Of a DNA stretch of 64,000 bases, positions 1 through 64,000 are shown one piece after another. Source of the DNA: Bradyrhizobium sp. G127 (GTDB lineage Bacteria; Pseudomonadota; Alphaproteobacteria; Rhizobiales; Xanthobacteraceae); assembly GCF_021502575.1 (NCBI RefSeq), contig NZ_JAKFGN010000003.1, positions 186,001 to 250,000 of the forward strand, in the 5' to 3' direction. The notes below the pieces were generated by a model. It saw only the letters and a list, made by a program, of their open reading frames with translations. It was not told the DNA's origin and did no database searches. A program made the translations under genes and the position numbers. Numbering within the stretch: the first letter of the stretch is position 1; the number at the start of each line of letters is the position of its first letter.

Positions 1-743
1 CGACCAAGTACGGTTTCTCGCGCGACAACGTCGATGCCTATGCCGTGCAGAGCCAGCAGCGCGCTGCAAAGGCTTGGGATGAAGGCCGTTTCAAGAACTC
101 GGTCATTCCGGTGAAGGACATCAACGGTCTCACCATTCTCGACAAGGACGAACATATGCGTCCATCGACCACCATGCAGTCGCTCGGGCAGTTGCAGGCG
201 TCGTTTGCAGCGATGGGTGCGATGGGCGGCTTCGATGCGGTGGCCGTGCAGTCGCATCCCGAGATCGAGGCGGTGAACTATGTGCACCACGCCGGCAACT
301 CGTCCGGCATTGTCGACGGTGCGGGCGCCGTTCTGCTCGGCAATGCGGAAGCCGGCAAGAAGTATGGCCTGAAGCCGCGTGCGAAAATCCGCGCCTTCGC
401 CAATATCGGGTCCGAGCCGGCGATGATGCTGACCGGACCGGTCGATGTGACAAAGAAGGTGCTGGAGCGATCCGGCATGAAGCTCAAGGACATCGATCTG
501 TTCGAACTCAACGAGGCGTTCGCCTCGGTGGTGCTGCGCTACATCCAGGCGTTCGAGATCGACAACGACAAGATCAACGTCAACGGCGGAGCGATCGCCA
601 TGGGCCATCCGCTCGGCGCGACCGGCGCGATGATCCTCGGCACCGTGCTTGACGAACTCGAGCGCACCAACAAATCCACCGCTCTCGTCACGCTGTGCAT
701 CGGCGGTGGCATGGGCACCGCGACCATCATCGAGCGCGTTTGA
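1..743 (+). CDS. Acetyl-CoA acetyltransferase (thiolase), 3' part of gene
   Basis: The window opens inside this gene. The frame is open from base 3 and gives the last 246 residues of a thiolase, so about 150 N-terminal residues, including the nucleophilic Cys, lie outside. Visible family features are the NEAFAS segment, the [16 protein letters not shown] loop with its catalytic His, and the C-terminal CIGGGMG loop with the second active-site Cys. Thiolases cleave 3-ketoacyl-CoA to acetyl-CoA and a shortened acyl-CoA, or run in reverse. The stop codon is 10 bases before the start of the FadB-type gene, so the two form a classic beta-oxidation pair in one operon. Chain-length preference cannot be read from the sequence. 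Confidence 0.93.
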
Positions 744-753
744 GGATCGACAC

Positions 754-2967
754 ATGACGTACAAAAATTTCAAGGTTGAAACCGACGCCGACGGCATTGC
801 GTTGGTGACATGGGACATCCCCGGCAAGTCGATGAACGTGCTGGACGAGACCACCGGCACCGAACTCGCCGCGATCGTCGACGCGACCACCAAGGATGCG
901 GCGGTCAAGGGCGTGGTCATCACCTCCGGCAAAGAAGCGTTTTCCGGCGGCGCTGACCTCACCATGCTCGAAGGCATGAACCGCACCTATCTGGAGATGC
1001 TCACGAGCAAGGGCGAGGAAGCCGCGAACAGGTATGTGTTTGAGGAAGTCGCCAAGCTGTCGCAAAACCTGCGCAAGATCGAGACCTGCGGCAAGCCGTG
1101 GGTCGCGGCGATCAACGGCCTCGCGCTTGGCGGCGCGTTCGAACTCGCGCTGGCCTGTCATTACCGCGTGGCGGCGGAGAATCCGAAGACCCGCCTCGGC
1201 CTGCCTGAAATCAAGGTCGGCCTGTTTCCGGGCGGTGGCGGCACGCAGCGGCTGCCGCGCATGATCCAGCCGATGGACGCCTTGCAGATGCTGCTCAAGG
1301 GCGACGCCATCGATCTGAAGAAAGCGAAGGCTTTGGGAATTGTCGGCGCCGTTGTGCCGCAAGCCGATCTCATCAAGACCGCGAAGGAGTGGATCAAGGC
1401 CGGCGGCAAGGCCGTCGCGCCTTGGGACGAGAAGGGTTTCAAGCTGCCCGGCGGCCCGGTCTATTCCAAGGCCGGCATGCAGTTCTTCCCGCCCGCGAAC
1501 GCGATCCTGCGCCGCGAGACCCACGACAACTATCCGGCGGCGCGCGCCATCCTGCAGTGCGTCTATGAAGGCCTGCAGTTGCCGATGGATGCGGCGCTGC
1601 GCGTCGAGTCGCGCTGGTTCTCGAAGATTCTGCGCTCCAAGGAGGCGGCGGCGATGATCCGCTCGCTGTTCGTGTCGATGCAGGAATTGAACAAGGGTGC
1701 GCGCCGTCCGCAGAACGTGCCCGCCACCAAGGTGAAGAAGCTCGCCGTGATCGGTGCGGGCTTCATGGGCGCGAGCGTCGGATTCGTTTCGGCGCAGGCC
1801 GGTATCGAGGTGGTGCTGATCGACCGCGATCAGGAGAGCGCTGACAAGGGCAAGGGCCACGCCAAGACCGCAGTCGACGCCGCTGTCTCCAAGGGCCGCA
1901 TGAAGCAGGCCGACGGCGATGCGATCCTGTCGCGCATCACTGCGACACCTGACTACAATGCGATCAAGGATTGCGATCTCGTCATCGAGGCCGTGTTCGA
2001 GGATCGCAAGGTGAAAGCTGAGACCTATGCCAAGGCGCAGCCGTTGCTGCGCGACGGCGCGATCTTCGCCTCCAACACCTCGACGCTGCCGATCAATTCG
2101 CTGGCCGAGGAATGGAAGGACCAGTCGAAGTTCATCGGCATTCACTTCTTCTCGCCGGTCGAGAAAATGATGCTGGTGGAAATCATCGTCGGCAAGAACA
2201 CCGGCGACGTGGCGCTCGCCACCGCGCTCGATTACGTCCGCCAGATCAAGAAGACGCCGATCGTCGTCAATGACTCGCGCGGCTTCTTCGCCAACCGTTG
2301 CGTGCTGCGCTACATCTCGGAAGGCTATGAGATGTTCAAGGAGGGCGTGCCGCCCGCGATGATCGAGAACGTCGGCAAGATGGCCGGCATGCCGGTCGGC
2401 CCGCTGTCGCTCAACGACGAGGTTGCTATCGACCTGTCGTTGAAAATCCTCAAGGCTACCGAAGCCGACATTGGTCCGCAGGCCGTCGATCCGGAGCAGA
2501 AGGCGCTTCTGGTCGAGATGGTTGAGAAGCGTGGACGCTTTGGCCGGAAGAACGGCAAGGGCTTCTACGATTATCCGGAGAAGGGCAAGGGTCAGAAGAA
2601 GCTGTGGCCGGAGCTGACGACGCTGCAGTCCAGGCATCTCGATCCGGATACCCTGGACGTGGAGGAATTGAAGCAGCGTTTCCTCGTGGTGCAGGCGGTG
2701 GAAGCCGCGCGCACTGTGGAGGATCATGTCATCACCGATCCGCGCGAAGCCGACGTCGGCTCGATTCTCGGATTCGGCTTTGCGCCGTTCACCGGCGGCA
2801 CGCTGTCCTACATCGACTTCATGGGGACGAAGAACTTTGTCGAGCTGTGCCACAAGCTGGAGAAGAAGTACGGCTCGCGCTTCACGCCGCCGAAGCTTCT
2901 GATCGACATGGCCGCCAAGGGCGAGACCTTCTACGGCCGCTTCCCGCCGAAGAAACTGGCGGCGTAA
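754..2967 (+). CDS. fadB: FadB-type enoyl-CoA hydratase / 3-hydroxyacyl-CoA dehydrogenase
   Basis: This 737-residue two-domain enzyme hydrates enoyl-CoA and oxidises the resulting L-3-hydroxyacyl-CoA with NAD. The N-terminal crotonase domain (about residues 10-200) carries the [12 protein letters not shown] segment with the usual catalytic Glu just before it. The NAD-binding Rossmann motif VIGAGFMGA starts near residue 332, and the 3-hydroxyacyl-CoA dehydrogenase domains run to the C-terminus ([24 protein letters not shown]). The ATG at 754 is preferred: the frame is open further upstream, but that stretch overlaps the thiolase coding sequence. It lies 10 bases after the thiolase stop and is closed by a strong terminator. 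Confidence 0.95.
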
Positions 2968-2987
2968 GTCTTCACACCATGACATCG

Positions 2988-3017
2988 AAAAAGGCGGGAT
3001 CATTGATCCCGCCTTTT
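2988..3017 (+). terminator. Rho-independent terminator after the fadB-type gene
   Basis: The arms GGCGGGATCA and TGATCCCGCC are perfect inverted repeats, flanked by a run of five A on the left and four T on the right. Because A and T runs flank both sides, it may also serve the gst gene converging from the right. Confidence 0.88.
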
Positions 3018-3042
3018 ATGTTCGCGAAAACGTGATCGCGTT

Positions 3043-3657
3043 TTACGACGCCTTCAGCAGTCCTTCGGCGGCCAGCGCTTCCTGCACCTTCGGCCGCGCT
3101 GAAACCCGCGCCCTGTAAGCGAGGAGGTTAGGCAACCCGGAAATGTCGAGCCCCATCCGCTCCGCCCAGGCCAGCATCGTGAACAGATAGGCGTCGGGCA
3201 CCGTGAACTGGCTGCCCATCAGATAATCCCGGCCGGAGAGCGCCTGATCGATGTACTTGAACTTGCTCTGAAGACGGGTCTTGAAGAACGCCTTGGTCTC
3301 GTCCGAAAGGGCCGGCTGAAACAGCGGGCTGAAGTTCTTGTGCAGCTCACTGGCGATGAAATTCAGCCATTCCTGCAGCTTGTAACGCTCACTTGAGCCG
3401 CTGGCGGGCGCAAGGTTCTTTTGCGGCGCACTGTCGGCGATCTTCTGGACGATCACCGCGCCTTCCGTCAGCAGGTCGCCATCGTCGAGTCCGAGCGCCG
3501 GAACCTGGCCCTTCGGATTGATCGCATTATAGTCGCGGCCGTCCTCGAGCTTCTTCGCCTTCAGGTCCACTTTGACCAGGTCGAACGGGATACCGGCCTC
3601 TTTCAGAGCAATATGGGGCGATAGCGAACAGGCTCCGGGCGAGTAATACAGTTTCAT
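3043..3657 (-). CDS. gst: Glutathione S-transferase (beta-class-like)
   Basis: This 204-residue cytosolic protein has an N-terminal thioredoxin-fold domain starting MKLYYSPGACSLSPH, where Cys10 matches the active-site Cys of bacterial beta-class GSTs. The NPKGQVPAL segment holds the cis-Pro glutathione site, and an all-helical C-terminal domain follows from about residue 90. GSTs conjugate or transfer glutathione to electrophiles; the substrate is unknown. The gene is divergent from a MarR regulator across a 140-base gap, and glutamate-cysteine ligase lies just beyond, which suggests a glutathione/electrophile-defence neighbourhood. Confidence 0.9.
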   Translation of the reverse strand: MKLYYSPGACSLSPHIALKEAGIPFDLVKVDLKAKKLEDGRDYNAINPKGQVPALGLDDGDLLTEGAVIVQKIADSAPQKNLAPASGSSERYKLQEWLNFIASELHKNFSPLFQPALSDETKAFFKTRLQSKFKYIDQALSGRDYLMGSQFTVPDAYLFTMLAWAERMGLDISGLPNLLAYRARVSARPKVQEALAAEGLLKAS

Positions 3658-3740
3658 GGGAGGTATCCTTTGTGGGATTTTGATCGCAAGGGCATTGGCA
3701 ACACCTCTGGCGGTCCACTAAATGCTGTCGTATGTCAAGA

Positions 3741-3769
3741 TTGATGCATCTGCATTTATTGGGTTAAAT
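3741..3769 (+). promoter_or_regulatory. Candidate marR promoter with overlapping operator-like dyad
   Basis: TTGATG, a 17-base spacer and TTAAAT form a sigma70-like promoter that would start transcription about 20 bases before the MarR ATG. An exact dyad ATGCA-TC-TGCAT (3744-3755) begins within the -35 hexamer and continues into the spacer, where an autorepressor would bind. On the other strand TTGACA (3739-3734) could be the gst -35, but no good -10 follows. Confidence 0.45.
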
Positions 3770-3797
3770 TCGGCGGCCCACCGCTACGGACGATGCC

Positions 3798-4304
3798 ATG
3801 AAACGCAAACCCTCGACTGAGGCGACGGAAGTCTGGATTCGCCTGATGCGGGTCCAGAGCAAGGTGCTCGGCGCTGTCGAGCACGACCTGAAGAAGGCCG
3901 GATTTCCACCCCTGGCCTGGTACGACGCGCTGCTTGAACTGTCGCGTGCGCCGGGCGGCGAACTGCGCCCGGTGGAACTCGAAAAGCAGATGCTGCTGCC
4001 GCAGTACTCCACCTCGCGGCTGATCGACCGTCTGGTCGAGGAAGGTCTTGCCGCGCGCCGCGAGTGCAAGATGGACAAGCGCGGCCTGTTCGTCGAGATC
4101 ACCGAGGCCGGACGCGACTTGCAGAAGCGGATGTGGAATTCCTATTCCGCCGCCATCGAGCGCCATATCGGCTCGAAACTCGCCGACGCCGACGCGGTCA
4201 AGTTGAGCGGCCTGCTCGATCGTCTCGGTTGTTGCGCCGGCGCAACGCAGGCGACGGCTGTTTCCGCCAAAGAGACTGCCAAAGAAACCGCGTCGTCACG
4301 ATGA
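3798..4304 (+). CDS. MarR family transcriptional regulator
   Basis: This 168-residue protein has the winged-helix layout of MarR. Residues about 25-60 form the dimer/DNA-reading helices (AWYDALLELS), the recognition segment is YSTSRLIDRLVEEGLAARR, and the wing is MDKRGLFVEITEAGR. The last 30 residues are an Ala/Thr/Lys-rich tail of no known role. MarR proteins usually repress an adjacent divergent gene until a small aromatic or oxidant ligand is present, so the divergent gst gene is the obvious target. A palindrome sits in the shared gap. Confidence 0.9.
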   Translation: MKRKPSTEATEVWIRLMRVQSKVLGAVEHDLKKAGFPPLAWYDALLELSRAPGGELRPVELEKQMLLPQYSTSRLIDRLVEEGLAARRECKMDKRGLFVEITEAGRDLQKRMWNSYSAAIERHIGSKLADADAVKLSGLLDRLGCCAGATQATAVSAKETAKETASSR

Positions 4305-4403
4305 ATCTTTCTTTACCCCTCGTGGCTACGGATGCTTGCGTCCGTACCGTCCCTCTGCATCGTGCCCTGACACGTCACGCAAGACCTCTTATCCGGATTT
4401 TTC

Positions 4404-5774
4404 ATGGCGCGTGATCAGATTGATATGACGCCGCTGCAATCGCGCGACGAACTGGTTGCGTGGCTGGAAGCGGGCGTAAAGCCGAAATCCGATTTCCGCA
4501 TCGGCACCGAACACGAGAAAACGCCGTTCACGCTGGAAGGCCATAATCCCGTTCCTTATGAGGGCGCCCGCGGTATTCGTGCGGTTCTCGAAGGCATGCA
4601 GCTCCTGCTCGGCTGGGAGCCGATCATGGAGAACGGCAATATCATCGGCCTGTACGATGTGACCGGCGGTGGCGCGATTTCGCTGGAGCCGGGCGGTCAG
4701 TTCGAACTCTCCGGCGCGCCGGTGGAAACCGTGCACCAGACGACATCCGAACTGATGGCGCATCTGGCGCAGGTGCGCGAGGTCGCGACACCGCTTGGCA
4801 TCGGATTCCTCGGACTCGGCATGACGCCATCATGGTCGCGCCAGCAAATTCCGGTGATGCCGAAGGGCCGTTACAAGATCATGACCAGCTACATGCCGAA
4901 GGTCGGCCAGTTCGGTCTCGACATGATGTACCGGACCTGCACGGTGCAGACCAATCTCGACTTCTGCTCCGAAGCCGACATGGTCAAGAAGCTGCGGGTG
5001 TCGGTGGCGCTGCAGCCGGTGGCGACCGCGCTGTTCGCGAATTCGCCGTTTACCGAAGGCAAGCCGAACGGCTTCCTGTCGTTCCGCTCCGAGATCTGGC
5101 GCGATACCGACAACGCGCGCGCGGGCATGATTCCCTGGGCGTTCGAGGACGGCATGGGCTTCGAGCGCTGGGTCGATTACGCGCTCGATGTGCCGATGTA
5201 TTTCGTCAAGCGGGGCGATGACTATATCGACGTGTCGGGATCGTCGTTCCGCGATTTCTTCGATGGCAAAAACAAGATGATGCCGGGCGAGAAACCCACG
5301 CTCTCCGATTGGGCCAATCATCTCTCCACGATTTTCCCCGAGGTGCGCCTGAAGCGCTATCTCGAAATGCGCGGCTCGGACAACGTGCCGTGGCAACAGC
5401 TGCCGTCGCTTCCGGCGTTCTGGGTCGGGCTGCTCTACGACGACGAGAGTCTGGACGCGGCGTGGGATCTCGCCAAGCGGTGGACCGCGCATGAGCGTCA
5501 GGCGTTGCGCGACGATGTGCCGCGATTCGGCTTCAAGGCGAAAATCGGCAACCGCTATCTGTTCGAGGTCGCCAAGGACTGCATGGTGCTTGCTCACAAG
5601 GGGCTGGCGCGGCGCGGTCGGATCGATCATCTCGGGCGCGACGAGACACGGTATCTGGAGCCGCTGGATCACATCATGGATTCGGGACAGACCCCGGCGG
5701 AACGGCTGCTTGAGAAATTCAACGGCCCCTGGGGGCATTCCGTCGATCCGGCCTATACCGAATACGCATTCTAG
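4404..5774 (+). CDS. gshA: Glutamate-cysteine ligase
   Basis: This 456-residue enzyme makes gamma-glutamylcysteine from Glu, Cys and ATP, the first and rate-limiting step of glutathione synthesis (EC 6.3.2.2). Length and sequence fit the plant/alphaproteobacterial type rather than the enterobacterial GshA. Recognisable segments are FRIGTEHEKTPF near residue 32, the GGAISLEPGGQFELSGAP nucleotide/glutamate site around residues 90-110, and MYRTCTVQTNLDF near residue 175. The start follows the MarR gene by 99 bases with no clear ribosome binding site. gst, marR and gshA together suggest a thiol-homeostasis locus. Confidence 0.93.
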   Translation: MARDQIDMTPLQSRDELVAWLEAGVKPKSDFRIGTEHEKTPFTLEGHNPVPYEGARGIRAVLEGMQLLLGWEPIMENGNIIGLYDVTGGGAISLEPGGQFELSGAPVETVHQTTSELMAHLAQVREVATPLGIGFLGLGMTPSWSRQQIPVMPKGRYKIMTSYMPKVGQFGLDMMYRTCTVQTNLDFCSEADMVKKLRVSVALQPVATALFANSPFTEGKPNGFLSFRSEIWRDTDNARAGMIPWAFEDGMGFERWVDYALDVPMYFVKRGDDYIDVSGSSFRDFFDGKNKMMPGEKPTLSDWANHLSTIFPEVRLKRYLEMRGSDNVPWQQLPSLPAFWVGLLYDDESLDAAWDLAKRWTAHERQALRDDVPRFGFKAKIGNRYLFEVAKDCMVLAHKGLARRGRIDHLGRDETRYLEPLDHIMDSGQTPAERLLEKFNGPWGHSVDPAYTEYAF

Positions 5775-5915
5775 GTCAGGCTCTTAAGTCCCTCACGAGA
5801 ATGTTGTTCCGGCATTTATCTGCCGTTCATCTGCCATACATCAGTCCGGCGATTGAATAGGCCTGATCCGACCGGACACCGGCCTGATGGTCCGTTTCCC
5901 GCTGAAAGCGATGGC

Positions 5916-6488
5916 ATGCCTCGAATCTGCAATTTCAGATCAAGCTTGAGTGCATGTCTTGCGTTTGCGGCGGCGCTGGTGCTGACGGCGCTGGTATTCC
6001 TTCAGCCGGTTTTCGCGCAGGCCAATTTCGACCGGCCCGGCAGCGATTATTCGCGAACGCTCTTGCCATCGGGCGACCCCGCGGTGTGCGCACTGCAATG
6101 CGAGCGCGACCGCCGGTGTCGCGCGTGGAGCTTCAACTATCCGGCCGTGAGCGATGAAGGCGCAATCTGCTGGCTCAAGAACGCGGTGCCGCCCCGCGTC
6201 GCGAGCACCTGCTGCGTCTCCGGCGTGCGCGGCGCAGGCGTCGTCGAGCCGCGCAACAGCGCCTTTGAAGTCGAGATCGACCGGCTCGGGGGAGACTACC
6301 GCAATATCGAGGTTGGCACCGATCCCCGGGGAGAAACCTGCAAGGCAGCCTGCGATGCCGACAACAAGTGCCGAGCGTGGACCTATGCACGGCCCGGCTA
6401 TCTCGGCAAATCCGCGCGCTGTTTTCTCAAGGACCACGTCAAGCCGCCGCGCCGCAAACCGGGGTTCATTTCCGGCGTGGTGCGATAA
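5916..6488 (+). CDS. Secreted protein with two PAN/Apple-like domains
   Basis: The ATG at 5916 gives 190 residues; a TTG 63 bases upstream is open but adds a charged extension before the signal peptide. Residues 1-36 are a signal peptide with an ALVLTALVFL core ending near VFAQA. Two repeated units follow, each opening with a D-P/R-G-x-D-Y-R/S pattern and carrying Cys in the order C-x3-C-x5-C-R-A-W and a later C-x-L-K (first CALQCERDRRCRAW, second CKAACDADNKCRAW). This is the Cys/Trp signature of PAN/Apple modules, which bind proteins or sugars outside the cell. No ligand or partner gene is evident. Confidence 0.75.
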   Translation: MPRICNFRSSLSACLAFAAALVLTALVFLQPVFAQANFDRPGSDYSRTLLPSGDPAVCALQCERDRRCRAWSFNYPAVSDEGAICWLKNAVPPRVASTCCVSGVRGAGVVEPRNSAFEVEIDRLGGDYRNIEVGTDPRGETCKAACDADNKCRAWTYARPGYLGKSARCFLKDHVKPPRRKPGFISGVVR

Positions 6489-6563
6489 ATCCGCCGGCAA
6501 ACGATTTTCCGGTTCGCGCGTTGGGGTAGGATGATCAGGATCCGAATCCAACGGAGTGTTCCG

Positions 6564-6920
6564 ATGAAGCACACCCGCGCCGCAATCGCCGGAGTTTCCA
6601 TGCTCGCAGCTACGACAATGGCTGCGGTCGCACATCACGGCTGGGGAAGCTACGATGCCAACAAGCCGGTCACCGTGGAGGGGCCGATCATCACCAGCAC
6701 CTTTGAGAATCCGCACGCGACCATTGCCATCAAGGGCGCCGACAAGGTCTGGACCGTGACGCTCGCGCCGACGTCGCGCATGATCGCACGCGGCGCGCCG
6801 GCCGAGGTCGTCGCCGTCGGCAAGAAGGTGTCGGCCTATGGTTATCCGTCGACCGTCGAGATGAATGAAATGCGCGCCGAACGGATTTCGGTGGACGGCA
6901 AGACCTACGAGTTGCGCTGA
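6564..6920 (+). CDS. DUF6152-like exported protein with an HH motif
   Basis: The ATG at 6564 has a GGAG box 7 bases upstream, so it is chosen over an in-frame ATG at 6531. The 118-residue product has a signal peptide (about residues 1-22, ending ...MAAVA). The mature N-terminus opens with HHGWGSYD, the His-His-Gly-Trp mark of a small beta-rich family of unknown function that I recall as DUF6152. A FENPHATI segment follows, a common second conserved element. The His pair suggests metal binding, but nothing in the sequence proves it. The stop overlaps the next start by one base (TGATG), so the two genes are translationally coupled. Confidence 0.7.
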   Translation: MKHTRAAIAGVSMLAATTMAAVAHHGWGSYDANKPVTVEGPIITSTFENPHATIAIKGADKVWTVTLAPTSRMIARGAPAEVVAVGKKVSAYGYPSTVEMNEMRAERISVDGKTYELR

Positions 6921-7411
6921 TGACGGAGTCCGCGCCTGCGATCTTCGCTGCGATCGAAGCATCGGGACTCGGCGCAGCGATCCGGCAGTCGCGCTGGCTC
7001 TATATGATCGCCAATATCGGTCATATCGTCTCGCTGATGATATTCGCGGGCGCCATCGCGGTGATGGACGTGCGGATGACGGGCGCGCTGGCCGCGACAT
7101 CGCCAGGTTATGTGCTGAAGGCGTCACGCCGTGTTGCGCTGATTGGATTCGCCGGGCTTGTGATGTCAGGCGCAGTTCTGTTCACGGCGGAAGCCAGCCA
7201 CGTCATCGTGAACCGCGTATTCCAGATCAAACTCGGACTGATTGCGCTTGGTCTGCTCAATATCGCGCTGTTTGAAATTCTCATCGCGCCGAAGGTGAAG
7301 GATCTGCCACCGCTGGCGCCGCTTCCATCCGGCGCGCGCGGGACGGCCGTGGCATCCCTGATGATCTGGATCGCGGTCGCAATCTCCGGGCGGTCGATCG
7401 CTTATTTCTGA
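6920..7411 (+). CDS. Four-helix membrane protein (DUF6644-like)
   Basis: This 163-residue integral membrane protein has hydrophobic segments at about residues 27-49, 72-94, 100-122 and 140-160. The conserved-looking part is SRWLYMIANIGHIVSL in helix 1, with a His inside the membrane, and KASRRVALIGFAGLVMSG in helix 2. Proteins of this type often sit beside the exported HH-motif protein encoded just upstream, and the one-base overlap supports a joint function. An intramembrane His could bind haem or metal, which is a guess. No enzymatic domain is recognised. Confidence 0.65.
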   Translation: MTESAPAIFAAIEASGLGAAIRQSRWLYMIANIGHIVSLMIFAGAIAVMDVRMTGALAATSPGYVLKASRRVALIGFAGLVMSGAVLFTAEASHVIVNRVFQIKLGLIALGLLNIALFEILIAPKVKDLPPLAPLPSGARGTAVASLMIWIAVAISGRSIAYF

Positions 7412-7437
7412 GTGCTGGTTCGTGCGTCGTGCCGGCT

Positions 7438-8205
7438 TCAATGCACCGAAGTGAAGGATCGCGCGATCCGGAAGCCTGACAGCCAGGTCCAGATCGGCTG
7501 GCTCCTGATGCCGAGATCCCAGGAGCCGACGATGGCATCGACACGGCCGACAAGATTTTCAATCGGCAGCAAGCCGACGCCGCCGTCGGAAACGCGCACG
7601 CGGCTGTCGGCGGAGTTGTCGCGGTTATCACCCATCACGAACAGGCGGCCCTTCGGCACCGTCACCTCTGGGGTGTTGTCGAGAAAGCCGTGTTCGCGCT
7701 GCTTGAACAGTGTGTGCTCGTGGCCGCCGGGAAGCGTTTCAACGAAACGTGCCGCCGGCGCGTTGCGTCCGTCTTCCTCCTCGGCCTGACCGACGCCGTC
7801 CGGCCGCAGTCCGACCGGCTGTCCGTTGACCCAGAGGCGGCCTTCTCGCATTTGCACGTGATCGCCGGGAAGGCCGACCACACGCTTGACCCAGACCTGC
7901 GACGTGTCGCCGGGCCAGCGGAATACCACAACGTCGCCGCGATCGGGCATGGCGCCGAACACGCGTCCAGTCGCCGGCACTGCGACATTCACCGGCAGTG
8001 ATGCTGCGCTGTAACCGTAGGGATATTTAGAGGCCAGCAGCGCGTCACCGATCAGCAGCGTCGGCTCCATCGAGCCTGACGGCACGTAAAACGGCTCGGC
8101 CAGTGCGCCCTTGGCCACCATGACCACCAAAAAGGCTGCGGCGATCTCCACCAGCGAGCGAGTCCAGCCTCGCGACTGTTTCGCGGTGTGCGGAATTTCG
8201 CTCAT
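7438..8205 (-). CDS. lepB: Signal peptidase I
   Basis: This 255-residue inner-membrane serine protease removes signal peptides from exported proteins. One N-terminal membrane segment (about 17-36) is followed by the catalytic box PSGSMEPTL with Ser45 and by KRVVGLPGD with the general base Lys107. The family box GDNRDNSADSR lies in the C-terminal half. The start is 3 bases after the tldD stop, so it belongs to a reverse-strand unit with tldD and the IalB-like gene. Related genomes often place lepB elsewhere (near acpS or rnc), so this could be a second copy. Confidence 0.93.
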   Translation of the reverse strand: MSEIPHTAKQSRGWTRSLVEIAAAFLVVMVAKGALAEPFYVPSGSMEPTLLIGDALLASKYPYGYSAASLPVNVAVPATGRVFGAMPDRGDVVVFRWPGDTSQVWVKRVVGLPGDHVQMREGRLWVNGQPVGLRPDGVGQAEEEDGRNAPAARFVETLPGGHEHTLFKQREHGFLDNTPEVTVPKGRLFVMGDNRDNSADSRVRVSDGGVGLLPIENLVGRVDAIVGSWDLGIRSQPIWTWLSGFRIARSFTSVH

Positions 8206-8208
8206 GTC

Positions 8209-9648
8209 CTAGCCCGTCCCGCCGACAGTGATGCGATCCATGCGCAGGGTCGGCTGGCCGACGCCGACCGGCACGCCCTGACCCTGTTTGCCGCAAGTGC
8301 CAATGCCGTCGTCGAGCTGCAGATCGTTGCCGACCATCGAAATGCGATGCAGGTCGGTTGGGCCGTTGCCGATCAGCATCGCGCCCTTCAGCGGCGCGCC
8401 CAGCTTGCCGTTTTCGATCCTGTAGGCTTCCGTGCATTGGAAGACATACTTGCCGGACACGATATCGACCTGGCCGCCGCCGAAATTCGCCGCGAAGATT
8501 CCATTCTTCACCGAGGCGAGGATTTCCGCGGGATCGCGTCCGCCGGCCAGCATGTAGGTGTTGGTCATGCGCGGCATCGGGACATGGGCGTAGCTTTCAC
8601 GCCGGCCGTTGCCGGTCGGCTTCATGTTCATCAGCCGCGCGTTCTGGCGATCCTGCATGTAGCCGACCAGGATGCCGTCCTCGATCAGCACGGTCCGGTT
8701 GGTCGGCGTGCCTTCGTCGTCGATCGACAGCGACCCGCGCTTCGATGAAATGGTGCCGTCGTCCACAACGGTTACGCCCTTGGCCGCGACCTGCTGGCCC
8801 ATCAGGCCGGAGAAGGCCGAGGTCTGCTTACGGTTGAAATCGCCCTCAAGCCCGTGACCGACGGCTTCATGCAGCATCACCCCCGGCCAGCCGGGTCCGA
8901 GCACCACGTCCATTTCACCGGCGGGGGCGGGCACCGATTCGAGATTGATCATTGCCTGACGGATTGCGCCGTCGGCGGCCGAGCGCCACGCCTTGGTCTC
9001 GATGAAGCGCGCATAGCCTTCGCGCCCGCCATAACCATGACTGCCGGTTTCCTGCCGGTCGCCGCTGCCGGCCACGACGGAAATGTTTACGCGGACCAGC
9101 GGGCGGACGTCGCGATAACTTTCGCCATCGGGCCGCAAGATTTCCACCACCTGCCATGTCGCGCCGAGCGAGACTGACACCTGCCGCACGCGCGGGTCCT
9201 TGTCGCGCACATAGGCGTCGATCTCGGCCAGCAGCTTGACCTTGGATTCGAAGCTCTGGCCGTCGAGCGGGTTCTCGTCGCCATAGAGCCGGGTGTTGGT
9301 GTGCATCGGCGCAGACGCGAACGTGCCGGAATAGCCGCTGCGCACGGCATGGACCGCATCAGCGGCGCGAATCAATGCCGGGAGCGACACGTCTGAAGAA
9401 TGAGCGTAACCGACCGCGTCGTCCTTGACCGCGCGCAGGCCGAACCCCTGCGCCGTGTCATAGGTCGCCTGCTTGAGGCGGCCGTTGTCGAAGCCGAGCC
9501 CCTCGGACTGGCGATATTCGAGAAACAGTTCGCCGTCATCGGCACCGGCCAATCCCCGCACAATCTGACCGCGGACCTCGTTGCGGTCGAGCCCCGCGCG
9601 CTCGAGCAGGGAAGCGCTGGCGGATACGGCGTCGGACGGCTGACTCAT
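8209..9648 (-). CDS. tldD: Metalloprotease TldD
   Basis: This 479-residue cytosolic zinc peptidase of the TldD/PmbA family digests small peptides; with TldE (PmbA) it matures microcin B17 and degrades CcdA in enterobacteria. The metal site HEAVGHGLEGD is clear at roughly residues 255-265, and the C-terminal GTCGKQGQGVPVGVGQPTLR segment is typical. The ATG at 9648 has GAGGAG 6 bases upstream; a longer open frame runs into the IalB-like gene and is rejected. No pmbA partner lies in the window. Confidence 0.93.
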   Translation of the reverse strand: MSQPSDAVSASASLLERAGLDRNEVRGQIVRGLAGADDGELFLEYRQSEGLGFDNGRLKQATYDTAQGFGLRAVKDDAVGYAHSSDVSLPALIRAADAVHAVRSGYSGTFASAPMHTNTRLYGDENPLDGQSFESKVKLLAEIDAYVRDKDPRVRQVSVSLGATWQVVEILRPDGESYRDVRPLVRVNISVVAGSGDRQETGSHGYGGREGYARFIETKAWRSAADGAIRQAMINLESVPAPAGEMDVVLGPGWPGVMLHEAVGHGLEGDFNRKQTSAFSGLMGQQVAAKGVTVVDDGTISSKRGSLSIDDEGTPTNRTVLIEDGILVGYMQDRQNARLMNMKPTGNGRRESYAHVPMPRMTNTYMLAGGRDPAEILASVKNGIFAANFGGGQVDIVSGKYVFQCTEAYRIENGKLGAPLKGAMLIGNGPTDLHRISMVGNDLQLDDGIGTCGKQGQGVPVGVGQPTLRMDRITVGGTG

Positions 9649-9737
9649 GAAAACTCCTCGAATTCCGGCCTCGCGGTCAATCGCAACCGGATCAGACCTG
9701 CAAGATAGGGATGATCCTGCCGGAGGGCGAGGGGTGG

Positions 9738-10277
9738 CTAGGGCAGCTTGTCGTAGCCTTCGCCGAGCCCTTTCAGGCTGAGGGGGAAGCCGATGCCTTC
9801 CTCCGGCGTCTCGAAGATGATGAAAGTCGCCGTCTTGGCGGTTTTCAACTGGTTGAGCAGGGTGTCTTCCATCACGACTTCGGCAACGCAGCCGTTGGGC
9901 AGGCAGCGCACGAAGCCGGCTCTCCCGACGTCCTTGTCGTCGAGTTTGAGGCCGAGGCCCGACGGCAGCAGCACGCCCAGCGGTGCGACCACGCGCATCA
10001 GCTTGCTCTTCTGGTCGGCGGTCTTGAGGATAATGACGGTCAGCCCTGCATTGGAGCGGTCTTCGGCCACCACGCTCTGAATCAGGGCGCATTGTTCGGC
10101 CTGCGCACCGGCAGGGGTATCGCAGCGGATCTGCCAGTCACCATGGACCGACTTCACCGCGCCTTGCCCGACGGCCGGGGCGGATGCGGCCAGAAAAGCC
10201 GCGGCCGCGACGATCGCCAGCCGAAACGGCCGGACAGCAAGACCCAAAACTGAAAAAAACTGGTTTCGCTGGCCCAT
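9738..10277 (-). CDS. Invasion-associated locus B (IalB) family protein
   Basis: The ATG at 10277 has GAGGAA 9 bases upstream and yields 179 residues; the frame is open further upstream without a signal sequence. Residues about 18-36 are a signal peptide (LAIVAAAAFLAASAPAVG). The mature part begins with HGDWQIRCDTP, has Cys pairs (RC...QCAL and RCLPNGC), and resembles the small periplasmic IalB proteins common in Rhizobiales, named after a Bartonella erythrocyte-invasion factor. In free-living relatives the role is unknown. It is first in a run with tldD and lepB, 89 bases before tldD. Confidence 0.75.
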   Translation of the reverse strand: MGQRNQFFSVLGLAVRPFRLAIVAAAAFLAASAPAVGQGAVKSVHGDWQIRCDTPAGAQAEQCALIQSVVAEDRSNAGLTVIILKTADQKSKLMRVVAPLGVLLPSGLGLKLDDKDVGRAGFVRCLPNGCVAEVVMEDTLLNQLKTAKTATFIIFETPEEGIGFPLSLKGLGEGYDKLP

Positions 10278-10741
10278 CAGGCTCAATTCCTCGGCAATGA
10301 TCTCGGCAATTCCAGATGATTTCCCGGCAGTTTCCCCAGCGTCACCTGCCTGTGGCTGGATTGACAGGGCAATGACGGCGTCTTGAGGGCAAGCCCCGGT
10401 GGAGGCAAAGCCTGCCGCCGGATACGCCTCACCACCGCGAATCGGGCTTTCGCTGCCTATCCTGCCCGTGGTGGGTACAACGGGCAATCCAAGTGTCAAG
10501 CGTCTCGGACTTTGGGACGGCCAGTTTTAGCCCGTTTGACAACGGGATTCGCTGTTCACACGCACCTTATTACGTGCATTGCGGTATGCATGGAATTATG
10601 GTTTGAGGAACGGGAAATTTGACGCGTTCTAACCTTCGGCTTTAAGCCGGAATCCGGAGCGCGACCGCGAGAGCGGGCTTAGAAGCAGATCTTGCCGCCC
10701 GGCGGGATCGCTGGGGTGACGAGAGCAGGAGCGAGAGCGGC
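10278..10741. promoter_or_regulatory. Divergent intergenic region, ialB-like / ctaC
   Basis: A 464-base gap holds no gene I can support. It must carry promoters for both the reverse IalB-tldD-lepB unit and the oxidase operon. TTGACA at 10536-10541 faces ctaC, but the nearest TATTAC (10568-10573) is 26 bases away, so no standard promoter is convincing. Facing the other way, TTGACA (10499-10494) with TACCCA 16 bases on is a weak candidate. The ctaC leader would then be about 150 bases. Confidence 0.35.
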
Positions 10742-11587
10742 ATGAAGATGTCGAAGGGCCAAAACGGCCGCCGAATTCTGGGTTTTGCGGTGGCGGCCAC
10801 CGCGCTGGTTGCGGCCGGGGCCGTTTTCGCCGCGGGGACGCCGGGTCAGCCCTCTCCATGGGAATATACGCTTCAGCCATCTGCATCGCCGGTGATGGAT
10901 AACATCACATGGTTCCACAATTTCTTGCTCTGGATCATATCGGCGATCACAATTTTCGTCGCGATCCTGCTGGCGATCGTGGCCTTCAAGTTCAACGCCC
11001 GGGCCAACCCTGTCCCGTCCAAGACCACCCACAACACGCTGATCGAAGTGGTGTGGACCATCGTGCCCGTCCTGATTTTGGTCGGCATTGCGGTGCCGTC
11101 GTTCCGCCTGCTGTTCCAGCAGCTCGACATTCCGAAGGCCGACCTCACCATCAAGGCCACCGGCAAGCAGTGGTACTGGAGCTATTCCTATCCCGACAAC
11201 GGCAAGTTCGAGTTCGACTCGCTGATGGTCGCTGACAAGCAGCCCCGGCTGCTGGCAGTGGATAACGAAGTGGTCGTTCCGGTGAACAAGGTGATCCGCG
11301 TGCAGACCACCGGCGCCGATGTCATCCATTCCTTCGCCATTCCGTCGTTCGGCATCAAGATCGACGCCATTCCCGGCCGCCTCAACGAAACCTGGTTCAA
11401 GGCGACCAAGGAAGGCATGTACTACGGTCAGTGCTCCGAACTGTGCGGCAAGGATCACGCCTACATGCCGATCGCCATCAAGGTCGTGAGCGACACCGAC
11501 TTCACGGCGTGGGTCGAGGCGGCGAAGAAGAAGTATGCAAGCACCCCGGCGAATTCCTATGCATCGATCGGGGCTGCTGCGCAGTAA
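10742..11587 (+). CDS. ctaC: Cytochrome c oxidase subunit II
   Basis: This 281-residue CuA subunit of the aa3-type terminal oxidase takes electrons from cytochrome c in the periplasm. It has a signal peptide (about 1-30), two membrane hairpin segments (about 55-80 and 100-120), and a cupredoxin domain with the CuA ligands in CSELCGKDHAYM plus the upstream His in VIHSFAIPSFG. The aromatic electron-entry patch QWYWSYSYP is intact. It is the first gene of the ctaC-D-B-x-G-E run. Confidence 0.97.
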   Translation: MKMSKGQNGRRILGFAVAATALVAAGAVFAAGTPGQPSPWEYTLQPSASPVMDNITWFHNFLLWIISAITIFVAILLAIVAFKFNARANPVPSKTTHNTLIEVVWTIVPVLILVGIAVPSFRLLFQQLDIPKADLTIKATGKQWYWSYSYPDNGKFEFDSLMVADKQPRLLAVDNEVVVPVNKVIRVQTTGADVIHSFAIPSFGIKIDAIPGRLNETWFKATKEGMYYGQCSELCGKDHAYMPIAIKVVSDTDFTAWVEAAKKKYASTPANSYASIGAAAQ

Positions 11588-11651
11588 GCGCATCGACGCA
11601 CAAGGGCGGCCGGGCGCATCACGCTCACGGCCGCAAGGCTGACGGGACTAG

Positions 11652-13301
<1,650 letters not shown>

Positions 13302-13365
13302 CGCGGCAGGTTGATTGAGACATCCGCCCCGGCCGAATGGCCGCGGCGGGTGAGATGTTCAGGGA

Positions 13366-14319
13366 GTGAGTCAGGCCTTGTCGATTGTCGACCATCACAC
13401 CATCGATTTGTCGCCCCGGATTTCCGAGGCGGGGGTCGCGGACTATGTCGCGCTGCTGAAGCCGCGCGTGATGTCGCTGGTGGTGTTCACCGCGCTGGTC
13501 GGACTTGTGATCGCGCCGGGTCATTTTCATCCGGTGCTGGCGATTACCTCGATCCTCTGCATCGCCGTCGGCGGCGGCGCGGCTGGCGCATTGAACATGT
13601 GGTACGAGGGCGACCTCGACGCGCTGATGTCGCGCACCGCAAACCGGCCCATTCCGCGCGGACGGATTTTGCCGGGCGAAGCCCTGGCCTTCGGCCTGAC
13701 GCTGGCTTTCTTCTCGGTGATGACGCTCGGTATTCTGGTGAACTGGCTCGCCGGCGCATTGCTCGCCTTCACCATCTTCTTCTACGCCGTGGTCTATACG
13801 ATGTGGCTGAAGCGCTATACTGCGCAGAACATCGTGATTGGCGGCGCCGCCGGCGCGCTGCCGCCGGTGGTGGCATGGGCTGCGGCCACCGGCTCGTTGT
13901 CGCCGGAGCCGATCCTGCTGTTCCTCATCATCTTCCTGTGGACGCCGCCGCACTTCTGGGCGCTGGCGCTGTTCCGTACCGACGATTACGCGCGCGCCAA
14001 GATTCCGATGTTGCCCAATGTTGCCGGTCCCGATGCGACGCGGCTGCAGATCCTGCTCTATACGATCGTGCTGGTGGCGGTCGCCATCGCACCGTGGCCG
14101 CTGGGATATTTCAGCGCCGTGTATGGCGTGACGTCGATCGTCCTCGGCGCGGGCATGATGTGGTACGCGATCCGCGTCTATCGCGATCGCACCGGCAGCG
14201 CGGCGCTGCGCGCCACGCGCGGGTTGTTCAAGTTCTCGATCCTTTACCTGTTCGCGCTGTTTGCCGTGCTGCTGTGTGAAGTTATGGTGTCCGCAGCCGC
14301 GCGGATGATCTGGTCATGA
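13366..14319 (+). CDS. ctaB: Protoheme IX farnesyltransferase (haem O synthase)
   Basis: This 317-residue membrane prenyltransferase adds farnesyl to haem b to give haem O, the precursor of haem A needed by subunit I. The first Asp-rich motif is [15 protein letters not shown] and the second is [16 protein letters not shown], separated by several membrane helices. Translation is assigned to GTG at 13366, close after GGGAG; TTG at 13378 is an alternative with better spacing. The final codons overlap the next start by 4 bases (ATGA). Confidence 0.94.
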
Positions 14320-14498
14320 GCGCGGGGATTGTCATGGACAGCAAGAAGCCGCAGCAAGGCATCGTTCTCACGCCGGAGCAGAAGAAGCGGCAGCGCGAGC
14401 GCTCCATCGCCATTGCACTTGCATTGGGTGTGCTGGTGATCCTGTTTTTCGCCGTCACCCTGGTGAAGGGCCCGGCGGTCCTTCAACGGCCGATCTGA
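14316..14498 (+). CDS. Small single-helix membrane protein in the cox operon (CoxF-like)
   Basis: This 60-residue protein has a basic, Gln/Lys/Arg-rich stretch ([10 protein letters not shown]) followed by one hydrophobic helix at about residues 31-51 and a short periplasmic tail. It starts inside the ctaB stop (ATGA), which indicates translational coupling; an inner ATG at 14334 would give 54 residues. I recall similar small genes at this place in related cox operons being labelled CoxF, but no function is established to my knowledge. Size and topology would suit an oxidase assembly or accessory subunit. Confidence 0.75.
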
Positions 14499-14517
14499 AC
14501 GGGAGCCTTACCGCCAG

Positions 14518-15132
14518 ATGACGCAGCAGCCCGCCAGCCCACGCAAGACGCCTCGCATCAGCCGCGACATCCTCGTCGCGTCGATCTGCGGCTTCGTGGT
14601 TGCGCTGATGGTTGGCGCGTCCTATGCGGCTGTTCCGTTTTATGACTGGTTTTGCCGCGCCACCGGATTCAACGGCACCACGCAGGTCGCGACCTCGGCG
14701 CCGGCGGCGTCGCTGGAGCGCCGGATTTCGGTGCGTTTCGATTCCAACGTCAGCGGCGGCTTGCCATGGAAGTTCGAGCCTGAGCAGACCGAAATCAGCG
14801 TCAAGATCGGCGAAGTAGTCACCGCTTATTACACCGTGACCAACCAGGCCGCCCGCTCGACCTCGGGCGTTGCCGCCTACAATGTTGCGCCCCTGACGGT
14901 CGGCGCGTTCTTCCAGAAGATCAATTGCTTCTGCTTCACGGAGCAGTCGTTCGCGCCCGGCGAGAAGCGCGAGATGGCGGTGGTGTTCTACGTCGATCCG
15001 GCGCTGGCGGCTGATCGCGAGTACGACGATCTCAACACCATCACCTTGTCCTATACGTTCTACCCTGTGAAGGAGCCTGCGCCGAAGCCGCTCGCGGCGA
15101 CGGAGGCGGACAAGCGCAAGGGCAACCTTTGA
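14518..15132 (+). CDS. ctaG: Cytochrome c oxidase assembly protein CtaG/Cox11
   Basis: This 204-residue copper chaperone delivers Cu to the CuB site of subunit I. An N-terminal cytoplasmic tail and one membrane helix (about residues 17-40) precede a periplasmic immunoglobulin-like domain. The copper-binding pair is in [10 protein letters not shown] at about residue 140, and FYVDP is the conserved downstream strand. It begins 19 bases after the small membrane-protein gene. The C-terminal Pro/Ala/Lys tail is not conserved. Confidence 0.95.
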
Positions 15133-15194
15133 TCTGAGTTTTCGGCTATAACTGCGACACGCGCCGGATGATACCGGCATCACGGAGAGACCAC

Positions 15195-16052
15195 ATGGCA
15201 ACGGGCCAAGCCAAACACCACGATTATCATCTCGTCGATCCGAGCCCGTGGCCGGCCGTCGGCTCGCTCTCGGCCTTCGTCATGGCATTGGGTGCGGTCG
15301 CATGGATGCATCACATGTTCGCGGGCGCACCGATCGTGTTCGGCATTGGCACCATCGGTGTTCTTTACACTTTTGCGAGCTGGTGGGGCGACATCATCCG
15401 GGAGGCCCAGCACAAGGGCGATCACACCCGCGTGGTCCAGCTCAGCCATCGCTATGGCATGATCCTGTTCATCGCCTCCGAAGTGATGTTCTTTGTGGCG
15501 TGGTTCTGGGCCTATTTCAACGCCGCGCTGTTCCCGGCCGATCCGGTTCACGCCACGCGCGAGGCCCTGTTCGGCGGCGTCTGGCCGCCGAAGGGCATCG
15601 AGACGTTCGATCCGTGGCATCTGCCGCTGCTCAATACACTGATCCTGCTCACCTCGGGCACCACGGTGACCTGGGCGCATCACGCGTTGCTTGAGAATGA
15701 TCGCAAGGGCCTGAAGTGGGGCCTGATCATTACCGTGGTGCTCGGCGCGCTGTTCACCTGCGTGCAGGCCTATGAGTACAGCCACGCTGCGTTCAGTTTC
15801 GCGGGCAATGTCTACGGCTCCGTCTTCTTCATGGCGACCGGCTTCCACGGTTTCCATGTGCTGGTCGGCACCATCTTCCTGCTGGTGTGCCTGTTCCGCG
15901 TCTATGCGGGCCACTTCACGCCGAAGCAGCACCTCGGCTTCGAATTTGCCGCTTGGTACTGGCACTTCGTCGACGTGGTCTGGCTGTTCCTGTTCATCTG
16001 CATCTACGTCTGGGGCCACGGCGCATCGACCATGGCGCATGGCGCGCACTGA
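15195..16052 (+). CDS. ctaE: Cytochrome c oxidase subunit III
   Basis: This 285-residue subunit with seven predicted membrane helices stabilises the catalytic core. Typical family stretches are [12 protein letters not shown] at the N-terminus, [11 protein letters not shown] and [22 protein letters not shown] at the C-terminus. The ATG at 15195 follows GGAGAG; an earlier in-frame ATG is unlikely. It is the last structural oxidase gene and is followed by a strong terminator, with DUF983 and SURF1 downstream. Confidence 0.96.
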
Positions 16053-16081
16053 CGTGCGTGCAGGCTGCTCATGATGTTCGG

Positions 16082-16109
16082 AAGGGCGGCCACCGTGCCG
16101 CCCTTTTTC
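16082..16109 (+). terminator. Rho-independent terminator after ctaE
   Basis: AAGGGCGGC and GCCGCCCTT form a 9-bp stem with a 7-base loop (16082-16106), and the T run reaches 16109. It lies between ctaE and the DUF983 gene, so the latter genes may depend on readthrough or their own promoter. Confidence 0.85.
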
Positions 16110-16128
16110 TTGGAAGAGAGTGACGCGT

Positions 16129-16518
16129 ATGACAGAGCACGTTCCCGCGACGTTATCGCAGACGGCCATGCGAGGTCTGACCTGCAAATGCCCGCGCTGC
16201 GGCGAGGGCAGGCTCTATTCCGGCTTTCTGACGTTGCGGCCGGACTGCGAAGTCTGCGGTCTCGATTACGCGTTCATCGATGCCGGCGACGGCCCCGCGG
16301 TCTTCATCATCATGATTGCCGGCTTCATCGTCGTCGGTTCGGCGCTGGTCGTGGAAATCAAATACCAGCCGCCGTTCTGGGTGCATGCGGCGCTGTGGGG
16401 GCCGCTGATTCTGGCTACGACGTTGCTGCCGCTGCGATCGATGAAGGCGCTTCTGATCGCCTTGCAATATCATCACAAGGCTGCCGAAGGGCAACTCGTC
16501 GCGCGTAAACCGAAATGA
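16129..16518 (+). CDS. DUF983 zinc-ribbon membrane protein
   Basis: This 129-residue protein has an N-terminal four-Cys ribbon (CKCPRCGEGRLY and CEVCGLDY) at about residues 18-50, then two membrane helices at about 57-75 and 80-100. The ATG at 16129 is preceded by GGAAGAGAG; a GTG nine bases upstream is possible. DUF983 genes are very often found within alphaproteobacterial oxidase operons, as here between ctaE and SURF1, which suggests a role in oxidase assembly, but the biochemical function is not known. It overlaps the SURF1 start by 4 bases. Confidence 0.88.
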   Translation: MTEHVPATLSQTAMRGLTCKCPRCGEGRLYSGFLTLRPDCEVCGLDYAFIDAGDGPAVFIIMIAGFIVVGSALVVEIKYQPPFWVHAALWGPLILATTLLPLRSMKALLIALQYHHKAAEGQLVARKPK

Positions 16519-17297
16519 ATCCGGCGACGGCAGCCAAGCCCCCGCGCTCGCGTGGCATCTTCGGTCTCGCGGTGATCGCGTTGATCATGGTGTCGGTGCT
16601 GGCGAGCCTCGGCGTCTGGCAGCTTCGCCGCAAGGACGAGAAGCGCGCCCTGATCGCTGCCCTGACCGAGCGACTCGCAGGCGCGCCCGCTGCATTGCCG
16701 CCTCCCGCCCGTTGGTCTGCACTCACGCCTGCACAAGACGAATTTCTGCGGGTTCGTTTCAGCGCGACCTTTGAGTCCAGGCTGGATGTGATGGTCTACA
16801 GTTCCGGCTCGGCCGTGCGGGACGACGTCGCCGGACCGGGCACTTGGGCGTTTATGCCGGCGCGGCTGGCGGACGGCCGTATCGTCGTCATCAATGCGGG
16901 CTTCGTGCAGAACACAATGCAGGATCGCGCGCAGCAGGATCGTGCGGTGACGCGGCTTGTGACCGGCGCGCCGGTTGAACTGACCGGCTACATCCGTTTT
17001 TCAGAACGCCCCGGCTGGTTCACGCCACAGCCGGACACCACGAAGCGCCTGTGGTTCTCGCGCGATCATCTTGCCATGGGGGAGGCGCTCGGCTGGAGCC
17101 GGGACGGCGAGGTCGCGCCGTTCTACATCGATCTCGAATCGCCCGTCCCCGCGTCAGGTGTGCCCAAGCCCGGGCCCTTGCAGATCCACCTCAAGGACGA
17201 TCACCTGCAGTATGCGATTACGTGGTTCGGCCTCGCGCTGGTGGTGGCCATTGCCTTCGGATTCTGGGTCAGAGGCCGCCGCCGGGATTTAGCCTGA
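16515..17297 (+). CDS. SURF1 family oxidase assembly protein
   Basis: This 260-residue inner-membrane protein has one helix near each end (about 14-34 and 232-252) and a periplasmic domain between, the SURF1 layout. Family marks are LGVWQLRRKDEK after helix 1, NAGFVQ in the middle and HLQYAITWFGLA before helix 2. SURF1 binds haem A and helps insert it into subunit I. It is translationally coupled to DUF983 (ATGA overlap). Confidence 0.93.
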   Translation: MNPATAAKPPRSRGIFGLAVIALIMVSVLASLGVWQLRRKDEKRALIAALTERLAGAPAALPPPARWSALTPAQDEFLRVRFSATFESRLDVMVYSSGSAVRDDVAGPGTWAFMPARLADGRIVVINAGFVQNTMQDRAQQDRAVTRLVTGAPVELTGYIRFSERPGWFTPQPDTTKRLWFSRDHLAMGEALGWSRDGEVAPFYIDLESPVPASGVPKPGPLQIHLKDDHLQYAITWFGLALVVAIAFGFWVRGRRRDLA

Positions 17298-17320
17298 GCG
17301 AAAAGGGCGGGTCGGTTTCC

Positions 17321-17349
17321 TTGTGAAGCCGGATCGCAGCCGATATGGT
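17321..17349 (+). promoter_or_regulatory. Candidate thrC promoter
   Basis: TTGTGA, a spacer of exactly 17 bases and TATGGT form a sigma70-like promoter. Transcription would begin near 17356, leaving a leader of about 75 bases before the thrC start. The -10 is identical to that proposed for the atp operon. Confidence 0.5.
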
Positions 17350-17359
17350 GCAGCTCGAT

Positions 17360-17425
17360 TTCACCTCGGTGAAGTTATTAATCCATCATTATCAAAGGCT
17401 TGAGTAAGGCTCCCGCCTTTGGAGG
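17360..17425 (+). promoter_or_regulatory. Structured thrC leader with hairpin beside the ribosome binding site
   Basis: Three inverted repeats fall in this short leader. TTCACC-TC-GGTGAA (17360-17373) is perfect. CAAAGGC (17393-17399) pairs with GCCTTTG (17415-17421), whose last G starts the GGAGG ribosome binding site (17421-17425). AAGGC (17406-17410) can instead pair with GCCTT (17415-17419) across a TCCC loop, so two mutually exclusive folds compete for one arm. Whether they control thrC is unknown. Confidence 0.4.
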
Positions 17426-17430
17426 ATCGC

Positions 17431-18849
17431 TTGACCAGCTATATTTCGACCCGGGGCGAGGCTCCCCGGCTTGGCTTTTGCGACGTGATGCTGACCGGGC
17501 TTGCCCGTGACGGCGGGCTCTATGTGCCGGAGGTCTGGCCGCAGCTCAGCCGGGAGACCATCGCCGGATTTTTTGGGCGTCCTTACTGGGAAGTCGCCGT
17601 GGAGGTGATCCGCCCCTTCGTTGCGGATGAGATTTCCGAAGCCGATCTTGGCCGCATGGCGGTCGAAGCGTACGCCACGTTCCGCCATCCGGCGGTGGTG
17701 CCGCTCAGCCAGATTGCGCCGGATCGCTTCGTCCTCGAATTGTTTCACGGCCCGACGCTTGCGTTCAAGGACGTCGCGATGCAGTTGCTGTCGCGGCTGA
17801 TGGATCATGTGCTGGCCAAGCGTGGCCAGCGCACCACCATTGTTGTCGCAACTTCGGGTGACACCGGCGGCGCCGCGGTCGATGCGTTTGCCGGCCGCGA
17901 CAACGCCGATCTCATCGTGCTATTTCCTGATGGGCGCATTTCCGATGTGCAGCGGCGCATGATGACCACCAGCGGCGCGGCGAATGTTCATGCACTCGCG
18001 ATCGAAGGCACCTTTGACGATTGCCAAGGCATCGTGAAGGGCCTTTTCAATCACCACAAGTTCCGCGATTCGGTGTCGCTGTCCGGTGTGAACTCGATCA
18101 ACTGGGCGCGCATTGTGGCCCAGGTGGTGTATTATTTCACTTCGGCGGTGGCACTCGGAGCGCCGGCGCGCGAAGTCGACTTCACCGTGCCGACGGGAAA
18201 TTTCGGCGACATCTTCGCAGGCTATGTCGCCAAGCGGATGGGGCTTCCGGTTCGGCATCTGCGCATTGCCGCCAACGTCAACGACATTCTGGTGCGGACG
18301 CTCAAGACCGGCATCTACGAGGTGAAGCAGGTTCACGCCACCACGTCGCCATCGATGGACATTCAGATCTCGTCGAATTTCGAACGGCTGCTGTTCGAGG
18401 CCACCGGCCGCGACAGCGCTGCCGTGCGCGCGCTGATGGGCTCGCTGGCGCAGTCGGGACGCTTCGTGCTGAGCGATGCCGTTCTGAAACAGGTGCGCGA
18501 GGATTTCGACGCCGGCCGCGCTGACGAGGAAGAGACCAGCGCTGCGATCCGCGCCGCATGGCGCGAAGCCGGCGAACTGGTCGATCCGCACACTGCGGTT
18601 GCGCTGGCGGTGGCCGATCAGGACAAGCCGGTGTCCACGGTGCCCAACATCGTGCTCTCGACCGCCCATGCGGCCAAGTTCCCCGATGCCGTCGAGGCGG
18701 CCTGCGGGGTGCGTCCGGCGCTGCCGGCGTGGCTCGATGGCTTGATGACAAAGTCCGAACACATCAAGGTCATGAAGAACGATCAGACCGAGGTCGAACG
18801 GTTCATTCTCTTGGTGAGCCGGGCCGCGAAGCAGGGAATAGCCGGATGA
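17431..18849 (+). CDS. thrC: Threonine synthase
   Basis: This PLP enzyme of 472 residues converts O-phosphohomoserine to threonine (EC 4.2.3.1). The start is taken as TTG at 17431 because GGAGG lies 5 bases upstream; an earlier in-frame TTG at 17419 would overlap that box. The N-terminus (YISTRGEAP...LARDGGLYVPE) is typical, PLP binds Lys113 in TLAFKDVAMQ, and ATSGDTGGAAVDAF is the phosphate-binding loop. Its stop overlaps the M16 peptidase start by 4 bases. Confidence 0.95.
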   Translation: MTSYISTRGEAPRLGFCDVMLTGLARDGGLYVPEVWPQLSRETIAGFFGRPYWEVAVEVIRPFVADEISEADLGRMAVEAYATFRHPAVVPLSQIAPDRFVLELFHGPTLAFKDVAMQLLSRLMDHVLAKRGQRTTIVVATSGDTGGAAVDAFAGRDNADLIVLFPDGRISDVQRRMMTTSGAANVHALAIEGTFDDCQGIVKGLFNHHKFRDSVSLSGVNSINWARIVAQVVYYFTSAVALGAPAREVDFTVPTGNFGDIFAGYVAKRMGLPVRHLRIAANVNDILVRTLKTGIYEVKQVHATTSPSMDIQISSNFERLLFEATGRDSAAVRALMGSLAQSGRFVLSDAVLKQVREDFDAGRADEEETSAAIRAAWREAGELVDPHTAVALAVADQDKPVSTVPNIVLSTAHAAKFPDAVEAACGVRPALPAWLDGLMTKSEHIKVMKNDQTEVERFILLVSRAAKQGIAG

Positions 18850-20135
18850 GCGTCAACATTACCAAATTGCCCTCCGGACTGACGGTGGTCACCGACACCA
18901 TGCCGCATCTCGAGACTGCGGCACTCGGCGTCTGGACCGGCGTCGGCGGCCGCGACGAGAAGCCGGACGAGCACGGCATGTCGCACCTTCTGGAACACAT
19001 GGCTTTCAAGGGCACGACGAGCCGCACCGCGCGCGAGATCGCCGAAGAGGTCGAGGCCGTGGGCGGCGACCTCAACGCAGCGACCTCCACCGAGACTACC
19101 GCCTATTACGCGCGCGTGCTGAGGGACGATGTGCCGCTGGCGCTCGACGTGCTCTCCGACATTCTCGCCAACCCATCGTTCGACGCAGATGAACTCGAAC
19201 GCGAGAAGAGCGTGATTGAGCAGGAGATCGGCGCGGCGCAGGATACGCCGGACGATGTGATCTTCGAGCACCTCAGTGAAATGTGTTACCCCGATCAGCC
19301 GATGGGCCGCTCGCTGCTGGGCACGGCGCAGACGCTGGCGGCGTTCGATCGCGACAATCTGCATGGCTATCTGTCGCGGCACTATCGCGGCCCCGATATG
19401 GTGGTCGCCGCCGCCGGTGCCGTCGATCATCAGCAGGTGGTTGCCGAAGCCGAGCGGCGCTTCGCCAGTTTCGATGGCACGCCCGCGCCGAAGCCGACGC
19501 CTGCAATGTTCGGCAAAGGCGGCACCCGCGTCATTCACCGCGATCTCGAACAGGCGCACCTGACGCTGGCGCTCGAAGGCCTGCCGCAGTCCGATCTCGG
19601 GCTGTTCAGCCTTCAGGTCTTTACGAACATCCTCGGCGGCGGCATGTCGTCACGGCTGTTTCAGGAGGTGCGCGAGAAGCGCGGGCTTTGCTATTCAATT
19701 TACACATTCCACGCGGCCTATTCCGACACCGGTTTCTTTGGACTCTATACCGGGACCGATCCCTCAGACGCACCGGAGATGGTGGAGGTCATCGTCGACG
19801 AGATGAACAACGCGGTCGAGACTCTGACCGAAGCGGAAATCGCTCGCTCCAAGGCGCAGATGAAGGCCGGCCTGTTGATGGGGCTGGAAAGCTGCAGCAC
19901 CCGCGCCGAGCAGATGGCACGGCACATTCTGGCTTACGGGCGCCCGCTGACGTCGGAAGAACTGGTGGCGCGGATCGATGCGGTAACTATTGAATCGACG
20001 CGCCATGCAGCGCGCGGTCTGCTCAGCCGCAGCCGTCCGGCGGTGGTCGCGCTCGGCAGCGGCCGTGGCCTCGACACCGCGGTGAGCATCGCCGAAGGAC
20101 TGGCGCGTCCGAAGGCCAAGGCGTTGCTGCACTGA
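18846..20135 (+). CDS. M16 family zinc peptidase (mitochondrial processing peptidase-like)
   Basis: This 429-residue protein has the inverted zinc motif HLLEH (His47, Glu50, His51) near the N-terminus and the two-lobe layout of single-chain bacterial M16B peptidases related to the mitochondrial processing peptidase beta subunit. The glycine-rich [22 protein letters not shown] segment of the C-terminal half is intact. Substrates in bacteria are largely unknown. The ATG overlaps the thrC stop; the thrC-M16 pairing is, as I recall, common in Rhizobiales. Confidence 0.93.
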
Positions 20136-20160
20136 CGCCACCGCTTTGGCACGTGATGGC

Positions 20161-20559
20161 GTGAGCAGCGATCCCCCAGGCAACGGTTCTCGTTCCCCGC
20201 GTTTTATGCGGGCCCTCTTCCTCGGTCTCGGGTTTTTCTTTGTCGCGCTTGGCTTCATTGGCGCGTTTCTGCCGGTGTTGCCGACCACGCCGTTCCTGAT
20301 CCTGGCGGCGGCATGTTTCGCGCGTTCCTCTCCCAGGTTTGAAAATTGGCTGCTGGCTCATCGCCGCTTCGGGCCGCTCCTGTCGGCTTGGCGGTCCCGG
20401 GGCGCCATTCCCCGCAAGGCTAAATTGGCCGCACTGGCCGGCATGATTTTGGGTTTCACTTTGTTTCAGATAGCGGGCAGTCCCGGCCTCCCGCTCACGG
20501 CGGCCGTTGCCGCCCTGATGCTGGCGGGCCTCGCTTATGTGTTTTCAAGGCCTTCCTAG
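20161..20559 (+). CDS. YbaN/DUF454 family membrane protein
   Basis: Starting from GTG at 20161 this gives 132 residues; an inner ATG at 20206 and an upstream TTG at 20146 are also open and none has a clear ribosome binding site. Two or three hydrophobic helices (about 20-45, 85-105 and 107-125) surround [20 protein letters not shown], the signature of the DUF454 (YbaN) inner-membrane family of unknown function. The [18 protein letters not shown] segment is also typical. It follows the M16 gene by 25 bases, probably in the same transcript. Confidence 0.82.
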
Positions 20560-20663
20560 AATACAGCGGGTCCCCAGCCTGGCTCGGATTGAGCGGCGAA
20601 TTGTGGTAAAGGGAACTGACCGGACGCGTCATCTGCGCCCGGATACGGGAAGGAGGGTCCGGC

Positions 20664-21251
20664 ATGGCCCTGTTTCGCTTACCCTCGACGACGGCACCCG
20701 CACTCGCGCCGCGCGGACACGGCGTGCTGCTGCGCGCGCCGCAAATGGCTGACTATGCTCAGTGGAGTGAGCTGCGCGAGATCAGCCGGGCGTTCCTGAC
20801 GCCGTGGGAGCCGATCTGGCCATCCGACGATCTGACCCGTTCGGGATTTCGCCGCCGCCTGCGCCGCTACGCAGAAGATGTCGCCGAGGACCGGGCCTAT
20901 CCCTTCGTGGTGTTTCGTGAAGACGATGGCGCGCTGATCGGCGGCGTGACCCTCGCCAATGTGCGGCGCGGGATCGTGCAAGCCGGCACGGTCGGTTACT
21001 GGATCGGTCAGCCCCATGCGGGCAAGGGCTACATGACCGCGGCGCTGCGCGTGCTGCTGCCCACGCTGTTCGGTGAACTCAACCTGCACCGTGTCGAGGC
21101 CGCCTGCATCCCGACCAATCAGTCGTCGATCCGCGTGCTGGAGAAATGCGGCTTCGCCCGCGAAGGGCTGGCGCGGCGCTATCTCTGCATCAACGGGGTC
21201 TGGCAGGACCATTATCTCTATGGCCTGCTGGACGAGGATTTTCGCGGTTAA
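20664..21251 (+). CDS. rimJ: RimJ/RimL-type GNAT acetyltransferase
   Basis: This 195-residue cytosolic acetyltransferase is most like the RimJ class, which acetylates the N-terminal Ala of ribosomal protein S5 in E. coli. The acetyl-CoA loop is GQPHAGKGYMTAAL at about residue 117, and the C-terminal NQSSIRVLEKCGFAREG with LYGLL is typical. The ATG has GGAGG 8 bases upstream. The true acceptor cannot be read from sequence; GNATs of this size also acetylate other ribosomal proteins or small molecules. Confidence 0.85.
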   Translation: MALFRLPSTTAPALAPRGHGVLLRAPQMADYAQWSELREISRAFLTPWEPIWPSDDLTRSGFRRRLRRYAEDVAEDRAYPFVVFREDDGALIGGVTLANVRRGIVQAGTVGYWIGQPHAGKGYMTAALRVLLPTLFGELNLHRVEAACIPTNQSSIRVLEKCGFAREGLARRYLCINGVWQDHYLYGLLDEDFRG

Positions 21252-21342
21252 CCAGCGCGTCACCAGGCAATGCAGCGCCTTTGGTTCGCCGTCTTTGCCC
21301 TGCTATAAGGCCGTCACGGATCGGCGGGGATCGACGGGACAT

Positions 21343-22014
21343 ATGATGGCGGGTGACAGGCGTTTGAAGCGCGCAGCGGTGGCTGCGCTGGCGGTCGCGG
21401 CAAGCACTGCGCTGTCGGGTTGCGGCGGCGGCAGCATGTTCGGCTCGTCGGGCGGGAGTTCGTCGGGATCCTCGTTCGGCAGCAGGTTCAGCCAGTTATT
21501 CGGCTCGAAATCCCAGGAAGCCAGCACGGCATCCAGCCCGTCGACGCAGGCGACCGAGAACAGCGATCTGACCTGTCCCAGTGTGGCGATCCGGTTCGGC
21601 GCATCTACTCTCTCGGTCGGGCTGCCGGGCAAACCGGCCTCCGGCAGCGATCTGCGCTATCAGGGGACGATTACGCGCACGGCGCGCGACTGCAATCTGC
21701 AGGGCGGACAGATCACGGCGCGGATTGGAATCGTTGGCCGGATCATTGCCGGGCCTGCGGGCGCGCCGCCCACCGTCGACGTTCCCATGCGCGTTGCCGT
21801 CGTGGAGGATGGAGCGCCGGAGAAGGTCATCACCACCAAGGCGATCCGGACCACCGTGACGATGGAAGGCGAGAACACCGAGTTCAGCCTTGTCGCCGAA
21901 GACATTACCTATCCGACGCCCACCGAGACTGCGAACGACAAATACGTGTTCTATATCGGTTTCGATCCGGCTGCACTGAAACCCGAGCCGGCGCGCGGCA
22001 GGAAGAAGAAATAA
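21343..22014 (+). CDS. Predicted lipoprotein, function unknown
   Basis: The ATG at 21343 (or the next codon, also ATG) gives 223 residues. A signal sequence ends in the lipobox LSGC with Cys27, followed by a Gly/Ser-rich linker (about 28-50). The remaining 150 residues look beta-rich and include LTCPSVAIRFGASTL and repeated short strands; no catalytic motif stands out. Conserved lipoproteins of this form are common in Nitrobacteraceae. It ends at a strong bidirectional terminator shared with the atp operon. Confidence 0.8.
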   Translation: MMAGDRRLKRAAVAALAVAASTALSGCGGGSMFGSSGGSSSGSSFGSRFSQLFGSKSQEASTASSPSTQATENSDLTCPSVAIRFGASTLSVGLPGKPASGSDLRYQGTITRTARDCNLQGGQITARIGIVGRIIAGPAGAPPTVDVPMRVAVVEDGAPEKVITTKAIRTTVTMEGENTEFSLVAEDITYPTPTETANDKYVFYIGFDPAALKPEPARGRKKK

Positions 22015-22038
22015 GCCCGAACATTCTCCGGCCCAAAC

Positions 22039-22073
22039 AAAAAGCCGGCCGCAACGAATGCGGCCGGCTTTTT
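22039..22073. terminator. Bidirectional terminator between lipoprotein gene and atpF
   Basis: AAAAAGCCGGCCGCA and TGCGGCCGGCTTTTT form a perfect 15-bp inverted repeat with a 5-base loop. It has an A run on one side and a T run on the other, so it can stop transcripts from both directions, matching the convergent genes. Confidence 0.93.
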
Positions 22074-22089
22074 GTTGAAGGGCGAGGTG

Positions 22090-22572
22090 TCAGTTCAGCT
22101 TGCCGCGAACGTCCTGGATGCCCTTGGCGATCAGGTCGTCGGCGACCGAACCCTTGACCGACTGCGCCATGATCGAGGACGCAGCAGTTACGGCGGCTTC
22201 GGCCGCGGCGGCGCGGACGTCGGCGATCGCCTGGTTTTCGGCCTGGGCGATCTTGCTCTCCGCGGTCTTGGTGCGGCGCGCGACGAAATCTTCCATCTTC
22301 GCCTTGGCTTCGGCTGCGATACGTTCTGCCTCGGCCTTGGCGCTGGTGACGATGTCCTGTGCTTCGCGTTCGGCGCTGGCGCGGCGCGCACGATATTCCT
22401 CGACCAGCTTCGCCGCCTCGTCCTTGAGGCGGCGGGCGTCGTCGAGTTCCTTCTGAATGCGGTCGCGGCGATGGTCGAGCGCCGTCAGGATGGTGCGGTG
22501 AACGCCGAAATAGCCGAACACGCCCATCAGGATCAGGAAGGCGATGGCGACCCAGAATTCTGCTTCGAACAT
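22090..22572 (-). CDS. atpF: F-type ATP synthase subunit b
   Basis: This 160-residue subunit forms part of the peripheral stalk that holds F1 to F0. One N-terminal membrane helix (about residues 6-26) is followed by a long charged Ala/Glu/Lys-rich coiled coil to the C-terminus. It lies 5 bases after the b' gene. It is last of the atpI-B-E-F'-F run; F1 genes are not in this window, as in other alphaproteobacteria where F0 and F1 genes are separate operons. Confidence 0.95.
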
Positions 22573-22577
22573 CGTCG

Positions 22578-23135
22578 TTATCCCTTCAAGGACGCTTCGA
22601 CCGCGCTATCGACGGTCTTGCTGTCGGGTGCGACGCCGGTGAGGCGCTGAACGATGGCCGCAGCCGCGTCCGATGCGATCGAGTGGACGTTACCCATCGC
22701 CGTGGTGCGGGTTGCGGCGATGGTCTTTTCCGCATCGGCGAGTTTGGCGGCCAGAATGGCTTCCAGTGCCTTGCGGTCGCTTTCGGCCTGCGCATTCAGC
22801 TTGTCACGGGTCTCGGAGCCGATGGCCTGAGCCCGTGCGCGTGCATTGGCGAGCTCGGTTTCATAAGCCTTCAGGGCCTCATCCGACTCGTCCTTCAGCT
22901 TCTGCGCCTGGGCGAGATCGTTCTCGATCACGCCTTCGCGGTTAGCGATGATGCCGCCGACGCGCGGAAGCGCGAACTTCGACACGATGAAGTAAAGCAG
23001 CGCAAAGGCGATCGCGAACGACACCAGCTGCGAGGCAAACGTCTCCTTTTGGAAAGGAGGGAAACCCGCCTTGCCATGACCGTCTGCCTCGGTGTGGGCG
23101 GTCGCGCCCTTTGCAGTGCCCTGACCCGTCGCCAT
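22578..23135 (-). CDS. atpF': F-type ATP synthase subunit b'
   Basis: This 185-residue second stalk subunit is typical of phototrophs and alphaproteobacteria, which use a b/b' heterodimer. An N-terminal tail with Gly, His and Thr precedes a membrane helix at about residues 38-58 ([18 protein letters not shown]), then a long coiled coil. It sits 65 bases after atpE and just before atpF. Some databases call this gene atpG or atpF2. Confidence 0.94.
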
Positions 23136-23200
23136 GAGCGTCTCCTGTAAGTGTTAGCCGCGGCGCATCAACAGGGCCGCGGCGAACACGTCATCTGAAA

Positions 23201-23428
23201 TCAGACGGCGAACAGCAGCAGCAGCGCGATCAGCAGCGAGAAGATGCCGAGCGCTTCTGTCACGGCGAAGCCGAAGATCAGGTTGGCGAACTGGCCCTGC
23301 GAAGCGGAGGGGTTGCGCAGCGCACCGTTGAGGAACTGGCTGAAGATCATGCCGACGCCAATACCTGCGCCGCCCATGCCGAGACATGCAATGCCGGCGC
23401 CGATGTACTTTGCTGCAACTGGATCCAT
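23201..23428 (-). CDS. atpE: F-type ATP synthase subunit c
   Basis: This 75-residue proteolipid builds the rotating proton ring. Two hydrophobic helices (about 10-32 and 50-73) are joined by the polar loop with ALRNPSA, and the proton-carrying carboxylate is Glu58 in [10 protein letters not shown]. The ATG at 23428 has AAGGAG 8 bases upstream; longer in-frame starts add no hydrophobic sequence and are rejected. No Na+-type ligand set is seen, so proton coupling is expected. Confidence 0.96.
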
Positions 23429-23492
23429 AGTAAAACTCCTTCTAGGGGTGTTGGTGTCAGTGGATGAGTGAAACCCGGTCAATGTCTTGATG

Positions 23493-24242
23493 TCAGTGGC
23501 CCGGATGAAGTGCGTCGTTGAGGTAGATGCAGGTCAGGATGGTGAAGACGTAGGCCTGCAAGAAAGCCACGAGAAGCTCGAGGCCGGTGAGCGCGGTCGT
23601 CATCGCCAGCGGCAACACCGAACCGAAGATGCCGAGAGCACCGAGTGCGCTCAGCGATGTGACGAAGCCCGCAAACACCTTGAGGGTGATGTGACCCGCC
23701 AGCATGTTTGCGAACAGACGCACGGAATGGGACACCGGCCGCGACAGGAACGAGATCACCTCGATCACCATGATCAGAGGCAGGATGTACATCGGGATGC
23801 CCGACGGGACGAACAGCTTGAAGAATTTGAAGCCGTTCTTGTACAGGCCGTAGAGCAGCACGGTGAGAAACACCATCAGCGCCAGCGCCAGCGTCACGAT
23901 GAGGTGGCTGGTCACGGTGAAGGTGTAGGGAATGATGCCGATCAGATTCGCGGTCAGGATGAACATGAACAGCGAGAACACGAAGGGGAAGAACTTCATG
24001 CCCTCTGCGCCGACGCTTTCTTTCAGGGTATTGCCCACGAATTCGTAGGATAGCTCGGCGAGAGACTGGAAGCGGTTCGGAACGAGGCGGCGGCCTGCGC
24101 TGCCCCCCAACATCAACAGCGAAATGATGGCGACTGCGCCAAGCATGTAGGCCGATGAATTAGTGAACGCGATCTCCTGGTTGCCGATATGGCCAAGGGT
24201 GAAGATCTTGTGGATCTCGAATTGATGGATCGGATCGGCCAT
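23493..24242 (-). CDS. atpB: F-type ATP synthase subunit a
   Basis: This 249-residue stator subunit provides the proton half-channels facing the c ring. Five or six membrane helices are visible, and the essential Arg is in [16 protein letters not shown]; the C-terminal helices contain [15 protein letters not shown], which lines the channel. Translation is taken from ATG at 24242 (MADPIHQFE, a common beginning in relatives). A 131-base gap with an imperfect GC-rich inverted repeat separates it from atpI. Confidence 0.95.
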
Positions 24243-24373
24243 CCGCGTTCGTCTTTCATCGTTTGCCGGCAAGCCGGCTTTGCATCGTTACCGGCAAGGC
24301 CGGCCATTCGTATCCGCCAGCGGGAACTGGCTGAAATTCCAAGAGCGATTCCCGGATCGGACGCCGGATCCTG

Positions 24374-24757
24374 TCAGGAGCGGTCGGACGCGTCGCGATT
24401 GGCAACGCCGGCTGCCCGCATCACGTTGATTACGCCGGCGGTGAAGCCGAGCAGAAAAAACACGATCAGACCCCAAGGGGATGTCGACAACAGACGGTCG
24501 ATGCCCCAGCCGATGACCGCTCCGACAAGGACGCCTGCAATCAATTCGGAGGAGAGGCGAAACCCCCGTGCCATCGCGGATGCGTTGGAGGAGGCAGCCC
24601 CGCTTCCTGACTGATCGGTCTGGTTCTTGCGATCTTTCCGGACTTCGGAAAGCCGATGATTCAGACGGTCGAGCCTTGCGGAGAGCGCAGCTTCGTCGGC
24701 TGGCGGTTCGTCTCGTTCCCCTTCGCTGCGACCATTTTCACGTGTGCCGTTCGCCAT
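24374..24757 (-). CDS. atpI: AtpI-like F0 assembly protein
   Basis: The ATG at 24757 gives 127 residues: a charged, probably coiled-coil N-terminal half (ALSARLDRLNHRLSEVRKD) and two membrane helices near residues 70-90 and 98-118. The family mark is ELIAGVLVGAVIGWGIDR. AtpI assists c-ring assembly or Mg2+ supply and precedes atpB in most bacteria. A GTG at 24811 would extend the protein by 18 residues; it lies just downstream of the proposed promoter, so either start is possible. Confidence 0.87.
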   Translation of the reverse strand: MANGTRENGRSEGERDEPPADEAALSARLDRLNHRLSEVRKDRKNQTDQSGSGAASSNASAMARGFRLSSELIAGVLVGAVIGWGIDRLLSTSPWGLIVFFLLGFTAGVINVMRAAGVANRDASDRS

Positions 24758-24828
24758 TGCTGTCGACACCCATGCCCCGTCGCGCGATTTCAGAGAAAAA
24801 CGCCCCGCCACCCACGGAAACCGCGCGG

Positions 24829-24857
24829 ACCATACTGACGGCCTGTGGTCAAGTCAA
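24829..24857 (-). promoter_or_regulatory. Candidate promoter of the atpIBEF'F operon
   Basis: Read on the reverse strand, TTGACT (24857-24852), exactly 17 bases and TATGGT (24834-24829) make a good sigma70-like promoter. Transcription would start near 24822, 65 bases before the atpI ATG. The upstream flank is AT-rich for this genome, which could act as an UP element. Confidence 0.6.
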
Positions 24858-25036
24858 GATTGCCTGATTGCTATGTATCATATTGAAATATTGCATGAAA
24901 TTCCGGAAAAATTTCATCCGCTGCGCGCACTCGCCGCACTGCGATAAATGCGATGTGCACTGCTATGCTCGCAGACGCCATTTGGGTCCGCTATGCTGGT
25001 TTCTCAATTCACCGAATCTTTGCAGCCGGAGGGCCG

Positions 25037-25660
25037 ATGGCGCGCCAGATTGACTACTATTTCTCGCTTCAGTCGCCATGGGCCTATATCGGACACGCAC
25101 TGTTTCATGACGTTGCCACCGCGCAGGAGTTGAAGGTCAACTACAAGCCGGTGGTTCTGGTCGATCTGTTTTCCGAAACCGGCGGATTGCCGCTGGCCAA
25201 GCGCCATCCGGCGCGGCAGCGCTATCGGCTGATGGAATTGCAGCGCTGGCGCGATAAGCGCGGCCTGAATTTTCATATCAGGCCGCAATATTGGCCGCTT
25301 AACGCGCGGTTGGCCGACGGCGTGGTGATTGCCGCCATCCTGGCGGGGCTGGACCCCGAGCCGTTCGTGCGCCGCGCCTTCATCGGAATATGGGAACAGC
25401 AACTCGATCTGGCGGATGCGGCGACCATTACACGCGTGGCGGATGAAGCAGGTCTGCCCGGTGCAAAACTGGTGGCGCGCTCGCCATCCGATGAGATCGA
25501 GAAGCTCTACGATCAGAATCGTCAGGATGCGATCGCGGCCGACGTGTTCGGCTCGCCCGCCTGGGTGCTCGACGGCGAGGTTTTCTGGGGACAGGACAGG
25601 ATCGAATTGCTGGCCGACGCGTTGAAATCCGGACGCAAAGCCTACACATCTGACGTGTAG
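25037..25660 (+). CDS. 2-hydroxychromene-2-carboxylate isomerase family (DsbA-fold) protein
   Basis: This 207-residue protein of the kappa-GST/DsbA-like fold begins IDYYFSLQSPWAYIG, where a Ser replaces the thioredoxin Cys as in HCCA isomerases. The C-terminal FGSPAWVLDGEVFWGQDRI contains the cis-Pro loop typical of the family. These glutathione-dependent enzymes isomerise products of naphthalene breakdown, but most chromosomal copies have no known substrate and no naphthalene genes are nearby. The ATG at 25037 follows GGAGGG; earlier in-frame starts are rejected. Confidence 0.85.
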   Translation: MARQIDYYFSLQSPWAYIGHALFHDVATAQELKVNYKPVVLVDLFSETGGLPLAKRHPARQRYRLMELQRWRDKRGLNFHIRPQYWPLNARLADGVVIAAILAGLDPEPFVRRAFIGIWEQQLDLADAATITRVADEAGLPGAKLVARSPSDEIEKLYDQNRQDAIAADVFGSPAWVLDGEVFWGQDRIELLADALKSGRKAYTSDV

Positions 25661-25708
25661 GCCAACGCGCAGCTTTATCGCAATGCGGCTTATCGCGATG
25701 AGGGAGCA

Positions 25709-26221
25709 ATGCATCCCAGGACGATGATTGTTCAAGGCGTCGCCGCAACCGCGTTGACGGCGCTGATGTTCAGCGCTGAAGCGCGCGCGCAGGCGGCGCC
25801 CGACACCGACAACGGCCGCTTCACGCTGTCGCCGGTCGCCGACGGATTCCTGCGGCTCGATACCCGCACCGGCACGGTATCCACCTGCGCCAACAAAAAT
25901 GGCTGGACCTGCCGTGTTGTGCCCGACGAGCGCACGGCGCTCGATGCCGAGATCGGCCGACTTCAGATCGACAACAAACGGCTGACGGACGAACTTGCTC
26001 GGCGCGACACCGTGAGCGGCAAGACCGAGGCGCCGCTCGCGAAGGAAGATTCGAAGAAAAGCGCGCAGGCAACGCCCGAAGGCAAAGCGTCACCGGACAA
26101 GAAGGTCGAGCTGCAGTTGCCGCCGGAGCACGAGAAGCTGCTCGCTCTGATGGATCGCGTATGGGACCGGCTGATCGAGATGGCCCTGCGCCTTCAGAAA
26201 CGGTTGTCTGAAGGAATTTGA
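25709..26221 (+). CDS. Exported coiled-coil protein of unknown function
   Basis: This 170-residue protein has an N-terminal signal peptide (about 1-28, ending ARAQA). A small domain with two Cys (STCANKNGWTCRVVPDE) follows, resembling the short segment that many Rhizobiales exported proteins carry, then a coiled coil (DAEIGRLQIDNKRLTDELAR). A Lys/Glu/Pro-rich linker and an amphipathic helix (LLALMDRVWDRLIEMALRLQ) at the C-terminus complete it. I do not recognise a named family. It begins 48 bases after the isomerase and ends at a terminator-like hairpin. Confidence 0.7.
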   Translation: MHPRTMIVQGVAATALTALMFSAEARAQAAPDTDNGRFTLSPVADGFLRLDTRTGTVSTCANKNGWTCRVVPDERTALDAEIGRLQIDNKRLTDELARRDTVSGKTEAPLAKEDSKKSAQATPEGKASPDKKVELQLPPEHEKLLALMDRVWDRLIEMALRLQKRLSEGI

Positions 26222-26235
26222 CAAGCCCAAAAAAG

Positions 26236-26262
26236 ACGGCCGCGGATTGCCCCGCGGCCGTT
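26236..26262. terminator. Stem-loop between convergent genes
   Basis: ACGGCCGCGG and CCGCGGCCGT are perfect 10-bp arms with a 6-base loop. An A run precedes it, giving a U tract for the reverse-strand MHS transporter transcript; the forward side has few T. Confidence 0.7.
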
Positions 26263-26314
26263 CTGATTTGGAAGGAAAGGATCAGGCGGCGCGAGCCGTC
26301 TGATCCTCAAACCA

Positions 26315-27976
26315 TTACTTGGTGATGTCGACGTCCTTGGTTTCCGGCAGGAAGAAGAAGCCAACCACCACCGTGATCAGTGCGAAGATCACCGGGTACC
26401 AGAGACCTGCATAGATATCGCCGGTCGATGCCACGATCGCGAACGATGTCGCGGGCAACAAACCGCCGAACCAGCCGTTGCCGATGTGGTAGGGCAGCGA
26501 CATCGAGGTGTAGCGGATGCGGGTCGGGAACAGTTCGACCAGCATTGCCGCGATCGGGCCGTACACCATGGTGACGAAGAGCACGAGGATGAACAGAAGC
26601 CCGATCAGTGCAGCGACCTGCGGCCGGAAGATATCGAACGGATTCGACATCTTCACAATGCCAGCCGCGCCGGCCTTGGGATAGCCAGCGTCCGCGACAG
26701 CAGCAGCGACTGCCGGGTTCGAGGTCTTGGCGTCGGTGTAAGGCACTTCCTTGCCGTTTACCGTCACCTTCACGCCCGAGCCAGCCGCACCCGCTGTGGT
26801 CGAGTATTTGACCGATGACTGGGCGAGGAAGGCGCGTGCGGTATCGCACGGCGCGCTGAAAACGCGGGTGCCGACCGGATTGAACAGATCGCCGCAGCCT
26901 TTCGGATCGGCCACAACTTCAACCTTGATCGTCTCGATGGCCTTTTCCAGCGCCGGGTTGGCGTTGCTCGAGATCATGCGGAAGATCGGGAAGAAGGTGA
27001 GAGCCGCGATCAGGCAGCCTGCCAGAATGATCGGCTTGCGGCCGATCTTGTCCGACAGTGCACCGAACACGATGAAGAAGCCGGTGCCGAGCAGCAACGA
27101 CCAGGCGATCAGCAGGTTGGCGGTGTAACCGTCGACCTTGAGGATCGATTGCAGGAAGAACAGCGCGTAGAACTGGCCCGTGTACCAGACCACGCCCTGA
27201 CCCATCACGCCGCCGAGCAGCGCGATGATCACGATCTTGGCGTTGCTCCAGTTGGCGAAGGCTTCGGTCAGCGGCGCCTTCGACGCCTTGCCCTCGTCCT
27301 TCATCTTCTGGAACACCGGCGATTCGTTCAGCTTGAGGCGGATGATGACGGACACACCGAGCAGCACCACCGAAAGCAGGAACGGAATGCGCCAGCCCCA
27401 TGCGGCGAATTCAGGCTCGCCGAGGATCGTGCGGGTGAACAGGATCACGAGCAGCGAGAGGAACAGGCCGAGCGTTGCCGTGGTCTGGATGAACGAGGTG
27501 TAGTAGCCGCGCTTGCCGGGAGGCGAGTGCTCGGCGACGTAAGTCGCGGCGCCGCCGTATTCGCCACCGAGTGCGAGGCCCTGCAGCAGGCGAAGGCCGA
27601 TCAGGATGATCGGGGCCGCGATGCCGATGGTAGCCGCGTTCGGGAGCAGGCCGACGATGAAGGTCGACAGACCCATGATAAGGATCGTGACGAGGAAGGT
27701 GTACTTGCGGCCGACGATGTCGCCGATACGACCGAACACAATGGCGCCGAACGGACGAACCAGGAAGCCGGCGGCGAATGCCAGCAGCGCGAAGATGTCA
27801 CGGGTGGCCGGCGGATAGGCGCTGAAGAACTGCGCGCCGATGATCGCGGCCAGTGAGCCGTAAAGATAGAAGTCGTACCATTCGAAAACGGTGCCGAGCG
27901 ATGAGGCGAAGATGACGAAACGTTCGTCCTTCGTCATGCCCCCCGTGCGCGGCGAGGTCGTAGTCATGGTGGCCAT
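26315..27976 (-). CDS. MHS-family MFS metabolite:proton symporter with long periplasmic loop
   Basis: This 553-residue, 12-helix transporter is of the metabolite:H+ symporter family (relatives carry citrate, alpha-ketoglutarate, proline or shikimate). Family marks are FEWYDFYLYGSLA in helix 1, RPFGAIVFGRIGD after helix 2 and RLLQGLALGGEYGGA in helix 4. About 105 extra residues (roughly 335-440, two Cys, Lys/Ala/Val-rich) sit between helices in the second half where most relatives have a short loop. The ATG at 27976 follows GGGGAG; longer in-frame starts are rejected. It is divergent from the CrbR-like regulator, making an organic acid such as acetate or propionate a reasonable but unproven substrate. 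Confidence 0.88.
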   Translation of the reverse strand: MATMTTTSPRTGGMTKDERFVIFASSLGTVFEWYDFYLYGSLAAIIGAQFFSAYPPATRDIFALLAFAAGFLVRPFGAIVFGRIGDIVGRKYTFLVTILIMGLSTFIVGLLPNAATIGIAAPIILIGLRLLQGLALGGEYGGAATYVAEHSPPGKRGYYTSFIQTTATLGLFLSLLVILFTRTILGEPEFAAWGWRIPFLLSVVLLGVSVIIRLKLNESPVFQKMKDEGKASKAPLTEAFANWSNAKIVIIALLGGVMGQGVVWYTGQFYALFFLQSILKVDGYTANLLIAWSLLLGTGFFIVFGALSDKIGRKPIILAGCLIAALTFFPIFRMISSNANPALEKAIETIKVEVVADPKGCGDLFNPVGTRVFSAPCDTARAFLAQSSVKYSTTAGAAGSGVKVTVNGKEVPYTDAKTSNPAVAAAVADAGYPKAGAAGIVKMSNPFDIFRPQVAALIGLLFILVLFVTMVYGPIAAMLVELFPTRIRYTSMSLPYHIGNGWFGGLLPATSFAIVASTGDIYAGLWYPVIFALITVVVGFFFLPETKDVDITK

Positions 27977-28186
27977 TTCAATGCTCCCCAAACGTGTTGC
28001 TGAAAAATTCGCTCCTGCGCGCCGTTCTTTCGCCGGTTCCAAAGCACGAGAGTTCGCAAATACGGTAACATCGGCGTGAAACATCGCCCTATAAGACTTT
28101 CGGCCAGCGCACAGGATCTGCTGCATGTACCTTGCAGTGCACAATCCCCGTCCGTTAAGGTCATTTCCGTCTTGGGGTTGCAAGAC

Positions 28187-28201
28187 TTACCGCTACGGTA
28201 A
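28187..28201. promoter_or_regulatory. TTACCG-N3-CGGTAA dyad upstream of the response regulator
   Basis: A perfect 6+3+6 inverted repeat lies 54 bases before the response-regulator start, in the gap shared with the MHS transporter. A further CGGTAA half-site lies at about 28064-28069, close to the transporter. LuxR-type regulators bind dyads of this size, so self-regulation or transporter control is possible. Confidence 0.4.
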
Positions 28202-28255
28202 ACACTCAAACTCCACGCGGCCTTTGGGCACAATCAGCTCTTGCCAGCAGGATAG

Positions 28256-28930
28256 ATGAGCATCGTTTCCAGCACGCATCTTGTCGTCGCCGACGATCAC
28301 CCGCTTTTCCGCGACGCTCTGCGACAAGCTGTCGCGAGCGTTGTTGCGTCCGCGCGCATCGACGAGGCCGGATCGTTCGAGGAATTGACGGCGCTGCTCG
28401 ATCGCGAATCCGACGTCGATCTGATCCTGCTCGATCTGTCGATGCCGGGCATCAGCGGTTTCTCCGGACTGATCTACCTGCGGGCGCAGTTTCCGGCGAT
28501 TCCCGTGGTCATCGTCTCGGCCAGCGACGATGTCGGCACCATCCGCCGTTCGATGGATTTCGGCGCGTCGGGCTTCATCCCCAAGCGGTTCGGCGTCGAG
28601 ACGCTGCGCGAGGCCATCGGCAAGGTGATGAATGGTGACGTCTGGGTGCCCGACGACATTGATCTTGCCGCGGCCGCAGACCCCGACATGACACGTTTGC
28701 GCGACCGTCTCGTGACACTGACGCCGCAGCAGGTGCGCGTGCTGATGATGTTGTCGGAAGGCCTGCTCAACAAACAGATCGCCTACGAGCTTGGCGTCTC
28801 GGAAGCCACCATCAAGGCGCATGTCTCCGCCATTCTGCAAAAGCTCGGCGTCGAAAGCCGGACGCAGGCCGTGATCGCCGCTGCAAAAATCTCCGGCGGG
28901 CAGTGGAATCAGGCCGACACCACGCAGTGA
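28256..28930 (+). CDS. LuxR-type response regulator (CrbR-like)
   Basis: This 224-residue cytosolic response regulator has an N-terminal receiver domain (residues about 8-125) with the acidic pair in VVADDHPLF, the phospho-acceptor Asp60 in LILLDLSMPG and Lys at KRFG. The C-terminal LuxR/NarL DNA-binding domain (about 150-215) contains LTPQQVRVLMMLSEGLLNKQIA and EATIKAHVSAILQKLG. It is convergent with, and 48 bases from, a hybrid kinase with a symporter-like sensor; this pairing is the CrbS/CrbR system, which controls acetate/acetyl-CoA synthetase genes in gammaproteobacteria. No acs gene is present here. Confidence 0.88.
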   Translation: MSIVSSTHLVVADDHPLFRDALRQAVASVVASARIDEAGSFEELTALLDRESDVDLILLDLSMPGISGFSGLIYLRAQFPAIPVVIVSASDDVGTIRRSMDFGASGFIPKRFGVETLREAIGKVMNGDVWVPDDIDLAAAADPDMTRLRDRLVTLTPQQVRVLMMLSEGLLNKQIAYELGVSEATIKAHVSAILQKLGVESRTQAVIAAAKISGGQWNQADTTQ

Positions 28931-28978
28931 GTGCTGTTGCGTTGTGACCTCAGGATGAACGGCAATGGCGGCGATATG

Positions 28979-31900
28979 CTATTCCGCGGCCACCATCTGC
29001 TGCGCTCGCCATTGTGCAAGCAGCGCGCGCAAGGCTGCCGGTTTCACCGGCTTGTTGAGCACCACGATGCCGTCCTCGCGCGCCGCGTCGCGGACATGGG
29101 GGCTGCGGTCCGCGGTGATCAGAATGGCCGGAATGTTTTCGCCGAAACGCTGGCGGATGTCGCGTATCGCGGCGATGCCGTTACCGCGGTCGAGATGATA
29201 ATCGACCAGCAGACCGGTGATGCGTTCGTCGGTGGCGGCGATGGCTTCCGCGGCCGAGGCTGGATCCACCGCCGCGATCACCTTGGCGTCCCAGCCGGTC
29301 AGCAGCGTCTTCATGCCGTCGAGAATGGCGCGGTCGTTCTCGATACAGACAATCAGCGTGCCGCTCATCGGTGCCTTGGTGGAGATGTTCGCGCCGGACA
29401 GCGCCGCCGTATGGGTGACGGTCTTGGCGATCGGCATCGTCACGGAAAAGCGCGATCCGCCACTGCGGTTTGAATCCACAGCGATGCCGTGGTTCAGCAC
29501 GCGGGCGAGGCGTTCCACGATCGATAATCCGAGCCCAAGGCCGCGCGCGATCCGGGCGCCTTGATCGAGACGGTGAAATTCCTTGAAGATTTCCGTGCGC
29601 TTCAGGACCGGAATTCCGAGGCCGGTATCGTAGATGCTGATTTGCAGGGATTTTCCTTTGCGGCGGCAGCCGACCAGGACGCGGCCCTTGGGCGTATATT
29701 TGATGGCGTTTGAAATCAGGTTTTGCAGCAACCGCCGCAGCAGCACGCGGTCCGATGTGACGGGCAGCGAGCAGGGCACGAAGGTGAGCTTCAGTTTTCT
29801 GGCCTTCGCGATCGGCGTGAATTCCACTTCGAGAGAGCGCATCAGGTCGCTCATGCGGAAGCTGGAGATTGACGGCGTCATGGCGCCGGAATCCAGCCGC
29901 GAGATGTCGAGCAGCGCGCCCAGGATTTCCTCGATGGCCTCCAGCGAGTCGTCGATATTGCCGACAAGGCGGGCGTCTTCGCCGCCGTCCTGCCGCTCCA
30001 CCAGACTGGTGACGTATAGCCTCGCCGCGTTGAGCGGCTGCAGAATGTCGTGGCTGGCCGCGGCGAGGAAGCGGGTCTTGGAAATATTGGCTTCCTCCGC
30101 GGTACTCTTGGCCAGCGCCAGTTCGCTGTTGAGCCGGGTCAGTTCCTCGGTGCGTTCGCGGACGCGCTTTTCCAGTGTCGCGTTGGCGCGCTCGAGGGCT
30201 TCCGCCGCCTCGAAACTCGGCGTGATGTCGGAGAACGTGATGACCAGCGCGCCGCCCGGCATACGATTGGCGCGGACCTCGACCACCATGTTCCGGTCGC
30301 TCAACCGTTCCAGATAGGGTTCGCCCTCCGTGGTATAGGCAGCGAGCCGGCGTTGCAGCACGGATCGGTCGGCATCGGGAATGGCCTGTCCATTGCTGCC
30401 GATGAACTCGATGATCTCGATCAGCGGAATGCCGATCTGGGCATATTGCGCGGGCAGATCGAGAATCTCGCCGAACTGCCGGTTCGAGGTGATGAGCTGG
30501 AGTTCGGGGTTGAAGACCGCGATGCCCTGACGGACGTGATTGAGCGCCGTCTGCAACATCTCGCGGTTGAAATGCAGCGCGGTGTGGGCATCGTCGAGCA
30601 GCTTCAGTGCGGCCTTTGCGGACACCGCCCGCTTGCGCAGCAGCAGCGACAGCACCAGCCGCGACGAAGCAGCGCCGATTGAGGAAGCGATCAGGTGTTC
30701 GGCATGACGCAGCAGGCGGAAGTCGGCGGGGGCCGCGCGGTCGATGTCGATGTGATGGGTCGTGGCGAAGGTCTCGAACGATAGCAGCGCGCGCTCGGGT
30801 CCGAGATATTGCGCCACCGTACTGAGCAGATCCTGCACCGTCACCGTGGTTCGCCAGCGCCGGAAATTGGGCGCGATCGGCGCGAGTTCGTTGGGCACGA
30901 ACAGGTCGGCCTGAACCCGCTCGATCGAAGTCGGCTGGCGCCACAGCGACAGCACGACATAGGTCAGCATGTTGAGCGACAGGCTCCACAGCACGCCGTG
31001 AATCAGCGGCGCCATTTCGGTGCCGAGCAGCGCCTGCGGCCGCAGGGCCGTGATGCCGAACAGCCCTTGCTTCAGCCAGATCGCGCCGAGCGGATCGACG
31101 TCGGCGAAGCTCGGCAGGAACAGCGTGTAGGCCCACACCGCAAAGCCGATCAGCATGCCGCCCATCGCGCCGCGCGCGGTGGCGCGCCGCCAGAACAGGC
31201 CGCCGAAAAATGCCGGCGCAAGCTGCGCCACGGCGGCGAACGATAGCAACCCGATCGCTGCGAGCTGTGCGTTGCCCAGCGCGTGATAGTAGAGATATGC
31301 CATCGCCATGATGGCGAAGATCGCGACGCGGCGGACCTTGAGCAGGAAGCCGCCGAAATTGGCCTTGCCGCCCTGCGAAGCCGGCCGCCGCTTCAGCACC
31401 AGCGGCACGATGATGTCGTTCGACACCATGATCGCCAACGCCACGCATTCCACGATGACCATCGCCGTGGCGGCGGACAGGCCGCCGACGAACACGATCA
31501 CGCTAAGTGTTGTCGCGCCCGCCGAGATCGGCAGCGCCAGCACGTACATGTCGCTGTCGGATGCGCCGAACGGAAAGGTCACAAGGCCGGCGATGGCGAT
31601 GGGAATCACAAAGAGGTTGATCGCAATCAGGTAGAGCGGGAACAGCCAGCGCGCGCGGCGCACCTCGGCCTCAGTCGAGTTCTCGACGACACTGACGTGG
31701 AATTGCCGCGGCAGCAGCATGATCGCCAGAAACGACAGCAGCGTCATGGCGAGAAAGTTGCCGACCGAAGGCGTGGCTTCGATGGCGCGCACCGCCTCCG
31801 GCGTCTTCATTGCGCGTTCCCACAAGTCGGTGGGACCGAACATGATGAAGGTTACGAAGACGCCCGCCGCGATGAATGCCACCAGCTTGACCAGCGATTC

Positions 31901-32488
31901 CGTCGCCACCGCCAGCATCAGCCCGTGCTGGTGTTCGGTGGCGTCGGTCTGCCGCGTGCCGAACAGCACCGCGAAGGCGGCGAGGGTAATGGTGACGATG
32001 AAGGCGATGTCGCCGATATAGGGAATACTGGAGACGTCCTGATCCTGATTCAGGATCGTTTCCAGCGAGGATGCAACGGCCTTCAACTGAAGCGCGATGT
32101 AGGGCACCGAGCCGATGATAGCGATGCCGGCGGCGGTCGCGGCGACGGCTTGGCTCTTGCCGTAGCGGGCGGCGATGAAGTCGGCGATCGAGGTGATGTT
32201 CTGCGATTTCGCCAGTTGAATGACGCGCATTAGGAGCGGCGTGCAGAACGCGATCATCAGGATCGGCCCGACATAGATCGCGAGAAATTCGACGCTGGTC
32301 CGCGTCGCCAATCCGACCGAGCCGAAGAACGTCCACGAGGTACAATAGATCGCCAGCGACAGTGGATAGATGAACGTCCCGAGACGGCCGCGCTGAACCT
32401 GCGTTAGCCGCTCGCCATAACTGGCGACGACGAACAGAAGCCCGATGTAGCCGAACGCGGCTGCGATCACGCCCCAGTCATGCAGCAT
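28979..32488 (-). CDS. Hybrid histidine kinase with sodium/solute symporter sensor domain (CrbS-like)
   Basis: This 1169-residue membrane kinase has an N-terminal SSF symporter domain (PutP/ActP type, about residues 1-490, roughly 13 helices; TSWTFFGSVGLA and SLAIYC are typical). A linker and a PAS-like segment follow (RQGIAVFNPELQLITSN, about 650-760), then a coiled coil, the H-box AAASHDILQPLNAARLY with His813, the ATP-binding N and G boxes (NLISNAIKYT, GLGLGLSIVERLA), and a receiver with Asp1096 in LLVDYHLDRG. The ATG at 32488 has GAGGGAG upstream. This matches CrbS, which is thought to sense acetate through the symporter domain. The additional receiver makes a phosphorelay possible. Confidence 0.92.
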   Translation of the reverse strand: MLHDWGVIAAAFGYIGLLFVVASYGERLTQVQRGRLGTFIYPLSLAIYCTSWTFFGSVGLATRTSVEFLAIYVGPILMIAFCTPLLMRVIQLAKSQNITSIADFIAARYGKSQAVAATAAGIAIIGSVPYIALQLKAVASSLETILNQDQDVSSIPYIGDIAFIVTITLAAFAVLFGTRQTDATEHQHGLMLAVATESLVKLVAFIAAGVFVTFIMFGPTDLWERAMKTPEAVRAIEATPSVGNFLAMTLLSFLAIMLLPRQFHVSVVENSTEAEVRRARWLFPLYLIAINLFVIPIAIAGLVTFPFGASDSDMYVLALPISAGATTLSVIVFVGGLSAATAMVIVECVALAIMVSNDIIVPLVLKRRPASQGGKANFGGFLLKVRRVAIFAIMAMAYLYYHALGNAQLAAIGLLSFAAVAQLAPAFFGGLFWRRATARGAMGGMLIGFAVWAYTLFLPSFADVDPLGAIWLKQGLFGITALRPQALLGTEMAPLIHGVLWSLSLNMLTYVVLSLWRQPTSIERVQADLFVPNELAPIAPNFRRWRTTVTVQDLLSTVAQYLGPERALLSFETFATTHHIDIDRAAPADFRLLRHAEHLIASSIGAASSRLVLSLLLRKRAVSAKAALKLLDDAHTALHFNREMLQTALNHVRQGIAVFNPELQLITSNRQFGEILDLPAQYAQIGIPLIEIIEFIGSNGQAIPDADRSVLQRRLAAYTTEGEPYLERLSDRNMVVEVRANRMPGGALVITFSDITPSFEAAEALERANATLEKRVRERTEELTRLNSELALAKSTAEEANISKTRFLAAASHDILQPLNAARLYVTSLVERQDGGEDARLVGNIDDSLEAIEEILGALLDISRLDSGAMTPSISSFRMSDLMRSLEVEFTPIAKARKLKLTFVPCSLPVTSDRVLLRRLLQNLISNAIKYTPKGRVLVGCRRKGKSLQISIYDTGLGIPVLKRTEIFKEFHRLDQGARIARGLGLGLSIVERLARVLNHGIAVDSNRSGGSRFSVTMPIAKTVTHTAALSGANISTKAPMSGTLIVCIENDRAILDGMKTLLTGWDAKVIAAVDPASAAEAIAATDERITGLLVDYHLDRGNGIAAIRDIRQRFGENIPAILITADRSPHVRDAAREDGIVVLNKPVKPAALRALLAQWRAQQMVAAE

Positions 32489-32591
32489 CGATTGCTCCCT
32501 CGCGGGCAAGCGCCCTCGGCGGAGACCTTAGCCCGGTCTGCTGTTAGGTGCATCCATGCGCCGTTGGCGGCCGCAGGGGGATTTTGAGAAT

Positions 32592-32622
32592 CAGCCAATG
32601 CAACCTATGATTGTATTGGCTG
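32592..32622. repeat. AT-rich 31-bp imperfect palindrome between hemA and the hybrid kinase
   Basis: CAGCCAATGCAA and TTGTATTGGCTG are 12-bp arms with a single mismatch (G-U pairable in RNA) around a 7-base centre. It lies 50 bases after the hemA stop and about 105 bases before the kinase start, both on the reverse strand. No T run follows, so it looks like an operator or processing site more than a terminator. Confidence 0.5.
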
Positions 32623-32672
32623 TATCGGTTATTCGGACTTGCGGCCCATGCGCTGCGCGTCCGGCTTGGGCT

Positions 32673-33902
32673 TTATTCGGCCGCCAGCGCCTTGGCGTGC
32701 AGCGGCAGATCGAGCTGCTCCCAGACCTGGACCAAGGCCTCGGCAAGCTGATCGATCAGGCCGTCGTCATGATAGGGCGATGGCGTGATACGCAGGCGCT
32801 CGGAGCCCTTTGGCACGGTGGGATAGTTGATCGGCTGAATGTAGATGCCGTGCTGTTCCAGCAAGAGATCGCAGGCCTTTTTGCAGCGGTCAGGATCGCC
32901 GACGAACAGCGGCACGATATGCGTGTCGCTCGACATCACCGGCAGGCCGGCCGCCGTGAGAATGGCTTTGACGCGCGCTGCGCGGTCCTGATGACGCTCG
33001 CGCTCCCACGACGATGATTTCAGATGCTTGATCGCGGCGGTCGCGGCCGAGCAGATCGCAGGCGGCAGCGCGGTAGTGAAGATGAAGCCCGGCGCATAAG
33101 AGCGCACCGCATCGATGATCTTGGCGTTGCCCGCGATGTAGCCGCCGAGGCAGCCGAACGCCTTGGCCAGCGTGCCTTCGAGAATATCGATCCGGTGCAT
33201 CACGCCGTCGCGCTCGGCGATGCCACCGCCGCGCGGGCCGTACATGCCCACCGCATGAACTTCATCGACATAGGTCATTGCGCCGTAGCGCTCCGCGAGA
33301 TCGCAAATCTTCGCCAGCGGCGCGACGTCGCCGTCCATCGAGTAGAGGCTTTCGCACACGATAAGCGTCGGGCGGCCCGGATTTGCGCGCAGCAATTCTT
33401 CAAGGTGCGCGACGTCGTTATGGCGGAACACGATGTACTGCACGCCGGACTGGCGGATGCCCTCGATCATCGAGTTGTGGTTCAACGCGTCGGACAGGAT
33501 CAGGCAGTCCGGAATCAGCTTCGCCAAGGTGGCGATGCCGGTCTGGTTGGAGACGTAGCCGGAGGTGAAAACCAGCGCAGCTTCCTTGCCGTGCAGATCG
33601 GCCAATTCCTGCTCGAGTTGGATCAGTGAATGGTTGTTGCCGGCAATGTTGCGGGTGCCGCCGGCACCGGTGCCGGTGCGGGTCGCGGTTTCGACCATCG
33701 CGCCGACGACCTTCGGGTGCTGGCCCATGCCGAGGTAGTCGTTGGAGCACCACATCACGATGTTGCTCTGGCCCTTCGGCGAGTGCCACACAGCATGCGG
33801 GAAACGGCCTGCGATGCGTTCCAGATCGGCAAAAACGCGATAGCGACGCTCGTCATGCAGGCGTCCGAGGGCGTCGTCGAAGAACTTATTGTAATCCATC
33901 AT
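32673..33902 (-). CDS. hemA: 5-aminolevulinate synthase
   Basis: This 409-residue PLP enzyme condenses glycine and succinyl-CoA to 5-aminolevulinate, the first step of haem (C4 pathway) in alphaproteobacteria. Features are the [15 protein letters not shown]-terminal motif, [17 protein letters not shown] with the PLP-binding Asp, and the Schiff-base Lys247 in [15 protein letters not shown]. An ATG pair opens the gene at 33902. A FixK/FNR-like box about 140 bases upstream suggests low-oxygen control, as reported for hemA in Bradyrhizobium. Haem made here would serve the aa3 oxidase genes in this window. Confidence 0.96.
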
Positions 33903-34033
33903 GAAAACCCTGGATAAGGGACCGGATTACGGCAGCCGGCCCGGGGGGTCTTCTGTCGCGCGCGGGCTCTTTTTAGAGCTTTTCCAGGTTGGGTGTCGAG
34001 GCCGTTTTCGCCGGTCTCGTATGCTGCAAAACG

Positions 34034-34047
34034 CTGATCCAGATCAA
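34034..34047 (-). promoter_or_regulatory. FixK/FNR-type binding box upstream of hemA
   Basis: On the reverse strand the sequence reads TTGATCTGGATCAG, one base from the FixK/FNR consensus dyad TTGAT-N4-ATCAA. Its centre is 138 bases before the hemA ATG. If it acts at -41.5, the transcript would start near 33999; no strong -10 is visible there, as is common for activated promoters. Confidence 0.6.
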
Positions 34048-34085
34048 CGCGCGATTAATTGCAGTCAATCAGCTTGTCGTTCCAG

Positions 34086-35150
34086 TCATGTGGCCGAGAA
34101 GCGCAGCACGCCGTCCGCGCCGAGACTAGACTTCAGGCGACGGTGCGCCAGCATGTGGTTGACGTGGGCGATCAGCTCGCCGGCGGCGAAGCCGGTCTGG
34201 TGGGCGTCCAGCACGTGCTTGTGAAAGACGACCGGCACCAGTTCGGCCGATGTCTTCGGCGATGTGCGGCAGGCCTCGGCGATCAACTGACACCGCTCTT
34301 CGTGATGATCGGCCAACTGCCGGATGCGGGTGGTGACGCCGTAGAATGGAACGCCGTGACCCGGCAGTACCAGCACATCGTCCGGCAGCAGTTGTTCAAG
34401 CTCCGCCAGCGAGGTGAGATACTCGCCCAGTGAATTCGCGTCCGGTTCAACCGCCCATACGCTGACGTTCGGCGAGATCTTGCTCAGCACCTGATCCGCC
34501 GAGAGGAAGATGTTGTCGGCTTCGCAATACAGCATCACCTGATCGAGGGCGTGGCCGCCGCCGGTGATGACCTTGAAGTGCCGCGAGCCGATCGTGATGT
34601 CGTCGCCCTTGGACAGGCGGCTATAGGATGCGGGAAGGATTGACACCCGCGTCAGGTAATCCTGGCCACGGCCGAGCAGCGCCTCGGTGATTTCTTCGTC
34701 CATACCGTGACGGCGGAAGAACATCCGCTGCGCCAGCTTGCGTTCGGGTGACCCGCGATGCTGATGATAGGCAGCCTGCAAATATTCGACTTGCGACATG
34801 TGGAGCGCGCAGCCGAAACGTTCGACGATCCATCCCGCCAGTCCGACATGATCGGGATGCGCGTGGGTAACGATCAGCCGTGTGATCTTGAAGCCCTTGA
34901 GCGGACCGTCGAACAGCGTCGTCCATGCCGCGATAGTGGCGTCATTGCCGATGCCGGTGTCGACCATGGTCCAGCCGTCGCCGTCCGCGAGCAGATAGAT
35001 GTTCACGTGGTTGAGGCGAAACGGCAATGTCAGCCGCACCCAGATCAAGCCGGGCGCGAGTTCGATCGCTTCGTCCGGCCTGGGCGGCGTTTCAACCGGA
35101 TAGCGCAAGCCGTCGGAGGCTGCGGTCAATGTGGCGGTGCTGCTGTTCAT
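34086..35150 (-). CDS. Metallo-beta-lactamase-fold hydrolase
   Basis: This 354-residue protein has the binuclear-metal motif THAHPDH (His96, His98, Asp100, His101) after an N-terminal strand region, with the further ligand His in TGGGHALDQVMLY and one in VLPGHGVPF. The length fits the longer group of cytosolic MBL hydrolases that have a C-terminal winged-helix tail, seen in thioesterase- or LACTB2-like members. The C-terminal segment (HVNHMLAHRRLKSS) looks like such a helical cap. Substrate unknown; thioesters or lactones are possible. It lies between hemA and bioB with no clear operon link. Confidence 0.85.
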   Translation of the reverse strand: MNSSTATLTAASDGLRYPVETPPRPDEAIELAPGLIWVRLTLPFRLNHVNIYLLADGDGWTMVDTGIGNDATIAAWTTLFDGPLKGFKITRLIVTHAHPDHVGLAGWIVERFGCALHMSQVEYLQAAYHQHRGSPERKLAQRMFFRRHGMDEEITEALLGRGQDYLTRVSILPASYSRLSKGDDITIGSRHFKVITGGGHALDQVMLYCEADNIFLSADQVLSKISPNVSVWAVEPDANSLGEYLTSLAELEQLLPDDVLVLPGHGVPFYGVTTRIRQLADHHEERCQLIAEACRTSPKTSAELVPVVFHKHVLDAHQTGFAAGELIAHVNHMLAHRRLKSSLGADGVLRFSAT

Positions 35151-35240
35151 CGTCTCGCAATCGCGTTTTTCTGATCCGGCTTAACGCGGCAAATCCCGCC
35201 GCGCTAGCTGAAATTGGCGAATTGCGAGTTACAGCGGCAT

Positions 35241-35259
35241 GGTTGCCATGCAGGCAACC
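35241..35259. terminator. Stem-loop after bioB
   Basis: GGTTGCC and GGCAACC form a perfect 7-bp stem with a 5-base loop, 22 bases beyond the bioB stop. A second hairpin, GCATGG-TTG-CCATGC (35237-35251), shares the central bases, so only one can form at a time. There is no U tract, so intrinsic termination is uncertain. Confidence 0.35.
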
Positions 35260-35280
35260 AGTTCCGGCGTTTGAAACAGC

Positions 35281-36366
35281 TCAGGACGCGGCTGCGCCGC
35301 TGACCGATACGGCAGCGGCAGGCTTTGCGGCGGCATGGCTATGGCCGTCGTGTTTCACGTCGTCGAGCTTCGAATTGATGCCGAGGCGATCCAGCAGGTT
35401 GGCGTCGCGTTCGGTCTGTGGATTTCTCGTGGTCAGCAACACGTCGCCGATGAAGATCGAATTCGCGCCGGCGACGAAGCACAACGCTTGCAACTCGTCG
35501 GTCATGTACTGACGGCCGGCCGACAGGCGAACGACGCTGCGCGGCATCATGATGCGCGCGACCGCAATCATGCGCACCAGCGCGATCGGATCGGGCCGCT
35601 CGGCGGTGTCGTTGACCGGCACGCCCTTGACCTCGTTCCACATGTTGATCGGAACGCTCTCCGGATGCTCGGGCAGGTTGGCCAGCAGCGCCAGCATGCC
35701 GAGCCGGTCGTCGACCTGCTCGCCCATGCCGATAATGCCGCCGCAGCAGACCTTGAGGCCGGCTTCGCGGGCATGCGCCAGCGTGTCGATGCGATCCTGC
35801 ATGGTGCGCGTGGTGATAATGTTGCCGTAAAACTCCGGCGAGGTATCGACGTTGTGGTTGTAGAAATCGAGGCCGGCATCGTGCAGCCGCTTCGCTTGGC
35901 TGTCGGTCAGCATGCCGAGCGTCACGCAGGTCTCCATGCCGAGATCCTTCACGGCGCTGACCATCTCGCAAACCCTGTCGAGATCCTTGTCCTTCGGATT
36001 GCGCCACGCCGCCGCCATGCAGAAGCGTTCCGCGCCGGCTTCCTTTGCGCGCTTTGCGGTCTCGACGACGTCGTCGTGTTCCATCAGCTTCGTGGCCTTG
36101 AGGCCGGTGTCATATTTGGCGCTTTGCGAACAGTAGCCGCAATCTTCCGGGCAGCCGCCGGTCTTGATGCTCAGCAGGCTCGCAGTCTCGACATGATTGG
36201 GATCGAAGTTGCGGCGGTGAATGCTCTGCGCCTGGAAGATCAGGTCGGAGAAGGGGAGATCATAGACCGCCTGTGCTTCGGCGCGCGTCCAGTCGTTGCG
36301 CGGCTCGGTCAGCGCATCGCGCCCGATCGTTCCACCTTTCACATCCGAACCCGGCACTATGCTCAT
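35281..36366 (-). CDS. bioB: Biotin synthase
   Basis: This 361-residue radical SAM enzyme inserts sulfur into dethiobiotin to make biotin (EC 2.8.1.6). The [4Fe-4S] site is CPEDCGYC (Cys72, Cys76, Cys79), with [10 protein letters not shown] and [12 protein letters not shown] typical of BioB. The last 30 residues are an Ala-rich tail. The ATG at 36366 follows AAGGGG, and a small hairpin CGGGAC/GTCCCG (36385-36401) lies just upstream in the leader. No other bio genes or BioR-type box are seen nearby. Confidence 0.96.
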
Positions 36367-36588
36367 GCGCTAACCCCTTGCATGCGGGACATCAAGTCCC
36401 GTTTCGTCAGGAACAGCGCGACCACGATAGCAATCCCGATTGTTCCGCTTGTAAGACTCTAGCAGGGAGCATGGAGGCCAAAAAGAGTCAATCTGACCGG
36501 CTGCGCCTGCCATGCGAGGCCGCCATGCAGCGTGTAACCACAAGAACGGGCAGTGATTTGCGAGCAGGATTCGTGAGTGTTCTGGAGT

Positions 36589-36615
36589 TTCCGGCCGGGT
36601 GTGGCCCGGCCGGAA
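36589..36615 (-). terminator. Terminator-like hairpin after the chemoreceptor gene
   Basis: TTCCGGCCGGG and CCCGGCCGGAA are 11-bp perfect arms with a 5-base loop, 26 bases past the chemoreceptor stop. A short T tract follows on the reverse strand from the AA ends. Confidence 0.65.
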
Positions 36616-36641
36616 AATGCTGATGTTCCGCGTGTGGACGA

Positions 36642-38789
36642 CTACGCGGCCCGGATATTGAGCAGGAAGGCATCAACCTCGGCGCGCAGGATATCCGCTT
36701 CGCGGCGAAGCTCGCCCGATGCGTTGAGCACCTCGGTCGCCGCGGTGCCCGCCTCGATCGAGGCCTGGCTGACACCGACGATGTTGCTCGACACTTCCGA
36801 GGTGCCGCTCGCGGCATGCTGAATGTTGCGGGCGATCTCGCGCGTTGCCGCACCCTGTTCCTCGACGGCGGCGGCGATGGCGGTGGTGACCTCGTTGATC
36901 TCGCCGATGGTGGACCCGATGCTGCGGATCGCGCCGACCGCGGACGCCGTGACGTTCTGCATGCTGGAGATCTGCGCGCGGATTTCGTCGGTCGCTTTCG
37001 CCGTCTGCTCGGCGAGACTCTTCACTTCGGATGCAACGACCGCGAAACCGCGGCCGGCTTCACCCGCGCGGGCCGCCTCGATGGTGGCGTTGAGCGCGAG
37101 CAGGTTGGTCTGCGATGCGATTTCCTGAATCAGGTCGACGACGCTGCTGATGCGGTTGGCGTTTTCGGCGAGGCCCTGCATGGTCGCATCGGTCTTGCCC
37201 GCTTCGCTGACGGCGTTGGCGGCGATCTTGGTCGAGTTCGAAACCTGACGGCCGATCTCCTGGATCGACGACGACAGCTCTTCGGTGCCGGCCGACACGG
37301 TCTGCACGTTGACCGAAGTCTCCTCCGCCGCGGACGCGACGGTGCTTACCAGCGCGCTGGAATGCTCGGCGCTGGTGGACATGCTTTCCGCTGTCGACTG
37401 CATGGTGTTGGCGGACGTCATCAGGCTGTCGAGCGCCGCACGGACCTTGTCTTCGAAGTGCATGATCTGGGTTTCGATGCGCGAGGCGCGTTCGGCCTTG
37501 GCAGCGCGATCCAGATCCTGTTCGCTGCTGAGGGTGCGTGAGCGGATCATGCTTTCGCGGAACACTTCCAGCGAGCCAGCCATGACGGCGATTTCATCCT
37601 GCTGGCGGCTGCGCCGGACTTCGGCTTCCAGATCGCCCTCGGACAACCGGCGCATCACATCTTGCAGGTTGCGGATGCGGCCCAGGATATTGCGGCCGAC
37701 ATAGAGCCAGACGAACACCGCGGATCCGACCAGCGTAAGTGCGCCGAGTGCCAGCATCACCATCGTCGCCAGCGTGATCTGGCTACCAGCCTGGGTGGTG
37801 ACCTCGGTGGTATGGGCCTGCACGTCCTCGACGAGCTTCTTGACGCTCATTTCTAGGCCGCGATTCAGCTTGCGCGTTTCGTCAACGATCAGCTGGCCGT
37901 ATTCGTTGGTGTCCATCTCCTTCTGGCGAACCTTGAAGACACCCATCTTGCCTTCCGACAGCGCGATAACCTTGAGCAGCGGCTCACGGATCGTTTCGCC
38001 GGGATCATCCTTTTTCATATTGCCGAGTTTGTAGAGTGCGCTTTTCTTCTTCGCCTCGAAAGCTTCCTGAAGCGCTGCCAGAGCATCGCTGCTCGGCGCG
38101 GCAAGAGCCGCGGTCAGGTCGGATGCCATCAGGTTGCTGTCGGTGATGACGTTACCGAGCAGGTCGATCGCCCGCGCCGCATCCAGTGCATCGCTCTGCG
38201 AGAAGTTGGCGGACCCCAGAATGGCGTTCATCTGGGTCTGCGCATCGAGCATGGCAAGGGTTGCTGCGGACAGGAATTCGGTATGCGCCTTGCGCAAGGC
38301 GGCGGCCTGGGTCTCACGCATTGCCGCCACCTCGAGCCGTTCCTTCGCGGCGGCTCCGATGCTGCCGACCATATCGCCGATGCTCTTGCTGGTTTCGGTC
38401 ATCGCGTCCATGACCGGCTTGTCGGCTCCGAGCCGCGCGATCTCGGCCAGTTTCTCCGCAACGATCCGCTGGGTGTTCTGCATTTCAGCGGTACGCTCTT
38501 TCAGCGTTGCATCGCTGTCTGAGCCGAGCAGGGCCTGGCCCTGATTGGAGAGGCTGGTGCTCTGCGCCGAGAGCTGAAGGCTGGCTGCGAGGCGCGGAAT
38601 ATCATGTCCGCTGAGGGTATTCATCATGCCGCCGAGCTGGCCCAGCATCACACTGGCGCTGACGCTGATGATGATCGCCATGCCCGCGATGACCGCGAAG
38701 GCAAGAAAAAGGCTTCCCCGAACGCCGAGCGCGAGGCTCGGCATCTTGAAGCGAAACATTTTTTTTCCGAAACCAAGTTTCCAACCCAT
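36642..38789 (-). CDS. Methyl-accepting chemotaxis protein
   Basis: This 715-residue chemoreceptor has a basic N-terminus, membrane helix 1 at about 24-47, a roughly 290-residue periplasmic helical sensor region (ligand unknown), membrane helix 2 near 335-360, a HAMP domain, and the signalling domain. The hairpin tip is near residues 555-580 (LLALNATIEAARAGEAGRGFAVVASEVK) and binds CheA/CheW. No chemotaxis operon lies nearby; orphan receptors are common in this family. The C-terminus lacks the CheR-binding pentapeptide of E. coli Tar. A terminator-like hairpin follows. Confidence 0.92.
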   Translation of the reverse strand: MGWKLGFGKKMFRFKMPSLALGVRGSLFLAFAVIAGMAIIISVSASVMLGQLGGMMNTLSGHDIPRLAASLQLSAQSTSLSNQGQALLGSDSDATLKERTAEMQNTQRIVAEKLAEIARLGADKPVMDAMTETSKSIGDMVGSIGAAAKERLEVAAMRETQAAALRKAHTEFLSAATLAMLDAQTQMNAILGSANFSQSDALDAARAIDLLGNVITDSNLMASDLTAALAAPSSDALAALQEAFEAKKKSALYKLGNMKKDDPGETIREPLLKVIALSEGKMGVFKVRQKEMDTNEYGQLIVDETRKLNRGLEMSVKKLVEDVQAHTTEVTTQAGSQITLATMVMLALGALTLVGSAVFVWLYVGRNILGRIRNLQDVMRRLSEGDLEAEVRRSRQQDEIAVMAGSLEVFRESMIRSRTLSSEQDLDRAAKAERASRIETQIMHFEDKVRAALDSLMTSANTMQSTAESMSTSAEHSSALVSTVASAAEETSVNVQTVSAGTEELSSSIQEIGRQVSNSTKIAANAVSEAGKTDATMQGLAENANRISSVVDLIQEIASQTNLLALNATIEAARAGEAGRGFAVVASEVKSLAEQTAKATDEIRAQISSMQNVTASAVGAIRSIGSTIGEINEVTTAIAAAVEEQGAATREIARNIQHAASGTSEVSSNIVGVSQASIEAGTAATEVLNASGELRREADILRAEVDAFLLNIRAA

Positions 38790-38976
38790 AGCTGTTCTAG
38801 CCCCCGCATTCCGCAGATGTACATGCGGCGGCAGTATCGGGACGGCTGGTTAAAAATTTCGGGAACCGGGGGAGTTTTCTGCCAAAAATTTCGCGCAGAT
38901 CTGCAATGCAGACGCCCGCCCGCAGCGCAGTATGTGCAGCAGATCGCGATCCGCGCCGCGCGGTGTTTACGTTTCG

Positions 38977-39927
38977 TTAAGGCGCTGCGACAGGTTGACC
39001 TGAGATCATTCCGCCCGTGCGGATCGCGTCCGGCACCGGCCGCATCTTTGCGGTCTCGATCAGCCACTCACGGAATGCGCCGATGGCTGGCGTCGTGGCC
39101 TGGTCCTGCGGCGTGACGAAGTAGTAGCCCGCGGACGGCGTCACGATGTCGAACGGGACGACGAGACGTCCTTTGGCAATATCGTCGGCGACATAGGCCG
39201 TGTGACCCATGGCGACGCCGAGGCCGTCGATGGCGGCCTGCACGGTCATGAACGCCAGATCGAATGTCATGCCCGGGCTTTGCGCGATCTCTACCGGCAG
39301 ACCAGCCGCGGTCAACCATATGCGCCAGTCGTCCCGCGTCGTCGCGGTATGCAGCAGCGTGACGCGTGAGAGATCCTCCGGTTTCAACAGCGCGCGCTCG
39401 CCGGTCATCAGCTTCGGGCTGCACACCGGAAACAGATCCTCGGCCATCAGCCACTCGGCGCGCAGCCCGGGCCATTGTCCGCGCCCATAGCGGATCGCGG
39501 CGTCGACATTGCTGCTGCGGAAGTCGACCAGTTCGGTCGAGGTGGTGATGCGGACGTCGATCTCCGGATGCTGTTCCTGAAACGGCGACAGCCGCGGCAG
39601 CAGCCACTTCACCGCAAGCGAGGTCAGCGTGCTCACCGTCAGCACGCGGTCGTTGCCGGTGCGCAGCAGCCGGTCGGTGGCGGTGCGCAGGTCCTGAAAT
39701 GCAGCACGGATGCTGGGCAGGTACTCGGCGGCCTGCGGGGTCAGCGCCAGCGCGCGGCTTTGGCGGACGAACAACCGGAGGCCGAGTTCTTCCTCCAGCC
39801 GTCGGATCTGATGGCTGATGGCGGTCTGGGTAACGTTCAGCTCCGCTGCCGCCTTGGTGAAGGACAAGTGCCGCGCGGCGGCCTCGAAGGCGCGCAAGCC
39901 GTTCAGGGAGGGCAGTCTGGCGGTCAT
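38977..39927 (-). CDS. LysR-type regulator, GcvA-like
   Basis: This 316-residue LysR regulator has an N-terminal winged helix-turn-helix (residues 5-64, ARHLSFTKAAAELNVTQTAISHQI) of the GcvA subgroup, and a periplasmic-binding-protein-like effector domain from about residue 90. Close relatives control glycine cleavage (gcv) or beta-lactamase (AmpR) genes. No gcv or bla gene is adjacent; the divergent neighbour is a DUF1127 gene. A small AT-rich dyad lies 17 bases before its start. Confidence 0.88.
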   Translation of the reverse strand: MTARLPSLNGLRAFEAAARHLSFTKAAAELNVTQTAISHQIRRLEEELGLRLFVRQSRALALTPQAAEYLPSIRAAFQDLRTATDRLLRTGNDRVLTVSTLTSLAVKWLLPRLSPFQEQHPEIDVRITTSTELVDFRSSNVDAAIRYGRGQWPGLRAEWLMAEDLFPVCSPKLMTGERALLKPEDLSRVTLLHTATTRDDWRIWLTAAGLPVEIAQSPGMTFDLAFMTVQAAIDGLGVAMGHTAYVADDIAKGRLVVPFDIVTPSAGYYFVTPQDQATTPAIGAFREWLIETAKMRPVPDAIRTGGMISGQPVAAP

Positions 39928-39944
39928 TTGATACCCCTCTATAC

Positions 39945-40010
39945 ATGAGATTATATCATAATAAGGAGGACAAGCTGTCGTTTGTCAACAAGCCTTTTCA
40001 CTCCGATATT
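39945..40010 (+). promoter_or_regulatory. Candidate DUF1127 promoter and LysR-type site
   Basis: TTGTCA (39982-39987), a spacer of 17 bases and GATATT (40005-40010) suit a sigma70-like promoter with a start near 40017. Upstream, ATGAGATTATATCAT (39945-39959) has the T-N11-A form of LysR sites and lies between the two divergent genes, as expected for an autoregulated LysR target. Confidence 0.45.
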
Positions 40011-40042
40011 GCAAGCATCGAATTCGTTTTTAGGAGGCTATC

Positions 40043-40255
40043 ATGTCCATCTGCACCAACGATCTGATGACAAATCATCATCATGATTTCTTCGCTCACC
40101 CGCTCACCTCGATTGCGGATGTGCTGCACACCTGGCGGCAGCGCTACCAGCGCCGCGTGGAATTGACCCAGCTCTCCGACAAGGACTTCCACGATGTCGG
40201 TGCAAGCTGGAGTGATTTCGCCTGTGAGGCCAACAAGCCGTTCTGGCAGGCGTGA
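40043..40255 (+). CDS. DUF1127 (YjiS-like) small protein
   Basis: This 70-residue protein starts after AGGAGG. Its C-terminal half carries the DUF1127 signature: an Arg-rich helix (TWRQRYQRRVELTQLSDKDFHDVGASWSDF). In Agrobacterium and Rhodobacter, DUF1127 proteins bind RNA or affect phosphate and stress responses; the function here is unknown. The N-terminal 20 residues contain a His run (NHHHDFFAH) not usual for the family. It is divergent from a GcvA-like regulator. Confidence 0.85.
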   Translation: MSICTNDLMTNHHHDFFAHPLTSIADVLHTWRQRYQRRVELTQLSDKDFHDVGASWSDFACEANKPFWQA

Positions 40256-40338
40256 ACTGCGCGCGAGCCTGATCCGTTCCTCCGAATCGGGCCCGCATTT
40301 TTCTCATGATCCTCACACCTTATCGACGGAGCCGTGCC

Positions 40339-40977
40339 ATGCTCGCCGCTGCGGATCGCTTCACTCTGAGTAACCTTGGCCGCTATACCGATGTGCTTCG
40401 GCTGAAAGGCGGCAAGACGCTGGCTGTGCGCTTCCTGGAGTTGCGCGATGCGGATGCGCTGCTGGATTATTTCCGGTCGCTGTCGACGCGTTCGCGTTAC
40501 AATCGCCTGTTAGGGGCTGCGAGCGAGCTGCCGCCGTCCGAACTCGACAAGGCGCTGCATGTGGGTGAAGGCAATAGCTTCGCCGTCGTTGCCGATATGA
40601 AGGTCGATGGCGTCGACACCATCGTTGGCGAAGCCCGTTACAGCTTTGACGCGGAAACGGGAGACGGCGAAATGGGATTGTCGATCGGCGACCGCTGGCA
40701 GGGCCAGGGGATCGGTGCGGCGATGATGGCGAATCTCGAATGCCGCTCGGCCGCGCTGGGCGCGCAACGGCTGTTCGGAGAGACGCTACGCAACAACGAT
40801 CAGATGATCGGTCTCGCGCGCAAGCTCGGCTATTCGTTCGCGCAGGCGCCGAATGATTGGCGACTGGCTCGTTTCGAGAAGCCGCTGCATCGTGCGGCTG
40901 AAATCCCCTGCGAAAGCTGGAAACAGGCGGCTGCCGCCGGCTGGCCGCTGAAGGGCGCGTTGCAGGCTGCTGGCTGA
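40339..40977 (+). CDS. GNAT family acetyltransferase
   Basis: The ATG at 40339 is chosen because GGAG lies 8 bases upstream; ATG at 40306 is open but has no such box. The 212-residue protein has the GNAT acetyl-CoA-binding loop DRWQGQGIGAAMMANL in its middle and the following strand-helix with TLRNNDQMIGLARKLGYSF. The N-terminal 40 residues are a small extension. The C-terminus (from about 180) is Ala-rich with no match I know. Substrate unknown; relatives are fused to acyl-CoA synthetase (Pat-type) domains, but not here. Confidence 0.8.
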   Translation: MLAAADRFTLSNLGRYTDVLRLKGGKTLAVRFLELRDADALLDYFRSLSTRSRYNRLLGAASELPPSELDKALHVGEGNSFAVVADMKVDGVDTIVGEARYSFDAETGDGEMGLSIGDRWQGQGIGAAMMANLECRSAALGAQRLFGETLRNNDQMIGLARKLGYSFAQAPNDWRLARFEKPLHRAAEIPCESWKQAAAAGWPLKGALQAAG

Positions 40978-41067
40978 TCGCCGCGCCGCCTCGCTTGTGT
41001 GCTGTTGGCTGGATCGAATAGTGTCGCGGAGCGCCCTGTAAGGCGTTCGATCCAGGAGTTGTCCCCG

Positions 41068-42363
41068 ATGGCGCAATCCACCAAAACCGATGCAGGAAAC
41101 GACATCTGGCTGGCGGCGGGCGTCCGCACGCCGTTTGCCAAGGTCGATGGCCCCTTGAGCGGCGTCGACGCTATCGCGCTGTCGGTGCCGGTGGTCAAGC
41201 ACATGATCGATCGCCTTGGCGGCGGCAAGCCGGACTTCGCGGTCTGGGGCAACGTCGTTCCCAACCTGACCTGGAGCAACATCGCCCGCGAAATTCTCAT
41301 GGATGCCGGCGTCGACGCCACGGTGCCGGCCACTTCCACCGTGATGGCCTGCTCGACCAGCATGATGGGCGTGTTCGAGGCCGCAGGCTTAATCGACGGC
41401 GAGGTGCGCAATCTCGCGCTGGTCGGCGGCGTCGACAGTCTCAGCCAGGTGCAGCTTGGCCTCGGCACATCGTTGTCGAACTGGGTGCGCCAGTTCCAGA
41501 CCGCCCGCTCGCTCGGCCAGAAGCTCAGCCACGCCATCGATCTCAAGCTCAGCGACGTGCGCCTCTACATTCCGGCGGTCAGCAACCGCACCACCGGCAT
41601 GAGCATGGGCGAGCATACCGAGATCACCGCCAAGGTCTGGAACATCTCGCGCGAGGCGCAGGACCAGATCGCGCTGGAAAGCCATCAGCGCGCGGTCGCG
41701 GCGTGGGATCGCGGCTTCTTCGACGATCTCGTGATTCCGTTCGGCGGGGTGAAGCGCGACACCATTCCGCGCAAGGATACATCGCTGGAGAAACTGGCGC
41801 GGCTGTCGCCGTCGTTCGACCGCACCAGCGGCAAGGGCACGCTGACCGCGGGCAACTCGTCGCCACTGACCGACGGCGCGTCGAGCATCTGGGTCGCTTC
41901 GACGGCGGGTCTCACAAGGCTGCCTGCGAGCACGCCCCGCGTGAAACTGGTGGACTGGGAAATGGCGTCGGTGGATTTCCGCACCGAAGGTCTCCTGATG
42001 GCGCCGCCTTACGCGATCCCGCGTCTGCTGAAGCGGCAGGGACTGACCTATGCGGACATCCATCTCTGGGAAATTCACGAAGCGTTCGCCGCTCAGGTGC
42101 TGGCGCATATCAAGGCGCTGGAAAGCCCCGAGTTCATCCGTGACAAGGCGGGCGTGACCGGAGAATTCGGCAAGTTTCCGCGCGAGCGCATGAATCCGAA
42201 CGGCGGCTCCACCGCGCTCGGGCATCCGTTCGGCGCGACCGGCGCGCGAATCCTCAGTCAGGCGGTCAAGGCGCTGGCCGCGATGCCGAAGGGCAGCCGC
42301 GCCATCGTCAGCATCTGCGCCGACGGCGGGCAGGGGACCGTGGCGCTGCTGGAAGCCGCGTAG
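41068..42363 (+). CDS. Acetyl-CoA acetyltransferase (thiolase, FadI/trifunctional-beta-like)
   Basis: This 431-residue thiolase has the nucleophilic Cys in STVMACSTSMMG (residue about 94), the His loop NPNGGSTALGHPFGATGAR and the C-terminal Cys in SICADGGQGTVAL. The ATG at 41068 is supported by AGGAG upstream. Length and MACSTS context resemble the beta chain of trifunctional enzymes more than the FadA-type thiolases elsewhere in this window. It is convergent with an enoyl-CoA hydratase-like gene, 4 bases apart. Confidence 0.9.
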   Translation: MAQSTKTDAGNDIWLAAGVRTPFAKVDGPLSGVDAIALSVPVVKHMIDRLGGGKPDFAVWGNVVPNLTWSNIAREILMDAGVDATVPATSTVMACSTSMMGVFEAAGLIDGEVRNLALVGGVDSLSQVQLGLGTSLSNWVRQFQTARSLGQKLSHAIDLKLSDVRLYIPAVSNRTTGMSMGEHTEITAKVWNISREAQDQIALESHQRAVAAWDRGFFDDLVIPFGGVKRDTIPRKDTSLEKLARLSPSFDRTSGKGTLTAGNSSPLTDGASSIWVASTAGLTRLPASTPRVKLVDWEMASVDFRTEGLLMAPPYAIPRLLKRQGLTYADIHLWEIHEAFAAQVLAHIKALESPEFIRDKAGVTGEFGKFPRERMNPNGGSTALGHPFGATGARILSQAVKALAAMPKGSRAIVSICADGGQGTVALLEAA

Positions 42364-42367
42364 CGTC

Positions 42368-43225
42368 TCAGCCGTTCCTGAACACCGGCTTGCGCTTTTC
42401 GACGAAGGCTTTCACCGCTTCCTTGTGATCGGCGGTTCCGGCGGTGCGCACCATTCGTTCGGCTTCGTGATCGAGCGAGGTGAGGAAATCGTTCATCAGC
42501 GCCTCGTCGAGATTGTCCTTCATTAGCCGCAAGGCTGTCGACGGACCTTCGGCAAGCGTCTTTGCCCAGGCGAAGGCTTCGTCGCGCAGCCGGTCGTCGG
42601 GCACCACGCGGTTGACAAGGCCAAGCGTCTCGCAGCGCTTCGCATCGATCTTCTCGCCGAAGAACATCAGCTCGCGCGCCCGCGACGTGCCGACGAGGCG
42701 CGTCAGCAGCCACGACATACCGTAGTCGCCGCTGAGACCAATTTTCACATAGGCCGTGGTGACGAAGGCGGACTCCGCCGCAATGCGCAGGTCGCAGGCC
42801 AGCGCCAGCGAAAGGCCCGCTCCCGCCGCTGGACCCGGCAGGGCCGCGATGGTCGGTTTGCGGACATTGACCAGAACGCCGGTCAGCGTGCGCTGGCGCT
42901 CCTGCAGACGCGCAACCTTCTGGTCGAATGTCAGTTCGGGTGCGTTGCTGCTGCCGGGTTTGCCGCCCATGCCCTTGACGTCACCACCGGCACAGAACGC
43001 CGCGCCCGCGCCTGTGATCAGCAGCGCGCCGACATTGGCGTCTTCGCCGCACAGCTTGATCATCCGGCGCAGCGCAGGCGTCAGATTGTCGGAGAGCGAA
43101 TTCCGCGCCTGCGGGCGGTTGAGCGTGATGACGGCGACGCGGTCGCGCACTTCGCAGAGCAGTTCGTCCGTGCCGGTGTCGATCACGGTGTTGGCGCTGA
43201 TGGGGACAGTGGCTGTGACGGTCAT
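42368..43225 (-). CDS. Enoyl-CoA hydratase/isomerase family protein
   Basis: This 285-residue crotonase-fold protein has the CoA-binding oxyanion loop FCAGGDVKGMGG and a GPAAGAGLSLALACDL helix. Where true hydratases have a P-G-x-G-G-T loop with a second Glu nearby, this one reads GLSGDYGMSWLLTRLVG, with Asp in place. That is seen in isomerases and other crotonases, so a plain hydratase role is not certain. About 20 N-terminal residues precede the fold. The gene converges on the FadI-like thiolase; it is the only stand-alone crotonase gene in the window besides the FadB fusion. Confidence 0.87.
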   Translation of the reverse strand: MTVTATVPISANTVIDTGTDELLCEVRDRVAVITLNRPQARNSLSDNLTPALRRMIKLCGEDANVGALLITGAGAAFCAGGDVKGMGGKPGSSNAPELTFDQKVARLQERQRTLTGVLVNVRKPTIAALPGPAAGAGLSLALACDLRIAAESAFVTTAYVKIGLSGDYGMSWLLTRLVGTSRARELMFFGEKIDAKRCETLGLVNRVVPDDRLRDEAFAWAKTLAEGPSTALRLMKDNLDEALMNDFLTSLDHEAERMVRTAGTADHKEAVKAFVEKRKPVFRNG

Positions 43226-43480
43226 GGCGCTGTTCCGATGTTGGTTTCGAAACAGAACTGTGAACGCAACAATGCCGGTTTTCCAGCGAAACCTCGCGCA
43301 ACCCAGTCATGTTGCGCGAGGTTTGAAACCCGCCGCGCAGCGCGCATTCATCGGCCATTCAAGAACAAAGTAGCTAAAAAGAGCGTGGTCGAAACAATGA
43401 CCCCGCCGCGCCAGGCGTGTATGCTGATCGTCACACGGCCACCTTATGGTCGCTTGCTGGTTCATTTCGGAGATCATTCC

Positions 43481-44110
43481 ATGCGCAAGATTTTGACGGT
43501 CCTCGCAGCGCTCGCGTCGCTGAGCCTCACCAATTGCGGATATAATGCGATCCAGCAGAACGATGAATCGGTAAAGTCGAGCTGGTCCGAGGTGGTGAAC
43601 CAGTATCAGCGCCGCGCCGATCTGGTGCCGAACCTCGTCAATTCGGTGAAGGGTTTTGCCCAGCAGGAAAAGGACGTCCTGCTCGGTGTCACCAACGCAC
43701 GCGCCAAGGTCGGCACCATCCAGGTTACGCCGGAAGTTCTCAATGATCCGGCCGCGTTCCAGAAATTCCAGGCCGCGCAGGGCGAGTTGACCGGCGCATT
43801 GTCGCGCCTCTTGGTGACGACGGAAAATTATCCGCAGCTCAAGTCGGATCAACTGTTCCGAGATTTAGTGGCGCAGCTTGAGGGCACCGAAAACCGCATC
43901 GCCGTGGCGCGCAATCGTTATATCAAGGCGGTGCAGGACTATAATGTCGGCATCCGCACCTTCCCGAACAATCTGACGGCCATGGTGTTCGGCTACAAGG
44001 AAAAGCCCAACTTCACGGTCGAAAACGAGAAGTCGATCTCCACCGCGCCGAAGGTCGATTTCAACGTGCCGCCGGCCACTGCTCCAGCCACACCAGCGCC
44101 TGCAAAGTAG
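43481..44110 (+). CDS. lemA: LemA family protein
   Basis: This 209-residue LemA-fold protein has an N-terminal hydrophobic segment ending in LTNC (Cys19), possibly a lipobox. The family helical core is NEDSVKSSWSEVV-type (here NDESVKSSWSEVVNQYQRR), with RADLVPNLVNSVKGFA and later FPNNLTAMVFGYKEKP. The ATG at 43481 follows GGAG. LemA proteins are widespread and poorly understood; they are often next to TPM-domain proteins, as here, and have been linked to membrane stress or surface protein assembly. Confidence 0.93.
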   Translation: MRKILTVLAALASLSLTNCGYNAIQQNDESVKSSWSEVVNQYQRRADLVPNLVNSVKGFAQQEKDVLLGVTNARAKVGTIQVTPEVLNDPAAFQKFQAAQGELTGALSRLLVTTENYPQLKSDQLFRDLVAQLEGTENRIAVARNRYIKAVQDYNVGIRTFPNNLTAMVFGYKEKPNFTVENEKSISTAPKVDFNVPPATAPATPAPAK

Positions 44111-44130
44111 CGGCGCAAAGAGCGCCCGCT

Positions 44131-44985
44131 ATGAAAGCGGTCAAGGCGGTCATTCTCGCGTTCCTGCTGTGCTTCGCGTCCGCCGGTTGGGCGGACGTCG
44201 CGGTGCCGCCGCTGACCGGCCGCGTCGTCGATCTGACGGCGACGCTGTCATCCGATCAGGCTGCCACTCTCGAACAGAAGCTGAAGGATTTCGAGGATCG
44301 CAAGGGCAGCCAGTTGGCGGTGCTGATCGTGCCGACGACGCAGCCGGAAACCATCGAGCAGTATTCGCTGCGCGTGGTCGAGCAATGGAAGCTCGGACGC
44401 AAGAAGGTGGACGACGGCGCGCTGCTGATTGTCGCCAAGAATGACCGCAAACTGCGTATCGAGGTGGGCTACGGCCTGGAAGGCGCGCTGACCGATGCGA
44501 CGTCGAAGCGCATCATCGACGAGATCATCACGCCGAAGTTCCGCAGCGGCGATTTCGCCGGCGGCATTTCCGACGGCGTCGACCGCATCCTGAAAGTCAT
44601 CGACGGCGAGCCGTTACCCGCGCCGAAGCCCGAGGGCGAACTGCCCGACCTCAGCGCGATCGGCGAATATTTTCCGTTCCTGTTCATCGGCACGCTGTTC
44701 GCTGGCGGAATTTTCCGCGCGATCTTCGGGCGGCTGCTCGGCGCGCTGATCGCCGGCGGCGGCATCGGCATCGTGATGTGGCTTCTGATCGGCACATTGC
44801 CACTCGCGGCCATCGCCGCCCTGATCGTGTTCGTGCTTACATTGATCGGCGACGCGCTGGTGTCCTCCGGAGGCGGCGGCCGCTCCAGCGGCGGCTTCAG
44901 TTCGGGCAGCTCAAGCAGTTCGGGTGGCGGGTTCGGCGGAGGCGGCGGCAGCTTCGGCGGCGGCGGCGCCTCGGGCAACTGGTAG
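44131..44985 (+). CDS. TPM domain protein (YgcG family)
   Basis: This 284-residue protein has a signal peptide (about 1-22), a TPM domain (about 25-155) with VVDLTATLSSDQAATLEQKL and EVGYGLEGALTD, two or three membrane helices (about 180-250) and a Gly/Ser-rich tail ending in GASGNW. The order signal-TPM-TM-Gly-rich tail is that of YgcG. TPM domains resemble the thylakoid Psb32 protein and possibly bind divalent metal. It follows lemA by 20 bases and precedes a second TPM gene, one likely operon. Confidence 0.9.
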   Translation: MKAVKAVILAFLLCFASAGWADVAVPPLTGRVVDLTATLSSDQAATLEQKLKDFEDRKGSQLAVLIVPTTQPETIEQYSLRVVEQWKLGRKKVDDGALLIVAKNDRKLRIEVGYGLEGALTDATSKRIIDEIITPKFRSGDFAGGISDGVDRILKVIDGEPLPAPKPEGELPDLSAIGEYFPFLFIGTLFAGGIFRAIFGRLLGALIAGGGIGIVMWLLIGTLPLAAIAALIVFVLTLIGDALVSSGGGGRSSGGFSSGSSSSSGGGFGGGGGSFGGGGASGNW

Positions 44986-45004
44986 CGGCAGGTATCTGAC
45001 AATC

Positions 45005-45502
45005 ATGGGTATCAAGCGCATCGGAAAGCATCTTCTTCTCAATCGTTGGCGGGTCCGGCGCGCGTTTCCGCGCCAGGCGCTGGCCAATATCGAGAAGGCC
45101 ATCAAGACAAGCGAGGCAAGCCATGCCGGCCAGATCCGCTTCGCGGTGGAAGGTGCGCTCGACGGCAGACCGCTCTTCAAGGATCAGCCGGCGCGCGACC
45201 GCGCTATCGATGTGTTTTCAGAGCTGCGGCTCTGGGACACGGTGGATCGCAACGGCATCCTGATCTATCTTCTGATCGCGGACCGCGATGTGGAGATTGT
45301 CGCCGACCGCGGCATCAGTGAGAAGGTGGTGCAGACGGACTGGGAAAAAATCTGCCGCATCATGGAGGCGGAATTCCGCGCCGGAAATTACGAGGGCGGT
45401 GTGCTGAAAGGCATCGCCGCCGCCACGCAGTTGCTGGCGAAGCATTTCCCGGCGGCGGGGAAGCATCCGAACGAACTTCCGGACGAGCCGGTGGTACTAT
45501 AG
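45005..45502 (+). CDS. Second TPM domain protein, cytosolic type
   Basis: The ATG at 45005 gives 165 residues; longer in-frame starts read back through the neighbouring Gly-rich tail. There is no signal peptide or membrane helix. The TPM-type core is spread over residues 25-150, including AIDVFSELRLWDTVDRNGILIYLLIADRDVEIVADRGI and VLKGIAAATQLL. This shorter form, often encoded directly after YgcG in Rhizobiales, may bind the same partner from the cytoplasmic side. It ends before a repeat element. Confidence 0.85.
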   Translation: MGIKRIGKHLLLNRWRVRRAFPRQALANIEKAIKTSEASHAGQIRFAVEGALDGRPLFKDQPARDRAIDVFSELRLWDTVDRNGILIYLLIADRDVEIVADRGISEKVVQTDWEKICRIMEAEFRAGNYEGGVLKGIAAATQLLAKHFPAAGKHPNELPDEPVVL

Positions 45503-45609
45503 ATTGATATGTCATGCGCGGGGCATAGCCGTTCGAAGAACGGAGTCGCTTGCGCTCGCCTATGACCAGCGCATCGGTCGCTCTTCATCCAATTTTTGGA
45601 AGAAGATGG

Positions 45610-45632
45610 ATTGCCGGGTCAAGCCCGGCAAT
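45610..45632. repeat. Short GC-rich intergenic palindrome
   Basis: ATTGCCGGG and CCCGGCAAT form a perfect 9-bp stem with a 5-base loop, between the convergent TPM and putA genes. It looks like the common alphaproteobacterial repeat with an ATGGATTGCCGGGTC core, and may double as a terminator. Confidence 0.6.
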
Positions 45633-45662
45633 GACCATCCGTAAAGGTTGCGCACCGCACTC

Positions 45663-48600
45663 CTACTCCCCTGTCATCAGCCCGACATTGCCGCCCGCAG
45701 CGGCCGTATTGATCGTCACCGTCTGTTCGGTGGCGAGGCGCGGCAGATAATACGGCCCACCGGCTTTCGGGCCTGTCCCTGAAAGCCCATGTCCGCCGAA
45801 CGGCTGCACCCCGACCACGGCGCCGATCATGTTGCGGTTGACATAGACATTGCCGACGCTGAGCCGGTCAACTGCCGCTTCAACCGTATCGTCGATGCGC
45901 GAATGAATCCCGAGCGTCAGGCCATAGCCGCTGGCCGCGATGGATTGCAGCACGCGCTCGAGATCCGCCGCCTTGTAGCGCACCACATGCAGGATCGGAC
46001 CGAAAACTTCTTCCGTCAGTTCCTCAGCGCCTTTGAGTTCGAAGACATGCGGCGCGACGAAGTTGCCGGGAGGCGCTTCACCCGCAAAATGCACGCGCGC
46101 GCTGTGGATCATCCGCACGATATGGGCATCGAGCCGTGCTTTCGCCTCGGTATCGATCACCGGGCCGATATTGGTCGCCGGATCGCGCGGATCACCCAGC
46201 TGAAGTTCACGTGCTGCGCCCGCGATCATCTCGATCATCCGGTCGGCGACATCCTCCTGCACGAATAACAGGCGCAGCGCCGAGCAGCGCTGGCCTGCGG
46301 AGCGGAACGCCGAGGTTACGACGTCATCGGCGACCTGCTCGGGCAGGGCGGTTGCATCGACGATCATGGCGTTGATGCCGCCGGTTTCCGCGATCAGCGG
46401 CACGATCGGACCATCCTTTGCCGCCAGCGTGCGATTGATGGAGCGCGCCACGTCGGTCGAGCCGGTAAACACCACGCCGGAGATATGCGTGTCTGCCACC
46501 AGCGCCGCGCCGATTGTGCCGTCGCCCTGGACGAGATGCAGTGCCGAATCCGGAATGCCCGCCTCATGCAGCAGGGCTACGGCTTCCGCCGCGATGCGTG
46601 GCGTCTGTTCGGCGGGCTTGGCGACAACGGCGTTGCCGGCCATCAGGCACGCGGCGACCTGTCCCGCAAAAATCGCCAGCGGAAAATTCCACGGCGAGAT
46701 TGCGATCATCACGCCGCGTCCGCGCAGCCGCAGCGTGTTGCTCTCCCCGGTCGGGCCGGGCAGCGGCACGCCATCGCCGAACAGCTTGCGTCCTTCCATC
46801 GCGTAGTAGCGGCAGAAGTCGATGGCCTCGCGGACCTCCGAGACGGCGTCGTCGATGGTCTTGCCGCCTTCGTCCTGCAACAGTGCGGCGAAGCGCGGCA
46901 TCCGTTGCTGAAATAGATCTGCGGCGCGTTCGAGCGCCGTGGCGCGTATTTGCGCCGGCGTCCGGCTCCAGAACGCGAATCCCGTGCGGGCGAGGCCGAT
47001 GGCAATGGCGGCCTCCGCCTCGGTCACGTTCTTGACGTCGCCGGACGGCTCGATCGCGCTCGCGACCGATTGCAGCAACCCGTCGAGCGCCGCGCGATCA
47101 CCGAATTCGATGCCGCGTGAGTTCACGCGCGGCAGATAGAGGTCGCGCGGCAGCGGCAGGTTTGCGGGGCGCGCCTGATCGGGCGTTGCGATGATCTGCT
47201 CCGGGCGCCGGAGCAATGAAGCGACGGGGATGCTGTCGTCCGCCGCTTGCGCCACGAAGGAGGAGTTCGCGCCGTTCTCCAAAAGCCGCCGCACCAGATA
47301 GGCCAGCAGATCGCGGTGATTGCCGACCGGCGCGTAGGTGCGCAGTGACAGTGCCGGCTTGTCGGCGTGAAGCTGCGCGTAAAGGGCATCACCCATGCCG
47401 TGTAGCCGCTGAAACTCGAAGCTGTCGTCGTCGCCCGCGAGCTCGGCAATGGTCGCTACCGAAAGCGCATTATGCGTTGCAAACTGGGGAAAGATGTGCG
47501 GGCGCAAGTTCAGCAGCTTCTGCGCAGTGGCGATATAGTTCAGGTCAGTCATCGCTTTGCGGGTAAAAACGGGATAATCGTCGAGGCCGCGCTCCTGCGC
47601 GCGCTTGATCTCGGTGTCCCAATAGGCGCCTTTGACCAGACGGACGACCATGCGGCGGCCGGTGCGCTGCGCGAGATCATAAACATGATCGATCACGGCT
47701 TCGGCGCGCTTTTGATAGGCTTGGATTGCCAGCCCGAAGCCGTCCCAGCCGTCGAGCGATGAATCCGAAAACATCGCGCCGATCACATCCAGCGACATTT
47801 CGAGCCGGTCGGCTTCCTCGGCATCGATTGTGAAGTTCAGGTCGCAGGCTTTGGCCTGCTGGGCGAGCGTGAGCACGCGCGGCGCCAGTTCGGCCGTCAC
47901 CCGCGCGCGGCTGAGCGGCTCATAGCGCGGATGCAGCGCGGAGAGTTTGACGGAAATCCCCGGCCGGTCCGGGAACGGGATGGTTCCGGCGTTCGCGCCG
48001 ATCTCTGCGATGGCGGAGGCGTAGGAGTCGAAATAGCGCGTAGCATCGTCCGCCGTCCGTGCGCCTTCGCCGAGCATGTCGAACGAATAGCGGTTGTGAT
48101 GATGGTGGCCGTCGTAATCGGCCGCGCGGGCGAGCGCCGCGTCGATGGTCTCGCCCAGTACGAAGTGATTGCCCATCAGCCGCATCGCCTGCCGGGTTGC
48201 GGCGCGGACGGCGGGCAGACCGATGCGTTTCGCGATCTGGCCGATCGTGCCGTGCGGGGTTTCGCCGGGCTGGATGATCCGCGCCGACAGGCCGAGCGCC
48301 CATGCCGACGCGTTGACCAGAACCGCATGGGATCTGGTCTGGTGACGGGCGAAATCGCCCTGACCGAGTTTGTCCTCGATGAAGCGATCGGCGGTGGCGG
48401 CATCCGGAACGCGAAGCAGCGCCTCCGCCATCACCATCAGGGCGAGGCCTTCTCTTGTGGAAAGCGCGAATTCGCGCAGCATGTCCTCGACCCCGCCGAA
48501 GCCGCTATCCTCGGCGCGGACGGCATCGATCAGCCGCGTGGCGGTGACCTCGATGCGGGCGTTCTGTTCGGCGGTGAGGGGCGGAAAGGACAATAGCCGC

Positions 48601-48671
48601 GCGGCGATCTCGCCATCGTCTGGCGCGTAGGGCGCTGCAAACAGCGGAACGCTGACATCCGGCCGGGCCAT
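45663..48671 (-). CDS. putA: Bifunctional proline dehydrogenase / P5C dehydrogenase PutA
   Basis: This 1002-residue enzyme oxidises proline to glutamate via P5C with substrate channelling. The FAD-binding PRODH barrel covers about residues 90-430, and the aldehyde-dehydrogenase domain about 520-980, with nucleophile Cys796 in GQRCSALRL and Glu in LIAETGGINA. No ribbon-helix-helix DNA-binding domain is present. The length matches the minimal PutA known from Bradyrhizobium (about 999 residues). The ATG at 48671 is taken; 21 upstream residues are open. No putP is adjacent; the hybrid kinase symporter domain is a distant relative. Confidence 0.95.
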   Translation of the reverse strand: MARPDVSVPLFAAPYAPDDGEIAARLLSFPPLTAEQNARIEVTATRLIDAVRAEDSGFGGVEDMLREFALSTREGLALMVMAEALLRVPDAATADRFIEDKLGQGDFARHQTRSHAVLVNASAWALGLSARIIQPGETPHGTIGQIAKRIGLPAVRAATRQAMRLMGNHFVLGETIDAALARAADYDGHHHHNRYSFDMLGEGARTADDATRYFDSYASAIAEIGANAGTIPFPDRPGISVKLSALHPRYEPLSRARVTAELAPRVLTLAQQAKACDLNFTIDAEEADRLEMSLDVIGAMFSDSSLDGWDGFGLAIQAYQKRAEAVIDHVYDLAQRTGRRMVVRLVKGAYWDTEIKRAQERGLDDYPVFTRKAMTDLNYIATAQKLLNLRPHIFPQFATHNALSVATIAELAGDDDSFEFQRLHGMGDALYAQLHADKPALSLRTYAPVGNHRDLLAYLVRRLLENGANSSFVAQAADDSIPVASLLRRPEQIIATPDQARPANLPLPRDLYLPRVNSRGIEFGDRAALDGLLQSVASAIEPSGDVKNVTEAEAAIAIGLARTGFAFWSRTPAQIRATALERAADLFQQRMPRFAALLQDEGGKTIDDAVSEVREAIDFCRYYAMEGRKLFGDGVPLPGPTGESNTLRLRGRGVMIAISPWNFPLAIFAGQVAACLMAGNAVVAKPAEQTPRIAAEAVALLHEAGIPDSALHLVQGDGTIGAALVADTHISGVVFTGSTDVARSINRTLAAKDGPIVPLIAETGGINAMIVDATALPEQVADDVVTSAFRSAGQRCSALRLLFVQEDVADRMIEMIAGAARELQLGDPRDPATNIGPVIDTEAKARLDAHIVRMIHSARVHFAGEAPPGNFVAPHVFELKGAEELTEEVFGPILHVVRYKAADLERVLQSIAASGYGLTLGIHSRIDDTVEAAVDRLSVGNVYVNRNMIGAVVGVQPFGGHGLSGTGPKAGGPYYLPRLATEQTVTINTAAAGGNVGLMTGE

Positions 48672-48837
48672 GACGCCATGGTACACGCAAATTGCGATGC
48701 GGGAAGCGACACGGTTCCGGGATTGACGGCGCATTCACACGAATGTGGGCGAAGGCCGCCATCGCACTGTTGATCTCGCGGAAAATCCGCCATAGTCCTG
48801 CGGTCCGAGGTCTCAAGAAATCACGTTGTTCCGCGTC

Positions 48838-49455
48838 ATGTCCCGCATTTTTCTGATTGCCGCATTCCTGGCCAGTCTTGCACTCGGCGCGCCTGCGTCC
48901 GCCATGCAACTCAGCCCCGAGCAGAACGAACTCTACACATCGGTATCGATCAATCCGCCATCGCCGAACGGAATGACGGTCTGCTACGGCTTCGTCTGTC
49001 GCCGCCGGGCGGAATTGACCTTTACCGCCGCGGATCAGAAGCAACTGTCGCAGCTCATGGCCGCCGGCAAGGCCTCGGCGATTGCCGAGCGTGCGGCGGT
49101 TCAGAAGGCGGTGGTCTGGTTCGACAAGCGGATGGGGCCGGTGATCGGCACGACAACGCGAGTTGCGCGGGCGGACATCCGCAATCGCGCCGATGCCAGC
49201 AACTATGATTGCTGGGACGCGACACGCAACGTGTCGAGCTTCCTGCTGGTGCTGCAGGAATGGGGCTTGCTGAAGCATCACACGGTGGGCAATCCGCGTT
49301 ATCGCGGCAACATTCTGGCCATGCAGTTGCCGCACAACACGGCGGTGCTCACGGAAAAGGCAAGCCGCGTGGACTGGGTCGTCGATATGTGGACCACGCG
49401 CTACGCGCAGCCGCCCGATGTCATGCTCGTGGAGCAGTGGCTGAAGGAGGAGTGA
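48838..49455 (+). CDS. Predicted exported transglutaminase-like protein
   Basis: The ATG at 48838 (an earlier TTG is open) gives 205 residues with a signal peptide to about residue 22. Cys49 and Cys54 (CYGFVC) might form a disulfide. The C-terminal half has NYDCWDATRN (Cys125), LPHNTAVL (His166) and DWVVDMW (Asp183), the order and spacing of the Cys-His-Asp triad in bacterial transglutaminase-like cysteine proteinases (DC-x-D, GHAVL, D-x-x-LDN in that family). I infer that fold; no family name is certain. It is divergent from putA and converges on an acyl-CoA ligase. Confidence 0.72.
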   Translation: MSRIFLIAAFLASLALGAPASAMQLSPEQNELYTSVSINPPSPNGMTVCYGFVCRRRAELTFTAADQKQLSQLMAAGKASAIAERAAVQKAVVWFDKRMGPVIGTTTRVARADIRNRADASNYDCWDATRNVSSFLLVLQEWGLLKHHTVGNPRYRGNILAMQLPHNTAVLTEKASRVDWVVDMWTTRYAQPPDVMLVEQWLKEE

Positions 49456-49465
49456 GCGTCGCCGC

Positions 49466-51019
49466 TCACGCCTGCGCCGGGGTCTTCTTCACCTTCGCCC
49501 AGTAGCGGTCGCGCAGATGCCGCTTCACCAGCTTGCCGGTGGGCGTGCGCGGCAGCTCCGCTTCAAAGTCGACGCTCTTCGGGCATTTGATCGGCGACAG
49601 GTGCTTGCGGCAAAACAGAACCAGTTCGGCTTCCAGTTCCTTGCCGGCGCGCGCCATGTCGTGCGGCTGCACCACGGCCTTGACCTCTTCGCCCATTTCC
49701 TCATTCGGCACGCCGAACACCGCGACATCCGCCACGGCGGGGTGGGTGATCAGCACGTCCTCGGTTTCCTGCGGGTAGATGTTCACGCCGCCGGAAATGA
49801 TCATGTAGGCCTTGCGGTCGGTGAGATAGAGAAAGCCCTCGCTGTCGAGATAACCGACGTCGCCCAGCGTCGACCAGCCCTGCGCGTTGTAGGCGCGCTT
49901 CGTCTTTTCATCATCGTTGTGATAGGCGAACTGCGGGCCGCCTGCGAAATACACCGTGCCGGTCTCGCCCACGGGCAGTTCGTTGCCGTCGTCGTCGAGG
50001 ATCTTGAGCGATCCTACCACGGCGCGGCCGACGGTGCCGCGATGCGCGAGCCAGTCCTTCGAGGTCGAGACCGTGACGCCGTTGCCTTCCGATCCGGCGT
50101 AGTACTCGATCAGAATCGGCCCCCACCAGTCGATCATCTTCGCCTTGACATCGGCAGGGCAGGGCGCCGCGGCATGCACCGCGCCCTTCAGCGAGGATAC
50201 GTCATATTTCTTGCGCACGTCGTCCGGCAGCTTGAGCATCCGCACGAACATGGTCGGCACGAGTTGCGATTGCGTCACCTTATGCTTCTCGACCAGCCGC
50301 AGGAATTCCTCGGCGTCGAAGTGTTCCATGATGATCGATGTGCCGCCAAGCGCCGCGCACATCATGTTGAAGCGCAGCGGAGCTGCATGATAGAGCGGCG
50401 CAGGCGAGAGATAGACGCTGTCCCCCGTCATGCCGCACATTGTCGAGCAAAGCAGTTTCAGCAGCGGATTGGGCACCAGGATCGACGGCTCCGTCAGCGG
50501 GCGTTTGATGCCTTTTGGCCTTCCCGTCGTGCCTGACGAATACAGCATGTCGTAACCGGCGGATTCGTCCGCGATCGGTGTCGCGGGCTGCGCGACGATG
50601 GCCTCGTCCCACGATTTGAATTGTCCCTGCGCGGGACCGGTGATGTAGAACACCGGCTCGCCCGGTGCGCCGGTGATCAATGGGGCGACAGCCTCCACGC
50701 ACTTCGGTGTCGTGATCACAACGCGCGCGCCACAATCCTTGACGATGTAGGCGATCTCGTCGGCGGTGAGGTAGCGGCTGATCGCCGTGTAGTAGAGTCC
50801 GCTGCGCTGCGCCGCCCAGCAGATTTCCAGGAAGACCGGCGTGTTCTCCATCAATAGCGCAATGTGGTCGCCTTTCTGCAGGCCAAGGGAGCGGAACAGT
50901 TGCGCACCCTGGTTGGAGCGGCGGTCGAGATCGCGATAGGTGACGGCTTCGCCGCTTCCCGCCATCTGATAGGCGATCTTGTCGGGCGTCGTCTGCGCGT
51001 GAATGGACGGATGAGACAT
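49466..51019 (-). CDS. Acyl-CoA ligase (AMP-forming)
   Basis: This 517-residue ATP-dependent ligase activates a carboxylic acid as its CoA thioester. The P-loop YSSGTTGRPKGIKRP and the adenylate motif STLGDVGYLDSEGFLYLTDR with the downstream GKLVKRHLR Lys are intact. Short length and the GIKRP form resemble FadD13/FadD3/FadD19-type ligases used for long or steroid-derived acids, though this is from memory. It is on the same strand as the FadA5-like thiolase, 137 bases after it, with a terminator between. Confidence 0.9.
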   Translation of the reverse strand: MSHPSIHAQTTPDKIAYQMAGSGEAVTYRDLDRRSNQGAQLFRSLGLQKGDHIALLMENTPVFLEICWAAQRSGLYYTAISRYLTADEIAYIVKDCGARVVITTPKCVEAVAPLITGAPGEPVFYITGPAQGQFKSWDEAIVAQPATPIADESAGYDMLYSSGTTGRPKGIKRPLTEPSILVPNPLLKLLCSTMCGMTGDSVYLSPAPLYHAAPLRFNMMCAALGGTSIIMEHFDAEEFLRLVEKHKVTQSQLVPTMFVRMLKLPDDVRKKYDVSSLKGAVHAAAPCPADVKAKMIDWWGPILIEYYAGSEGNGVTVSTSKDWLAHRGTVGRAVVGSLKILDDDGNELPVGETGTVYFAGGPQFAYHNDDEKTKRAYNAQGWSTLGDVGYLDSEGFLYLTDRKAYMIISGGVNIYPQETEDVLITHPAVADVAVFGVPNEEMGEEVKAVVQPHDMARAGKELEAELVLFCRKHLSPIKCPKSVDFEAELPRTPTGKLVKRHLRDRYWAKVKKTPAQA

Positions 51020-51114
51020 AAGGCTCCCTCGGCGTTTCCCGATGCATCGGCGGCTTTTGCCGCTCGTTGATTGGTTTTGAAGTGTCGATGTGACGGCCTG
51101 TGAACAGCCGTCAG

Positions 51115-51144
51115 AAAAAAAGGGCGGGTGTTGAACCCGCCCTT
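51115..51144 (-). terminator. Rho-independent terminator of the reverse-strand thiolase gene
   Basis: On the reverse strand, AAGGGCGGGT and ACCCGCCCTT form a 10-bp stem, followed by seven T. It lies 12 bases beyond the thiolase stop and separates it from the ligase gene. Confidence 0.9.
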
Positions 51145-51156
51145 CACAAGAGACCG

Positions 51157-52329
<1,173 letters not shown>

Positions 52330-52398
52330 GGTGGTGCTCCCTGTTTGATTGTTATGTGTTGCGGCCGATTAAAATGGCCCGGCGAGATTTAGTCAATC

Positions 52399-52456
52399 GC
52401 TCAATTAACTCTTGAGCCGGGAGCCATCATCGGCTTAGCTGTCTACTCCCTATAAT
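52399..52456. promoter_or_regulatory. TetR-type operator and -10 box between thiolase and tetR
   Basis: GCTCAA-N7-TTGAGC (52399-52417) is a perfect 19-bp dyad, 70 bases before the thiolase start and 49 before the first tetR ATG. TATAAT (52451-52456), an exact -10, would start tetR near 52463. The dyad would cover the -35 region, fitting autorepression. A GCTCAA half-site recurs at 53235-53240 before the racemase gene. Confidence 0.55.
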
Positions 52457-52543
52457 GAGAGATGCATGTCATCGCCCCTGACCCAAAAAGCGCCGCGGCC
52501 CTCCGCGCCGTCGAAGCAGGCTCCTGAAAAGGAGGCCGCGCCG

Positions 52544-53191
52544 ATGAATGCGACGGCTGCCAAGCTGCTGGTGGCCGCGGGCGATCTGATGATCGAGCGC
52601 AACACCACCGAGGTGTCGCTGAGCGAGATCGCGCAGAAGTCCGGCGTCAATGCGGCGCTGGTGAAATACCATTTCGGCAACAAGGATGGTCTGCTGCTGG
52701 CGCTGCTGGCGCGCGACGCCGCCGCGGAAATGGCGAACCTCGCCTTCGTGCTCGATATGCCGATCTCGCCGACGGAGAAGATGCGTCGGCACATCGCCGG
52801 CATCATCAACGCCTATTATCGCGTGCCGTATCTGAACCGGCTGATTCACCTGCTGCTGCATCAGGGCAGCGAGGCGACTTCGAAAGAAGTCCACCGCTTC
52901 TTCATCAATCCGCTGTTCGATTTTCTGCGCCGGCTGCTCGAAGAAGGCATCGCGGCGGGCGAGTTCCGCAAGGTCGATCCGGCGCTGTTCTACATCAGCC
53001 TCAACGGCGCGTGCGATCACCTGTTCTACGGTCGCCAGATGAATGCGCGTTTTATCGGATCGCGCGGCATCACCGACGAGGTGCGGCGTCAATATATCAG
53101 CCACATGACGAAGCTGATCCTGGGGGGATTGCTGACCGACAAGGCTGGCATGCCCTCCGATCTTCAGGAAAAGCCCGCCGGCAAAGCATGA
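52544..53191 (+). CDS. TetR family transcriptional regulator
   Basis: This 215-residue regulator has an N-terminal helix-turn-helix (EVSLSEIAQKSGVNAALVKYHFGNKDGLLLALL, about residues 20-60) and an all-helical ligand domain. The ATG at 52544 is preferred because AAAAGGAGG lies 8 bases upstream; ATG at 52466, which would sit only a few bases from the predicted transcript start, would add a 26-residue tail. It precedes the racemase gene by 133 bases and is divergent from a thiolase. Acyl-CoA or a related thioester is a plausible ligand. Confidence 0.9.
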   Translation: MNATAAKLLVAAGDLMIERNTTEVSLSEIAQKSGVNAALVKYHFGNKDGLLLALLARDAAAEMANLAFVLDMPISPTEKMRRHIAGIINAYYRVPYLNRLIHLLLHQGSEATSKEVHRFFINPLFDFLRRLLEEGIAAGEFRKVDPALFYISLNGACDHLFYGRQMNARFIGSRGITDEVRRQYISHMTKLILGGLLTDKAGMPSDLQEKPAGKA

Positions 53192-53324
53192 GACTGGCAT
53201 GATCGTGACGCCGAAAGGTTGTCCGGACGGGCATGCTCAATGAAACAAGCAGTGAGTTTGACATCAGCGAAGCTGAGCGGACTCGGAAACCAAAACAAAA
53301 AGACGTTGAGTTCGGGAGAGGCGT

Positions 53325-54449
53325 ATGAAGGAGCAATCGGCGGCAACGGGGCCACTGCGCGGCGTGCGCGTGATCGAATTTGCTGGCATCGGACCGGGGC
53401 CGTTCGCCTCGATGTTGCTGTCCGACATGGGCGCCGACGTGGTGTCGATCGCGCGGCCCGGGCAGGGCAAGCGCGATGTGCGGGATTTCGTCAATCGCGG
53501 ACGGCGGGTCATCGAGCTGGATCTGAAAAGCGCGGCCCATATCGAGCAGGCGCTGGATCTGATCGCCGCCGCTGACGTACTGATCGAGGGTTTCCGTCCG
53601 CAGGTGATGGAGCGTCTCGGCCTCGGGCCGGACGTGGTGCTCAAGCGCAATCCGCGTCTGGTCTATGGCCGAATGACGGGCTGGGGCCAGACCGGGCCGC
53701 TGTCGCAGGCAGCCGGTCACGACATCAATTATATCGCGATCACCGGCGCGCTGGACTCGTTCCGCTCCGGCAGCGGCGAGACCGTTTCGCCACTCAATCT
53801 GGTCGGCGACTATGGCGGCGGCGCGCTCTATCTCGTCGTCGGCGTGCTGGCTGCCGTGATCGAGGCGCGCGCCTCGGGCAAGGGGCAGGTTGTGGACGCC
53901 GCGATGTGTGACGGCGTCTCCAGCATGTTGACCATGTTCCACAGCCTGCGCGCCACGGGCCGCTGGACCGAACAGCCGCGCACCAACTTGCTCGACGGCG
54001 GCGCGCCGTTCTATCGCACCTACGAGTGCAAGGACGGCGGCTTCATGGCCATCGGCGCGCTGGAGCCGCAGTTCTATGCGGAGCTGCGCCAGCTCGCCGG
54101 TCTCGACGAGGAATGTTACGACGCGCAGATGAATCGCGCCGAGTGGCCGAAGGTGCAGGAAAAGATGGCCGCGCTGTTCAAGACCAAAACGCGCGACGAA
54201 TGGGCCAGGATTCTCGAAGGTTCCGATGCCTGTGCCGCGGCGGTCCTGGGATTGTTCGATGCGCCGAAGCATCCGCATCTTGCCGCGCGGCAGACCTTCG
54301 TCACCGCCGACGGCTATGTGCAGCCTGCGCCGGCGCCGCGCTTCTCGCGCACGCCATCCGCGATTCAGGGATCGCCTGCCGTCCCGCCGGTCGATGCCGC
54401 CGATATTCTTGCGCAGTGGTCGGAGACAACCGCCGCGCAGACCGTCTAG
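53325..54449 (+). CDS. Alpha-methylacyl-CoA racemase (family III CoA-transferase fold)
   Basis: This 374-residue enzyme of the CaiB/BaiF fold keeps the catalytic set of alpha-methylacyl-CoA racemase: His132 in AGHDINYI, Asp162 in GDYGGGALYL and Glu247 in GALEPQFYAEL. These residues sit a constant six positions later than in the Mycobacterium tuberculosis enzyme (His126, Asp156, Glu241), as I remember that structure. True CoA-transferases differ at these places. The racemase interconverts (R)- and (S)-2-methylacyl-CoA, needed before beta-oxidation of methyl-branched acids such as pristanic acid or steroid side chains. The ATG follows GGGAG. Confidence 0.88.
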   Translation: MKEQSAATGPLRGVRVIEFAGIGPGPFASMLLSDMGADVVSIARPGQGKRDVRDFVNRGRRVIELDLKSAAHIEQALDLIAAADVLIEGFRPQVMERLGLGPDVVLKRNPRLVYGRMTGWGQTGPLSQAAGHDINYIAITGALDSFRSGSGETVSPLNLVGDYGGGALYLVVGVLAAVIEARASGKGQVVDAAMCDGVSSMLTMFHSLRATGRWTEQPRTNLLDGGAPFYRTYECKDGGFMAIGALEPQFYAELRQLAGLDEECYDAQMNRAEWPKVQEKMAALFKTKTRDEWARILEGSDACAAAVLGLFDAPKHPHLAARQTFVTADGYVQPAPAPRFSRTPSAIQGSPAVPPVDAADILAQWSETTAAQTV

Positions 54450-54497
54450 AAAACGTCTCGTAGAAACCTTCAACGCAACTCAGGCAGGAAACAGATT

Positions 54498-55256
54498 ATG
54501 CAGCTCCAGGATATTTCGGTACTCGTGACGGGCGGCGGCTCGGGCCTCGGCGCAGCGACGGCGCGCGCCATGGCGGCGAAGGGCGCGAAGGTCGCCGTCA
54601 TCGACATGAACAAGGACGGCGCGGAAGCCGTCGCCAAGGAAATCAAGGGCCTCGCACTCACCGGCGACGTGTCGGAAGAAGCGCCGGTCAAGGAAGCCAT
54701 CGCGAAAGCCGAAGCGGCGCACGGCCCGATCCGCGTGCTGGTGAACTGCGCCGGCATCGGCGGCGCGGTGAAGACCGTGAGCAAGAACGGGGCCTATCCG
54801 CTCGATCACTTCTCGCGCATCATCAAGGTCAATCTGATCGGCTCGTTCAACTGCATTCGTCTGGTTGCCGAGCGCATGCAGTCCGCGCCGACCATCGGCG
54901 AGGAACGCGGCGTGTTCATCAACACCGCGAGCGTCGCGGCGTTCGACGGTCAGATCGGCCAGGCGGCGTATTCCGCGTCGAAGGGTGGCATCGTCGGCAT
55001 GACGCTGCCGGTGGCGCGCGATCTGGCCTCGCTCAACATCCGCGTCATGACCATCGCGCCCGGCCTGTTCCTGACGCCGTTGCTGATGGGCCTGTCGGAA
55101 GAGGCCCGCAAGAGCCTGGGCGCGCAGGTGCCGCATCCGGCGCGTCTCGGCGATCCCGGCGAATACGCCGCGCTCGCGGTGCATATCGTCGAGAACCCGA
55201 TGCTCAACGGCGAGACCATTCGTCTCGACGGCGCGATCCGTATGGCGCCGCGGTAA
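54498..55256 (+). CDS. 3-hydroxyacyl-CoA dehydrogenase, HSD17B10-type SDR
   Basis: This 252-residue short-chain dehydrogenase has the NAD loop TGGGSGLG at residues 11-18 and the catalytic Ser/Tyr/Lys set with YSASKGG. It ends in the specific tail [37 protein letters not shown], typical of type II 3-hydroxyacyl-CoA dehydrogenase (HSD17B10/FadB2-like). That enzyme oxidises 3-hydroxy- and 2-methyl-3-hydroxyacyl-CoA and some steroids. The ATG follows AGGAAACAG. It lies 48 bases after the racemase in the same transcript. Confidence 0.9.
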
Positions 55257-55265
55257 CACACGGTT

Positions 55266-55375
55266 GTCGCCCTTCGAGGCCGTCGCTGTGCGGCGGCGCC
55301 TCAGGGTGACGGGCACACGATATGCGTCATCCTGAGGTGCGAGCTGCGCTTGCGGCGAGCCTCGAAGGATGACGC
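55266..55375. repeat. Pair of inverted palindromic repeats
   Basis: Two RUP-like units stand back to back: 55266-55310 (GTCGCCCT ... AGGGTGAC arms) and 55324-55375 (GCGTCATCCT ... AGGATGACGC). The TCGA-containing side faces outward in opposite orientations. They lie between the SDR and ligase genes, so they are transcribed. Confidence 0.7.
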
Positions 55376-55440
55376 AAGCTCTGCCGGTGAGGGGCGCATC
55401 ACAAGAATGCCCCCGCCGCTCTCCCGGGAGGAAGTTTGCG

Positions 55441-57342
55441 ATGAGCGCGAGTTCTGGTTTCTGTCTGGCGGAGAAGAGCGCGGAGGCCGCGCTCTCGAAG
55501 CCGCCGTTCCGCAAGATCGAATGGCTTGCGCGCGACATCGCCGTCGAGCGCCGTCCCGACGGCGTGATCGTTCTCAAGTCGAAAATCCCGCTCGATCCAT
55601 TCGAGCCGCACATTCCGGCGTCACTGGCGAAGTGGGCGAAGCTGCGCCCCGATCACATCTGGCTGGCGCAGCGCAAGGGACCAGAACGGCAATGGCGCAA
55701 GTTATCCTATGGCGAGGCCAAGCGTACCGTCGACGCGCTGACGCAGGCGCTGCTCGACATGAAGCTGCCGGAAAGCAGGCCGCTCGCGATCCTCAGCGGC
55801 AACACCATCGAACATGCGCTGATAACGCAGGCCGCGATGCAGGCGCGAATTCCGGCCGCGCCCGTCTCACCTGCCTATTCGCTGATGAGCCAGGATCACG
55901 CCAAGCTGAAATACCTGTTCGACCTCATCAAGCCTGCCGTGGTGATGGTGCAGGACGGCGTTGTCTTCGAGAAGGCGCTGGCCGCGCTCGATCTGCGCGG
56001 CATCACGGTGGTCCACGTCGACCGCGCGCCCGCCAATGTCAAAAGCGTGTCTTACGCAGATCTCGCCGCGACTTCGGTGACGCCCGCAGTCGAAGCGTCG
56101 ATTGCGAAGATCACGCCGGATACCGTCGGCAAGTTCCTGTTCACCTCGGGTTCGACCGGCATGCCGAAGGCCGTCATCAATACCCATAAGATGATGTGCG
56201 CCAACGCCCGCATGATGATGCAGGTGCGGCCGCGCCCGCCGGGCGATTCCGAAGGCATCTATCTCGACTGGATGCCGTGGAATCACACCATGGGCGGCAA
56301 CGCGCTGTTCAATCCGGTGCTGACCGAAGGTGCCACGCTCTATATCGACGACGGCCGTCCGCTGCCAGGCATGATCGATGAGACGCTGCGCAACCTGCGC
56401 GAGATTTCTCCGACCTATTACGCCAACGTGCCCGCCGGCTATGCCGCGCTGGCGGCGGCGATGGAGAAGGACGACGCGCTGTGTCGCAACTTTTTCCGGA
56501 ACCTCGGTTTGATTGCTTATGGCGGCGCACGGCTGCCGGATGATCTGTACGAGCGCGTGCAGGCGCTGGCGATGCGAGCGACCGGCGAGCGCATTGTGTT
56601 CTACACCGGCTGGGGTTCGACCGAGACCGCGCCGACGTCCACCGGCACCTATTGGGACACCGAGCGCGTCGGGCTGATCGGCCTGCCGTTTCCGGGCGTC
56701 GAACTGAAAATGGTGCCTGCCGGACCGCAATACGAATTGCGCCTGCGTGGCGTCAACGTCACGCCGGGCTATTACGGCCAGCCCGAACTGACCCAGAAGG
56801 CGTTCGACGAGGAAGGCTTTTATTGCATCGGCGATGCCGGCGTGTTTGTCGATCCCGAGGATCCCGCGAAGGGTCTGATCTTCTCCGGCCGCGTGGTCGA
56901 GGACTTCAAGCTCACCACCGGCACGTTTGTGCTGGTCGGCTCGCTGCGCACCGATGCGATTGCGGCGGCGTCGCCGGTCGTTCAGGATGCGCTGGTCGCG
57001 GGCCAGGATCGTCCCTGCATCGGGCTTTTGGCGTGGCCGAATCTCGACGCCTGCCGCCGCCTGATTGGCGACATGGATGCGACTATGAAAACGGTCGTTA
57101 ATCATCCCAAGGTGCGCATGCATCTGCGCGATGGCCTGATGACCCACAACAAGGCCTGTGGCGGCGCGAGCAGCATGAGGATCGCGCGCGCCATGCTGAT
57201 GGCCGAGCCGCCATCCATCGACGGCAACGAACTCACCGACAAGGGTTACATCAACCAGCGCGCGGGTCTGGAGCGCCGCGCGGCGCTGGTCGAACAGCTT
57301 TATGCAGATCAACCGGGGCCGGATGTCATCGTCCTCTCATAG
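55441..57342 (+). CDS. Feruloyl-CoA synthase-like AMP-dependent ligase
   Basis: This 633-residue ligase is longer than ordinary FadD and matches the feruloyl-CoA synthase group in length and layout. The P-loop is FTSGSTGMPKAVINTH near residue 230, with the WMPWNHTMGGN and YTGWGSTETAPTSTGT segments, and the adenylate loop is EGFYCIGDAG. The ATG at 55441 follows GGGAGGAAG; an open stretch upstream comes from the repeat element. In this setting the substrate may be a different bulky acid than ferulate; the partner hydratase-lyase (vanillin forming) is absent. Confidence 0.85.
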   Translation: MSASSGFCLAEKSAEAALSKPPFRKIEWLARDIAVERRPDGVIVLKSKIPLDPFEPHIPASLAKWAKLRPDHIWLAQRKGPERQWRKLSYGEAKRTVDALTQALLDMKLPESRPLAILSGNTIEHALITQAAMQARIPAAPVSPAYSLMSQDHAKLKYLFDLIKPAVVMVQDGVVFEKALAALDLRGITVVHVDRAPANVKSVSYADLAATSVTPAVEASIAKITPDTVGKFLFTSGSTGMPKAVINTHKMMCANARMMMQVRPRPPGDSEGIYLDWMPWNHTMGGNALFNPVLTEGATLYIDDGRPLPGMIDETLRNLREISPTYYANVPAGYAALAAAMEKDDALCRNFFRNLGLIAYGGARLPDDLYERVQALAMRATGERIVFYTGWGSTETAPTSTGTYWDTERVGLIGLPFPGVELKMVPAGPQYELRLRGVNVTPGYYGQPELTQKAFDEEGFYCIGDAGVFVDPEDPAKGLIFSGRVVEDFKLTTGTFVLVGSLRTDAIAAASPVVQDALVAGQDRPCIGLLAWPNLDACRRLIGDMDATMKTVVNHPKVRMHLRDGLMTHNKACGGASSMRIARAMLMAEPPSIDGNELTDKGYINQRAGLERRAALVEQLYADQPGPDVIVLS

Positions 57343-57372
57343 TTTCCTCTTCACAATGCGAGTCCCAAACCC

Positions 57373-58500
57373 ATGAATTTCGAATTCTCCGACGACCAGA
57401 AGCAGTTGCGCGATCAGGCGCGGCGCTACCTCGCCGAACATTCCCCGTCGAAGGCGGTGCGCTCGGTGCTGGAAGGCAAGGCGCCCTATGACAAGGCGCT
57501 GTGGAAGGGCCTCGCCGAGATGGGCTTTCTCGGTGTGGCAATCCCGGAGGAATTCGGCGGCGCAGGTGCGGGCCATCTTGAACTGTGCGTGATTGCCGAG
57601 GAAATCGGCCGCGTGCTCGCGCCGGTGCCGTTTGCATCGACCATCTATCTTGCAACCGAAGCCATCATGCTCGCAGGCAGCGATGAGCAGAAGGCCAAGT
57701 GGCTGCCAAAGATCGCGTCGGGCGAAGCCATCGGCACGCTGGCGCTGTTCGAGGGCGCGGGCAATCCGTCACCCAAGGGGATCAACGTGTCGGTCTCACA
57801 GGGCGCTGTCTCCGGCACCAAGAAGCCGGTGCCGGATGGAGCCATTGCGGATTTCGCCATTGTCGTGGCGCGCACCGGCTCGACCGGCCGCGAGACCGAT
57901 ATTGGCTTGTTCATTGTCGATCTCAACGGCGCGGGCGTGACGCGCAAATCGCTGGCGAATATCGATCAGGCGCACGGTCAGGCCGAAATCACGTTCGATA
58001 AAGCCAAAGCCGAACCACTCGGCGCGGCCAACGAAGGCTGGAGCATCCTCACCCGCGTGCTCGACCGCGCCGCCGTTCTGATGGCGTTCGAGCAGGTCGG
58101 CGGCGCGGACCGCGCGCTGGAGATGGGGCGCGACTACGCGCTCGACCGCATCGCCTTCGGCCGTCAGATCGGATCGTTCCAGGCGGTGAAGCATCTGCTC
58201 GCCGACATGTATGTCTCGGCGACGCTGGCGCGCTCGAACTGCTATTATGGCGCGTGGGCGCTCTCCACCGACGCGGCCGAGTTGCCGGAAGCAGCAGCCG
58301 GCGCGCGCATCAGCGCGACCCAGGCGTTCCAGCATTGCGCCAAGAACAACAACCAGGTGCACGGCGGCATGGGCTTCACCTGGGAATTCGACTGCCACTT
58401 GTACTACCGGCGCGCGAACGCGCTCGCGCTGGCGCTCGGAAGCCTGTCGTACTGGGAAAACCAGTTGATCGACCGCATGCGCCTGCGCAACGCGGGGTGA
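57373..58500 (+). CDS. Acyl-CoA dehydrogenase, likely non-catalytic (beta/small) subunit
   Basis: This 375-residue acyl-CoA dehydrogenase resembles PimD-like small subunits. The N-terminal helical domain (MNFEFSDDQKQLRDQARR), the middle beta domain and the C-terminal helices (DYALDRIAFGRQIGSFQAVKH) are complete, but the C-terminal catalytic-Glu motif Y-E-G-T is not present: that place reads WEFDCHLYYRRANAL. In heterotetrameric dehydrogenases of steroid, pimelate or side-chain pathways, one subunit lacks this Glu. It is followed, after a repeat, by a second dehydrogenase gene. Confidence 0.88.
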   Translation: MNFEFSDDQKQLRDQARRYLAEHSPSKAVRSVLEGKAPYDKALWKGLAEMGFLGVAIPEEFGGAGAGHLELCVIAEEIGRVLAPVPFASTIYLATEAIMLAGSDEQKAKWLPKIASGEAIGTLALFEGAGNPSPKGINVSVSQGAVSGTKKPVPDGAIADFAIVVARTGSTGRETDIGLFIVDLNGAGVTRKSLANIDQAHGQAEITFDKAKAEPLGAANEGWSILTRVLDRAAVLMAFEQVGGADRALEMGRDYALDRIAFGRQIGSFQAVKHLLADMYVSATLARSNCYYGAWALSTDAAELPEAAAGARISATQAFQHCAKNNNQVHGGMGFTWEFDCHLYYRRANALALALGSLSYWENQLIDRMRLRNAG

Positions 58501-58510
58501 GATTTATGAC

Positions 58511-58603
58511 GTCATTCCGGGGCGCTCGTCTTCGAGCGAACCCGGAATCCAGTTGGGATGAGATTCCGGATCGATCCGCGAAGTGCGGATCGTCCGGAAT
58601 GAC
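58511..58603. repeat. 93-bp nested palindrome between the two dehydrogenase genes
   Basis: GTCATTCCGG at the left end pairs with CCGGAATGAC at the right end. Inside are CGCTCG/CGAGCG and CGGATCGATCCG-type hairpins. It differs from the repeat pairs at 55, 60 and 63 kb. It sits within an apparent operon, so it is transcribed and could affect mRNA stability or expression balance. Confidence 0.75.
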
Positions 58604-58624
58604 GAAAAATGAAGGATCGCTCTC

Positions 58625-59869
58625 ATGAATTTCGATGACACCCCGCAGGAAGCTGCATTTCGCGCCGAAGCCCGTGCCTGGATTCAGGCCAACGCGCCGC
58701 GACATCTTGAGCCCGAATTGTCCGAGCCGTCGGTCGGACGCATCAAGCTGCGAAGCGGCGACATCCTGACCGAATCGAAGAAGTGGCAGAAGAAGAAGGC
58801 CGAGGCCGGCTGGGCCTGCCTGCACTGGCCGAAGGAATATGGCGGTCGCGGCGCATCGCCGATCGAGCGCGTGATCTGGCAGCAGGAGGAAGGCGTCTTC
58901 ATCAAGCTGGAAAGCGTGTTCCTGATCGGGCAGGGCATGTGCGGCCCGACCATGATGGCCTATGCCGGCGAGGACGATAAAAAGAAGTATCTGCCGAAGC
59001 TCGCTTCCGGGGAAAACATCTGGTGCCAGTTGTTCTCCGAACCTGCGGCGGGTTCCGACGTCGCGGGTCTGCGCACCCGCGCCGAGAGGAAGGGCGACGA
59101 CTGGATCATCAACGGCCAGAAGGTCTGGACCACCGGCGCGCATTTCTCGGATTACGGCATCGTCATCACACGCACCGATCCGGCCCAGCCCAAGCACAAG
59201 GGCCTGACCATGTTCTTCCTGGACATGAAAAGTCCGGGCGTGGTGGTGAAGCCGATCAAGCAGGCCAACGGCCAGGCCGAGTTCAACGAGGTGTACTTCA
59301 CCGACGTGAAAATTCCGGACTCGCAGCGGCTCGGCAAGGTGAACGACGGCTGGAATGTCTCGCTCACCACGCTGATGAACGAGCGCATGTCGATCGGCGC
59401 GCGTATCGTGACCGGCGTGCCGGAGATGTTCGACTTTTGCAGCAAGCTGATGCTGGAGGATGGTCTGGCCATCGATGACAAGAACGTCCGCTCCAAGCTC
59501 GCAAGCTGGGCGGTGAAGGCCAGCGGCCTGAAATACACCAGCTACCGCTCGATCTCGGCGCTGTCGCGCGGCGAGCGTCCGGGACCGGAGAACTCCATCG
59601 GCAAGCTGGTGTCCGGTTCGATGCTTCAGGACATCGCGATGTTCGCGCTCGATCTTCAGGGCGCGGCGGGCGTGCTCAACGATGCGGATGCCGTCGCGGG
59701 AGCCGGACAGTTCCAGTCGATGCTGCTGCGCTCTCCCGCAACGCGCGTCGAGGGCGGCACCGACGAAATCCTGCGCAACATCATCGCCGAGCGCGTGTTG
59801 GGATTGCCGGGTGATATTCGTGTCGACAAGGATGTGCCGTTTAATGCCATTCCGACCAAGGGGCGCTAG
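58625..59869 (+). CDS. Acyl-CoA dehydrogenase, catalytic (large) subunit
   Basis: This 414-residue dehydrogenase carries the full set of acyl-CoA dehydrogenase motifs: FSEPAAGSDVAGLRTRAER for acyl-CoA, GRM-like FAD helices, and the catalytic Glu376 in RVEGGTDEILRNIIAERVLG. It resembles PimC-type large subunits (MNFDDTPQEAAFRAEARAW start). With the preceding gene it likely forms an alpha2-beta2 enzyme that oxidises a branched or bulky acyl-CoA to the enoyl-CoA, passing electrons to ETF. The ATG follows GAAGGA just after the repeat. Confidence 0.92.
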   Translation: MNFDDTPQEAAFRAEARAWIQANAPRHLEPELSEPSVGRIKLRSGDILTESKKWQKKKAEAGWACLHWPKEYGGRGASPIERVIWQQEEGVFIKLESVFLIGQGMCGPTMMAYAGEDDKKKYLPKLASGENIWCQLFSEPAAGSDVAGLRTRAERKGDDWIINGQKVWTTGAHFSDYGIVITRTDPAQPKHKGLTMFFLDMKSPGVVVKPIKQANGQAEFNEVYFTDVKIPDSQRLGKVNDGWNVSLTTLMNERMSIGARIVTGVPEMFDFCSKLMLEDGLAIDDKNVRSKLASWAVKASGLKYTSYRSISALSRGERPGPENSIGKLVSGSMLQDIAMFALDLQGAAGVLNDADAVAGAGQFQSMLLRSPATRVEGGTDEILRNIIAERVLGLPGDIRVDKDVPFNAIPTKGR

Positions 59870-59872
59870 ATA

Positions 59873-60562
59873 ATGTCTGCAACAAACGACAGTCGCGACA
59901 TCGAGGTTGTGGAGAAGCTATTGGGCGCGCGCTATTCCTGCCGCGCGTTCAAGCCTGAACCCGTCGCCCGTCCGGTCATCGAGCGGGTGTTGAGCGCCGC
60001 GCAGAAAACCGCGTCCTGGTGCAACAGCCAGCCGTGGCAGGTCATCATCGTCAGCGGCGATGCGACGCGCGCCTTTGGTGATGCGTTGTACAAGAACGCG
60101 AGCGAGGGCAAACACGCTTCGGATTTTCCGTTTCCGCGCGAATACACGGGCGTCTATCTCGATCGCCGCCGCGAGAGCGGTTTCCAGCTTTACAACGCAC
60201 TCGGCATCCCGCGCGGCGACAAGGCGGGTTATCAAAAGCAGATGCTGGAAAACTACCGCTTCTTCGGCGCGCCCCATGTGGCGATCATCACCACCGCCGA
60301 AGCGCTCGGCGTTTATGGCGCGGTGGACTGCGGTGGCTATGTCGGCAATTTCATGCTGGCGGCGCAGGCGCTTGGCATTGCGACCGTTCCGCAGGCGGCG
60401 CTGGCGGGGCAATCCGATGTGGTGCGCAAGCATCTCGGTCTTGCCGACGATCGTCGCGTGGTCTGCGGCATTTCGTTCGGATACGCGGACGAGGCGCATC
60501 TCGCCAACAGCTATCGCACCAACCGCGCGACGATCCCCGAGACGGTGACGTTTATCGGATAG
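59873..60562 (+). CDS. Nitroreductase family flavoprotein
   Basis: This 229-residue FMN protein has the N-terminal motif ARYSCRAFKPEPV, the SWCNSQPW segment that binds FMN, and the C-terminal GISFGYADEAHLANSYR strand. Relatives reduce nitroaromatics, quinones or enones, or act in special cofactor and thiazole chemistry. Position 3 bases after the dehydrogenase indicates co-transcription; it might reduce an unsaturated bond or a ring ketone in the substrate, which is a guess. The best named match in memory is NfnB/RutE-like nitroreductase. Confidence 0.85.
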   Translation: MSATNDSRDIEVVEKLLGARYSCRAFKPEPVARPVIERVLSAAQKTASWCNSQPWQVIIVSGDATRAFGDALYKNASEGKHASDFPFPREYTGVYLDRRRESGFQLYNALGIPRGDKAGYQKQMLENYRFFGAPHVAIITTAEALGVYGAVDCGGYVGNFMLAAQALGIATVPQAALAGQSDVVRKHLGLADDRRVVCGISFGYADEAHLANSYRTNRATIPETVTFIG

Positions 60563-60969
60563 CATGTGATGGATAAGGACGAAGGCGTTTAGGAACGCGC
60601 TTGCCTGTATCTCATTCGCCGCAGTCCTCATCCTGAGGAGCGCGCTCTTGCGCGCGTCTCGAAGGATGAGATGAGGTGAAGAAATCGAGCATGCGCCTCA
60701 TGGTTCGAGACGGCGCTGAAGAAGCGCCTCCTCACCATGAGGCTTCAGCTAGCCTCGGTGGCGTGGGATCACGCCTGATTTGGATCGCGAATCACGCAGC
60801 GAATCGCGGATGGAACCGGCGTTGTCATTTCTCTACATAATGTGAACGCGCGGGCGAAGCCCGGCGCGTGGTTAACTCTGCGTTAGGAAATTGCATTGCA
60901 TCCTTCCCATCAAGCGCGATCGGCAAAGGTGAATTCAGTTTTGACGGATCGTGCTTCGGGAGATTTGCA
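60563..60969. other. Gene-free region with repeats and a weak hairpin
   Basis: This 407-base gap holds no supported gene. It contains a repeat pair (60626-60743), a GC-rich imperfect hairpin around 60846-60867, and a TACATAATG stretch that might be part of a promoter for the downstream gene. Nothing else stands out. Confidence 0.5.
60626..60743. repeat. Pair of inverted palindromic repeats
   Basis: Unit one (60626-60670) has CTCATCCT/AGGATGAG arms and unit two (60695-60743) has GCCTCATGG/CCATGAGGC arms. They run in opposite directions, each with a TCGA-bearing side. The stem bases CC/GG in one are GG/CC in the other. Confidence 0.75.
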
Positions 60970-61368
60970 ATGTGGTCCAGCCGCGAAGCCTTTGAGAACG
61001 ACGTTTGCCCGGTGGGCGACGAGATGCTCGGAAGCCTGTATCGCGCCAGCGAACATGGCCTTCCCCAACTGGTTGAATCGGTGTCATCCGACGTCAGAGC
61101 GATGTTGGCGCTGTTCTGCTACAAGCGCGCCCATCTGCACTCGATGAGTCTGGCGATCGCCGCCACCTGCACGGAGCGCGATCTGGTGGAACAGGGCGGT
61201 ATCGTCGGATCCACCTTGTTCGCGATGTCTCGGCAGGCGCCGTCATCGATGCCTGCGGCGTCGTCCTATGGCAGCCGCCGCAACATCACGCTGTCGACCA
61301 AGCCGCTCAGCACGTTCGCTCCCGTGGCGGACGAACTGGACGACGACTTCGCGGCCATGCCGGCATGA
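60970..61368 (+). CDS. Hypothetical protein
   Basis: The ATG at 60970 follows GGGAG and gives 132 residues; a longer open frame upstream lacks a signal. It has no membrane helix and one hydrophobic middle region (about 45-75) with Cys residues (LFCYKRAHLHSMSLAIAATCTE). A Ser/Pro-rich C-terminal third ends in an acidic stretch (ELDDDF). I do not recognise the family; it appears to be a conserved unknown of Nitrobacteraceae. Codon use is like its neighbours. Confidence 0.65.
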   Translation: MWSSREAFENDVCPVGDEMLGSLYRASEHGLPQLVESVSSDVRAMLALFCYKRAHLHSMSLAIAATCTERDLVEQGGIVGSTLFAMSRQAPSSMPAASSYGSRRNITLSTKPLSTFAPVADELDDDFAAMPA

Positions 61369-61426
61369 GCCAGCGCCGCCGCACAGGCGGCGGCTTTTGC
61401 ATCAGGCGTTTGAGCTTGAAATCCGC

Positions 61427-61609
61427 TCAGCTTTGATGCGGCCCACGCATCATTTTCAAGGCATCTTCCACGTGCCGCCAGTCCCGGGCCAGTTCCATCT
61501 TGCCCTCGGCTTCGCACTCGGTCGCTTTTTGCGCGGCCTGGGCGATGGCCTGCGGCCCATGGGTTTCCATCAATTGCCGGGCGTAGGTGTGGATCTCGGT
61601 TTCCTGCAT
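61427..61609 (-). CDS. Small conserved hypothetical protein
   Basis: The ATG at 61609 with GGGAG 7 bases upstream gives 60 residues. It is helical and charged (ARQLMETHGPQAIAQAAQKATECEAEGKMELARDWRHVEDAL), with one Cys. Small proteins of this size and sequence style are seen in Bradyrhizobium relatives, but I know of no function. A longer in-frame version is open upstream but has no good start. Confidence 0.65.
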   Translation of the reverse strand: MQETEIHTYARQLMETHGPQAIAQAAQKATECEAEGKMELARDWRHVEDALKMMRGPHQS

Positions 61610-61674
61610 CGCGTCATGCTCCCTTGTTCGGAGTTTGGAGCATTGACGCCCGACCGGGCCGTTTCGTTCCCGGA

Positions 61675-61995
61675 TTAATGGTCTCCGGCGGCGAAACTCG
61701 CGGGCAGTGCCCCAAGGCCAAACCGCCGCCGCGCCATCAGGCATTCCGGATCGCCGGGCATGCAGGTGCGGCAGACGTCCGGGCGGATCTCATAGATTCC
61801 GCACGCCGTTGAAATCCCGATCTTCCCCGTCAGCGCCGTGCAGCGGTCACCGTCGCAGCGCATGCCGGACAGCCGGTCGTTGACGAATTTCGCGGGGATC
61901 AGGTCGAGCGCAGCGTCTTCCTCGATGGTGAAGCGCGGCCAGTTGCTCGAATAGGAGCAACAGGCACCGCAGCTCTGGCAGGGGCTCTCGGTCAT
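61675..61995 (-). CDS. YkgJ family cysteine-cluster protein
   Basis: The ATG at 61995 gives 106 residues with the Cys cluster CQSCGACC at the start, then CDGDRC, a single Cys in STACGIYEIRP, and VCRTCMPGDPEC. This order fits the YkgJ/CxxCxxCC family, predicted to bind Zn or Fe-S; members are implicated in flagellin or other lysine modification, but most are unassigned. It ends 65 bases before the next reverse gene and starts 23 bases after the pyridoxamine-oxidase-like gene stop. Confidence 0.85.
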   Translation of the reverse strand: MTESPCQSCGACCSYSSNWPRFTIEEDAALDLIPAKFVNDRLSGMRCDGDRCTALTGKIGISTACGIYEIRPDVCRTCMPGDPECLMARRRFGLGALPASFAAGDH

Positions 61996-62018
61996 CTTCC
62001 CTGTAAAGCACGCCCCGG

Positions 62019-62645
62019 TCAGTTGGGCGAGAGCCGCTGCTTCAACTGCGCCACCTCCGCCTCGAGTTCCGTGATACGCGTGTCGCGGGCGGCAATGGCC
62101 TCCGCGACGTCGGCGGCGTCGAACTTCAGCGGAATATGCTGCGGACAGTTGGTGTCCCATGCGGTGATCCTGAACAGGATCGCCTGTTCCGGCTTGGCCT
62201 TGTAATCCTTCGGCATCAGCGACGCCGTCAGTGTCGGATCGTCCTCGACCACGCGCGCCTCGCCCCAGATCTTCACCCGCCTACGGTTCACGTAATCGAT
62301 CAGAAAAATATAGGCCTTCGGGTTCTCAGTGAGATTGCCCTGCGTGATGTACTGCCGGTTGCCGCGAAAGTCCGCGAAGGCCAGCGTCGATTTGTCGAGG
62401 ATTTTGATGAAGCCAGCCGGACCGCCGCGATGCTGGATATAGGGCTGGCCATTGGCAGTTGCGGTCGCGAGAAAAAAGCTGGTCTGCTCGCCGATGAAGG
62501 CCGCAAGCGCCTCGTCGATTTCGGTGCGCCAGCCGCCGCCTTCTTCCATATGGGCATAGCCGCCGCGCGAGCCCTTGCGGGCCTGGATCGCCTTCACGGC
62601 GGGGGTGAAGGCGACGTCGCTGGAATAGTTCTGGGTATTCGTCAT
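62019..62645 (-). CDS. Pyridoxamine 5'-phosphate oxidase-like flavoprotein
   Basis: This 208-residue protein has the PNPOx-like split-barrel fold: SFFLATATANGQPYIQHRGG for FMN, FADFRGNRQYITQGNL, and a YIFLIDYVNRRRVKIWGEA strand. The C-terminal 25 residues form a coiled coil (AARDTRITELEAEVAQLKQRL) absent from the true oxidase. Enzymes of this size reduce or bind flavin-linked quinones or F420-like ligands. It is divergent from a LysR gene, 108 bases away, which may regulate it. Confidence 0.85.
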   Translation of the reverse strand: MTNTQNYSSDVAFTPAVKAIQARKGSRGGYAHMEEGGGWRTEIDEALAAFIGEQTSFFLATATANGQPYIQHRGGPAGFIKILDKSTLAFADFRGNRQYITQGNLTENPKAYIFLIDYVNRRRVKIWGEARVVEDDPTLTASLMPKDYKAKPEQAILFRITAWDTNCPQHIPLKFDAADVAEAIAARDTRITELEAEVAQLKQRLSPN

Positions 62646-62753
62646 GGCGGACCTCGTGATCGGCCGTTTGGATGAACCCAAGCTAGTGAGCGGACTATTC
62701 CGCAGCAATCGCCATCATTGACACTTGATCGTTGCAGGATATGAAATAATCCC

Positions 62754-63653
62754 ATGGACCGTCTCGATGCCATGCGCGCCTTTGTTTCCGTCGCGGACCT
62801 TGAGGGGTTCGCGCCCGCCGCCCGCAAGCTGGGTCTTTCGGCGTCGGCAGTGACGCGCCTGGTCGCAAGCCTCGAAGACCATCTCGGGGCGCGGCTGCTC
62901 CAGCGCACCACGCGCTCGGTGACGCTGACCGATGTCGGCGCGCGCTATCTGGAGCGCGCGCGGCGGATTCTCGGCGATGTCGAGGAGGCCGAAGGCTCGG
63001 TGCGGGCCGAGCGCACCCAACCGTCAGGCAAGCTGGTGGTTTCCGCGCCTCTGATGTTCGGACGGCTGCATGTCGGCCCGATCATGTCGGCCTATCTCAA
63101 AAAATATCCGGACGTCAGCGCGGAATTCAGACTGTCGGACCGCATGGTCAACCTGGTGGACGAAGGCGTCGATCTCGCCGTGCGCATCGGGCACCTGGCG
63201 GATTCCAGTGTGGTCGCGCGCACGGTGGGCGACATGCGTCGTGTGGTGGTGGCCGCGCCGCGTTATCTAAAGGCGCGCGGCACGCCGTTGAAGCCGTCGG
63301 ATCTCTCCGGGCATGACGTGGTTCAGTTTACGGGCATGTCCTCGCTGTCCGAGTGGCGCTTCACGGAGGGCGGCCGGGACATCCGCATCCCGTATACGTC
63401 GCGCTTTGCCACCAACAGCACCGATGCCGCGGTTCTGTACGCGGAGCAGGGCGGTGGTCTGATCAGCGTGCTGGCCTATCAAGCCGCGGATGCAATCAAA
63501 GCAAAGCGGCTGAAGATCGTGCTGGCGGATTACGAACCGCCGCCCATGCCGATCCATCTGGTCTATCCGACCTCGCGCCTGCTGTCGGCGAAGGTGCGGG
63601 CATTCGTCGATCTGGTGGTCGCGCAGGCGGACTGGCGGTTCGGGACGAGGTGA
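62754..63653 (+). CDS. LysR family regulator
   Basis: This 299-residue LysR regulator has an N-terminal winged helix (FVSVADLEGFAPAARKLGLSASAVTRLVASLE) and a substrate-binding domain from about residue 90, of the group related to AaeR and DsdC neighbours. It is divergent from the PNPOx-like gene. The intergenic region (62646-62753) has an AT-rich stretch near the LysR start. The regulated gene is inferred from position only. Confidence 0.9.
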   Translation: MDRLDAMRAFVSVADLEGFAPAARKLGLSASAVTRLVASLEDHLGARLLQRTTRSVTLTDVGARYLERARRILGDVEEAEGSVRAERTQPSGKLVVSAPLMFGRLHVGPIMSAYLKKYPDVSAEFRLSDRMVNLVDEGVDLAVRIGHLADSSVVARTVGDMRRVVVAAPRYLKARGTPLKPSDLSGHDVVQFTGMSSLSEWRFTEGGRDIRIPYTSRFATNSTDAAVLYAEQGGGLISVLAYQAADAIKAKRLKIVLADYEPPPMPIHLVYPTSRLLSAKVRAFVDLVVAQADWRFGTR

Positions 63654-63673
63654 GAGACGGCTGCGCGCGTTGT

Positions 63674-63768
63674 CCTCATGGTGAGGAGGCGCTCTTGCGT
63701 CGTCTCGAACCATGAGGCTCACCTCATCCTTCGAGACGCGATCCTCCGGATCGCTCCTCAGGATGAGG
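63674..63768. repeat. Pair of inverted palindromic repeats
   Basis: Unit 63674-63717 has CCTCATGG/CCATGAGG arms; unit 63722-63768 has CCTCATCCT/AGGATGAGG arms. The two run in opposite directions, only 4 bases apart, between the LysR gene and the thioesterase gene. Their loops share the AGGAG/TCGA elements of the units near 55 and 60 kb. Confidence 0.78.
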
Positions 63769-63780
63769 TAAGCCGGGAGA

Positions 63781-64000
63781 TTAACTCTTCTTCCTTAGTG
63801 CCTTGAAGGTTGCATTGGCGCGCGCGCATGGTTCGCCGTCGGCGGTGACGAAACATTGCGCGAAATAGAGCGAGCCGCCGGGTTTGACGAAACTGGTTTC
63901 GACCTGCAGCCATTGTCCGACTGTCGCCGAGCCAAGGAAATCCACCGAGAGATGCACGGTGACGAGTCCCGCCGTATCCGTCGCCTTGAGGCCGCAACTG
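63781..64000 (-). CDS. PaaI/hotdog-fold thioesterase, C-terminal part
   Basis: The frame, read on the reverse strand from base 63999 to a TAA at 63781, gives 72 residues and runs off the window edge. It reads VTVHLSVDFLGSA, QVETSFVKPGGSLYFAQC, then CARANATFKALRKK, the second half of a PaaI-type hotdog thioesterase (acyl-CoA or aromatic-CoA hydrolase). The catalytic Asp/Glu pair lies outside the window. It ends just after a repeat pair. Another, shorter reading in a shifted frame was rejected. Confidence 0.72.
   Translation of the reverse strand, partial: SCGLKATDTAGLVTVHLSVDFLGSATVGQWLQVETSFVKPGGSLYFAQCFVTADGEPCARANATFKALRKKS

Follow-up and report, generated by a model that had tools for sequence, protein, structure and literature searches.

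A candidate TetR regulon for the beta-oxidation of 2-methyl-branched carboxylic acids in Bradyrhizobium sp. G127

In a 64,000-nucleotide stretch of the Bradyrhizobium sp. G127 genome (hereafter the window), we identified a gene cluster that is reasonably likely to be the main locus of a TetR regulon for the beta-oxidation of 2-methyl-branched carboxylic acids, probably ones that are isoprenoid-like or bear a bulky group. In the proposed scheme, a FadD4-like or a feruloyl-CoA synthase (Fcs)-like ligase would form the CoA ester, a racemase would bring the 2R and 2S epimers to equilibrium, and a paired acyl-CoA dehydrogenase (ACAD) would yield the 2-enoyl-CoA. Water would be added by a hydratase encoded elsewhere in this lineage, for which one candidate lies at a second copy of the regulator's motif; an HSD10-type short-chain dehydrogenase (SDR) would then oxidize the 2-methyl-3-hydroxyacyl-CoA, and a thiolase would release propionyl-CoA. 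TetR would repress both loci until it binds an acyl-CoA intermediate. The enzyme families, catalytic residues, gene order, motif conservation, second site, and co-occurrence of the racemase are read directly from the sequences; TetR binding, the order of the reactions, the inducer, the substrate, and any role of the Fcs-like ligase and the nitroreductase are what we infer.

The cluster comprises nine genes, all open reading frames (49,466-60,562), and its enzymes are of known kinds. On the minus strand lie an AMP-binding (Pfam), FadD4-like acyl-CoA ligase (49,466-51,019; 636.6 bits with the NCBIfam FadD4 model, whose cut-off of 850 is not reached) and a 3-ketoacyl-CoA thiolase of the PRK06504 subfamily (51,157-52,329; 771.4 bits versus a cut-off of 590). 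Divergently, on the plus strand, follow a TetR-family regulator (52,466-53,191; Pfam TetR_N and TetR_C_9), the racemase, the SDR, the Fcs-like ligase, two ACADs, and an NfnB-like flavoprotein of the nitroreductase family (59,873-60,562; Pfam Nitroreductase; best PDB match NfnB, 8.6e-38). This is the arrangement given by the initial annotation. The common genes are collinear in each of the 14 cluster-spanning loci fetched from relatives (a fifteenth, L063, runs into a contig end, and L068 has no racemase), so the order is not a matter of chance. Conserved copies of the cluster occur in Bradyrhizobium, Tardiphaga, Rhodopseudomonas, and Afipia, and tetR, sdr, and the small-subunit ACAD gene (acadS) are present in 70 of 70 spanning loci. 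The window organism is itself a relative of Afipia and comes from soil. We found no description of the gene set, its motif, or its two-site control in the open-access literature.

The racemase (53,325-54,449, plus strand) is of the true MCR/AMACR type, and epimerization of 2-methylacyl-CoA is its predicted activity. Its best solved relatives by phmmer are MCR and AMACR chains (E ~1e-119) versus ~1e-30 for the best CoA-transferase, and alignment with a position check shows that H132, D162, and E247 coincide with catalytic positions 126, 156, and 241 of MCR. We therefore reject a CoA-transferase identity and retain the alpha-methylacyl-CoA racemase originally proposed. Mutants of the catalytic His, Asp, and Glu residues of MCR are described in PMC10967716.

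The 70 spanning loci, which include some fetched for having a close mcr, hold the racemase gene (mcr) inside the cluster in only 18 cases. Where the cluster locus has no mcr, the gene lies elsewhere in the genome in 24 of 24 genomes searched. Across 119 family genomes, a close mcr occurs in 29/29 that carry the cluster's large-subunit ACAD gene (acadL) and 3/90 that do not; acadL is missing from two genomes with mcr, G094 and G035, and in G164, where mcr is present, the cluster was not seen on a 6.8 kb contig. This co-occurrence is strong but confounded by ancestry (its Fisher p of 1e-24 ignores ancestry and is not usable as a probability), and it may reflect shared ancestry, because the presence of mcr in the cluster is a single change on the tree and is limited to those 18 loci. 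An insertion confined to Afipia is excluded, since mcr is in the cluster of G162, G144, G125, and G096, and also in G094, all outside the genus and all fetched for having a close mcr. Together, the racemase elsewhere in 24 of 24 genomes and the co-occurrence strengthen the 2-methyl-branched reading. The variability of mcr would suit ordinary fatty-acid beta-oxidation under TetR with the racemase as a chance neighbor; this is improbable, however, given the close racemase in each of those 24 genomes without mcr at the cluster locus and in each of the 29 acadL-bearing ones, the heterodimeric type of the ACAD, and the HSD10 type of the SDR.

The two ACAD genes are adjacent and unequal, carry complementary motifs, and are closest to known heterotetramers. 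For the small protein (57,373-58,500, plus strand) the best PDB match is Tcur3481 (1.3e-40), and for the large one (58,625-59,869, plus strand) Tcur3483 (~1e-49) and 4x28_A (5e-46), with the next at 4e-36. The closest PDB relatives of both are alpha2beta2 enzymes of steroid side-chain degradation, and the two look like an alpha2beta2 pair. Glu253 in helix G of the large protein is kept in 164/164 aligned copies. The best NCBIfam model for the small ACAD is IpdE2, whose cut-off of 450 is not reached (183.2 bits), and for the large ACAD pimC_large, with a score far under its cut-off. The PimC/PimD pimeloyl-CoA dehydrogenase of the related genus Rhodopseudomonas also has a large and a small ACAD subunit. 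That best model is what speaks for degradation of a pimelate-like dicarboxylate by a PimC/PimD-type enzyme, which is nevertheless very improbable: when we compared the ACADs with PimC and PimD, as the initial annotation had proposed, they fell well under both equivalog cut-offs (230.1 versus 623.85 bits and 161.2 versus 652.7; TIGR03204/TIGR03203), so both labels were dropped, and such a route does not need the racemase or an HSD10-type SDR. The large ACAD is present as one copy in 17 of 18 loci with mcr and as two copies in 50 of 52 without; on the tree the duplication is older, and the window retained the acadL2 paralogue. The idea that the racemase substitutes for a second large subunit was set aside, as mcr represents a single split on the tree and the copy-number pattern is thus not independent evidence.

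The SDR (54,498-55,256, plus strand) matches type II 3-hydroxyacyl-CoA dehydrogenases in the PDB at ~1e-80 versus ~1e-32 for FabG, and its closest relatives are Rv1144 (9e-90) and HSD10, in agreement with an earlier HSD17B10-type assignment. Its best NCBIfam model, a FabG-like subfamily whose cut-off is not reached (172.8 versus 298), counts against the HSD10 type. In the thiolase, C89 and C376 sit in motifs. Its proposed FadA5-like character did not survive the NCBIfam steroid 3-ketoacyl-CoA thiolase model (370.8 versus 515 bits), and the FadA5 label was dropped.

An enoyl-CoA hydratase lies between the SDR and the Fcs-like ligase in 54 of 70 spanning loci. In the window no hydratase gene is there, and the place (55,257-55,440) holds a short sequence that, judged by eye across the loci without this gene, is repeat-like; the gene of relatives there encodes ~269 aa. 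Thus the claim that the cluster lacks a dedicated hydratase is correct for the window but not for most relatives and, judging from these loci, the gene has been lost from the cluster in the window's lineage. The sole match to the relatives' hydratase in the window's own genome at E<=1e-40 is a crotonase outside the cluster (42,368-43,225, minus strand), which remains a weak candidate for the missing enzyme at 39% identity and with the regulator's motif elsewhere in the window. The relatives' hydratase itself exceeds no model cut-off among the best 25 of 73, and its second-best family is EchA19 (188.4 versus a cut-off of 400).

These resemblances bring the cluster close to mycobacterial cholesterol side-chain beta-oxidation (FadD19, MCR, ChsE4-ChsE5, EchA19, FadA5), which is alike in its ligase, 2-methylacyl-CoA racemase, paired ACAD, hydratase, SDR, and thiolase. 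The racemase adjoins the SDR in the window, as do Rv1143 and Rv1144, which have consecutive tags. Degradation of a sterol, hopanoid, or other polycyclic side chain, like the C26 round of that pathway, would be consistent with ACADs closest among solved structures to steroid side-chain enzymes, a racemase closest to MCR, an SDR closest to Rv1144, and EchA19 as the runner-up family, and yet we regard it as unlikely. The PDB ranking mirrors which families were crystallized, the steroid thiolase and EchA19 cut-offs are missed, and KshA, taken as the marker of steroid 9,10-seco degradation, was not found, which makes a sterol less likely (KshA_C, PF19298, has no match in the window's own genome, with the model's sensitivity left open by 0 of 14 control genomes passing its cut-off). 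Moreover, unlike the mycobacterial set, the window cluster has an extra Fcs-like ligase, a nitroreductase, and its own TetR and motif. Of the methyl-branched, terpenoid, or sterol side-chain acids initially suggested as substrates, 2-methyl-branched acids remain the best single reading, sterols are disfavored, and a terpenoid or isoprenoid nature is inferred.

The Fcs-like ligase probably starts at 55,441 (55,441-57,342, plus strand) rather than 55,369, because the invariant columns in an alignment of nine orthologues begin with M25 and GGGAGGA lies just upstream. As first annotated, it belongs to the feruloyl-CoA synthase-like PRK12582 subfamily (NF009232; 1037.7 bits versus a cut-off of 777), a subfamily model that does not fix the substrate. 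The ligase points towards aromatic acids, and the scheme has no step for the nitroreductase; neither is accounted for by the earlier reading, nor is either fully accounted for by ours. A route in which this ligase would initiate side-chain degradation of aromatic acids (phenylpropanoids or 2-arylpropionates) would agree with the subfamily assignment and with a variant locus (L048) that joins an Fcs-like ligase and a protein that by eye is PobA-like to homologues of tetR, the nitroreductase, and the SDR. It is a rather doubtful alternative: 6 of 70 spanning loci have no fcs but retain the remainder of the cluster, no aromatic-ring gene was seen among the window genes scanned, and the cluster hydratase passes no cut-off among the best 25 of 73 models. 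Known feruloyl-CoA synthase clusters share one PRK12582 ligase with the window, whereas here that ligase is dispensable, a racemase and a paired ACAD are present, and no hydratase-lyase was recognized.

A conserved 21-base motif, TTTAGTCAATCGCTCAATTAA (52,388-52,408), lies between the thiolase and tetR genes and is probably the TetR operator. The consensus is exact in 63 of 71 thiolase/tetR intergenic regions of relatives, and the 20-base core has no other match in the window at <=3 mismatches (0.04 expected). All of 17 TetR-bearing genomes have the motif at 0 mismatches; none of 9 congeners without the cluster ACAD has it at <=1 mismatch. The initial view that the set is under one TetR is supported, with the caution of a terminator-like stem (51,145-51,119, minus strand) between the thiolase and the FadD4-like ligase, from a scan whose total of 11 does not exceed chance (9.9). 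A sigma-70 scan of 49,000-61,000 gave no promoter-like site.

A second copy of the motif is present in 26 of 38 TetR-bearing genomes (absent from 12), mostly beside an unlinked gene set encoding hydratases, a dienoyl-CoA reductase-like SDR, ligases, and an ACAD. In one subset scanned it occurred in 14 of 16 genomes; the reversed-pattern control at <=2 mismatches gave 10 matches in 16 genomes and 8 in 26. Outside the window genome's genus, a hydratase and a ligase flank the site on one side and the dienoyl-CoA reductase-like SDR (239 versus a model cut-off of 318, not reached) on the other in 13/13 loci examined; within the genus, the site precedes a hydratase in 5/5. In G162, no recognized gene adjoins the site. 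In the window's own genome, the second motif (C2:1107414) is just upstream of a hydratase, which likely answers the missing-hydratase question; the SDR seen at relatives' second sites was not found at this site. We set aside the idea that the second motif compensates for the lost hydratase, because congeners that retain the cluster hydratase carry it too.

More tentatively, the cluster may belong to an undescribed two-locus TetR regulon of the Nitrobacteraceae for acyl-CoAs on which ordinary beta-oxidation stalls. Alpha-methyl epimers would be handled by the racemase and perhaps also a second ACAD large subunit, 4-ene chains by the dienoyl-CoA reductase-like SDR, and 4-hydroxy chains if the APH and ACAD genes of the second locus act like ACAD11. 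The APH gene's link to ACAD11 is weak (E 1e-12), and the adjoining ACAD is closer to other ACADs. If true, an operator would have been kept with varying subsets of one gene set amid gene gain and loss. A likeness exists in the actinobacterial degradation of isoprenoids (rubber oligomers): according to PMC8538451, Mcr is needed for methyl-branched isoprenoids, and the proposed route uses a dienoyl-CoA reductase, ACAD, hydratase, and thiolase. That system shares these enzymes but belongs to another phylum with another regulator, and its dienoyl-CoA reductase is of the Old Yellow Enzyme type rather than an SDR as at our relatives' second site.

The cluster offers an example of a hydratase leaving a gene cluster while a hydratase elsewhere bears the same regulator motif. 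Soil and roots commonly harbor Bradyrhizobium and its relatives, about whose diet much is still to be learned. Because the regulon is conserved and its operator can be read, its inducer can be sought cheaply, and the inducer in turn may reveal which branched acids of plants or lipids serve as their food.

All nine genes claimed by the initial annotation are open frames of the families assigned to them. In this cluster (49,466-60,562), a FadD4-like ligase and a thiolase lie on the minus strand, and divergent from them on the forward strand are a TetR, a racemase (mcr), an SDR, a feruloyl-CoA synthase-like ligase (fcs; PRK12582), two acyl-CoA dehydrogenases (ACADs; acadS and acadL) and a nitroreductase; the window occupies C3:186001-250000 of a 4.76 Mb genome. 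The forward genes are 3-133 bases apart with the given fcs start, or up to 184 with the putative start at residue 25 that we prefer, the first invariant methionine in nine aligned orthologues, which GGGAGGA precedes. With a terminator-like stem between thiolase and fadD4, fadD4 may or may not share the thiolase transcript.

Among solved structures, the racemase matches MCR and AMACR entries at ~1e-119, versus ~1e-30 for the best CoA-transferase, and its H132, D162 and E247 sit at MCR positions His126, Asp156 and Glu241. This closeness and these catalytic residues rule out a CoA-transferase, and the assignment as alpha-methylacyl-CoA racemase therefore stands. PMC10967716 reports mutants of all three MCR residues. 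Across the genome, the CoA-transferase family III / racemase family has 17 matches. The SDR, predicted to be of HSD17B10 type, is indeed nearest to Rv1144 (9e-90) and then to 3-hydroxyacyl-CoA dehydrogenases (~1e-80), with FabG far behind (~1e-32). Since MCR is Rv1143, the arrangement of racemase and SDR is like the one in Mycobacterium tuberculosis, where Rv1143 and Rv1144, with consecutive tags, are presumably adjacent.

The thiolase had been described as having FadA5-like motifs; it fails the cut-off of the steroid thiolase model and exceeds that of PRK06504. Both ACADs fail the PimC and PimD models. For the large ACAD the closest solved relatives are Tcur3483 and 4x28 chain A (1e-49 to 5e-46; next relative, 4e-36), and for the small ACAD Tcur3481 (1e-40; next, 1e-36). 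The large ACAD has both GGTDEI and a helix-G glutamate (E253) that is present in 164/164 aligned copies, and the small ACAD retains FG..I..FQ. By sequence, the pair thus fits the alpha2beta2 type that PMC6678751 and PMC12502768 describe for steroid side-chain degradation. A sterol is a less likely substrate, because KshA_C, one ring marker, was not found in the genome with a model whose sensitivity is not shown.

The cluster was said to be without an enoyl-CoA hydratase, and comparison bears this out: in most relatives, SDR and fcs are separated by a hydratase gene (~269 aa), and the window and six relatives' loci have 68-187 bases in its place. Read by eye, several of these gaps hold repeat-like sequence, which falls into two or more kinds. 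A search of the rest of the genome found no orthologue of the relatives' cluster hydratase; its best match, at 42368-43225 (39% identity), is alone in reaching E<=1e-40. As separate observations, a thiolase (+) adjoins a crotonase (-) at 40999-43225, the two making up another small beta-oxidation pair at ~6 kb distance from the cluster, and the best NCBIfam models for this thiolase, PRK09268 and FadI, are both under cut-off. By eye, short repeat-like sequence lies at 55257-55440 (the lost-hydratase gap) and 60563-60870 (past the nitroreductase), and repeat types differ between hydratase-less relatives; an inverted repeat was detected only after the nitroreductase, not in the gap.

We compared the cluster across relatives. 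A search of 61 genomes found orthologues of fcs at least 78% identical in 16, one of which is the window's own, and all 14 relative loci spanning the cluster keep the shared genes in the same order. A named-genome scan with the large ACAD gave at least 166 coding relatives; the 80 kept are mostly from Bradyrhizobium, and also from Tardiphaga, Rhodopseudomonas, Afipia and Parvibaculum. We examined 98 loci, five of them (L209-L213) chosen for having a close mcr, and left out L083, L084 and L087 (one short contig, two repeats). Thiolase, ACAD and nitroreductase are spanned by 70; the remaining 28 comprise 19 that are short or cut by a contig end or the limit of the fetched stretch, and nine full-length loci that lack nitroreductase (L116, L139), thiolase (L120) or most of the cluster (L103, L105, L152, L160-L162). 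All 70 spanning loci have tetR, sdr and acadS, with fadD4 in 66, fcs in 64, hydratase in 54, two large ACADs in 51 and mcr in 18. A tree built from thiolase, small ACAD and SDR requires a minimum of one change for mcr, four for the second ACAD, eight for hydratase and four for fcs. The large-ACAD duplication predates the losses; of the two paralogues, the downstream one survives in the window.

The thiolase-tetR intergenic region contains TTTAGTCAATCNNTCAATTAA, a predicted operator that TetR would bind under control of an inducer. Of 71 such regions in relatives, among which one genome is represented by both L069 and L084, 63 contain it unchanged, seven have it with one or two altered bases, and L129 lacks it. 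CTCTTG immediately downstream is also conserved, other flanks much less. The motif core has a single match in the window at <=3 mismatches (0.04 expected). With a looser 20-base pattern at <=2 mismatches, we find the cluster site in 16/16 genomes, a recurrent second site in 14/16 and two strays, against 10 hits for the reversed pattern. In a further 26 genomes (reversed pattern, 8 hits), a zero-mismatch site is present in all 17 that have the TetR locus; among nine congeners lacking the ACAD, none has a site at 0 or 1 mismatch, and 4/9 have 2-mismatch strays. All genome scans combined, 26 of 38 TetR-bearing genomes have the second site at <=1 mismatch.

Outside the genus, the second site lies in a divergent promoter region at 13/13 loci examined, with hydratase and ligase on one side and a dienoyl-CoA reductase-like SDR on the other. 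At 11/13 a second ligase comes next; the vicinity also includes an ACAD and a further hydratase at 11/13, and an APH gene at 10/13. Family names come from one locus, L253, where hydratase (PRK07509) and ligase (PRK12406) exceed cut-offs and the SDR is under its own (PRK07677, 239 against 318). In the genus, the site falls between ACAD and hydratase of the same set (L206, L207) or, in the own genome and two relatives (L205, L248, L249), is flanked by an AraC-type gene and by the hydratase, which in the own genome starts ~78 bases past it; no close ACAD was found in these three fetched stretches. In G144, a site precedes APH and ACAD (L295), and a 1-mismatch site (L296) has only the set's two ligases, some 3-6 kb distant; that of G162 (L297) has no recognised gene beside it. 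Since the motif accompanies changing subsets of one gene set, its loci suggest one regulon. The second site did not arise to replace the lost hydratase, because congeners that keep the cluster hydratase share it. Beside the own-genome site, an APH-family gene (L205:10672-11757) is similar to the ACAD11 kinase portion (E 1e-12), which hints at 4-hydroxyacyl handling near the regulon.

The racemase accompanies the cluster even when unlinked. Among 26 genomes named by mcr-less loci, all 24 searchable ones have mcr elsewhere (best match 60-65% identical). At E<=1e-110, a match is present in 41 of the 119 family genomes, and best identities form two groups, >=59% (32 genomes) and <=55% (9); the cut for a close mcr was placed after this gap had been seen. 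A large ACAD occurs in 29, and a close mcr in 29/29 of these versus 3/90 of the others. The three others with a close mcr are G094, which has no ACADs but retains thiolase, tetR with the motif, mcr, sdr and nitroreductase; G035, which has a variant TetR locus carrying the motif; and G164, which is 72% complete and whose mcr lies on a contig of 6.8 kb. Within the genus, 19 of 20 ACAD-bearing genomes (of 29) have an mcr >=76% identical, the exception being G025, whose cluster is at a contig end, versus 0/9 without ACAD; because the two genes are linked there, this pattern amounts to one block. Shared ancestry could also yield the family pattern. The variant locus of G035 (L048) has homologues of tetR (62%), nitroreductase (70%) and SDR (63%), an Fcs-like ligase and a hydratase, and, by eye, PobA-like and transport-like genes; no paired ACAD was recognised there. 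Separately, a second catabolic region of the own genome (C2:1404001-1444000; L070, L071) holds an Fcs-like ligase (56% identical), a racemase homologue (57%, one internal stop) and, by eye, hydratase-, ACAD- and Liv-transport-like genes.

We propose a pathway for 2-methyl-branched acids in which flux would run from ligation to 2-methylacyl-CoA, through epimerisation, dehydrogenation, hydration and oxidation, to thiolysis into propionyl-CoA and a shortened acyl-CoA. The nitroreductase, whose closest solved relative is NfnB, is unexplained in this scheme. A proposed route for rubber-derived isoprenoid acids includes a racemase and a dienoyl-CoA reductase, and mcr mutants cannot use methyl-branched isoprenoids (PMC8538451, citing Arenskotter 2008). 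Because these two enzymes are in common, an isoprenoid-like acid is by analogy an attractive candidate substrate, although the own-genome second site marks the hydratase only. Searches of an open-access library listed nothing on the cluster or its motif. The enzymes are of known kinds; the regulon, the motif and the gene traffic look new.
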